From positions 1 to 35,596 of the forward strand of contig JAFZLL010000013.1 of the NCBI GenBank assembly GCA_017551505.1: a DNA stretch of 35,596 nucleotides, read 5' to 3'. The stretch comes from Eubacteriaceae bacterium (lineage in GTDB: Bacteria > Bacillota > Clostridia > Eubacteriales > Anaerofustaceae). Position 1 is the first letter of the stretch. Each line of letters starts with the position of its first letter. The position numbers and the translations under genes were made by a program. Below are positions 1 to 35,596 of this stretch, piece after piece. Below the pieces are notes generated by a model. It worked only from the letters and a program-made list of their open reading frames with translations. It had not been told where the DNA came from and ran no database searches.

Positions 1-165
1 AGTCAGACATGCCATGTGTGCGGTAATACCGACAGTGAGTTAAAGGATCTGAAGATCCGTCACTGGGTATGTCCTGTCTGCGGGACCTCGCACGACCGTG
101 ACATAAATGCCGCAATGAACATACTTCAGGAAGGACTCAGAGAGTACATGAGGGATACGGCATAG
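1..165 (+). CDS. tnpB: RNA-guided endonuclease TnpB, C-terminal fragment (cut by window edge)
   Basis: Frame 1 is open from the first base and ends with TAG at 163-165, giving the last 54 residues of a TnpB (IS200/IS605 or IS607 accessory) protein. Visible are a zinc ribbon made of two CxxC pairs (CHVCG and CPVCG) and the closing RuvC-III motif [10 protein letters not shown], whose Asp is a catalytic residue in the family. TnpB is an RNA-guided DNA nuclease that helps retain its transposon. The 3' side carries the right-end hairpin expected of such an element. No TnpA transposase is visible; the rest lies outside the window, so completeness cannot be judged. The family assignment is secure. 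Confidence 0.9.
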
Positions 166-323
166 GCATGTAATACAGCATACCATCACGATAGGGCAGG
201 AACTGTCCGAATCCATAACGCCTGTGGAGCCGGCGGCCACTGTGTACGGCGATACGTCTCCGTATGTAAGCTGCAGCGTTGAAGCAGGAATCCCCCACTT
301 CTCTAAGTGGCGGGAGTGTTCAA
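150..323 (+). ncRNA. Candidate omega (reRNA) scaffold and right end of the TnpB element
   Basis: In TnpB elements the guide RNA scaffold is made from the 3' end of tnpB and the following right end. Here 166-290 has no ORF of its own and is followed by a terminal hairpin: CCC-CCACTT at 292-300, a 4-base loop, and AAGTGG-C-GGG at 305-314 with one bulged C. It ends in GAGTGTTCAA at 314-323, resembling the TCAA-type right tip of IS605-family elements. If the tip is at 323, the guide would be read from the flanking bases starting at 324. The 5' limit is a guess. The hairpin is seen; the guide RNA role is inferred from the family. Confidence 0.55.
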
Positions 324-490
324 TTCATAAAGAACGTTTGTCCCGCACGACTGGTAAGAAATGTTCAGTTTTTGCGGAAAAACCGCGTGATCAATAGCAG
401 AAAGATGACGGTAAGGTACATAGTCGGTATTGCGGTGTAAGGAGCCGATCAAGGAGAAAGCCAAATTGAAGACCGGTATTGAACGCAAAA

Positions 491-530
491 ACACACGCGT
501 GCGTTTTCTGTGCGTTCGCGTGTGTTTTAA
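491..530. terminator. Bidirectional terminator-like hairpin
   Basis: The arms ACACACGCG (491-499) and CGCGTGTGT (517-525) are perfectly complementary. TTTT follows on the + strand and TTTTT on the - strand. It would end the leftward AbiE transcript and insulate it from the TnpB element. Between the element tip (323) and this hairpin I see no gene. Confidence 0.65.
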
Positions 531-584
531 CTATCGTATTATTTCTCGTGTCGCTCTTTGAGGTGCCATTTCCGGCTGAGAAGA

Positions 585-1419
585 CTATTGGATTGCTTCT
601 GCAAATGCTTCAGACAAAAACATCTTGATCACGCTCAACACGGTTGAGAATTCTTCGGTCTCCGTATCAATTTTCTTTGAAAACGCTTTCCATTTTTTCT
701 GCATCCCTTCGTCGTCACCAAATGCCATGACCTGCTCAAACTGTTCCATGGTAAAATGGTGATCGCGGTTTGCAAACGTCTTTCGCATTGCTTCTGCAAG
801 CAACGCGTTGTCGAACTCAAAATGGTTCCCCAGATAGTAAAGGTCATAATAATCCTTCATCCGGCTGGAGAATTCCATGAGGCTCAGAATTGCGTCCAGC
901 TTTTCAGCAACCGTTGTCTCAAGCGAGTACGTATTAATCGTCGGAGCTTTGAAATCCGGCAATTGCGTGGGGATCGTTCGCTTTTCCTGTTTGGGAATAA
1001 TCACATCTCCAACACCGAAGTCGATACTGAACGGCGTACGGGTGTTTTTGATCCTCGCAACCATAGATGCACCGATCCCGGCATATTTCTTTGCTATGGC
1101 TATCGGTGCAATGCTTTTAATCTCAAAGGACACAAAATCATTGCCCGTATCTATCGCAATGATCTCCTCAAGAACAGCACGCAGTTGCTCCGGCGTATTT
1201 GGCAACTGACGCAGCAGAAAATCCACGACTATCAAAGTTCGTGAGCGTGTATAAGAACAAACCACCCTTTAAGACGAGATTGTCTGCATATCGTGATTTT
1301 TCAACACGTCGTAGGAACTCTTCCTGGCAAAAAAGCTGCATGCACAACTGATAGCTCCTACCGCTTTCAGCAGCCTTGTTTTTCAGTCTCGCTAAAACCG
1401 ATGCGCCAATGTCAGCCAT
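585..1419 (-). pseudogene. abiEii: AbiEii-type nucleotidyltransferase toxin, frameshifted
   Basis: Two minus-strand frames together make one AbiEii/AbiGii toxin (type IV TA, MNT-like nucleotidyltransferase). Residues 1-65 (1419 down to 1225) carry the conserved N-terminal block with DNLVLKGG and LTNFDSR. The rest (1223 down to 585) resumes one frame over with VDFLLRQLP, then TVAEKLDAIL and RMKDYYDLYYLG, both typical of the family. The break is at 1224. Family members read DSRATxDxDFLL here, so the ATxDx block holding the first catalytic Asp is missing, consistent with a net loss of about 14 bases. The toxin is therefore predicted to be catalytically dead and truncated. It overlaps the antitoxin gene by 8 bases, as is usual for abiE pairs. 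A sequencing or assembly error is the main alternative, although a single-base error would not restore the missing motif. Confidence 0.85.
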
Positions 1420-2017
1420 TCAGTATTACCTCCATCAAATCCATGACCCGTTTATAAAGGCCAAGTTCTTTTGCGTACTTTGAAAGATTGCAAAGGTTTT
1501 TCTTATCATCCACAGCATAGGCGTTGATCGCTTTTCCAAATGTCTCGCTGTCCAGTCTTGTACGATACTTAAAACAATCACAAATCGTGCGTTCGCGATC
1601 ATAAATTGCAAGTTCTGTCCCGTCAAACGATGCTGCGGCCTTGCCGATTTCATGCAGTTCGTTTTGAATATAATATGTCTTGAGCGGGACGACATCAATC
1701 TTCAATTTGGCCAGAGAGATCGATCTTGGAACCGCAATACTCCACTTCCGTGGAGCAAAATCACTGTAGCCATAGAAGAACAGTGCGGATTCCATGCATA
1801 CGATACCCTCCGGAAGAAGCGCGCGAAGGTACTGCGCTTCCGAAAGAGAATCATCATCGGTAAGCTGATAGAATCCCTGTCGTATACGCTTCAAATCCCC
1901 GTTTTTGCATGATTCTCCGAGTGAAATCTGGTTGATACCCGCTGTCACAAAGTCAGCGGTCCTTGCGATTCCCCCACATTGAATCAGTACTCTTTTAATC
2001 TGCTCAAGCTTTTCCAT
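1412..2017 (-). CDS. abiEi: AbiEi-type antitoxin / winged-helix repressor
   Basis: This 201-residue protein resembles AbiEi antitoxins: an N-terminal winged-helix half (KRVLIQCGGIARTADF, then LKRIRQGFYQL, typical of AbiEi_4) followed by a C-terminal domain with YDRERTICDCFKYR near residue 145. AbiEi represses its own operon and neutralises the nucleotidyltransferase toxin encoded just downstream; the 3' end overlaps the toxin start by 8 bases. I chose ATG at 2017 because GAGGAA lies a suitable distance upstream; the in-frame ATG at 2038 has no such site. The antitoxin looks intact although the toxin is broken, the direction of decay expected since loss of the antitoxin first would be harmful. 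Confidence 0.88.
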   Translation of the reverse strand: MEKLEQIKRVLIQCGGIARTADFVTAGINQISLGESCKNGDLKRIRQGFYQLTDDDSLSEAQYLRALLPEGIVCMESALFFYGYSDFAPRKWSIAVPRSISLAKLKIDVVPLKTYYIQNELHEIGKAAASFDGTELAIYDRERTICDCFKYRTRLDSETFGKAINAYAVDDKKNLCNLSKYAKELGLYKRVMDLMEVILNG

Positions 2018-2349
2018 CTTGATAATTTCCTCATACAAAATTCAGAATCTGACTGCCATTATTATGCCACAATCACAGCGATTGTTCAATAATATTCTCA
2101 TACAGTCTTCTAATTATGTATGATTTTTATGTTTTGCGGTCTGATCATTCCCAATTTCAAGAAGAAGGCCCAGTGGTTTTGTGAACCAACGATTGACCGG
2201 TTCGTATGGTTCCTCTGTCTTGAAGAAAGTGATATTTGAATCAGGAGAAGCGTATTGAAAAGTTTCCCTCTATAAAGGTTCAAATCCAGTGAATTTCTCG
2301 TTATTAGATCGACAAGATATGTACATCAGAGATTTGAACATTACAATTA
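2018..2349. other. Intergenic stretch with no recognised gene
   Basis: AT-rich spacer between the divergently oriented AbiE pair and the phosphate transport operon. I see no convincing ORF, RNA gene or repeat. It must hold the abiE promoter, but no clear -35/-10 pair stood out for that strand. Confidence 0.5.
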
Positions 2350-2378
2350 TTGATTTTTTGATGCAATTCCTTTATAAT
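2350..2378 (+). promoter_or_regulatory. Sigma-A-type promoter of the pit operon
   Basis: TTGATT at 2350-2355, a 17-base spacer and TATAAT at 2373-2378. A start near 2385 gives a leader of about 118 bases before the pit start codon. Confidence 0.65.
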
Positions 2379-2502
2379 CGACAGGAATATTAACGATTAT
2401 GTAACGAAAATCATGGAGCATGTGATGCTTCCTTTAAAAATATATAAATAAATACTATCGATTGAGAAACAGCCGGCTTCCCGGTAAAGGTGAAAATTAT
2501 AG

Positions 2503-3552
2503 ATGACACTGACATTTTCGGAATTTCTCACTGACATGCTCGAAAGTCTGCCTTTCCTGATCACATCTCTGCTGACGATAGCAGTCATTTTGGTCAACGG
2601 ATGGACTGACGCCCCCAATGCGATAGCGACCTGCGTTTCCACCAGGGCACTGACTCCGGAAGGCGCTATCATCATGGCGGCAATAATGAATTTTCTCGGA
2701 TGCTACGTATTTACGCTGATCAATTCATCGGTCGTCACCACCATATCAAATATGGTAGACTTCGGAAACGACAGCAAATCCGCTCTTATCGCACTTTGCG
2801 CCGCATTGGTCGGAATCGTTGTATGGGCGACTGCCGCCTGGTATTTCGGAATTCCTACAAGTGAGACCCACGCGCTTATCGCCGGGCTCTCCGGAGCAGC
2901 TATCGCATTAGGCGGGGCAAGCGGGATCAATCTCGACACGTGGATGCTCAATATCTACGGCCTTGTACTTTCAACTATACTAGGTTTCGGGCTCGGATGG
3001 CTCATAAGCAAGATCACTGTTCTCATTGCTTCTCAGTTCGAAAGAAAGCAGACGACAAGATTCTTCAAAATGGCTCAGATCGCCGGTGCCGCTTCCATGG
3101 CTTTCATGCACGGAGCCCAGGACGGCCAGTCGTTCATGGCCATATTTATGCTGGGCATGTTCATCGCAAGAGGATCGACTGTAAACAGTTTCGTTATTCC
3201 CGTGTGGATGATGATCCTGTGCTCTATCGTAATGGCTTTGGGAACATCCATCGGGGGATACAGGATCATAAAACAGGTCGGCATGAATATGGCAAGACTG
3301 GAGACCTATCAAGGTTTTGCAGCTGATACTGCCGCAACGCTGTGCCTGTTCGTATCCAGCCTGCTCGGGATGTCCGTTTCCACCACCCAGACCAAGACCA
3401 CGGCCATCATGGGCGTAGGAGCGGCAAAAAGGATGAGGAGCGTGGACTGGACCATCGTCAAGGAAATGGTGTTTACCTGGATATGCACCTTCCCCGGCTG
3501 CGGGCTTGTCGGGTTCCTTATGGCTAAACTGTTCATAGTGATATTTAAGTAG
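2503..3552 (+). CDS. pit: Inorganic phosphate transporter, PiT family
   Basis: A 349-residue polytopic membrane protein. Near residue 30 is NGWTDAPNAIAT, the first PiT signature (GxNDxxNA-like). Near residue 205 is the inverted-repeat counterpart with FMHGAQDGQSFM. The PiT family moves metal-phosphate with protons or sodium at low affinity. The start is supported by AAAGGTGA upstream. The DUF47 gene follows after 16 bases, the standard pit partner arrangement, and both end at the terminator near 4195. Length and motifs are ordinary for the bacterial family. Confidence 0.93.
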   Translation: MTLTFSEFLTDMLESLPFLITSLLTIAVILVNGWTDAPNAIATCVSTRALTPEGAIIMAAIMNFLGCYVFTLINSSVVTTISNMVDFGNDSKSALIALCAALVGIVVWATAAWYFGIPTSETHALIAGLSGAAIALGGASGINLDTWMLNIYGLVLSTILGFGLGWLISKITVLIASQFERKQTTRFFKMAQIAGAASMAFMHGAQDGQSFMAIFMLGMFIARGSTVNSFVIPVWMMILCSIVMALGTSIGGYRIIKQVGMNMARLETYQGFAADTAATLCLFVSSLLGMSVSTTQTKTTAIMGVGAAKRMRSVDWTIVKEMVFTWICTFPGCGLVGFLMAKLFIVIFK

Positions 3553-3568
3553 TTTTTACGGAGGAAAC

Positions 3569-4183
3569 ATGAAGAACAATTATTTCCAGATGATTCTGGA
3601 GCAGGCTGAATTCTGCAAGCAGGCGGCCGTAGCGTTCAACGCTTATATCTCTGATTTTGATCCCGAAAAGCTTAGGGATCAGACAAAGGAAATGCATGAA
3701 ATCGAGCATTCCGCCGATATGGCGACACACGAGATATCATTGAAGCTCGATAAGGAATTCATCGCTCCCATTGACAGAGAGGACATATTGTCTCTGACCC
3801 AGTGCATCGACGATGTGATCGATACGATAGAAGATGTGTTCACCAAGCTTTATATCTATAACGTTACTAAACTCAGAAAAGAGATACTCGAATACGGAAA
3901 ACTGATCATAGACGGAACTTCCAAGCTTTGCGAGATCTGCGAGGAATTCGAGAACTTCAAAAAATCAAACACACTCGATAAGCTCGCCGTCGAATTGAAT
4001 ACTATCGAGGAAGACGGCGACAGGATATACTTCCTGGGCATCAGGAGATTATTCACGCAAAGCGATGTTACCCTTGAAGAACAGTTAAAGTGGAAGAGCA
4101 TAATCGAAGCTCTGGACAACTGCCTTGACTGCTGCGAGCAGGCTTCCGACATGATGCAGCGCATAATACTGAAGAATACCTGA
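3569..4183 (+). CDS. DUF47 family (PhoU-like) phosphate transport accessory protein
   Basis: 204 residues, mostly helical and acidic, with the family pattern of an N-terminal Glu/His-rich helix (EMHEIEHSADMATHEI, about 46-61) and DREDILSLTQCIDDVIDTIED (about 74-94). These match the metal-binding helices of PhoU/DUF47 proteins. Such proteins are cytoplasmic partners of PiT transporters and are thought to regulate uptake. GGAGGAAAC precedes the ATG, and the gene is cotranscribed with pit. Confidence 0.92.
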   Translation: MKNNYFQMILEQAEFCKQAAVAFNAYISDFDPEKLRDQTKEMHEIEHSADMATHEISLKLDKEFIAPIDREDILSLTQCIDDVIDTIEDVFTKLYIYNVTKLRKEILEYGKLIIDGTSKLCEICEEFENFKKSNTLDKLAVELNTIEEDGDRIYFLGIRRLFTQSDVTLEEQLKWKSIIEALDNCLDCCEQASDMMQRIILKNT

Positions 4184-4194
4184 TAAGATCCGTC

Positions 4195-4219
4195 ACCGCC
4201 CTTAAGGGCGGTTTTTTTT
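4195..4219 (+). terminator. Terminator of the pit operon
   Basis: Hairpin ACCGCCC-TTAA-GGGCGGT followed by a run of eight T. Confidence 0.9.
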
Positions 4220-4221
4220 AT

Positions 4222-4247
4222 AAAAAAAATCGGCTTTGTCAGCCGAT
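4222..4247 (-). terminator. Terminator of the tRNA-Leu gene
   Basis: On the minus strand ATCGGCT-GACAA-AGCCGAT is followed by a run of eight T, 11 bases past the CCA end of the tRNA. It lies back to back with the pit terminator. Confidence 0.88.
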
Positions 4248-4257
4248 GGTTCTTTGA

Positions 4258-4343
4258 TGGTGCGAGAGACGGGACTTGAACCCGTATGTCCTAAGGGCAC
4301 ACGCCCCTCAAACGTGCCTGTCTGCCAATTCCAGCACTCTCGC
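4258..4343 (-). tRNA. tRNA-Leu (anticodon GAG)
   Basis: The minus strand folds into a class II tRNA. Acceptor GCGAGAG pairs with CTCTCGC; the discriminator is A and CCA is encoded (4258-4260). The T arm is ACGGG-TTCAAGT-CCCGT. The anticodon stem CACGT/GCGTG encloses the loop TTGAGGG, so the anticodon is GAG, reading CUC/CUU Leu codons. The long variable arm (TGCCCTTAGGACA) is expected for tRNA-Leu. Confidence 0.95.
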
Positions 4344-4355
4344 GATTGCCATGTT

Positions 4356-4384
4356 ATTATACAGCCCTGATAAATGAATTACAA
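4356..4384 (-). promoter_or_regulatory. Promoter of tRNA-Leu
   Basis: On the minus strand TTGTAA (4384-4379), a 17-base spacer, then TATAAT (4361-4356), 12 bases before the mature 5' end. Confidence 0.65.
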
Positions 4385-4507
4385 TAATTACTTTTATTTT
4401 TTTCTTCAATATCGAACAGAGGCGTGCTGCCGCCATCCGGACAGGACCGTACTTCATGGGGTCCAAGTATCCAAGCTGCCGGTTTTTTAATTCCGTTCAC
4501 TGTCTTA

Positions 4508-4536
4508 TTGCTTTCGCTGCATTATGATGATATAGT
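4508..4536 (+). promoter_or_regulatory. Candidate promoter of the first URO-D-like gene
   Basis: TTGCTT (4508-4513), 17 bases, TATAGT (4531-4536), leaving a leader of about 50 bases before the ATG at 4594. Confidence 0.5.
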
Positions 4537-4593
4537 TTTTATGGATATACGTTCAATAAATAATTCAATTATTTGCAGCAACAGGAGGAAAGA

Positions 4594-5586
4594 ATGGCTA
4601 TCACAGCAAAAGAAAACTATCTGCGCATGCTCAAGGGAGAAATACCCGATCATGTACCGTCCAATGCCTTTGAGGATATGAACGGGCGTTTCAATGAAGA
4701 ACTGCTGACCCCTGCTTCAGCACCGGACGGACCAATCGTCACAAAACTGGGCGTTACATATGTGGGAAGCGCCGAACTCAATAACGGAGCCATGCCTGCT
4801 CCAGGCAAGAACCTTCTCGGGGAGGATATCTCCAACTGGAGAGACGTGATCCATATACCGGACATGAGCGGTTTCGACTGGGAAAAGTATTATACCGATA
4901 AGATCAAGGATATCGACCGTACGACCAAATGCCTGACGGTCGGAGGCGGCGACTATTTCCTCACCCTCGTATCATTTATGGGTTTTGAGAACCTGCTGCT
5001 CAATATGTACGAAAATCCCGATGAGATAATGGAGATGCTGGAATACGTGTCACAGTATTACATGCTCGTCCTGAAGCAGTCAGTATATTATGTCAAACCC
5101 GATATCATCTCCATCATGGACGACGATGCGGGAGATAAGGCGCCTTTCTTCAGCGCCGAGATGTATAAGAAATTCTTCAAACCCTATCATAAGAAGCACA
5201 CCGATATCGCCAAGGAGATCGGAGCTCCTGTTGCCCGCCATGACTGCGGTCTTTGCGAGTGCTTTATTCCGGACTGGGTAGATATCGGGATCAATTCCTG
5301 GAACCCCGCACAGGTACAGAACGACCTGGTAGGCATCAAAAAACGTTTCGGCAATAAAATAGCCATCGCCGGAGGCTGGGATAACGGCAAATACGACAGA
5401 TTTACCGATATGGATGAATACCGCGCGGCTTTGGAGAATTATGTCGATACGTTTGCTCCCGGCGGAGGGTTCGTTTATTCCGCCATGACGGGCTTCACCA
5501 ACCAGGACGAATTCACGCAGCAGCGCAGGGATATGATAAAGGACGTTTACTTCAACTACGCCTATAACTGGTATAAAACACACTGA
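4594..5586 (+). CDS. Uroporphyrinogen decarboxylase (URO-D) / MtaA-like methyltransferase family protein
   Basis: A 330-residue TIM-barrel protein of the URO-D superfamily. Family features include the opening helix with KENYLRMLKGEIPDHVP, the ISIMDDDAGDKAPFFSAEMYKKFFKPYHKK stretch in mid-protein (in pieces: MDDDAGDKAPF, then FFKPYHKK), and HDCGLCECFIPDWVDIGINS around residue 215, comparable to the H-x-C zinc motif of MtaA-type corrinoid methyltransferases. True HemE is unlikely: no other haem genes are nearby and the HemE N-terminal PVW-R motif is absent. The likely role is a methyltransferase or demethylase acting with a corrinoid protein encoded elsewhere; the substrate is unknown. ATG 4594 is chosen over 4573 because AGGAGGAAAG sits directly before it. 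It is monocistronic, with a palindrome downstream. Confidence 0.82.
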   Translation: MAITAKENYLRMLKGEIPDHVPSNAFEDMNGRFNEELLTPASAPDGPIVTKLGVTYVGSAELNNGAMPAPGKNLLGEDISNWRDVIHIPDMSGFDWEKYYTDKIKDIDRTTKCLTVGGGDYFLTLVSFMGFENLLLNMYENPDEIMEMLEYVSQYYMLVLKQSVYYVKPDIISIMDDDAGDKAPFFSAEMYKKFFKPYHKKHTDIAKEIGAPVARHDCGLCECFIPDWVDIGINSWNPAQVQNDLVGIKKRFGNKIAIAGGWDNGKYDRFTDMDEYRAALENYVDTFAPGGGFVYSAMTGFTNQDEFTQQRRDMIKDVYFNYAYNWYKTH

Positions 5587-5636
5587 TCCGGGCCAACGGA
5601 TCCAGGTGAGCCTTATCGCACAACAAACAAACTGAT

Positions 5637-5666
5637 GGAACCGGACTGCGGCCGCAGTCCGGTTCT
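5637..5666 (+). terminator. Perfect palindrome, probable terminator of the URO-D-like gene
   Basis: 5639-5664 is a perfect 26-base palindrome (arm AACCGGACTGCGG), extended by a G-C and a G-T pair. The following TTCTTCTGTCTT is only moderately T-rich, so termination strength is uncertain. Confidence 0.6.
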
Positions 5667-5735
5667 TCTGTCTTGTGATTCTCAGCTTCGGCGGATTTTC
5701 CGCATCTCTTCGTGGAATGAAAAGCTTAAGAAACA

Positions 5736-5764
5736 TTGATTTGCTTTGCCGTTTTATTTATAAT
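5736..5764 (+). promoter_or_regulatory. Promoter of the SecD-like gene
   Basis: TTGATT (5736-5741), 17 bases, TATAAT (5759-5764); the ATG is at 5798 after AAGAGG. Confidence 0.7.
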
Positions 5765-5797
5765 ATCATGAAGTAAATTCTGCTTAAGAGGTTATAT

Positions 5798-7057
5798 ATG
5801 AGCAAAAAGGGGAACGCCGCCAAACTGATCGTTTCCACGGCTGTAATCATCATCATTTCATTGATCTTTGCACTGGGATTGCCTGTAAGCAAGGCATTCG
5901 GTGTTTACGACATTCTTCCGATAAGGGAGCTTTTCAAATATGACGTCGACATAAAAGGAGGCACGTATTCGTTCCTCGAAGTGTCATCAGATGTTCCAGA
6001 AGGCACCACAAAAGAAGAGCTGCTTTCCTCATCGGTAAAGGTCTTCAAAGACCGTATAGCCGCTTTAGGCATTTATGATCCCAAAGTCGAAGTCAGTGAG
6101 GATGACACGATCAAGATTTCACTCCCCTATTTCGAAGACCTTGATGACATCCTGGACAAGCTTATGAAAAGGTGCGAATTGACTTTCGAGGACAGTAAGG
6201 GAAATGTCTATCTTACAGGCGATCATGTGGAGAGCGCCACTTATGCTACCTATACAGATCAATATGGAGTCTCTCAGCCGGCAGTAAAGATCACTTTCAC
6301 TGAAGAGGGCAAGAAGCTTTTCACTGAGACCACGACTTCGCTGATCAACAACTATCTGTACATAAAGATGGATGGCGAAGTGATCCGCAGTCCTTTCATA
6401 AATGCAACTATAGATACGGGAATAGCATATATCTCAGGGGTCACCGACAAGCAGGAAGCAATCGAACTGGCATCTGTGATCAGTTCCGGTTCCCTGAACG
6501 CCGACTTTAAAGTCAAAGAAACAGGCAAGATAGAACCCAGCATATCACAGACGGCCGTGGAACTGTGCGGTCTCGGATTGTTCGCCGGCTTGGCCTTAGT
6601 CATCGTCCTGTTATTTTTCCCCATAGGCATTTCCGGATTATTCATAATGTCATTATTCGCATTGTCCATTTTTGCCACCCTGGGAATGATGGGCATAATG
6701 ATCAACATCTTCTCCGTAACAGGAATTGCCTTAGGACTGGCAGTGCTTGCTTTCGGGCTCATCTCGATGCTGAAATCCGTACGCAAGGAAGCATCGATCG
6801 GCAAAAGTGCCATGTCAAGTATACGCAGCGGAATAAAGAAGAGCCGCTCATCTTTCTGGAAAATATGCCTCGGCGCGGCTGTTGTATTATTGACCTTATT
6901 CTTCCTTATCCCCGGTAAAGTCAAATACATACTGCTCAGCGGTGCCGTCAGCTGTGGGGAAGCGTTCCTCGCCTATTACCTCTTCACGATGTTTTATGTC
7001 AAAGCGGTCGGAAGCATCTTTGACGGAAAAGGAATACTTCCAAAAGAACAGGCGTAA
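5798..7057 (+). CDS. SecD-like protein-export membrane protein, divergent
   Basis: 419 residues. Layout matches SecD: one N-terminal TM (about 10-30), then a motif equivalent to SecD's LDLxGGxxLxLEV (here VDIKGGTYSFLEV, about 50-62), a periplasmic P1-type region to about residue 235, and a C-terminal bundle of five TM segments. In SecD the fourth TM carries VDANVLIFERIREE, whose Asp takes part in proton-driven pulling of exported proteins. Here the aligned stretch reads GLAVLAFGLISMLKSVRKEA, so that Asp appears to be missing, and no secF is adjacent. It is thus a SecD relative whose energy coupling may be lost or different. No operon partner; terminators flank it on both sides. Family assignment is firm, function uncertain. 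Confidence 0.78.
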   Translation: MSKKGNAAKLIVSTAVIIIISLIFALGLPVSKAFGVYDILPIRELFKYDVDIKGGTYSFLEVSSDVPEGTTKEELLSSSVKVFKDRIAALGIYDPKVEVSEDDTIKISLPYFEDLDDILDKLMKRCELTFEDSKGNVYLTGDHVESATYATYTDQYGVSQPAVKITFTEEGKKLFTETTTSLINNYLYIKMDGEVIRSPFINATIDTGIAYISGVTDKQEAIELASVISSGSLNADFKVKETGKIEPSISQTAVELCGLGLFAGLALVIVLLFFPIGISGLFIMSLFALSIFATLGMMGIMINIFSVTGIALGLAVLAFGLISMLKSVRKEASIGKSAMSSIRSGIKKSRSSFWKICLGAAVVLLTLFFLIPGKVKYILLSGAVSCGEAFLAYYLFTMFYVKAVGSIFDGKGILPKEQA

Positions 7058-7151
7058 AAAGCGACCTGATATGACTAAGGCTGACATACGATTATCTATC
7101 GGCCGCATGCCGGGCCTTTAAAAGCACATCTCGTGCTTCACAGACATCGAA

Positions 7152-7181
7152 CAGCAGCGAAGCAAGCGCTGCTGTTTTTTT
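7152..7181 (+). terminator. Terminator after the SecD-like gene
   Basis: CAGCAGCG-AAGCAAG-CGCTGCTG hairpin followed by seven T. Confidence 0.85.
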
Positions 7182-7352
7182 ATTTCCGGCTCTTCCTTCT
7201 GCTATGATAAGTCAGCATCCGCGCTCCGCAGACAGTACCGGAGCCATGGCAGATCCGGTCATGAAAGTAACTGCGATCAGGTTGTTGCGCCTCCTCTTTC
7301 TCAGTCGCTTGCAGATGGTACCAAGAATATCAAATTTATGTATGTCTGCTTA
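7182..7352. other. Intergenic stretch, nothing recognised
   Basis: No supportable ORF or RNA gene between the terminator after the SecD-like gene and the purC promoter. Confidence 0.5.
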
Positions 7353-7382
7353 TTGACATGCGGGAACTCCCTGATATATAAT
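7353..7382 (+). promoter_or_regulatory. Promoter of purC
   Basis: Consensus TTGACA (7353-7358), 18-base spacer and TATAAT (7377-7382). Its predicted start near 7389 leaves a leader of about 150 bases. Confidence 0.75.
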
Positions 7383-7388
7383 CCACGC

Positions 7389-7540
7389 GTTAAGGCAAAG
7401 GCGTCTTTGATTTTGCACTCGAAGGCGCCCTTTTCATTTTTTAGGGGAAGGGCGTATCGCATTCATGCATAAATCAAGGCGATCCTGCCGAAGCAGTAAT
7501 TGTTGTATGATATCGGGAATGAATAATCTGGAGGTATTCT
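7389..7540 (+). promoter_or_regulatory. Long purC leader with possible competing stems (unassigned)
   Basis: The roughly 150-base leader contains CAAAG-GCGT-CTTTG at about 7396-7409 and CGCCCTT...AAGGGCG at about 7426-7453, plus a T-rich loop. I do not recognise a purine, PreQ1 or other known riboswitch core and see no PurR-box pair. Regulation of purC through this leader is inferred from its length and inverted repeats only. Confidence 0.3.
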
Positions 7541-8266
7541 ATGGAAAAAGGCGCACAATTGTATGAAGGAAAAGCCAAGAAGGTATTTGCTACTGAAGAT
7601 CCTGCTCTTCTGATCGTCTCTTATAAAGACGACGCCACCGCGTTCAACGGCCAGAAACGCGGTACGATCACAGGCAAAGGTGTCATCAACAACAAAATGA
7701 GCAACGCTCTTATGCGTATGCTTCAGGATAACGGGATACCGACTCACTATGTCGAGGAACTAAGCGATCGCGATACTCTCGTCAAAAAAGTGGAGATCGT
7801 CCCGCTGGAAGTCATCGTGAGGAACATCTCAGCAGGTTCATTCTCGAAGAACTACGGTGTAGAGGAAGGCATCGTGTTTTCGGAGCCGACGGTCGAATTC
7901 ACCTACAAGAACGATGCACTGGGAGATCCGCTGCTGAATGATTCCCATGCTCTGGCGCTTGGCCTGACGACACGTGAGGAACTCGATCAGATCAGGGATT
8001 ATTCCCTTAAAATAGATAAGCTGTTACAGAGCTTCTGGCTCTCATGCGGTGTGACGCTTGTAGATTTCAAGCTGGAATTCGGAAGGCTGCCTGACGGCAC
8101 CATAATATTGGCGGACGAGATCAGTCCGGACACCTGCCGGCTTTGGGACAGCAAGACCGGAGAAAAACTCGATAAAGACAGGTTCCGCCGGGATCTTGGC
8201 GGCGTTGAGGACGCCTATCATGAGATCATGGGCAGGCTGGAAAAACAGATGGAGACGAAAGAGTGA
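7541..8266 (+). CDS. purC: Phosphoribosylaminoimidazole-succinocarboxamide synthase (SAICAR synthetase)
   Basis: 241 residues, normal length for PurC. Motifs: YEGKAKKVF at residues 8-16 (nucleotide site), VRNISAGSFSKNYGVEEG about 91-108 and DEISPDTCRLWD about 190-201, all hallmark PurC segments. It joins CAIR and aspartate using ATP in de novo purine synthesis. The start follows TGGAGG. purF lies downstream, but with its own leader, so the two may be separately controlled. Confidence 0.97.
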   Translation: MEKGAQLYEGKAKKVFATEDPALLIVSYKDDATAFNGQKRGTITGKGVINNKMSNALMRMLQDNGIPTHYVEELSDRDTLVKKVEIVPLEVIVRNISAGSFSKNYGVEEGIVFSEPTVEFTYKNDALGDPLLNDSHALALGLTTREELDQIRDYSLKIDKLLQSFWLSCGVTLVDFKLEFGRLPDGTIILADEISPDTCRLWDSKTGEKLDKDRFRRDLGGVEDAYHEIMGRLEKQMETKE

Positions 8267-8381
8267 TCGATTCTTTCCGGCATGCATCGATCTGAACCAT
8301 TACATACAGACATCAGTTTTCTCAGGAGCAGTCCTGTTCGCCATATCCTGAGGATCTGATCCTGCATTTCCCCTATATAGA

Positions 8382-8445
8382 TATAATCCCAACAGGCCTG
8401 ACAGATCGTTCAGAGGCTTTTTTGGACCCACTGTCAGGCGGAAAG
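8382..8445 (+). promoter_or_regulatory. purF leader with candidate attenuator
   Basis: TATAAT at 8382-8387 could be the -10 element (no good -35). Right after it, GC-CTGA (8396-8401) can pair with TCAG-AG-GC (8410-8417) next to T6 (8418-8423), a terminator-like hairpin. Alternatively GCCTGACAG (8396-8404) pairs over nine bases with CTGTCAGGC (8431-8439), just before the ribosome site. The two folds exclude each other. The effector and switching logic are unknown. Confidence 0.4.
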
Positions 8446-8455
8446 GAACCAGGAA

Positions 8456-9874
8456 ATGAGTATCCGAGAAGAATGCGGAGTATTTGGAGTGATCTCCCCA
8501 AAGCCCATAGAAGCAGCACATATCTGTTATTACGGCCTGTATGCTCTTCAGCACAGAGGACAGGAGAGCTGCGGTATAGTAGTGAATGAAGACGGTGTTT
8601 TTTCCTCGCATAAGGACCTGGGGCTTGTAAACGAAGTCTTCTCATCACAGGTACTTTCAGCATTTCCGAAGGGGACGATGGCGGTGGCTCATACACGATA
8701 CGGGACTACCGGGGACAACAGCCGCAATAATTGCCAGCCGGTCGAAGTAAATCATCAGAAAGGCCATATGGCGATCGCGCACAACGGCAATCTGTCCAAT
8801 GCACAGGAACTCCGTTCGGAATTGGAACTGAACGGGGCCATTTTCCATACTTCCAGCGATACGGAGATAATCGCTTATATCGTCACAAAGGAGAGGCTGA
8901 CCGCTCCTTCCATAGAAGAAGCCCTAAGCCGTGCAATGGATATTATGGATGGGGCATATTCTTTGGTGCTTATGTCTCCTCGAAAGCTGATATGCGCAAG
9001 AGACCCTCACGGTTTCCGCCCTCTCTGCTACGGCGTCACGACTGAAGGTGTTTACGTAGTCGCCTCGGAAAGCTGCGCGCTTGAAGCAGTCGGGGCTAAG
9101 TTCATCCGCGATATCGATCCCGGAGAGATACTGGTATTCACCCAGAGCGGCATCATGTCCCGGCGGGAACACTGCGGGAAAGCCGAAAAGAAGCTCTGTG
9201 TTTTTGAGTATATCTATTTTGCAAGGCCGGACTCCGTGATCGACGGCCGCCCGGTCCATCAGGCCCGTATCAGAGCCGGCGAGATCCTTGCAAAGACCAA
9301 TCCTGTCAATGCCGATTATGTGATCGGAGTCCCGGACTCCGGTCTGGATGCCGCACTCGGGTTCAGCCATGCGTCCGGGATCCCATATGAGATCGGGCTC
9401 ATAAAGAACAAGTACATCGGAAGGACCTTCATCGCACCGGGCGACCGGGCTGATCAGGTAAATATCAAGCTTTCCGCGGTCGAGACCGTAGTTAAGGATC
9501 ACAGTATCGTATTGATCGACGACTCGATCGTCCGCGGAACGACCAGCAGGCACATCGTTTCCCTTCTAAGGAATGCCGGGGCGAAGGAGATCCATATACG
9601 GGTCTCGGCGCCTCCTTTCCTCCATCCCTGCTTTTACGGAACGGATATCGATTCCACCGACAACCTCGTCGCGTGTCATCACTCTATTCCAGAGATCGCA
9701 GAGATGATCGGTGTCGACTCTCTTGGATACCTCCCCGTCGATCAACTTAGGGAACTTGCCGCAAACGAGGGATACTGCAGCGCCTGCTTTGACGGCGTCT
9801 ATCCCACAAAGATACCTTCAGACACCAGGAAGAACCGTTTTGAGCAGCGGTTATCCGCTCGCCATGACGATTAG
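8456..9874 (+). CDS. purF: Amidophosphoribosyltransferase (glutamine PRPP amidotransferase)
   Basis: 472 residues. Catalytic Cys7 lies in EECGVFGV, so a six-residue propeptide would be removed as in the Bacillus-type enzyme. The glutaminase domain has RYGTTGD and AHNGNL; the PRPP domain has VPDSGLDAALGF and VLIDDSIVRGTTS. Cysteines in KKLCVFEYIYF, LHPCFYG and GYCSACFDG match the 4Fe-4S ligands of the oxygen-sensitive Bacillus-type PurF, fitting an anaerobe. It makes phosphoribosylamine, the first committed step of purine synthesis. No other pur genes follow directly, so the pathway genes are scattered. Confidence 0.97.
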   Translation: MSIREECGVFGVISPKPIEAAHICYYGLYALQHRGQESCGIVVNEDGVFSSHKDLGLVNEVFSSQVLSAFPKGTMAVAHTRYGTTGDNSRNNCQPVEVNHQKGHMAIAHNGNLSNAQELRSELELNGAIFHTSSDTEIIAYIVTKERLTAPSIEEALSRAMDIMDGAYSLVLMSPRKLICARDPHGFRPLCYGVTTEGVYVVASESCALEAVGAKFIRDIDPGEILVFTQSGIMSRREHCGKAEKKLCVFEYIYFARPDSVIDGRPVHQARIRAGEILAKTNPVNADYVIGVPDSGLDAALGFSHASGIPYEIGLIKNKYIGRTFIAPGDRADQVNIKLSAVETVVKDHSIVLIDDSIVRGTTSRHIVSLLRNAGAKEIHIRVSAPPFLHPCFYGTDIDSTDNLVACHHSIPEIAEMIGVDSLGYLPVDQLRELAANEGYCSACFDGVYPTKIPSDTRKNRFEQRLSARHDD

Positions 9875-9951
9875 CACGATCAGCGCAGTTACTTTCCCTG
9901 CCTGCGGTGTCCTTTTCGATTACATCCGATGCACGATATGACAGAGGATAT

Positions 9952-10002
9952 CAAAATGACTATAGACTTTGTCGATATGGTATAATGTCTGTAGTCATTT
10001 TG
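9952..10002 (+). promoter_or_regulatory. Extended -10 promoter enclosed in a 16-bp inverted repeat
   Basis: CAAAATGACTATAGAC (9952-9967) and GTCTGTAGTCATTTTG (9987-10002) are complementary with one G-T pair. The 19-base centre ends in TGG-TATAAT (TATAAT 9981-9986), an extended -10 element for the DUF4236 gene. The repeat could be an operator for a repressor or, as RNA, a weak terminator for purF; no other purF terminator was found. Confidence 0.5.
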
Positions 10003-10098
10003 TTCATATCAGCCTGTCTCATTGAGATATCTGCCGGCAGGCGCATGATATTGGATGATGGAAGTGCGACCATACTCTGCAATACGAAAGGAGAAGAA

Positions 10099-11100
10099 AT
10101 GCGCTTCAGAAAGACCGTAAAACTTGGAAAAGGGATCAAACTGAATCTCTCCAAATCAGGACCCAGCGTTACAGTCGGAGGGAAAGGACTCTCCTTCAAT
10201 ATCGGGAAAAAAGGCATCTTTATGAATACAAGCATCCCCGGCACGGGGCTTTACGACAGGAAGAAGATCGCGGGAGGAAGCTCCTCCAGGACACAGAATA
10301 AACCGGGCAGGAGCAGCAGTACCGAAAAGCCCGTCGATGAATTCAGCCTTGCCGTCAGCGACGAAGGAGATATCATCATCGTCTCCCCCGCCGGCTATCC
10401 GATCACCGATGAATCCATGAAGCGCAGGATACGAGCTACGGAGCGTTATAAATCGGAGAAGCAGGCGATCCTAGATGCCTTCAGGGAAGATAACAGCGCC
10501 AAGGCAGATGAATTCAACAGAGCGATAGACGAATTCATTAATATCCACACGCTCTCTCCCAGAGTAAAGAAAGCGAAGGATTTTACCCGCGAGGTGAAAG
10601 ACAGCGAACTGGATGAAACCATAGAAGAGGCGCTTTCCGGCATCGAGCTCCCGGTCGAATTCGCTGCCGGATTCCAGATTAGCGGCGATAGAAGCATGAT
10701 AGACGTCGACCTGGATCTGCCTGAATGCGAGGATATGCCTTTCCAGAAAGCTGTACAGGCGGCAAACGGCTGTCTTAAGATAACGAAGAAAGCCCAAGAC
10801 GAGGTAAGGAGAGATTACCGCAACTGCGTCTTCTCACTTGCGGTCTATATCGCAGCCATTATCTTTAATATATCCCCGGTCATTCAGATCATAACAGTTT
10901 CGGGATATACCCAGAGAAGGAACACCAAAGGCGATATCAAAGACGTATACATCTTTGCCGAGAGATTCGACCGGACGTCTTTTGAGGATGCGGATCTGAA
11001 GTCTGTCGACCCGTATGAGTTCTGCATGAGCTTTGAAAACAGATGCAACCTGACGCAGACGATGAGTTTCAGACAGATCGAACCATACGACCTGCAATAA
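10099..11100 (+). CDS. DUF4236 domain protein of unknown function
   Basis: 333 residues from the ATG at 10099, chosen because AAAGGAGAAG precedes it and because it opens with the DUF4236 signature: MRFRKTVKLGKGIKLNLSKSG, then SVTVGGKG and SIPGTGLY (residues 1 to about 52). A low-complexity linker (about 58-75) leads to an acidic middle part and a C-terminal domain (about 225-333) with one hydrophobic helix near VFSLAVYIAAIIF. No catalytic motif is visible and the role is unknown. A longer frame starting near 9907 runs through the promoter and is not used. The gene ends at a shared terminator. Confidence 0.8.
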   Translation: MRFRKTVKLGKGIKLNLSKSGPSVTVGGKGLSFNIGKKGIFMNTSIPGTGLYDRKKIAGGSSSRTQNKPGRSSSTEKPVDEFSLAVSDEGDIIIVSPAGYPITDESMKRRIRATERYKSEKQAILDAFREDNSAKADEFNRAIDEFINIHTLSPRVKKAKDFTREVKDSELDETIEEALSGIELPVEFAAGFQISGDRSMIDVDLDLPECEDMPFQKAVQAANGCLKITKKAQDEVRRDYRNCVFSLAVYIAAIIFNISPVIQIITVSGYTQRRNTKGDIKDVYIFAERFDRTSFEDADLKSVDPYEFCMSFENRCNLTQTMSFRQIEPYDLQ

Positions 11101-11106
11101 ACAAAT

Positions 11107-11131
11107 AAAACGGCTGAATTAGCCGTTTTTT
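11107..11131. terminator. Bidirectional terminator between the DUF4236 gene and xth
   Basis: AAAACGGCT-GAATT-AGCCGTTTT with six T on the + strand and a T4 run on the - strand. Confidence 0.85.
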
Positions 11132-11136
11132 CGTTA

Positions 11137-11895
11137 TCATAACGTCAGCTCGATGTCAAGCGTCACAGGGCAGTGATCACTGCCGAAAACGCTGTTTTCT
11201 ATAGTACAGTCCTTCACCTTTTCCATGAGGCGGTTCGAGACCAGGAAGTAGTCGATGCGCCATCCGGCATTCCTCTCTCTTGCCTTGAAGCGGTAGCTCC
11301 ACCATGAATAAGCATCCTTCAGCTCCGGGTTTAGGGTGCGGAATACATCACTGAAGCCGGCATCCAGAAGGCATGTGAACTTCTCTCTTTCCTGCGGCGT
11401 GAATCCTGCATTGGATGTATTGGATGACGGATTCTTAAGGTCGATCGGCTCATGCGCCACGTTGAGATCCCCTGTGAGTATGACAGGCTTCTGCTTGTCC
11501 AGCCTCGTCATAAAGCCTCTGAGGTCGTCCTCGAACGTCATCCGGTAGTCAAGACGTTTCAGGCCGTCCTGCGAATTCGGGCTGTAGCAGCAGATGAAAT
11601 AGAAATCCCTGTATTCCAGCGTTATCAGCCGCCCTTCATCGTTATACAAGCCATCGATTCCGTAAATGACGTCGTCAGGGGCGTGCCGTGTGAAGACCGC
11701 CGTGCCTGAATAGCCTTTCTTCTGGGCATCGGATATATACGTTTCGTACCCATCGGGGCAGAATTCGAGCTGGTGCTTCTGCAGCTTCGTTTCCTGTACG
11801 CAGAAGATATCCGCGTCTGAGGATGCAAAATAATCCGCAAAACCCTTCCCCATACAGGCTCTCAGCCCGTTAACGTTCCATGAGACCAGTTTCAT
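11137..11895 (-). CDS. xth: Exodeoxyribonuclease III / AP endonuclease
   Basis: 252 residues, typical ExoIII/ExoA length. Motifs of the exonuclease-endonuclease-phosphatase fold: SWNVNGLRA (about 4-12), IFCVQETKLQ (catalytic Glu, about 30-39), LTGDLNVAHEPIDL (about 140-153), GWRIDYFLVS (about 216-225) and the closing SDHCPV with the catalytic His. It repairs abasic sites. The start codon overlaps the stop of the fused ECF ATPase gene in an ATGA, so translation is coupled and the gene is the last of the leftward ECF operon. A functional link between vitamin uptake and DNA repair is not evident. Confidence 0.96.
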   Translation of the reverse strand: MKLVSWNVNGLRACMGKGFADYFASSDADIFCVQETKLQKHQLEFCPDGYETYISDAQKKGYSGTAVFTRHAPDDVIYGIDGLYNDEGRLITLEYRDFYFICCYSPNSQDGLKRLDYRMTFEDDLRGFMTRLDKQKPVILTGDLNVAHEPIDLKNPSSNTSNAGFTPQEREKFTCLLDAGFSDVFRTLNPELKDAYSWWSYRFKARERNAGWRIDYFLVSNRLMEKVKDCTIENSVFGSDHCPVTLDIELTL

Positions 11896-13580
11896 ATATA
11901 TTCTCCTGCCGTCGCGCTCTTCTCTATCTCATCGACGCTCAGGGCAAACCGGCCGACACCTATCGCCTTCATCAGCTTGGCGACGTGGGGAGGTTCCAGT
12001 TTTGCCTGATCCAGAGCCGGTCCATAAGTAAATGCCTTATGGACTTCATCGTCAGCCAATATGGTGCCTTTAGCCATGATGATGACCCTGTCGAAACACT
12101 GAGCCACGAAATCCATATCGTGCAGGATCCCGATCACGCCTTTTCCCTCAGCTTCGAGTTTTCTTATGACATCGGCGATGCGTTCCTTTCCTTTCCTGTC
12201 CTGCGCAATGGTCGGTTCATCGAAAATGACGATGTCCGTATCCATGGCCAGTACCGAAGCGATCGCCACAAGTTTTCTGTCGCTCAGGCCCAGGTCATAC
12301 GGATTGATGTCCTTTGCCCATTCCAGCTGGACTTCCCTGAGAGCCTGAATGGAGCGTTCCCTCGCCTCTTCCTTAGTGAACCCGATATTCAGCGGACCGA
12401 ACATCACCTCGTCCATGACGTTGTTCTTGAACACCTGGTCGTTGGGATTCTGGAACACATAACCGATCTTCGAGGAAAGCGATGCCACTGTCTGACCGAC
12501 CACATCCTCCCCGGCCAGGGTGATGCTCCCTTCTGTCGGTTTCAGAAGCCCCTTCAAAAGCTTTACCAGTGTCGTCTTTCCCGCTCCGTTCTGTCCGATT
12601 ATCGCGGTGGGACGGCTGTCAAGTTTCAGACTCAGATGTTCTATGATATTCTTCTGCCCGTCGTAAGAGAATGAAATGTCTGATACGTCAAAGGTGGGCT
12701 CGATCTTGTATTCATCCCTTTTCTTCAGAACGACTCTCGGAATATCCGTCCCGATGCATTCGGCGGCATCGGACAGGGTCACCGGGTAGAGGCCGCTTTC
12801 AGGCTTGCGCTTCCCGAGCTTTTCCGCTGCCAGGGTATATACCGGCGGGTCTATGCCCAGAGAAGCGAGGTCACTACGCGAAAAGACCTTTTCCGGTGTA
12901 TCGAAGTCCGCCGCAAGACCATCTTTCAAAAGAAGTATCTTATCAGCGAATTCCGCTATCTTTTCGATCTTATGCTCGGCGATAATGATCGTGATCCCAG
13001 CCTGGGTCATGGTATCTATCGCCTTGAAGACCTCTTCGCTCCCCTGCGGATCCAGCTGGCTGGTCGGTTCGTCCAGCACAAGCACCTGCGGCTTCATGGC
13101 CAGTATACCGGCTATGGCTACCCTCTGCTGCTGGCCTCCCGAGAGATCAAACGGATTCCGGTCCCTGTAGGCTGCTATATCGAGCATCTCCATGGCTTCA
13201 TTGACGCGGCGGATCATCTCCTGCTTTTCGATACCGATATTCTGCAGCCCGAAGGCTATCTCGTCAAAAACAGTGTCGCAGGCTCCGGAGAACTGGTTGT
13301 ACGGGTTCTGGAATACGAGGCCGACAGTCGTGCAGATCTCGGCATTGCTCGCTTTGGCGATATCCAGTCCGTCTATGGTGATGCTGCCGCCGTAAGCCCC
13401 GCGGTAAAAATTCGGCACCAGACCGACAAAAGCCTGACACAGCGTGCTCTTTCCGGAGTTGTTCTCGCCTGTCACTCCGATGAACTCCCCTTTTTCCACG
13501 GAAAAATCCAAACCCTTAAGCGCCATCGTCTCAGTGGCCGGATATTTATATTTCAATCCTTTTACTTCGATATAAGCCAT
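11892..13580 (-). CDS. ECF transporter ATPase, two fused ATP-binding domains (EcfA-A')
   Basis: 562 residues holding two ABC ATPase domains. Domain 1: Walker A GENNSGKST (about 37-45), signature LSGGQQQR (about 143-150), Walker B VLVLDEPTSQLDP. Domain 2 from about residue 300: Walker A GQNGAGKTT, Walker B IVIFDEPTIAQD, with LSDRK in place of LSGGQ. That altered signature is, to my knowledge, shared by the YkoD-like fused subfamily, so it need not mean inactivity. The protein energises the membrane partner encoded just upstream and overlapping it by 19 bases. It may also serve the unlinked ThiT, as group II ECF modules are shared. Confidence 0.93.
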   Translation of the reverse strand: MAYIEVKGLKYKYPATETMALKGLDFSVEKGEFIGVTGENNSGKSTLCQAFVGLVPNFYRGAYGGSITIDGLDIAKASNAEICTTVGLVFQNPYNQFSGACDTVFDEIAFGLQNIGIEKQEMIRRVNEAMEMLDIAAYRDRNPFDLSGGQQQRVAIAGILAMKPQVLVLDEPTSQLDPQGSEEVFKAIDTMTQAGITIIIAEHKIEKIAEFADKILLLKDGLAADFDTPEKVFSRSDLASLGIDPPVYTLAAEKLGKRKPESGLYPVTLSDAAECIGTDIPRVVLKKRDEYKIEPTFDVSDISFSYDGQKNIIEHLSLKLDSRPTAIIGQNGAGKTTLVKLLKGLLKPTEGSITLAGEDVVGQTVASLSSKIGYVFQNPNDQVFKNNVMDEVMFGPLNIGFTKEEARERSIQALREVQLEWAKDINPYDLGLSDRKLVAIASVLAMDTDIVIFDEPTIAQDRKGKERIADVIRKLEAEGKGVIGILHDMDFVAQCFDRVIIMAKGTILADDEVHKAFTYGPALDQAKLEPPHVAKLMKAIGVGRFALSVDEIEKSATAGEYI

Positions 13581-14344
13581 TTAACCACCCTGAAAACAAT
13601 CGATGATAAGATAGACAGGCCCATCATGAACAGGCATATCTTGTCAGAAATCTTTAGCTTTCGCGTATAAAGGTATGTTTTCTTGATATCTGCATTGAAT
13701 CCTCTGATCTCAAGAGCCATCGCACGTTCTTTCGTGTTTATCAGAGAGCTCATTACCACAGGAGCCATAAGGGGAATGAATGCTTTTGCCCTGGTGAGCA
13801 GTTTTCCTTCCGTTTCCATCCCGCGGGAACGCTGTGCGTCGGTAATGGTGCTCATCGTCCCTGTCATCTGGGGGATGATCTGGAAGACCGAAGCTATGAT
13901 ATAACCGAATTTCGGCGACAGCCCTATCTGTTCGCAATCCTCCACCATATCTTTCGGCTTGGTCGTGAGGATAAGCAGGGCAAAGGCGAAAAGGATATTC
14001 CAGAAATTCAGGCCGATCCTCAGTGCGTACATGATGCCTTCCCTGTAGAACTCTATCTTCCCCAGCGAGAACATCACCGTTTCGTTTCCGGGATATGTAA
14101 GGCCCTGGACGATGAAGATGATAAGGACGATAGTGATCGTGAAAAGAACAAATGGCATCGCTTTTTTCAGAAGGCCGCATATGACCAGCAAAAGAAAACT
14201 GAATGCTGCCGCTGCCGCGAAGCCCCATACGGATCCGACTATCGCAGGTACAAGTATCATCGTCAACAGATAAAACAGCTTCGTGAAGGAATGCAGATTG
14301 TGGAAAATGCTGTTTTTATCGACGTACAGGCTAATACTCTTCAT
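13562..14344 (-). CDS. ecfT: ECF transporter transmembrane subunit (EcfT)
   Basis: 260 residues with about five to six hydrophobic segments. Near the C-terminal half are the two Ala-Arg-Gly-type coupling motifs of EcfT: AQRSRGME (about 175) and ALEIRGF (about 218), which form the coupling helices docking onto the ATPase. The ATPase gene begins within its last 19 bases. A GAGGAG-type site precedes the start. Confidence 0.93.
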   Translation of the reverse strand: MKSISLYVDKNSIFHNLHSFTKLFYLLTMILVPAIVGSVWGFAAAAAFSFLLLVICGLLKKAMPFVLFTITIVLIIFIVQGLTYPGNETVMFSLGKIEFYREGIMYALRIGLNFWNILFAFALLILTTKPKDMVEDCEQIGLSPKFGYIIASVFQIIPQMTGTMSTITDAQRSRGMETEGKLLTRAKAFIPLMAPVVMSSLINTKERAMALEIRGFNADIKKTYLYTRKLKISDKICLFMMGLSILSSIVFRVVKWLISK

Positions 14345-14365
14345 AAAAGCTCCTCATATATCAAT

Positions 14366-14388
14366 ACAGGCCGCTGTAAGCGGCCTGT
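14366..14388 (-). other. Intercistronic hairpin between ecfS and ecfT
   Basis: ACAGGCCGCT (14366-14375) and AGCGGCCTGT (14379-14388) form a perfect 10-bp stem with a 3-base loop and no T run. It may protect or process the mRNA or reduce read-through in this 77-base gap; it does not look like a full terminator. Confidence 0.5.
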
Positions 14389-14421
14389 GTGACGGATTGT
14401 GTCCGTTTGAATCAAATCAGT

Positions 14422-15024
14422 TTAAAGGTTCTTGATCTCATCCCCCACAGAGTAAACAGAGGTTATGGTCTTGGGCAGTGCCTTTACGATGAAGAAGGTT
14501 ATCACTATGGTCAGGAACTTATCGATAAGGTCGATGAGCGCCTCATCACAGAGGGATGCAAGCCAGAGGCCGACTCCCTTTTCACGAAGGAATGTGAATA
14601 CCGCATCTCCGAAAACAACACCTGTGGTTCCTCCCCAGAGGATGACGTTGATAGGAGTGGAGATCGCAACGGCGACAACGACTACTACGAATGCGGTTGC
14701 CAGAGCCTTGCCGAATTTTTCCATATTTCCGAGTCTGGCCATGATCCCGACAGTAAGGCCGATCCCGATGGAAGTCAGGAAATAGGGCCAGGACTGCACG
14801 TCACCTGTGGTTATCGTATAGACCAGGTTATTGACCGCGCCGCAGATAGCTCCGATGACAGGGCCGCCGAGAACGCCTCCGACGCATGTTCCGATGCAGT
14901 CGAGCCAGAGGGGCAGCTTAAGCTGAGCAGCAATGAATTTCCCTAAAAAGTTGATGCCGATGCATACCGGGATAAGAACGATGACCGCAGTATTGAACTT
15001 GGTCTTAAACAGATTCTTCTTCAT
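14422..15024 (-). CDS. ECF transporter substrate-binding subunit (S component), specificity unknown
   Basis: 200-residue membrane protein with about six hydrophobic segments. The N-terminal part (INFLGKFIAAQLKLPLWLDCIG, then GGVLGGPVIGAICGAVNNLVY) resembles the family of S components called ECF transporter S component in Clostridia. Together with ecfT and the fused ATPase downstream it makes a complete transporter. I cannot assign a vitamin: no riboswitch was seen in its leader. The start at 15024 follows AAAGGA; an ATG at 15039 overlaps that site and is less likely. Confidence 0.85.
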   Translation of the reverse strand: MKKNLFKTKFNTAVIVLIPVCIGINFLGKFIAAQLKLPLWLDCIGTCVGGVLGGPVIGAICGAVNNLVYTITTGDVQSWPYFLTSIGIGLTVGIMARLGNMEKFGKALATAFVVVVVAVAISTPINVILWGGTTGVVFGDAVFTFLREKGVGLWLASLCDEALIDLIDKFLTIVITFFIVKALPKTITSVYSVGDEIKNL

Positions 15025-15073
15025 ATCAATTCCTTTCATTTCCGTTTCTGCGGATTAGCTATTTATTATTATA

Positions 15074-15102
15074 ATTATATCGTTGAGATGTGCCCTCTTC
15101 AA
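15074..15102 (-). promoter_or_regulatory. Promoter of the ECF-xth operon
   Basis: On the minus strand TTGAAG (15102-15097), 17 bases, TATAAT (15079-15074). It is back to back with the trpXYZ promoter. Confidence 0.65.
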
Positions 15103-15132
15103 GGGGATAGTTCAAAATAAATAAGACATATA

Positions 15133-15161
15133 TTGACATTTAGTATGTTTAATTTTATAAT
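15133..15161 (+). promoter_or_regulatory. Consensus promoter of trpXYZ
   Basis: TTGACA (15133-15138), 17 bases, TATAAT (15156-15161): exact consensus. Output is presumably set mainly by the T-box that follows. Confidence 0.85.
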
Positions 15162-15167
15162 CAATGA

Positions 15168-15431
15168 AACTAATGATCAAGAGTAGTACCCGTTCATAAA
15201 GCGCATACAGAGAGACGTCTGCTGCTGAGAGGATGTCGGCGACGTGCACGGGGAATGGACTTGTGAAGGCGGACGAAAGAGCTGTAAGTAGAAACCGACG
15301 GGTTCCGCACCCGTTATCAGAGCGGCGGATATGATGGTATCCGGAAACGAGTGGGCGCATCAAAACGCCAAATTGGGTGGCACCGCAGGTCATGTCGATT
15401 ACCTGTCCCTTTGATAAGGGACAGGTTTTTT
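15168..15431 (+). promoter_or_regulatory. T-box riboswitch, predicted tryptophan-specific
   Basis: The leader has the conserved T-box element GGGTGGCACCGCAGG (15375-15389) and ends in a strong terminator (ACCTGTCCCTT-TGAT-AAGGGACAGGT, 15401-15425, then T6). In Stem I, GGGAA-TGG-AC offers TGG at 15256-15258 as specifier codon, i.e. Trp. The acceptor-binding bulge reads TGGC; its fourth base C would pair with discriminator G73, the base usual in bacterial tRNA-Trp. Uncharged tRNA-Trp would allow read-through into trpXYZ. T-box identity is certain; specificity rests on these two agreeing signs plus the genes downstream. Confidence 0.93.
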
Positions 15432-15459
15432 GTATTCAAGACAAAATCGGAGGTTTATT

Positions 15460-16413
15460 ATGAAAAAGTATTTATCAGTGGTCCTGGCGATCATTCTGGT
15501 CTTAACCTTTGCCGGATGTTCGGATGAGAAGAAGGCGCTTATAGGGGTCTGCCAGTACGGCGAACATCCCTCGCTCGACAACTGCAGGCTGGGATTCATC
15601 GAAGGATTGAAAGAAGCCGGTTTTTCAGAGGGAACAGATTATACCCTTGATTACCAGAACGGCGGCTTTGACGATGCCGTATGCACGCAGATAGCGCAGA
15701 GTTTCGCGGCCGAAGGATGTACGCTGATGGTTGGGGTTGCTACCAACGCCGCCCTGGCATGCTACGCAGCGTCCGAAGACAACGATACCCCCGTAGTCTT
15801 TGTCGCTGTCAGCGATCCTGAAGGCTCAAAGCTTACAAAGGGCAATATCACAGGCACCTGCGACAAACTGCCGGTTGCCGCCCAGCTGGAGCTAATCAGG
15901 AAGCTCCAGCCGGATGCGAAAACGATCGGCATAATCTACACAGTAAGCGAAACGAACTCGGTATCCACGATCAAGGAATATGAAAGGACAGCATCTGCCT
16001 ACGGTTTCAGCATCGAATCCGTAGGAGTCAGCGCCCAATCAGAGGTGACACTGGCCGTAGATACGCTTATCAATAAAGGCGTCGACTGTTTCAGCAACCT
16101 CACTGACAACAATGTCGTCGGTGTACTGGATTCCATTCTGGAAAAGACAGATGCTGCTTCGATCCCAGTGTACGGCAGCGAGATCGAACAGGTAAAGAAA
16201 GGCTGCATAGCCGGTGCCGGGATCGATTATTATGAGCTCGGAAAGCAGACCGGCAGACTTGCAGCAAGGATACTGAATGGAGAAAAGGCTGAAGATATCG
16301 ATTTCGAGACCATAGAGAACTACTCGGTTTACGTCAACCCCGAAAAGATCGCCGCACTGAATATCGATCTTCCGGATGATGTTGCCGCAAAGGCCGTAGA
16401 CGTCACCAAATAA
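15460..16413 (+). CDS. trpX: Tryptophan ABC transporter, substrate-binding lipoprotein
   Basis: 317 residues with a lipoprotein signal ending in LTFAGC (Cys20 would be lipidated). The rest is an ABC_sub_bind (PF04392-type) protein with GVCQYGEHPSLDNCRLGFIEG in pieces near residues 30-50, PVVFVAVSDPEGSKL about 117-131 and GIDYYELGKQTGRLAARIL near 255-273. This family includes TrpX, whose operon is controlled by Trp T-boxes in Firmicutes; the leader here predicts Trp. GGAGG precedes the ATG. The permease starts 5 bases after the stop. Substrate is inferred, not shown. Confidence 0.88.
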   Translation: MKKYLSVVLAIILVLTFAGCSDEKKALIGVCQYGEHPSLDNCRLGFIEGLKEAGFSEGTDYTLDYQNGGFDDAVCTQIAQSFAAEGCTLMVGVATNAALACYAASEDNDTPVVFVAVSDPEGSKLTKGNITGTCDKLPVAAQLELIRKLQPDAKTIGIIYTVSETNSVSTIKEYERTASAYGFSIESVGVSAQSEVTLAVDTLINKGVDCFSNLTDNNVVGVLDSILEKTDAASIPVYGSEIEQVKKGCIAGAGIDYYELGKQTGRLAARILNGEKAEDIDFETIENYSVYVNPEKIAALNIDLPDDVAAKAVDVTK

Positions 16414-16418
16414 TCGAA

Positions 16419-17306
16419 ATGGAAAGATTTGTAAACCTCGCAGTAAGTGTTCTGACCCAGGGGCTGATATACTCCATCCTTACCTACGGTGTTTATATCA
16501 CTTATAAGATACTGGATTTTCCCGACCTGACAGTGGACGGCAGCTTCCCATTGGGAGCTGCCATAACGGCGGTCCTGCTGGATAGAGGGATCGGCCCATG
16601 GATCGTACTGTTGACGGCGTCTGCCGCAGGGGCTTTTTCAGGTCTGGTGACCGGCATCATCCACGTTAAGTTCAAAGTAAGGGATCTGCTCGCTGGCATC
16701 ATTACGATGACAGCCCTTTTTTCCATCAACCTGCAGATCGCAGGTTCAAATTACTCAGTTGCGCGTACGACGCCGACGATCTTTACGGGCTTCCCTGCAG
16801 ACGCACTGTTGAGCAAAGCTCCTCTGTCGGTCAGAAAACTTGTGATTTCCCTCATTATAGCCGTCGCCATAAAGCTCCTGCTGGATCTTTATTTCAAGAC
16901 AAAAGCAGGGCTGCTGCTCATTGCCTCAGGGGATAATGAGACATTTGTGACTTCGCTGGCTGTCGATACGGGCAAGGTCAAAATCATGGGGATCGTCATA
17001 TCTGATGCCCTGGTAGCTCTCTGCGGATCGCTCGTCTGCCAGGAACAGCGGTCATTTTCGGCAACGATGGGCACCGGCCAGATGGTCTTCGCTCTGGCTG
17101 CAGTCATCATTGGTCTGACTCTGTTCAAAAAAGCCGGGTTCGTCAAAGGGACCACCTGCGCTCTCGCAGGCAGCGTCGTATATAAAGCGTGCATCCAGGT
17201 TGCGATACTGCTCGGTCTGCCCGCAAACCTGCTGAAGCTCGTCACTGCAGTGCTCTTCCTTGGCATACTCATAATCGGCAGGAGCAAGGAGGAGTCCAAT
17301 GCTTGA
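16419..17306 (+). CDS. trpY: Tryptophan ABC transporter, permease
   Basis: 295 residues, very hydrophobic, about eight to nine TM segments, of the branched-chain/sugar-type permease family (BPD_transp_2). Near the N-terminus is YKILDFPDLTVDGSFPLGAA, typical of TrpY-like permeases. It lies between the binding protein and ATPase genes, whose start overlaps its end by 8 bases. Confidence 0.9.
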   Translation: MERFVNLAVSVLTQGLIYSILTYGVYITYKILDFPDLTVDGSFPLGAAITAVLLDRGIGPWIVLLTASAAGAFSGLVTGIIHVKFKVRDLLAGIITMTALFSINLQIAGSNYSVARTTPTIFTGFPADALLSKAPLSVRKLVISLIIAVAIKLLLDLYFKTKAGLLLIASGDNETFVTSLAVDTGKVKIMGIVISDALVALCGSLVCQEQRSFSATMGTGQMVFALAAVIIGLTLFKKAGFVKGTTCALAGSVVYKACIQVAILLGLPANLLKLVTAVLFLGILIIGRSKEESNA

Positions 17307-18072
17307 AGTAAAGAACATCACGATGACCTACGACAAAGGCGGAGTGAACGAACTGACGATATTCAAGGATTTTTCGCTCACCATCAACGACGGGCAATTC
17401 CTGTCCGTCGTCGGAAGTAACGGCAGCGGGAAAACGACCCTTCTCAATATCATATGCGGTTCCCTCACCCCTCAGGAAGGCTCGGTCATCCTGAACGGCA
17501 ATGATATCAGCGCTGAAAAGGAATACCGGCGCAACAGACTCATCGGAAGAGTCTATCAGAATCCGTCTGTTGGCACGTGCCCGAACATGACTATCTCCGA
17601 GAATCTCGCGCTTGCGGATAATAAGGGCAGCCGATTCGGATTAAGACCGGCCTTTGACAAAAAGAAAGAAAGGGAATTCAGGGATCTCGTCGCTTCTTTG
17701 TCACTTGGCCTTGAAGATAAGATGGATATGAAGATGGGTTCCCTCTCGGGAGGCCAGAGACAGGCACTGTCATTGCTGATAGCCACTCTCAGGCCTATCG
17801 ACTTCCTGGTCCTGGATGAGCATACCGCAGCGCTTGATCCGGTCAATTCGGAGTTCATCATGGAGCTTACCAGGAAGACCGTGGAAAGAATGCACCTGAT
17901 GACTATTATGGTCACCCATAACCTGAGGCATGCAGTTGAATACGGGGACAGACTGGTCATGATGGACAAAGGCACGACCGTGCTCGACATTGACGGTGAA
18001 GCAAAGAAACACACCAGAGTCGAGGACGTATTGGGGATCTTCAACAGCATCAGTATAGAATGCGGAAATTAA
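17299..18072 (+). CDS. trpZ: Tryptophan ABC transporter, ATP-binding protein
   Basis: 257 residues. Walker A GSNGSGKTT (about 39-47), Q-loop VYQNPSVGTCPNMTI (about 88-102), signature LSGGQRQAL (about 152-160), Walker B FLVLDEHTAALDP (His replaces the usual Pro after DE) and switch His in MVTHNLRHA. It powers uptake through TrpY and overlaps trpY by 8 bases. Last gene of the T-box operon; no clear terminator follows it. Confidence 0.92.
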   Translation: MLEVKNITMTYDKGGVNELTIFKDFSLTINDGQFLSVVGSNGSGKTTLLNIICGSLTPQEGSVILNGNDISAEKEYRRNRLIGRVYQNPSVGTCPNMTISENLALADNKGSRFGLRPAFDKKKEREFRDLVASLSLGLEDKMDMKMGSLSGGQRQALSLLIATLRPIDFLVLDEHTAALDPVNSEFIMELTRKTVERMHLMTIMVTHNLRHAVEYGDRLVMMDKGTTVLDIDGEAKKHTRVEDVLGIFNSISIECGN

Positions 18073-18112
18073 GTCGGATACCGTATTTGACATCAAAAGT
18101 CTTCCTTTAATA

Positions 18113-18141
18113 TTGAACGCGAAAACAAACTTTGATAAAAT
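18113..18141 (+). promoter_or_regulatory. Promoter of the second URO-D-like gene
   Basis: TTGAAC (18113-18118), 17 bases, TAAAAT (18136-18141); AAGGGAG lies before the ATG at 18177. Confidence 0.6.
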
Positions 18142-18176
18142 CGATTCAGAACATATTAAAAGGGAGATAATTCATA

Positions 18177-19247
18177 ATGGGAAAAGAGAAGTTCAGTGAA
18201 GACGAGCTCGTTCATCAAAACGAGAGAGAAACACCGTATGGTACTTTTTACGATTTTTCAACACCTATATCATATAGGGATAATACACTGCTCCTTTATC
18301 AAGGAAAAACCCCGCTGTGGACGCCTTTTTCATCCGACTTCAACAGGATAATGTGCGACTGCGACCCGGAGAACCAGGCGAGGTCTAATCCTCCCGGAGG
18401 AAAAGGGGAAGACGGCTGGGGCGTGACCTGGGAATTCGTAGATTCCGCTCATGGAGCCATAGTGCGTCCCGGAAACCCGATGGTCACTGATATCAATAAA
18501 TGGGAAGAACAGGTCGCAAAGATCCCCGATGCCGATACATGGGACTGGGAGGGAACCGTTGAACGCCAGTACAAGAACCACGACCCAAATAAAGCGACTT
18601 ATGTTGCCATGCCGGGCTGCCTTTTTGAAAGGCTCATTGCGCTGTGCGACTTTGAGGATGCCATCGTCGCATTGATCGATGACGACCAGAAGGACGCCGT
18701 ACACCGCCTCTTCAGAGTCGTAACGGATAACCTGAAGAAATACTACAATAATATCAAGAAATACCTGAACGCAGATATCGCCAACTTCAATGACGACTGG
18801 GGCAGCCAGCAGAGACCTTTCTTCTCAAATGCCACTGCTAAAGAAATGCTGTTCCCCTATGTCAAGGAACTGGTCGATCACGTACACTCACTGGGAATGT
18901 ACTGGGATGACCACTGCTGCGGTCATGTCGAAGATCTTTTCGATACTCTCTTCATTCCGACCGGAATGGATTCCTGGGGCGGGCAGGAGCTCAATGACAA
19001 GAGAGCTCTCAAGGAGAAATACGGAGACAGATTCATATTCACAAGCGGACCTGTAGGACTTACACCCAACTCAACGGAAAAAGAAGTCGACGAGGCTGTC
19101 GAGGACTTCTTTGCTCATGAAGGCGCAGACAACCGCATCCTGTGCAGTCCTCCGATGGGCGCTCCTGCGAGCCTGAAGGAAAAGCTGTACATCGCAGGCA
19201 GAAAAAACTACGACAGACTGGTCGCGGAAGGCAAAGCCATACTTTGA
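18177..19247 (+). CDS. URO-D / MtaA-like methyltransferase family protein (paralogue A)
   Basis: 356 residues. URO-D-fold signs: GCLFERLIALCDFEDAI around 142, ALIDDDQKDAV around 160, FNDDWGSQQRPFFS around 202-215, then HCCGHVEDL near 242 (H-x-C, zinc-site-like) and MDSWGGQELNDKRALKEKYGD around 262-282. The same series of motifs recurs in the gene at 21038-22102, so the two are close paralogues; the protein at 4594-5586 is more distant. The family includes corrinoid-dependent methyltransferases and MtaA. The substrate is unknown and no corrinoid protein gene is in the window. Own promoter, strong hairpin after it. Confidence 0.82.
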   Translation: MGKEKFSEDELVHQNERETPYGTFYDFSTPISYRDNTLLLYQGKTPLWTPFSSDFNRIMCDCDPENQARSNPPGGKGEDGWGVTWEFVDSAHGAIVRPGNPMVTDINKWEEQVAKIPDADTWDWEGTVERQYKNHDPNKATYVAMPGCLFERLIALCDFEDAIVALIDDDQKDAVHRLFRVVTDNLKKYYNNIKKYLNADIANFNDDWGSQQRPFFSNATAKEMLFPYVKELVDHVHSLGMYWDDHCCGHVEDLFDTLFIPTGMDSWGGQELNDKRALKEKYGDRFIFTSGPVGLTPNSTEKEVDEAVEDFFAHEGADNRILCSPPMGAPASLKEKLYIAGRKNYDRLVAEGKAIL

Positions 19248-19271
19248 TATAATCTTTCAAATTGACAGTAA

Positions 19272-19306
19272 ACTCCTGTTCTCGCAAGAGAACAGGAGTA
19301 TTTGTT
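19272..19306 (+). terminator. Terminator of URO-D paralogue A
   Basis: ACTCCTGTTCTC-GCAA-GAGAACAGGAGT, a perfect 12-bp stem followed by ATTTGTT. Confidence 0.8.
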
Positions 19307-19335
19307 AATGGATGATATATGTTTTATATGCGCCG

Positions 19336-19773
19336 TCACGCATCTTCGTTCTGCAAAAGCACATCACTCAGCTTCTGCAGAGCTTTCCCGAAAACTCTCT
19401 TTTCATCATCGCTGAGCACCTCCACAGCCTTCAATGTCGATTTCACAACGTCATCGGTCAATATATCTTTGTAAGAATAATACTTATCGCTCAGACGCAG
19501 TTTATACTCCCTGCCGTCCTCCTCGGAGTTTTCCCTTGTAAGATAGCCTTTATTCACCAGAGAGTTGACCTTATAGGTCGCATTGGATTGTGAAATGCCG
19601 GTAAAGGATGCGAACTTGCCGATAGTAGGTGTTTTGAGCGATCGTATCACCTCCAGTGAGAATACCTCCATAGCTGTCAGGCTCCCTTCCCTCTCCTTGA
19701 CACGCTGGAAGACCTTACGGCAGAAATCCAGATTCAGAAGGTCCACCATTTTCGCTAAATATTCCTCTATCAT
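19336..19773 (-). CDS. MarR-family transcriptional regulator
   Basis: 145 residues with the MarR winged helix: SLEVIRSLKTPTIGKFASFTGISQSNATYKVNSLVNKGYL (about 39-78; recognition helix SQSNATYKVNSL) and a wing with NSEEDGREYKLRLSDK. The dimerisation helices are at both ends. GGAGCTG precedes the ATG. It is divergent from the flavoprotein-thioredoxin genes and lies between the two URO-D paralogues, so these are plausible targets. A palindrome in its own promoter suggests self-control. The ligand is unknown. Confidence 0.9.
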   Translation of the reverse strand: MIEEYLAKMVDLLNLDFCRKVFQRVKEREGSLTAMEVFSLEVIRSLKTPTIGKFASFTGISQSNATYKVNSLVNKGYLTRENSEEDGREYKLRLSDKYYSYKDILTDDVVKSTLKAVEVLSDDEKRVFGKALQKLSDVLLQNEDA

Positions 19774-19788
19774 ATCAGCTCCGATACT

Positions 19789-19837
19789 TCAAATATTTGA
19801 TATAAAAAAGTATAATTCATACAGAATATAGTGTCAA
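19789..19837 (-). promoter_or_regulatory. marR promoter with palindromic operator candidate
   Basis: On the minus strand TTGACA (19837-19832), 17 bases, TATACT (19814-19809). The perfect palindrome TCAAATATTTGA (19789-19800) lies just downstream of the predicted start, a position where a MarR dimer would block its own transcription. Confidence 0.6.
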
Positions 19838-19899
19838 GACCATGCAGTCGCGCATTATAATAAGATAGAATACAGCTATAAACGATCGGAGGCAGAGCC

Positions 19900-20463
19900 A
19901 TAAAAACCTGTATTTTGTGGGGTTCGTCAAGGAAAAACGGATACACGGGCAAAGCGCTGGATATGATACTCGCATCATCTCCCGATGATAATGAAGTCAG
20001 ATTATACCGCACCATCAAATGCAATGTAAAGGCATGCACCGCATGTGACAGCTGTGCGAACAATAAAGGACAATGCGTGCTGAAAGACGATATGCAGGCC
20101 ATCTACGAAGACATCATTCATAGCGACAAGCTCCTGTTTATCACACCTGTCTATTTCAGCGGATTCCCTTCCTCGCTCAAAGCCATTATCGACCGCTGTC
20201 AGATGTTCTATAACTATCCTGAATTGAAGGACACTCTTCCGACAAAACAGGCATATATCCTTGCCATAGGCGGCTCCAGACCCTATCCGGACCAGTTTAC
20301 CGGCATCGAATCCTCCCTGCGCTACCTGTTACGTTCGATCAACTGCAGGCTGGAAGCCAAGCTCTATTTTACGGGTACCGACTCGTTCAATGACCGTTTT
20401 GATGATGATAAGATCGGTCTTATCAGAGATTTTGCACTGAAAATGTTTACAAAAGGAGAATAA
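19900..20463 (+). CDS. NAD(P)H-dependent iron-sulfur flavoprotein (flavodoxin-like FMN reductase)
   Basis: About 187 residues. The first strand and FMN loop read KTCILWGSSRKNGYT; VKACTACDSCANNKGQC holds C-x2-C-x2-C-x6-C, the compact cluster motif of iron-sulfur flavoproteins (Isf). FITPVYFSGFPSSLKAIIDR is the conserved second flavin region. Start: GGAGG (19888-19892) is 7 bases before ATA at 19900, and reading from ATA gives the usual (M)KT-hydrophobic-GSSRKNG opening. No ATG/GTG/TTG lies at that spacing; TTG at 19915 would be 22 bases from the site and would cut off strand 1. I therefore call an AUA start, with TTG 19915 as alternative. Thioredoxin follows 2 bases after the stop, implying a redox pair. 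Confidence 0.85.
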   Translation: MKTCILWGSSRKNGYTGKALDMILASSPDDNEVRLYRTIKCNVKACTACDSCANNKGQCVLKDDMQAIYEDIIHSDKLLFITPVYFSGFPSSLKAIIDRCQMFYNYPELKDTLPTKQAYILAIGGSRPYPDQFTGIESSLRYLLRSINCRLEAKLYFTGTDSFNDRFDDDKIGLIRDFALKMFTKGE

Positions 20464-20465
20464 AA

Positions 20466-20780
20466 ATGGCAGTCAAGGTAGTTAATTCAGCAAATTTCAA
20501 AGATGAGGTATTATCCTCAGACATCCCTGTCCTGGTGGATTTTTACGCTGATTGGTGCGGCCCGTGCCGCCAGACAGCCCCGATAATTGAGGAGATTTCA
20601 AATCAGTTCGAGGGCAAGATCAAAGTCTGCAAGGTCAATGTCGACGAACAGAAGGAGCTTGCGGGCCGGTTCGGCATCATGTATATCCCCACCATCAAGG
20701 TCTTCAAAAACGGGGCAGAAGCTCTGTCCTCTGTAGGCGCGAAGAGCAGAGAAGACCTTCTGCAGATGCTCGGTCTATAG
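20466..20780 (+). CDS. trxA: Thioredoxin
   Basis: 104 residues, standard length. Active site W30-C-G-P-C-R within VDFYADWCGPCR; the cis-Pro loop is MYIPTIKVF around 73-81. AAAGGAGAA lies across the stop of the flavoprotein gene, so the two are cotranscribed. A disulfide reductase that may act with the flavoprotein or generally; no thioredoxin reductase gene is in the window. Confidence 0.96.
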   Translation: MAVKVVNSANFKDEVLSSDIPVLVDFYADWCGPCRQTAPIIEEISNQFEGKIKVCKVNVDEQKELAGRFGIMYIPTIKVFKNGAEALSSVGAKSREDLLQMLGL

Positions 20781-20900
20781 GACCGAAGAGACATCCCGGG
20801 TCTGCAGGCTACTCCGGCCTTACATCTGCGTCTGCTCATCAGGCACACAAAGACATCTGCAATACAGATCGGCGTTGTCATTCTTATAAACAGACATTTC

Positions 20901-20930
20901 AAGGCTTCCGGAATGGAAGCCTTTCGTTTT
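20901..20930 (+). terminator. Terminator of the flavoprotein-trxA operon
   Basis: AAGGCTTCC-GGAAT-GGAAGCCTT followed by TCGTTTT. The 120 bases between trxA and it hold nothing else recognised. Confidence 0.75.
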
Positions 20931-20991
20931 CCAAAAGTACTATTTGATCAACGGACTATCTGATGCATACTGAGTAAAAGTACTTACATAA

Positions 20992-21022
20992 ATATAAAAG
21001 CGGCAGGCTTTCCGCCTGCCGC
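20992..21022 (-). terminator. Terminator of URO-D paralogue B
   Basis: On the minus strand GCGGCAGGC-GGAAA-GCCTGCCGC followed by TTTTATATTT. Confidence 0.85.
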
Positions 21023-21037
21023 AGCTTAGAATCCTGC

Positions 21038-22102
21038 TTACTTTGAGAACTTCTTGCGGGAATATCTGTAGATCTCTTCCCTGTAAACGGGATCATTTAT
21101 GCCGGCATAGAAGCTGAGCATTGCCTTCGGGAACTTGTCCACGAATTCGTCAGCCATCCTGCGCTTGGTGTCATCGTCCGCTCCTTCCGGAATCGGGTCA
21201 GGGCATACGCCCAGCATTATCTTGTCCCCGTACTTTTCGTAAAGCATCTGCGTATCGTTCATAGCCATTCCGGTCCAGCTGTCCCAACCGCCCTTTACGA
21301 AGTTGCCGACCTGCTTCTCGAGCATTCCGCAGCTGTGAAGATCAGCCAGTTTACCCCTGGAATGGATCTTATCCGTGAGCTGTTTCATATACGGGACGAT
21401 CATCTCTTCAGCTACATCAGGAGCAAAGAAGCAGTCTTTCTGTGCGCCCCAGTCATCGTGTACGGTAAAGCCGGCAAGGTTGTCGCCGTAATAGTCGCAG
21501 CACTTATCTACGATGTCGCAGTACAGGTCCGTGCATTTTGCGAAGAATTCCTTGACTGCATCCTTCTGGTCGTCATCGATCATGGCTACTGCGGCCTGAG
21601 CGAAGTCCATCATGGAGATCAGTCTTTCGAACCAGCAGCCGTTCAGGAGCCAAAGGAAATTGGCGTTTCCGTTATTCAGCATTGCCTCGTTCGCCTTAGC
21701 GTCGCCTTCCCAATCCCAGGTGTTGATGTCAGGCCAGACGACCTTGTCATACCATTCATTTGCATCCTCGAGGAACGGATCCCCGGGCCTGACAATGGAT
21801 CCTCCGGCGGAAGGAACATAGACCCAGTCAAGACCGAACATGTCTTTTCCCGCATAGTTCGGATCATCAGGCGCTCCTGCTCCGATCACGAAATGACGAG
21901 CTACGTTATCGGGGATAACTGCCGGAGCGAACATGCCCTGGAAGCTGTCCGGCATCCATACGGGATCTCCCGCGTAAGCCCTGATCCAGTTTTCCTTATC
22001 GGAACAAGGTTTGTTGTAGACCTTCTGTGTTCCGTATCTGCTCTGGACCTCTTTGGCTTCGCTGATTTCCGTTTCATCATAGGGATATTTTTTCCCTGCC
22101 AT
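21038..22102 (-). CDS. URO-D / MtaA-like methyltransferase family protein (paralogue B)
   Basis: 354 residues, parallel to the protein at 18177-19247 along its length: GCWFERLISMMDFAQAAVAMIDDDQKDAV matches GCLFERLIALCDFEDAIVALIDDDQKDAV (quoted parts: FERLI, IDDDQKDAV), HDDWGAQKDCFF matches NDDWGSQQRPFF, and LHSCGML sits where HCCGHV is found. After the H-x-C pair I see no obvious third Cys near the C-terminus (SFYAGIND where paralogue A has ILCSPPMG), so metal ligation may differ. AAGGAGG precedes the ATG. Transcribed toward the thioredoxin gene from its own promoter. Substrate unknown. Confidence 0.82.
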   Translation of the reverse strand: MAGKKYPYDETEISEAKEVQSRYGTQKVYNKPCSDKENWIRAYAGDPVWMPDSFQGMFAPAVIPDNVARHFVIGAGAPDDPNYAGKDMFGLDWVYVPSAGGSIVRPGDPFLEDANEWYDKVVWPDINTWDWEGDAKANEAMLNNGNANFLWLLNGCWFERLISMMDFAQAAVAMIDDDQKDAVKEFFAKCTDLYCDIVDKCCDYYGDNLAGFTVHDDWGAQKDCFFAPDVAEEMIVPYMKQLTDKIHSRGKLADLHSCGMLEKQVGNFVKGGWDSWTGMAMNDTQMLYEKYGDKIMLGVCPDPIPEGADDDTKRRMADEFVDKFPKAMLSFYAGINDPVYREEIYRYSRKKFSK

Positions 22103-22150
22103 AGTTTAAATAACCTCCTTATTGAATTACATATTATATATCCGATATAT

Positions 22151-22179
22151 ATTATAATAGATTACGATCCGGTTGGCAA
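22151..22179 (-). promoter_or_regulatory. Promoter of URO-D paralogue B
   Basis: On the minus strand TTGCCA (22179-22174), 17 bases, TATAAT (22156-22151). Confidence 0.7.
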
Positions 22180-22281
22180 CCTTATCGTTCCAAAATAGTT
22201 TATGCCAGATGAATTATTACACTGCGCCGCACTTTAATTGAACCGGCACCATTAATACTGAAGTATATATAAAAAAAACAC

Positions 22282-22500
22282 TTGAACAGCCGCTTCGTAT
22301 ATGGTAAAAATAAGTATCGGGTTTATCCACCGATACGCAGTCTTTAACCGCGTCTCAGGTAAGTGAGCTTAAGAACTCCGCAGTACCTTGCTACCGTAAA
22401 GCCGGAAAACTATTCGCGTTGACTGCAAACGGCTCAAGGTGTTGCAAGTATTTACAAGTGCTTTATAAATACGCGCATCTAGCTGAGGATGCGTTTTTTT
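22282..22500 (+). ncRNA. Candidate structured RNA or riboswitch-like leader, unassigned
   Basis: In a 414-base gene-free stretch I see a promoter (TTGAAC 22282-22287, 17 bases, TGG-TAAAAA with the -10 at 22305-22310) followed by a series of stems and a terminator. Stem 1: GTATCGG/CCGATAC (22314-22320 / 22330-22336). Stem 2: ACCTTG plus AGCCG on the 5' side (22385-22390, 22400-22404) against the unbroken CGGCT-CAAGGT (22430-22440), i.e. 11 pairs with a 9-base bulge. Stem 3: GTATTTA/TAAATAC (22448-22472). Terminator: CGCATC/GATGCG (22474-22493) plus T7. I cannot match it to 6S, SRP, RNase P, tmRNA, T-box, TPP or cobalamin RNAs. It could be a stand-alone small RNA or an attenuating leader of the Cys-rich gene at 22614. 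A further hairpin (CGGAAGCC/GGCTTCCG, 22545-22564) lies between. Confidence 0.5.
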
Positions 22501-22613
22501 ATAAAGCAAACCTTAGGCTGTGAAAAACCTCCCTTTTGAAAAGTCGGAAGCCGGCGGGCTTCCGGCGATAATAACACCTGAATCAGGTTTGATATACAGA
22601 CAAAGGAGCCAAG

Positions 22614-22916
22614 ATGAGTTACAAATTCACGCAAAACAAAAGCTGCTACTGCTTCCCTTGCCATGAAGGGATAGACGAAGAGCATTTCAGCTGTCTATTC
22701 TGCTACTGCCCCCTTTACGCTTTGGGAGACAAATGCGGAGGAAACTTCAGATTTACCAGCAAAGGCGTTAAGGACTGCACCCCATGCAAGATCCCTCATT
22801 TGGAAAAGAACTACGAATATATGCTCAGTAAGTTGAGGATACTGATAGACCAGGTCACGAAGAAACATCTTGAAGAAACAGGACAGGCGGTCGAAGCTGA
22901 ACAGCCGAAACAGTAA
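22614..22916 (+). CDS. Cysteine-rich small-domain protein (PF04071-type)
   Basis: 100 residues with nine Cys in the first 61, arranged as CYCFPCHEG, then CLFCYCPLYALGDKCGG, then DCTPCKIPH: the pattern of the cysteine-rich small domain found in Clostridia and archaea, sometimes near cobalamin genes. It probably binds metal or an Fe-S cluster; the true function is not known to me. The C-terminal third is a charged helix (KNYEYMLSKLRILIDQVTKK in part). AAAGGAGCC precedes the ATG. The long structured upstream region and separate terminator suggest its expression may be conditional. Confidence 0.85.
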   Translation: MSYKFTQNKSCYCFPCHEGIDEEHFSCLFCYCPLYALGDKCGGNFRFTSKGVKDCTPCKIPHLEKNYEYMLSKLRILIDQVTKKHLEETGQAVEAEQPKQ

Positions 22917-22922
22917 AAGAAT

Positions 22923-22945
22923 AAGAGCCGACAGGCTCTTTTTTT
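22923..22945. terminator. Terminator between the convergent Cys-rich gene and thiT operon
   Basis: AAGAGCC-GACA-GGCTCTT followed by T5 on the + strand; on the minus strand the same hairpin ends in TTATT, so it may serve both. Confidence 0.8.
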
Positions 22946-22987
22946 ATCCTGGTATTTTTTGTGTCGGAAGAGACGATCTGTTCCGGA

Positions 22988-23554
22988 CTATCCCGTCTTC
23001 CTTCTGATCATATAGAATCTGAGGCAGCATATGCCTATAAAAACAAGAGACAATACTATACCGAATGCTGCGTATCTTAATCCGCTCCCTGTAAAAGGGG
23101 CAGAGATCAGAAGGCAGGCGAATATAAGCAGAGACGCCAGAAACCATCTGAAATTCGACGACATCAGATACAGAACATACAGTTCCTTGTCTGTGGTATA
23201 GCCGTCTATATCTTCCGGCTGTATCCCTGACAGCCTGGCGGCCACCGGCCCGATCACAGGGACAGACAGCATCGTCTTGATGTGATTGCGGATGAAAGCG
23301 CCTTTGTTCTCAGGATGGTCGACCAGGTATTCGTTGGCAAGGATACGCTCCCCCTCATACACTCCTTCCTGTACCTCGATATATATCTCGTCTCCCGGGA
23401 TGAAATCATTCCGGTCATCGGAATCGATCAGGCAGTGGACGACATGCCTTTTTTTATCCTTTCCCTCATAGCTGCAGAAAAGATAATACTCCCCTTCCCC
23501 GGTCAGTTTCAGGTCTTTCGCATCGACCTGCTGGATAATGCCTTTAACTCTCAT
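22988..23554 (-). CDS. Membrane protein of unknown function, second gene of the thiT operon
   Basis: 188 residues, no family recognised. Residues 1 to about 70 look like a small beta-rich domain (VKGIIQQVDAKDL, YLFCSYEGKDKKR, then PGDEIYIEVQEG), reminiscent of OB-like or DUF3592-type folds. There is a short amphipathic middle and two TM helices near 135-155 and 160-180, ending in positive residues (inside). GAGGTTG lies before the ATG. The gene starts 14 bases after thiT, so it is under the same TPP riboswitch transcript; a role with ThiT is possible but unproven. Confidence 0.7.
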   Translation of the reverse strand: MRVKGIIQQVDAKDLKLTGEGEYYLFCSYEGKDKKRHVVHCLIDSDDRNDFIPGDEIYIEVQEGVYEGERILANEYLVDHPENKGAFIRNHIKTMLSVPVIGPVAARLSGIQPEDIDGYTTDKELYVLYLMSSNFRWFLASLLIFACLLISAPFTGSGLRYAAFGIVLSLVFIGICCLRFYMIRRKTG

Positions 23555-23568
23555 ATATCAACCTCAGT

Positions 23569-24219
23569 TTATGCACGTTCTGTGTTTTTTATCCTGTCGC
23601 CGATCGTGAAGACCGCTTCCCTGAAAGGCCTGACTGCCAGGGCCAATGCTGTAAGCAGATACTCAGCTCCCATAAAGCTCCCGTTGTACACCAGCGACCA
23701 CAATACGGCACCATAGGCCTCAGGGGCCCATTCCGCAAAGAACAGTACTCCCGACAGGAAGGAACAGAAAAGCCTGCCAAGGACGCCTAAGGTGAACCCT
23801 GCGATAAGATCCCTGTAGGTCCTGCCGTGAAATGCAGCACCGGAAAGTCCGAGCATGCCGTACGCGATCGGATAGTCCAGGAGGCCCTGAAGCGGGGAGA
23901 TCACATACGGAGAGACTATCATATTCAGCAGTCCGAAGGCCATTCCGGTCATTACTCCCTGGCGTGTTCCGAACCAGTAGCCTATCACGCTCACAGCGAA
24001 CATACTGAAAGGTGTCACGCTTCCGCCCTGGGGCATGCGGAAGATTATGATATTATTCAACACAAAAGCCAGGGCGATGGAAACTGCACTACATGCGAGT
24101 GCTGTCGCGCCTTGTTTTTTGTTGCCTGTCATTAGACTGGATACGACAAGCAGCCCGCAGAGCAGTGCCCCGACGGCGACTTTCCCTAAAATACTGTCAA
24201 AAAAAGCCTGGTAATCCAT
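23569..24219 (-). CDS. thiT: Thiamine ECF transporter S component ThiT
   Basis: 216 residues, about six TM segments; the length is near the family norm. Motifs seen: ALAFVLNNIIIFRMPQGGSVTPFSM (in part: RMPQGGSVTPFSM, the conserved ThiT stretch) near 50-75, and GYWFGTRQGVMTGMAFGLLN after it. ThiT binds thiamine and docks on the shared ECF module. The start at 24219 follows AAAGGAGG; a longer frame starting at 24312 would run through the TPP riboswitch and is rejected. Control by the TPP riboswitch upstream supports the assignment. Confidence 0.95.
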   Translation of the reverse strand: MDYQAFFDSILGKVAVGALLCGLLVVSSLMTGNKKQGATALACSAVSIALAFVLNNIIIFRMPQGGSVTPFSMFAVSVIGYWFGTRQGVMTGMAFGLLNMIVSPYVISPLQGLLDYPIAYGMLGLSGAAFHGRTYRDLIAGFTLGVLGRLFCSFLSGVLFFAEWAPEAYGAVLWSLVYNGSFMGAEYLLTALALAVRPFREAVFTIGDRIKNTERA

Positions 24220-24228
24220 AAAAAAACC

Positions 24229-24330
24229 TCCTTTATGAAAGGAAGCAAAATAAAAATGCTTCCCTACGACGGTACTGACCGTATCAGGTAATAAGGGTCT
24301 AATTCTCAGCACAACGGCTCCCCTAGCATT
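24229..24330 (-). promoter_or_regulatory. TPP (THI-box) riboswitch controlling thiT
   Basis: Read on the minus strand: P1 AATGCT/AGCATT (24330-24325 / 24260-24255), AGGGGAGCC, GCTGAGA, GACCCTT, ACCTGAT and GTACCGTCGTAGGGAA, the full TPP core. Downstream GGAAGCA/TGCTTCC (24263-24257 / 24247-24241) competes with P1. TCCTTT-CAT-AAAGGA (24243-24229) can hide the AAAGGAGG ribosome site and competes with that hairpin. This fits translational control: with TPP, P1 forms and the ribosome site is masked. The -10 TATAAT is at 24339-24334. Confidence 0.95.
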
Positions 24331-24357
24331 ATGATTATATCTTAAATTCTCAGTTTT

Positions 24358-25092
24358 TTACAGAGTTCTCAGCGACTTTATAAAACTTGACAGTGCATCA
24401 AAGTCTGTCCTGGCATATCCGTCCGAAGAAAAACCGTCACCAAGGGCTTCATTGAAAGAAGCCGACATGTCACGCAGGGAATAATTCAGGGCGAAATGTA
24501 TCTGAGAAGCCCTGCTGACAGATAACAGCTCCGATACGTTTTCAGGCCTTATCCTGCCTGCCGCGATGATCATGTCCGTCCCTGCCTTTTCCACATACGC
24601 CCTGATCGTTCCGGCACCGCGGACAGCTTCAGTACAGCCTCCTGCGGTCAATACCCTTCTTAGGCCGTTGGCCATGAAGAATTCCAGGGCACCGAAGGGG
24701 TCGCTGAGACAGTCAAAGGCCTTGTGGAATACAGGATCGGCATCTCCGCAAGACTCTATCATCTTAAGGGTCTTATCCCTGTCGAGACCGCCTTGTCTGT
24801 CAAGAAAACCGAACGCTATTCCCTTCGCTCCGTTATGTGCAAAGTAGTCTGCATCCCGGAGCATGGCTCTGAAATCGCCGCTGTCATAATCAAAGCCGGA
24901 TACTCTCGGACGTATCAGTACGACTATCGGTATATCGACCTTTAAAGCTGCTTCGAGAAACTCTCCGGGTGAAGGTGTGAGCCCGCCGTTTTCGATCGCG
25001 CAGCAGAGCTCTATCCTGTCCGCGCCGGCTCTATAAGCAGCCACTGCATCCGTGACACTGCTGCAGCATACTTCTATCTTCAGATTATCCAT
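24358..25092 (-). CDS. cutC: CutC family protein (copper homeostasis)
   Basis: 244 residues with the CutC opening IEVCCSSVTDAVAAYRAGADRIELC (first part about 6-20), then ENGGLTPSPGEFLEAA and PIVVLIRPRVSGFDYD, all typical. CutC proteins are TIM barrels linked to copper tolerance, though the biochemical role is disputed. Its ATG overlaps the TGA of the cation exporter gene (TGATG), so both are translated together, supporting a metal-related role. Length is normal. Confidence 0.92.
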   Translation of the reverse strand: MDNLKIEVCCSSVTDAVAAYRAGADRIELCCAIENGGLTPSPGEFLEAALKVDIPIVVLIRPRVSGFDYDSGDFRAMLRDADYFAHNGAKGIAFGFLDRQGGLDRDKTLKMIESCGDADPVFHKAFDCLSDPFGALEFFMANGLRRVLTAGGCTEAVRGAGTIRAYVEKAGTDMIIAAGRIRPENVSELLSVSRASQIHFALNYSLRDMSASFNEALGDGFSSDGYARTDFDALSSFIKSLRTL

Positions 25093-26033
25093 CAGTGAGC
25101 GTGTCCATGCACGTGATCGTGACCGTGCATGTGCGAATGTCCGTGGACTTCGTGCGCCTCTCCTTCCTCACACTCGATCTCATCGCAGTCGCCGAAATCG
25201 AATTGGACGGTCATATGAGTGATGCCGTGTTCATCTGCGATATCCGAGCATTCTTTACGAATCCGGTTCATCTCGGGAACAGTGATATCTTCAGGCAGGT
25301 CGATATGGACAGAAGAAAGGATATCTTCCCCATCGAAAGACCAGACGTGTACATGATGGATCCCTCCGATACCTTCTATCGATCCGAGATCAGCCTTATA
25401 ATCCTCCATATCGAACCCGCCCGGTACCTTTTCAAGGAGCACGGCCACGACGCTCATTATCGTCTTTACAGACTCATAGAAAAGGAAAGCGGCAACGCAG
25501 ATGGACAGCAGCGGGTCTATGATGTAAAGATCGAACAGGGATATAAACAAACTGCCTATAAGCACTACTGCCCAACCGAGAACGTCTTCCAGCATGTGCA
25601 GGCTTATGGCCCTTTCATTTGCCCCGCTTCCCTTATGTGTCTTCAGTGCCGCAGCGCCATTCAGGACAACACCGAAAACAGATATGACGATCATCAGTTT
25701 CCCGTTTATGACCTCAGGCTTCTTTATCCTGCCGATCGCAGCGATAACGACAGTCACGCTGCCTGCCACCAGGATAAGTGAGGTGATCACGGCTGAGATC
25801 AGCGAATACCTGCGGTAACCGTATGTATACTCGTCATTGGGTTTTTTCTCTGAAACCTTCTCAAGAATGTATGCCAGGGCAATGGAGAGGCTGTCTCCGA
25901 AATCATGTATCGAATCGGAAAGGATCGCGATACTGTTGGTGATGAGACCGCCTACCACTTCTACGGCAACAAACAAGAGATTCATGAATAAAGCAATAAG
26001 GATGTTCGCACTTGATGAATGATTCTTTTCCAT
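25092..26033 (-). CDS. Cation diffusion facilitator (CDF) metal exporter
   Basis: 313 residues with six TM segments. TM2 metal ligands are in LSDSIHDFGDSLS (about 39-51) and TM5 ligands in HMLEDVLGW (HxxxD, about 146-154). A cytoplasmic domain follows from about 210 (HHVHVWSFDGEDIL), and the last 20 residues hold ten His, a metal-binding tail typical of zinc exporters such as CzcD. Probable zinc (or cobalt/cadmium) efflux with proton exchange. The start at 26033 has no proper ribosome site, and its promoter -10 is only six bases away (see promoter entry). Coupled to cutC. Confidence 0.93.
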   Translation of the reverse strand: MEKNHSSSANILIALFMNLLFVAVEVVGGLITNSIAILSDSIHDFGDSLSIALAYILEKVSEKKPNDEYTYGYRRYSLISAVITSLILVAGSVTVVIAAIGRIKKPEVINGKLMIVISVFGVVLNGAAALKTHKGSGANERAISLHMLEDVLGWAVVLIGSLFISLFDLYIIDPLLSICVAAFLFYESVKTIMSVVAVLLEKVPGGFDMEDYKADLGSIEGIGGIHHVHVWSFDGEDILSSVHIDLPEDITVPEMNRIRKECSDIADEHGITHMTVQFDFGDCDEIECEEGEAHEVHGHSHMHGHDHVHGHAH

Positions 26034-26039
26034 GAACGT

Positions 26040-26108
26040 ATTATATTTCTCATTATCACATTAGTCAATATATGAGAATATAAAGATTTCAAATATTGGA
26101 ATATTTGA
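26040..26108 (-). promoter_or_regulatory. CDF promoter, probably leaderless, with 20-bp palindrome
   Basis: On the minus strand TTGACT (26068-26063), 17 bases, TATAAT (26045-26040), then six bases and the ATG at 26033, so transcription should begin at or within the start codon. Upstream TCAAATATT-CC-AATATTTGA (26108-26089, minus strand) is a perfect palindrome, a likely regulator site. Its half-site TCAAAT also forms the palindrome in the marR promoter. Confidence 0.6.
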
Positions 26109-26121
26109 GAATAGGCCGTAT

Positions 26122-26145
26122 ATAAAAAGCCGCCTTTCGGCGGCT
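26122..26145 (-). terminator. Terminator of the Ldh2-type dehydrogenase gene
   Basis: On the minus strand AGCCGCC-GAAA-GGCGGCT followed by TTTTATA, 8 bases after the stop of the gene. Confidence 0.9.
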
Positions 26146-26152
26146 CCGATCC

Positions 26153-27262
26153 TTAATCCTCAAACGGGAAGTGATACTTCGTAAGCCCGCATTCATCACG
26201 CAATTGGATAAGTTCCTTCTGCGCGCCTTCCGTGATGGGATCACCCGCGGCTCTTTCCTGGCGTTTTTCGTAAGCTATCTCTCCGGCAGTATAGATCCTG
26301 TCGTGCCCCGGAGCTTTTCTGGACGCCCTGAGTTCGCGCAGGATGTCGCCTGCGATCTTCCTGAATACATCCTCGCCCATGAAAGCATTCGTATCTGCTG
26401 CAATGAAGTAATGGCCAAGAGGCATCGGTCTCGAGCTGCCGTCTTCGGCAACGCCTGAAAGCATCTTCATATATGCTCCCGCCTGGAGCGCGGCGCAGAG
26501 GATCTCGGTAGCTGTCGCATACCCATATCCCTTATACCCGGCAAGCTCATCCCCTATTCCTCCCAGAGGAGCGAGAGCCGCATCCCCTGATACAAGGTCC
26601 TTCAGTATCTGCTCGGAATCCGTCTGCGCGGTCCCGTCGATTCCTATTACCATACCTGCAGGAGTCGGCTTCCCCACTCTGGCGAAGTATTCGATCTTTC
26701 CTCTCTGGGTGATGGATGTGGCGCAGTCTATGCAGAAATCATAAGGCTCGTCTGTAGGCAGTCCTATAGTCAGAGGGTTTGTGCCCAGCATGTTCTCAAC
26801 TCCGAAGGTCGGCGCGATCGACGGACGGGCGTTAGTGCCTGTAATGCCTATGCAGCCCTCCTTGGTTGCCATTGTGGCATAATACCCCGCTATTCCGTAA
26901 TGAGTGGAATTTCTGACTGCGACCATGCCTATGCCATATTTATGGGCCTTTTCTATAGCCATTTCCATAGCCTTGTGGGCGATGACCTGGCCCATGCCGA
27001 GGTTTCCGTCGAGAACAGCTGTTGCGCCGAACTCTTTTAGAACGGTTATTTCCGTTACGGGTTTCTGTATGCCAGCCTTGATCCTGTCAAGATAAATGGG
27101 TTTAAAGCGATTGATCCCATGAGAGTCGATGCCTCTCTTATCGCTTTCGAGCAGAACATCCGCGCAAATGGCAGCATCATCTTCAGGCACTCCATAAGCG
27201 ACGAACACATCGATGACAAAATTTGTGATCGTTTCCCAATCTACGATATTTGATTTGGTCAT
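26153..27262 (-). CDS. Malate/L-lactate dehydrogenase family oxidoreductase (Ldh2 type)
   Basis: 369 residues of the Ldh_2 (PF02615) family, NAD(P)-dependent 2-hydroxyacid dehydrogenases unrelated to classical LDH/MDH. Seen: DKRGIDSHGINRF with the catalytic His around 48, NSTHYGIAGYYATMA around 117-131 and GTNPLTIGLPT around 160-170. C-terminal GYKGYGYATATEILC contains the family's KGYGL-like stretch. Members act on malate, sulfolactate, ureidoglycolate or similar; the substrate cannot be told here. AGAAGGGAGAG precedes the ATG. Single gene with own promoter and terminator. Confidence 0.93.
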   Translation of the reverse strand: MTKSNIVDWETITNFVIDVFVAYGVPEDDAAICADVLLESDKRGIDSHGINRFKPIYLDRIKAGIQKPVTEITVLKEFGATAVLDGNLGMGQVIAHKAMEMAIEKAHKYGIGMVAVRNSTHYGIAGYYATMATKEGCIGITGTNARPSIAPTFGVENMLGTNPLTIGLPTDEPYDFCIDCATSITQRGKIEYFARVGKPTPAGMVIGIDGTAQTDSEQILKDLVSGDAALAPLGGIGDELAGYKGYGYATATEILCAALQAGAYMKMLSGVAEDGSSRPMPLGHYFIAADTNAFMGEDVFRKIAGDILRELRASRKAPGHDRIYTAGEIAYEKRQERAAGDPITEGAQKELIQLRDECGLTKYHFPFED

Positions 27263-27291
27263 ATGAGCTCTCCCTTCTAATTTATATAATT

Positions 27292-27319
27292 ATTGTATCA
27301 CTCAGTTTTGGTCATGCAA
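27292..27319 (-). promoter_or_regulatory. Candidate promoter of the Ldh2-type gene
   Basis: On the minus strand TTGCAT (27319-27314), 16 bases, TACAAT (27297-27292), about 30 bases before the ATG. Confidence 0.45.
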
Positions 27320-27351
27320 ATATCATGGCCGCTGATTTCTTTTAGCAGCAT

Positions 27352-27380
27352 AAAAAAAGCAGGGCGCACAGCACCCTGCT
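27352..27380 (-). terminator. Terminator of the S9 peptidase gene
   Basis: On the minus strand AGCAGGG-TGCTGTGCG-CCCTGCT followed by seven T. Confidence 0.9.
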
Positions 27381-27386
27381 CCCGGT

Positions 27387-29378
27387 CTATTTCTTGGTCT
27401 TGCAGTACTTGTCGAACCATTCAGAGATCTCCTTGAGCCGTCTGATCCTGTGCAGAGGCTTGCCTGAACGGGACAGTTCATGGTTCTCACCGTGGAAGAG
27501 CACCATCTTCGTATCCACATCCTTCATTATCAGAGCCTGCATCATCTGCATCCCTTCGGGAAGCGGGCAGCGGTAATCCTGATCGCTGTGTATGAACAAG
27601 GTCGGCGTCTTGACATTTTCTGCGTATTTGAGCGGAGAATGATTCCAAAGCTTTTCAATGTCAGCAGGCGCGATTGGCCCTTCGGCACCGCACTGATCCG
27701 GTCCGAAATACGGTCCGATATCGGATATCAGCGACATTGAGACCCAGTTGGAGATCGATCTCTGGCTTGCCGCGGCGATGAAGCGGTCCGTATGGGTGAT
27801 TATCCAGTTCGTCATAAATCCGCCGTAGCTTCCCCCGGTCTCGCATACCCTCTTCTTATCGATATTTGTGTATTTTTTCAGAACCGCATCGGTGAAATCC
27901 ATCAGGTTCTGGTAATCTGTTCCGCCGTAATCATCCCTGATATCGGCAAATTCATCGCCTCTTCCGTCCGAACCCTTTATGTTGGTATACATCACCGCAT
28001 ACCCTCTGGCGACCCATACCTGCATCTCATGGAAATACTGAGTCGAATAGATGCTGCGCGGACCGCCGTGTATATCCAGCACCGCCGGGAATTTTGTTTT
28101 CTTATCTTCAAAACCTTCGGGTGCGAGGACCCAGCCATGCAGTTTCAGCCCGCAGGATTCATAATCGATCCTTTCCGGCTTCGCAACATATTTCCCTCTG
28201 AGCACCGAATCATTCAGATGAGAGATATTCCTGGCCTTATCAGCTTTCCTGACCTCCCCGTAGCAGACCTCGGGCAGTTTGTTCCACTCCAGACGGCAGA
28301 ATGCGATCTTTGCTCCGCTTACATCGAAGAACGGTACCTGACCCTCGCCCTCCCAGAGGGTGGTTCTGTTCAGTCCGCTGTCGAAAGCATAGATCACGTT
28401 GTGGTCCTCTACGGTAGCAAGGGTATACCATGTGTTGCCGTCAATCACACGGGATTTTCCTCCCCCCAGGGTACAGTCTCCTGCGGTACTGCAGCCGAAG
28501 GAGACCTCAGGCTTGAAGCATTCCTTAAGAGAGTTCTTGCCCGTATACTCATATATGCGCGGAGTCTCGTTCACACCGAATTTCTTCATATCGCTGGCTT
28601 CGACATAGAGCTTATCCTCGAAGGGGATAATTCCCTGGAAAGAGATATCGTTCTTGGTATAAAGCCCGGTGACTTTATCATCAGTCACATCGTAGCAGTA
28701 CAGATCGTTATAGAGATTCCTCTTTGTTAACAGCTCAACGCCGGAAAAGTAAACCTTATCTCCCCATACTTCCATGGCACCGACGCTGAACATGGGCTCG
28801 GTAAGACGTTTGACCTTATATCCGCCTTTCCTGTCCTTTGTCATCACAAAGAGCGCGGTACGCTTTTTATTGACGAAACCGGCGCCGTTCATCCAGTACG
28901 GCAGTTCGTCCAGTACTTCGTAATCCGCTTCTCTGCTCTTTATCTCGGCCTTTTTCTTAAGTGTGGCCTCGTCATCGAGATAACCATCAGGGTCGTTTGC
29001 ATCTATAGATCCTGTAATGATATAGCTGTCTCCAACTCTTTTTACCGTCCTGACCCCAAAAGCCAGGTCCACCCACGGAAGTGCTTCTCCCCCGTTGACA
29101 TTAAGCTTGAACAGATGCGCCTTGCCGGATTTGTCATCCTTCAGCTGGCGGGTGATTATCATCGTTTCATCGTCATCCCAGTCCACCAGCGAGGAATTCC
29201 CTCCGGAAGTCATCTGTACCGCTTTGCCGTTCTTTAAGAGAAAAACATCACGGACATATTTATTCTCTTTTTCATCGACTGACGCAACCTGATAGGCCAG
29301 ATAGGAACATTTGGGGCTGAATCTGATGTTTTCGGGGAAACGGAACTTAAACAAGTCTTCAATCTTTATTTTGTTCAT
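27387..29378 (-). CDS. S9 family peptidase (prolyl oligopeptidase / acylaminoacyl-peptidase type)
   Basis: 663 residues. The N-terminal two thirds is a beta-propeller with DPP/TolB-like repeats (KCSYLAYQVASVDEKEN at the start). The C-terminal alpha/beta hydrolase carries the triad: Ser in GGSYGGFMTN (about 513-522), Asp in HSDQDYRCP (about 598-606) and His in GENHELSRSG (about 630-639). No signal peptide is visible, so it is probably a cytoplasmic oligopeptidase. GGAGG precedes the ATG. Length is typical of the bacterial family. Confidence 0.94.
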   Translation of the reverse strand: MNKIKIEDLFKFRFPENIRFSPKCSYLAYQVASVDEKENKYVRDVFLLKNGKAVQMTSGGNSSLVDWDDDETMIITRQLKDDKSGKAHLFKLNVNGGEALPWVDLAFGVRTVKRVGDSYIITGSIDANDPDGYLDDEATLKKKAEIKSREADYEVLDELPYWMNGAGFVNKKRTALFVMTKDRKGGYKVKRLTEPMFSVGAMEVWGDKVYFSGVELLTKRNLYNDLYCYDVTDDKVTGLYTKNDISFQGIIPFEDKLYVEASDMKKFGVNETPRIYEYTGKNSLKECFKPEVSFGCSTAGDCTLGGGKSRVIDGNTWYTLATVEDHNVIYAFDSGLNRTTLWEGEGQVPFFDVSGAKIAFCRLEWNKLPEVCYGEVRKADKARNISHLNDSVLRGKYVAKPERIDYESCGLKLHGWVLAPEGFEDKKTKFPAVLDIHGGPRSIYSTQYFHEMQVWVARGYAVMYTNIKGSDGRGDEFADIRDDYGGTDYQNLMDFTDAVLKKYTNIDKKRVCETGGSYGGFMTNWIITHTDRFIAAASQRSISNWVSMSLISDIGPYFGPDQCGAEGPIAPADIEKLWNHSPLKYAENVKTPTLFIHSDQDYRCPLPEGMQMMQALIMKDVDTKMVLFHGENHELSRSGKPLHRIRRLKEISEWFDKYCKTKK

Positions 29379-29402
29379 CTGTGTCCTCCTTAATTGATAG
29401 AG

Positions 29403-29430
29403 ATTATACCAAACTATACAAAAATATCAA
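29403..29430 (-). promoter_or_regulatory. Promoter of the S9 peptidase gene
   Basis: On the minus strand TTGATA (29430-29425), 16 bases ending in TGG, TATAAT (29408-29403); an extended -10 element. Confidence 0.65.
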
Positions 29431-29438
29431 ATATATAT

Positions 29439-29951
29439 TCAACTTTCAGCTTTTCTATAATACAGTGACGTATAAACCTGACGGCCGGATATATGATCGG
29501 AGCGCATCAGATCGATCCGTTCCACCAGCATCGTTTCCTTTTCCGTCACTGTCTTATCTATAAGCAATGAGGATGTCCTTCGAATCAAAGTGATATGAGG
29601 CATGGCCGGTTTGCCGTCAAATGGGACACCGAATTCTTTCAGACTGGATCTGACCTTTTCAGCGAGTATTCCGATGTTTCCGTTATCCTCTAATCCTTGC
29701 CATATTATCGAAGATGACTTGAAATATCCCAGAGGGCCAGAAGCGATCTCAAACGGAGCGAATCTGACCTGCATCAGGGCATCTTTTGCATTTGAAGGCG
29801 ACTTCTGCTCGCCGATGAAGGCAAGGGTGATATGGAGACTGTCCGCAGGAGTATAGGTGCCTTTGATCCCGCAGTCTTTTAAAGCGGACTGGGTATTGAT
29901 AATGGAAGCTTTGAAAGCATCCGGCAGCATGATCGCAACGAACAGCCTCAT
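29439..29951 (-). CDS. thpR: RNA 2',3'-cyclic phosphodiesterase (2H / LigT-ThpR family)
   Basis: 170 residues, the family length. The two catalytic HxT motifs are LHITLAFIGE (His about 43) and PHITLIRRT (His about 123), which define the 2H phosphoesterases; the N-terminus MRLFVAIMLPD is typical of ThpR. It hydrolyses 2',3'-cyclic RNA ends in vitro; the cellular role is not settled. Its ATG overlaps the stop of the sulfatase gene (ATGA), so the two are translationally coupled, with no obvious functional link. Confidence 0.93.
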   Translation of the reverse strand: MRLFVAIMLPDAFKASIINTQSALKDCGIKGTYTPADSLHITLAFIGEQKSPSNAKDALMQVRFAPFEIASGPLGYFKSSSIIWQGLEDNGNIGILAEKVRSSLKEFGVPFDGKPAMPHITLIRRTSSLLIDKTVTEKETMLVERIDLMRSDHISGRQVYTSLYYRKAES

Positions 29952-32020
29952 CGTCCTGCACCTCCCGGCATGCTTTCTGATGCATCATCTGATGACATAT
30001 CGTCTTCAGAGGATGAAAAATCCGTATTTTTGAAAACGAAACGGTAATAATCCTTATCAACTATATAGGTACATACGGTCATCTTCGTTTTTATTGAATT
30101 GATCATGTTGTTTAAGTATCTGGCGTACCCTCCCGGCACTTTGCTTTCATCCACGAGCCATGTTGCCTTATTGGTCCCCGCATCGAACCTGACATACTGA
30201 TTTATGAAGCTCTGGTTTGCCAGTATCGCGGTATGTTCGGAATTGGAAAAGGCGTCGACGCCCACCAGCAGTCTCGAATCATAATCCATTCCGAACAGAT
30301 TGAGCAGCGTGGGGAGAACATCTATCGTACAGCAGTATTCATCGCAGTATATATTGTTTTCCAGTCCGCCGCACCAGCATATCAATGTGCTTTTGTATTT
30401 TCCGATAGCCGGATCTATCCTGGTGCCTGCAAGCTCATTGTATTCTGATTCGGTAAGGCCGTAGGGATAATGATCGCCTGTAAGAACTATCACTGTATTT
30501 TCATACTTTCCGGCCTGCTTCAGCTGTTCGATAAGATAATCCAGCGCCTTCTCAAGCTCCATATTGCATGCGATATAGGCCTTTACCGGTTCGGAATAAT
30601 CCAAATCCTTTACAAGGTCCCTATTCCTCGCACTCATCGGATTGATCGCGAAATTATATTTATAATGACCGCTGAAAGTCATGTAGTACGCATGGAACCA
30701 GTCATCGTTGATATAATCGTCCACGCTCTGCTGCATCATCTCAAGATCGCTGGTCGGCCACTCCGTGGTGAACGTCATGCCGTCATTCATGAACTTGCAT
30801 GTATAGCCCAAAGCCGGATGAGTTATGTCGCGGCTGAAAAAACTGCCAATATAATTATGAAAAGCGTACGTATTCGCCCCAGCATCCCTGAACATATTGC
30901 CCAGGCAGAACGGCAGGCAATTATCAGCAGCGTATACGAAGCTGGCATCGAATTTGTTGCGTGAAAGATCAGGGAAAAGCCCCATTTGAAGGGAATACTC
31001 CCCGTTGGTCGTCGTATTCTGGTATGAATTATAATAATTGCTGAAAATGATCCCTTCGTTTGAGAGCTTATAAAGAGCCGGAGTCCTGTCCTTGTCTATC
31101 AGATAGGGCGAGAAGCTCTCGGCGCACAGCACGATCAGGTTGTATCCCTTGAAAATACCGGTATACTGGTTCTTCTGCGTGGGAGCCTTATTCATGAAAT
31201 AGCTGTTCAGATAACCAAGACGGGACGAACTGGTCTTCTTATTCAAGGCGGCAAAATCGATCTGTTCGATTATATTAGGGGAAAAATCAACGGCATTCTG
31301 AATGTTCTGTATGACCGCAACGGTGTTGTAGTCAACTTCACTTTCATCCTTACCGGATAACATATGTGTCAGTTCCAGGCGCATGGTCGTAAGAACACCG
31401 AAATACTCTACACTTTCATCGGTGCCGGTCTGGGAACTGTAATAATAATCGTATGGTGTGTAATATCCGGTCCCTTCGATATGCAGTGAGACTATGGATG
31501 CAAGGGTGATTATTACCGCAAGGCACATCAGGATTATCCTGGATCCGTTTCCATCACTGTTCATGCTGAATATCCCGAAATGATCCAGAATTGGAAAAAC
31601 AGCGCATGGAAGAATGATCAGAGCCAACCAACCCAGGTTCTCATATACTGTATAGGCGGTCTCCTTAAAAAAGCTCGCTATGGCTGCACCGCCCATGGAT
31701 ATCTGGGATACGGAAAAAAAGCCTCCGAAAATCTTATGGTATATGAATTCTGCCCCAAAATAAACGGTGAAAAAGCAAAGCAGCAGCATTCCCAGTGCAT
31801 CTGCCCATTTCTTCGGCAGGATCGAGCTTAAAAGGTACATGATGAGACCTATCGGGACAGAGAACAGCAGAATAAAGACAGATTTGACATCAAACCTGTT
31901 TATCAGGGCAAAATGCAGCAGCATCTCCTCATAAATAACATATAAAACGAAAAAAGCTGTCGTGTACGCTGCCGAATAACTGACTACTGAACGGCGTTTC
32001 GACGCAGCTGAACATTTCAC
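29948..32020 (-). CDS. LtaS-like sulfatase-domain membrane protein
   Basis: About 690 residues: five TM helices in the first ~190 residues, then an extracellular sulfatase/alkaline-phosphatase-fold domain. LIVLCAESFSPYLID holds the metal-binding Glu, TTTNGEYSLQMGLFP holds the likely catalytic Thr, and TGDHYPYGL the Asp-His pair. This is the layout of lipoteichoic acid synthases, which polymerise glycerol phosphate from phosphatidylglycerol; related phosphoglycerol or phosphoethanolamine transferases look the same. I favour GTG at 32020, with GAGGTGA 11 bases upstream; the in-frame GTG at 32035 lies inside that site. The Ser/Asp-rich tail (SSSEDDMSSDDASES) is unusual. Confidence 0.88.
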   Translation of the reverse strand: MKCSAASKRRSVVSYSAAYTTAFFVLYVIYEEMLLHFALINRFDVKSVFILLFSVPIGLIMYLLSSILPKKWADALGMLLLCFFTVYFGAEFIYHKIFGGFFSVSQISMGGAAIASFFKETAYTVYENLGWLALIILPCAVFPILDHFGIFSMNSDGNGSRIILMCLAVIITLASIVSLHIEGTGYYTPYDYYYSSQTGTDESVEYFGVLTTMRLELTHMLSGKDESEVDYNTVAVIQNIQNAVDFSPNIIEQIDFAALNKKTSSSRLGYLNSYFMNKAPTQKNQYTGIFKGYNLIVLCAESFSPYLIDKDRTPALYKLSNEGIIFSNYYNSYQNTTTNGEYSLQMGLFPDLSRNKFDASFVYAADNCLPFCLGNMFRDAGANTYAFHNYIGSFFSRDITHPALGYTCKFMNDGMTFTTEWPTSDLEMMQQSVDDYINDDWFHAYYMTFSGHYKYNFAINPMSARNRDLVKDLDYSEPVKAYIACNMELEKALDYLIEQLKQAGKYENTVIVLTGDHYPYGLTESEYNELAGTRIDPAIGKYKSTLICWCGGLENNIYCDEYCCTIDVLPTLLNLFGMDYDSRLLVGVDAFSNSEHTAILANQSFINQYVRFDAGTNKATWLVDESKVPGGYARYLNNMINSIKTKMTVCTYIVDKDYYRFVFKNTDFSSSEDDMSSDDASESMPGGAGR

Positions 32021-32062
32021 GTCTACACTCTTCACCTCAGAATATGCCTCCAGATTTGCGTT

Positions 32063-32090
32063 ATTATATTATAATTTTTAAAAAAAACAA
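32063..32090 (-). promoter_or_regulatory. Candidate promoter of the LtaS-like gene
   Basis: On the minus strand TTGTTT (32090-32085), 16 bases, TATAAT (32068-32063) in a very AT-rich stretch. Confidence 0.4.
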
Positions 32091-32569
32091 AGATTTAGGC
32101 TCATGTTAAAGGAATTAATACCTAATTTAGGAGTGCTGATCAGGTTCGCGAGGATATGATATTTCTCCGTGTATGCGGTGTCCAGCTCATTCAGCACGTG
32201 GTTGTTAAAGCCCTGGGAGTATAGCGCCCTGGTATACTTCTCTATGGCCTTCTCCCAGCTCATGAGATCCACGGTCCCGCCCTTCGCGTATTTCACCAGC
32301 TGCTTGTCGAGCTGGTCCGTGTAATTGCTGAAGTCAATCTCTCCCGTCCCCTCGTCGTTCATCATGACCGGCAGGTAATCGGGATACATTCCCTTGAGCC
32401 TGCCTGCCAGTTCAGCGCTGACAGTGCCGGTATCCATCATGAACTGCAGGTCATTGTCCAGGAACTTCTTAGATATAAGAAGATCTGATAAGACAGAAAT
32501 AAAGTGTGCAGCAGGAAGCAATACGACACAGAAAAACCGTATTATAAAAGGAAATCCTGACAACAGCAA
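32078..32569 (-). pseudogene. ORF remnant of unknown family
   Basis: A 163-codon minus-strand frame that opens only with TTG and lacks a ribosome site. The central part (about 32110-32465) looks coding, with hydrophilic balanced composition and codons like neighbouring genes: DNDLQFMMDTGTVSAELAG, YPDYLPVMMNDEGTGEIDF, then WEKAIEKYTRALYSQGFNN and ELDTAYTEKYHILANL. The first 35 residues (IIRFFCVVLLPA...) and last dozen look like out-of-register flank. I read it as the interior of a decayed gene whose ends are lost; a real but atypical small protein is possible. Confidence 0.4.
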
Positions 32570-32620
32570 ATCTTCAAAAAGCTGAAAAAAAAGCCATTTA
32601 TTAACAAGCAGTTAAATATG

Positions 32621-32649
32621 TTGCAGGGCAAAAGCATCTCAAGTATAAT
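32621..32649 (+). promoter_or_regulatory. Promoter of the DUF4349 lipoprotein gene
   Basis: TTGCAG (32621-32626), 17 bases, TATAAT (32644-32649); GGAGGGAA precedes the ATG at 32689. Confidence 0.7.
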
Positions 32650-32688
32650 CAATATAAAGCAAATTCAACATCCAACTGGAGGGAAATC

Positions 32689-33708
32689 ATGAAAAGAACT
32701 GCCTCACTTCTTCTGATAATCACCCTGGTCATCGCATTAGCTTCCTGCGGGACCGGTGGAGGATCTCAATATAGTTATAAGTCCGACGAACCTTATTACG
32801 GCGAGCCTTCCTTAAGTGACGAAAACAGGGACTATTCGCATACTTCCAACACATCATCCGGTGACCCATCGACCGGCAGTGAGTATACAGATGAGGTCCT
32901 CGAGCAGAAGATCATATATACTGCAGTGCTCAACCTGGAGACGCTCAAATTCGACCAGAGCGTAAAGACCATCAATGAATCTATCGCGAAATACAGAGGT
33001 TATATCCAGCAGTCCTATGAACGCGGAGGCGATTCGTATGACGGTACGTATTCATACAACAATAAGACCCTTACCATGAAAGTAAGGATCCCTTCGGAAT
33101 ACTATGAAGCATTCCTCGCGGAAAGGGAGACCTTCGGCAACGTGACATCGATCACATATGAGAGCCAGGATGTCACCGGCCATTACATCGACATCGTCTC
33201 ACGTCTCGAAACACTTAAAGAGCAGGAACAGCAGCTGATGAAGCTGATGAAACAGACCGGCACACTGAGCGAGATGATCGAACTTCAGGAAGCATTGAGC
33301 AACGTCAGGTATGAGATAGAAAACTATACGTCTCAGAAGAAATACTATGACAGCCAGATCGCTTACTGCACGATTACAATCTATCTTTCAGAAGTCAACA
33401 CGATCACAGTATCCGATAACTTCTGGCAGAAAGCCGGAAGGGCGCTGAAGAACTCATGGGCATCCTTTGTTATCTTCCTGCAGAACGTTACGATATGGCT
33501 GATCTATGCGTTCCCCTATCTGGTCGGTATAGTATTGATCATCTATGCATTCACCTCCATCAAAAAGCGCTATAATTTGAAGCATCCTGAAAAAGCCGCT
33601 GAAAGAAAAGCAGCAAAAGAAGCCGCTAAAAGAGGGCAGTATTATAAACCGGGATCCATCCAGATCAATAATCCCGGCACATCGGAACAGGCTGATAAGA
33701 ATCAATAG
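32689..33708 (+). CDS. DUF4349 domain lipoprotein
   Basis: 339 residues. A lipoprotein signal ends in ALASC (Cys20). A Ser/Tyr/Asp-rich linker follows (about 21-68), then the DUF4349 core: LEQKIIYTAVLNLET (about 71-85), VRIPSEYYEAFL (about 135-146) and DVTGHYIDIVSRLETLKEQEQQL (first part about 164-175), with a coiled-coil stretch to about 220. A TM helix lies near 268-288 and a basic Lys/Ala-rich tail follows. This fits a surface lipoprotein with an additional membrane anchor. Its function is unknown; members are sometimes linked to envelope stress. Confidence 0.88.
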   Translation: MKRTASLLLIITLVIALASCGTGGGSQYSYKSDEPYYGEPSLSDENRDYSHTSNTSSGDPSTGSEYTDEVLEQKIIYTAVLNLETLKFDQSVKTINESIAKYRGYIQQSYERGGDSYDGTYSYNNKTLTMKVRIPSEYYEAFLAERETFGNVTSITYESQDVTGHYIDIVSRLETLKEQEQQLMKLMKQTGTLSEMIELQEALSNVRYEIENYTSQKKYYDSQIAYCTITIYLSEVNTITVSDNFWQKAGRALKNSWASFVIFLQNVTIWLIYAFPYLVGIVLIIYAFTSIKKRYNLKHPEKAAERKAAKEAAKRGQYYKPGSIQINNPGTSEQADKNQ

Positions 33709-33759
33709 GCAGCTTGTCCCCGTAAATATAAGGATCTGCGCATATTGTGATTAAACCAA

Positions 33760-33794
33760 AAGAAGGCCAGGGACATATCGCTGGTCTTCTTTTT
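33760..33794 (+). terminator. Terminator of the DUF4349 gene
   Basis: AAGAAGGCCAG pairs with CTGGTCTTCTT (one G-T) around a 10-base loop, followed by T5. Confidence 0.8.
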
Positions 33795-33999
33795 CATAAT
33801 GCCGTTATTTTTAATCATGCCCATTGACCTGTCATGGATATTACGTTTTTCAAAACCGGCATCAAAGAATTTCGACTGTTCATAAATAATCAGACAACTG
33901 GTTTAATTACCGAACAAGCAGTTGTGACACTGAGCGATAAGATTTGTCCATTAGCATCTTCCGACAGGAATAAAGTGCAGTAATAATTCTGATATGAAT
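33795..33999. other. Intergenic stretch between convergent terminators
   Basis: No supportable gene. Short frames exist on the minus strand but have no ribosome site and no recognisable similarity. Confidence 0.5.
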
Positions 34000-34031
34000 A
34001 AAAAAAACAGATGATCCTTTGAGACCATCTG
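34000..34031 (-). terminator. Terminator of the binding-protein gene
   Basis: On the minus strand CAGATG-12-base loop-CATCTG followed by seven T. Confidence 0.8.
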
Positions 34032-34058
34032 ATTATGATTCCATGGTGATCCTCAGAC

Positions 34059-35186
34059 TCAATAAACGAGTCCGAAATCAAGATATTCGACCAAGTCACT
34101 GCCGGTGCCGTCTTCATAGCCGATCATGGCCTGCGCTATCTTCTCCGCAAGGACCGTGGTATTACATACCATGGCACCTGAAAGTGAATCAGGTATCTTT
34201 TCCGTAAGATCCTCTGCCCCGCTCGAGACCGAGATCATGAAGATATCCTTCCCTACTTTCATGCCCAACGATGTCAATGCTTCATCTGCGTAGCTGAAAG
34301 CGGCGTCACTCATTGCAAAAAGTATATCCGGAGGATCTTCAGATGTGAGGAGCTTGACGATGGAGTCAACCGCACTGTCTTTTTCATTTGAAGCAACTGT
34401 CTTTACCTTGCTGGACACAACGCCTTTTTCGTTAAGCATCTCTGTCAGGGAGAGCATTGCTGACTTTGAGAAAGGCGTTTCTTTTCCGGTGCAGATCACA
34501 GCGTATTCGATGCTTCCATTCCTGTCCATATCTCCGCCGGAAGGCAGTGAATCAAGTATCTCTATCAGACCTGTGCCTGCCGATGGCGCGTAGTAGCCAA
34601 TATATGAGATCCTTCCCGGCTCTACGAGCCTTGTCGTTCTCTCTTTGCCCGCGCTGTAAACAGCACCCAGAAGGATCTTGCCGTATACTCCTGAGGTGTC
34701 CCTGAATGCGCTGAGCTGTTCACGGCAGGCATTCTCAAATCCTGATTCTTCATCGATAGCCGTTCTGACTTCGTTATAGATCTCTTCAGGCATCTGACCA
34801 GGATAATCTTTGCCCGTAAAAACCACGTCGACCCCGTTTTCGACAGCCTTTTTTGCAATATCGTATGCTTTGGATCCGTCAATAAGATCGACAACTATCG
34901 CGTCGTAGCCGGAAGAGATAAACAGATCGACATGATTGTATTGACCGTTGGCACTGCGGGCGGCGTCTATAACATATAACTCGTATCTGATTTTCTCATT
35001 GGATATATCGTTAAAAGCGCTTTCCAATGCAGCGCCGAGATCCCTGCAGATGCTGTCATCTCCTGCCGATAACGTGACACCGATCCTTTTTATCACTGAA
35101 GCGTTTTCTTTTTTATCGGCAGAGCCGCATGAAACCGTGGACAGGCATAAGAATAAAACCAGAGCCAGCAATATCGTTCTTTTCAT
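34059..35186 (-). CDS. Sugar-type periplasmic-binding-protein lipoprotein (Peripla_BP_4)
   Basis: 375 residues. Lipoprotein signal with LSTVSC (Cys20). The fold resembles galactose/ribose-binding proteins: IKRIGVTLSAGDDSICRDL near 32-50, GYDAIVVDLIDGSKAYDIAKKAVENGVDVVFTG around 93-125 (quoted key part: DAIVVDLID, then NGVDVVFTGKD), and PPDILFAMSDAAFSYADEAL near 284-303, where such proteins keep an Asp for sugar binding. No permease or ATPase gene is adjacent; instead its start overlaps the stop of a nucleotide-sugar epimerase/dehydratase gene (ATGA). It may therefore act as a sensor or serve a transporter elsewhere. The ligand is unknown. Confidence 0.85.
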   Translation of the reverse strand: MKRTILLALVLFLCLSTVSCGSADKKENASVIKRIGVTLSAGDDSICRDLGAALESAFNDISNEKIRYELYVIDAARSANGQYNHVDLFISSGYDAIVVDLIDGSKAYDIAKKAVENGVDVVFTGKDYPGQMPEEIYNEVRTAIDEESGFENACREQLSAFRDTSGVYGKILLGAVYSAGKERTTRLVEPGRISYIGYYAPSAGTGLIEILDSLPSGGDMDRNGSIEYAVICTGKETPFSKSAMLSLTEMLNEKGVVSSKVKTVASNEKDSAVDSIVKLLTSEDPPDILFAMSDAAFSYADEALTSLGMKVGKDIFMISVSSGAEDLTEKIPDSLSGAMVCNTTVLAEKIAQAMIGYEDGTGSDLVEYLDFGLVY

Positions 35187-35596
35187 TTTTCGTTTAACCT
35201 GTGATCGAATTCAGGCACGATCTCCTTGAGGATATCGGCGACCGCGGCAGGATCAGGGACACGGGCAGCTTTATTCAGACGGTCGACCTGCTCATACAGA
35301 TCCTTCTCATCGACATATTCCTGCGGTTCCACAAAGATCTTCTCGTTGTCTGTCTTCTTGAGCTGGTCATTATCTATAAGGAGCTCCTCATAGAGCTTTT
35401 CGCCGGGGCGCAGTCCTATAAACTTGATGGGGATCTCGGTATAAGGTTCTTTTCCATTCAGCCTGATGAAGTTTTCCGCCAATTCCCTGATCTTGACAGG
35501 CTTGCCCATATTCAGCACGAATATCTCCCCGCCTTTCGAGATGCTGCCGGCAGTCAGGACGAGGGACACCGCCTCTGATACAGTCATGAAGAATCG
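35183..35596 (-). CDS. Polysaccharide biosynthesis NDP-sugar epimerase/dehydratase, C-terminal part (cut by window edge)
   Basis: The C-terminal 137 residues of a CapD/FlaA1-type (Polysacc_synt_2) protein; the frame is open to the window end, with RFFMTVSEAVSLVL at the edge. Typical pieces: GGEIFVLNMGKPVKIRELA and FIGLRPGEKLYEELL, the conserved LRPGEKLYEEL motif. The family makes 4-keto-6-deoxy nucleotide sugars from UDP-GlcNAc for capsule or glycan synthesis. The upstream part is outside the window. Its stop overlaps the start of the binding-protein gene, so a glycan-synthesis operon seems to extend to the right. Confidence 0.93.
   Translation of the reverse strand, partial: RFFMTVSEAVSLVLTAGSISKGGEIFVLNMGKPVKIRELAENFIRLNGKEPYTEIPIKFIGLRPGEKLYEELLIDNDQLKKTDNEKIFVEPQEYVDEKDLYEQVDRLNKAARVPDPAAVADILKEIVPEFDHRLNEK

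Follow-up and report, generated by a model that had tools for sequence, protein, structure and literature searches.

The two outer genes of the locus described here, A and B, most likely encode corrinoid methyltransferases I (MTIs) of the MtaA-like branch of the UroD superfamily, not uroporphyrinogen decarboxylase (HemE), and we consider it probable that they are two of 17 such MTIs that would act in corrinoid-dependent demethylation in this organism. The window, i.e., the whole stretch of 35,596 nucleotides that was analysed, is contig C6 of a genome (G000) of 1.56 Mb in 63 contigs, with a completeness estimate of 96.6%. Gene counts for this genome and its relatives were obtained by profile searches across genomes. 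The relatives compared include a family set of 13 genomes, and a Eubacteriaceae MAG, hereafter the genus-mate, served as the comparison genome for orthologues and gene order. The five genes of the locus reported in the initial annotation, along with a third, more distant relative of the outer pair (C), were all found in place, and are listed below with the promoter- and terminator-like sites from a signal scan.

4594–5586, forward strand: gene C, more distant UroD-superfamily relative from another clade, 330 aa; Shine-Dalgarno sequence AGGAG at 4583–4587, likely ATG start at 4594
18113–18141, forward strand: promoter-like site of A, TTGAAC-17-TAAAAT
18177–19247, forward strand: gene A, UroD-superfamily corrinoid methyltransferase-I-like, 356 aa; H246-x-C248, D206-D207; assigned from homology, alignment, tree and a weak model
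19272–19299, forward strand: terminator-like hairpin 3' of A
19336–19773, reverse strand: MarR-family regulator; Pfam MarR 35.7 bits, over the cut-off
19788–19837, no single strand: putative overlapping divergent promoters of MarR (reverse) and Isf-Trx (forward); palindrome TCAAATATTTGA at 19789–19800, candidate MarR operator
19900–20463, forward strand: Isf-type flavoprotein, FMN_red fold, CX2CX2CX6C; apparent AUA start codon at 19900, Shine-Dalgarno sequence GGAGG at 19888
20466–20780, forward strand: thioredoxin (Trx), 104 aa, CGPC; Pfam 112 bits
20901–20923, forward strand: terminator-like hairpin 3' of Isf-Trx
21000–21022, reverse strand: terminator-like hairpin 3' of B
21038–22102, reverse strand: gene B, UroD-superfamily corrinoid methyltransferase-I-like, 354 aa; H256-x-C258, D216-D217; 83% identical orthologue in the genus-mate
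22135–22179, reverse strand: promoter-like site of B, TTGCCA-17-TATAAT; palindrome TATATATCCGATATATA at 22135–22151

A and B had been described as close paralogues. They are homologous over their full length (end-to-end alignment, 35% identity, E = 7e-62), but the nearest paralogue of A within its own genome lies on a different contig (C59, 54–56% identity), and those of B are likewise found outside the window (C45, 45–46%). In a maximum-likelihood tree of the homologues, with HemE as outgroup, one supported clade (71 rows, 100/98) holds both genes, though at separate positions, with A in an 11-member clade and B adjoining its orthologue from the genus-mate. Each has its own orthologue in that genome, that of A being 76% identical. 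These separate positions indicate old paralogues rather than a recently duplicated pair. An orthologue group 47–49% identical to B occurs as a stand-alone gene in many relatives. Gene C, with 27% identity to A and 24% to B, belongs to another clade of the tree, together with four more paralogues of its own genome.

The H-x-C site that the outer genes were said to have in common is present in both, and the alignment of 94 homologues shows an invariant His, with the Cys kept in 88 sequences and replaced by Asp in six. P117, D206, D207 and H246 (A numbering) are unchanged in all or all but one of these homologues; D207 is invariant and D206 near-invariant, with a single Glu. At every position beyond C248, fewer than 30% of the 94 sequences have a Cys. 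UroD-type S-methyltransferases use a His-Cys-Cys set, of which O-methyltransferases replace one or both Cys (PMC10418091), and by this rule the lack of a conserved third Cys leans towards O-demethylation, without proving it. The AlphaFold model of A, built from four sequences only, is poor (pLDDT 57.6). Its best Foldseek matches were MtaA of Methanosarcina mazei (4AY7/4AY8) and UroD (E 7e-6), and the VIA comparison gave Z 14.5 against UroD (rmsd 6.4 over 247 residues) and Z 11.3 against MtaA (rmsd 6.2 over 246 residues), with the next fold class at Z 8. This low-confidence model would therefore place A in the UroD/MtaA TIM-barrel fold class. Neither the family profile nor a further paralogue, used as queries against PDB sequences, matched anything.

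Other roles within the superfamily were weighed against this evidence. That A and B are HemE proteins, or derived haem or sirohaem enzymes, is scarcely credible: the superfamily fold is common to both, but A and B miss the URO-D Pfam cut-off of 23.9 bits (17.9 and 18.6 bits, respectively), the catalytic Asp of HemE (FSDIL) is a gap in 94/94 homologues, HemE itself lacks both residues of the H-x-C site, it forms a very long outgroup branch in the tree, and the genome holds 17 copies of these genes. A less remote alternative is that they are S- or Se-methyltransferases of the CoM methyltransferase/Mlp kind, or haloalkane demethylases such as CmuA and CdmB, in place of O-demethylases. The H-x-C site is kept as in MtaA, there are trace matches to TIGR01463 (mtaA_cmuA) and NF004889 (MtaA/MtbA), and CdmB of A. 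dehalogenans, a UroD-type haloalkane MTI that uses halomethanes, is a counterweight to the O-demethylase reading (PMC13222342). Nevertheless, we regard this alternative as unlikely. The third Cys expected of an S-methyltransferase is not conserved, the trace matches amount to just 15.1 bits for A against a cut-off of 235.4 and 12.6 bits for B against 244, the neighbourhood showed no sulfur or selenium genes, and 17 divergent paralogues better suit many substrates than one thiol or one halomethane. A plasmid search for CmuA-like references returned distant matches only. Methoxylated aromatics remain the most likely substrates of A and B.

The statement that no corrinoid protein or haem genes are present holds for the window, but the genome as a whole carries the entire corrinoid apparatus: the partner genes for an MTI, namely a corrinoid protein (CP), a methyl-THF:corrinoid methyltransferase (MTII) and a reductive activator, are all encoded in it, and none of them in the window. 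The family profile search identified 17 intact UroD-type MTIs. There are at least three corrinoid genes, at least two of them near-identical copies of MtbC/MtgC type. The copy on C18 runs to the start of its contig and pieces 94–100% identical to it end contigs C2, C47 and C21, which indicates two or more copies and makes the corrinoid count a lower bound. Two MTIIs were recognised with NF005719 (339 and 317 bits, cut-off 259). The one RACo/AcsV-type activator, on C17, adjoins the methyl-branch genes MetF, FolD and FchA; two points about it tell against the demethylation reading, namely that the RACo of this genus is similar to AcsV, the activator of CODH/ACS, and that the second RACo type of relatives, which scores higher, is absent. 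A divergent ACS-like protein is also encoded. By gene counts, a shared-carrier hub would comprise 17 MTIs, at least three CP genes, two MTIIs and one RACo.

A similar imbalance was found in the relatives, which encode 13–61 MTIs against 1–3 recognisable corrinoid genes each (15:2 in G001, 30:2 in G004, 61:3 in G005, 18:2 in G006, 36:1 in G010 and 13:2 in G011). In the family set of 13 genomes, RACo occurs in all eight with four or more MTIs and is missing in four of the five with no MTIs, although this co-occurrence is suggestive only, since the genomes are related. In G028, G037 and G045, putative Acetobacterium-like relatives (a label read from genome content), and in G004, members of the A/B clade lie beside or within ∼4 kb of a corrinoid protein and an MTII; the row in G004 reads MTI, CbiD, MTII, CP. 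The corrinoid protein near the MTIs of these relatives is 65–69% identical to the C18 protein, and a further family member in G047 is likewise near a corrinoid protein and an MTII. It is this co-location in relatives that places A and B among the MTIs, and the pattern suggests that in this order it is normal for a lone MTI to work with a corrinoid protein encoded at a distance.

From these components, a pathway can be proposed. A and B would each bind a different methylated substrate, with methoxylated aromatics as the most likely class, and catalyse substrate-CH3 + Co(I)-CP → CH3-Co(III)-CP. The shared CP would be the MtbC/MtgC-type protein of C18 and its near-identical copy, possibly also that of C38, and the MTII of C16 or C17 would move the methyl group from the corrinoid to THF. 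The methyl branch encoded on C17 could then oxidise the methyl group or pass it to the ACS-like protein, while the RACo/AcsV-type protein would re-reduce corrinoid that has been oxidised to Co(II). Each MTI gene would be expressed from its own promoter. In this picture A and B are “spokes”, each for its own substrate, around a corrinoid hub for demethylation that they would have in common.

Transcription signals at the locus are consistent with such stand-alone expression. The signal scan returned 16 promoter-like sites against 5.8 in shuffles and 14 terminator-like sites against 3.7. Each of A, MarR, Isf-Trx and B has a promoter-like site to itself, and all but MarR also have a terminator-like site, so that they look like four separate transcription units. 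The palindrome TCAAATATTTGA lies over the divergent MarR/Isf promoters, where a MarR that controls its own gene would be expected to bind, and is absent at A and B. The palindrome at B is unique among the own-genome stretches searched, in which neither the MarR nor the B operator motif was found at any other paralogue.

A redox pair and a regulator do lie between A and B, as the initial annotation had it, with an Isf cysteine motif, a true thioredoxin and a MarR match above the cut-off. Its proposal that the five genes form one methyl-transfer or demethylation module, with Isf-Trx supplying electrons and MarR as regulator, stands only in so far as the enzymes themselves are most likely methyl-transferring; that the locus is self-sufficient, with a dedicated redox partner and regulator, is distinctly improbable. 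Neighbourhood conservation lends the module some credit, for the genus-mate retains the order A, MarR, Isf, Trx within the series trp-type transporter, A, recQ, MarR, Isf, Trx (identities of 76% for A, 72% for MarR, 52% for Isf and 59% for Trx), and in G004 a thioredoxin 47% identical to that of the window sits between two A-type paralogues. The former may reflect a looser functional link to A, the latter some link between A and thioredoxin. Yet recQ separates A from MarR in the genus-mate, the B orthologue is on another contig there with other neighbours, the other A-clade loci in G006, G010 and G011 have no MarR, Isf or Trx, and the transcription signals described above are separate, with the MarR palindrome confined to the MarR/Isf promoters. 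Furthermore, as the CPs, the MTIIs and a RACo-type activator are already encoded elsewhere in the genome, no local redox partner need be invented. MarR-Isf-Trx is probably a separate, redox- or stress-related unit that is still linked to A within the genus, and the redox and regulator genes between A and B are probably just neighbours. A second thioredoxin of this genome is encoded on C46.

Two further candidates were set aside. The Trp-type ABC transporter and T-box that immediately precede A were considered as importer of the substrate of A and rejected: the apparent UGG specifier and a TrpX match (234 bits, below the cut-off of 390) point to tryptophan uptake, and the promoter-like site of A is separate. 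The match to a cobalamin riboswitch 5' of a zf-like gene reached only 18.3 bits, where the cut-off is 36.5, and was not accepted.

The proposed scheme has parallels in several known systems. Transfer of the methyl group from MTI to CP to MTII is established for MtoB/MtoC/MtoA (PMC8630106), and the MTI/CP chemistry for CdmB/CdmC (PMC13222342). MtvB, OdmB, VdmB and MtoB, as well as the haloalkane enzyme CdmB, are likewise UroD TIM-barrel MTIs that work with a CP of ∼210 aa, an MTII and a RACo-type activator, a likeness in fold and partner genes. Unlike in those systems, most MTI genes here stand alone at a distance from the corrinoid gene, which they strongly outnumber. MtaA/MtbA and the Mlp clusters have the superfamily and the H-x-C site in common with A and B, and MtaA is the best Foldseek match; the differences are the third Cys, scores far below the cut-offs and the lack of an Mlp-type operon. 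Many-copy systems are also known. The paralogue-rich acetogen A. dehalogenans has 26 methyltransferase systems (PMC13222342). The O-demethylase clusters of Desulfitobacterium hafniense likewise serve corrinoid demethylation in many copies, but include ∼20 corrinoid-protein (odmA) homologues (PMC3306737), compared with a handful here.

Carrier sharing has its precedent in E. limosum, where three MttB proteins methylate one MtqC and MtqA/RamQ are found in a methyl-THF oxidation cluster (PMC8604678). The placement of the activator and MTII in that cluster is the same layout as on C17. In that quaternary amine system the MTIs are of the MttB family and sharing has been demonstrated, whereas here they are of UroD type and sharing is inferred. 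Two things set the present case apart from E. limosum: the MTIs belong to the UroD superfamily, and their ratio to carriers is extreme. In E. callanderi, by contrast, the literature describes six O-demethylase sets, each with four proteins (PMC12915777).

The gene pair itself is ordinary, in that two of many MTIs happen to flank a MarR-linked redox pair; 17 MTIs for a handful of carriers in one genome is notable. We put at about even the chance that the whole bacterial family follows a UroD-superfamily hub-and-spoke arrangement, in which 13–61 mostly stand-alone, substrate-specific MTIs in each genome of 1.6–2.7 Mb, including the uncharacterised A and B clades, would be served by 1–3 partly duplicated, nearly identical corrinoid proteins. 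MTIs decide which methylated compounds anaerobes demethylate, among them lignin aromatics and the methoxy groups of diet and drugs. Dozens of divergent UroD-type MTIs with few carriers would amount to a large collection of candidate demethylases, open to screening with one CP and activator, and such a carrier-poor repertoire would test how one carrier recognises many partners.

ATG, GTG and TTG are all absent between the in-frame stop codon (TAA, 19879-19881) and the first beta-strand of the Isf-type flavoprotein gene (window 19879-19915). A strong Shine-Dalgarno (SD) sequence lies upstream (GGAGG at 19888), and its position points to ATA at 19900 as the putative start. The genus-mate carries ATT-ATA at the corresponding place (L046, ∼7205-7230); an AUA (or AUU) start codon would apparently be conserved between the two.

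The following features lie on either side of the methyltransferase region.

15164-15413: T-box leader, apparent UGG (Trp) specifier
15430-18072: TrpX-type ABC transporter, behind this leader
22614-22916, forward strand: cysteine-rich small protein (PF04071), leader structured-looking
24244-24334, reverse strand: TPP riboswitch, preceding a gene for a membrane protein (23569-24312)

In each of the two species of the genus, the TrpX-type transporter is immediately 5′ of the methyltransferase-I-like gene A. The membrane protein is probably a thiamine-type transporter. Near the PF04071 gene, an AdoCbl-II match at 22347-22420 was weak and sub-threshold.

Elsewhere in the source genome, contig C26 holds a lone, divergent acetyl-CoA synthase-like gene (L147, 7268-9364), with no recognisable CODH or corrinoid iron-sulfur protein gene in the surrounding 19 kb. 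An MtbC/MtgC-type corrinoid-protein gene has two or more copies that are almost the same (93.9-100% DNA identity), and it interrupts the assembly at four contig ends (C18, C2, C47 and C21; stretches L145, L143, L155 and L154). Across its whole 2.7-Mb genome, the family relative G005 has 61 UroD-type methyltransferase matches, but only three recognisable corrinoid proteins of the MtbC/MtgC type.
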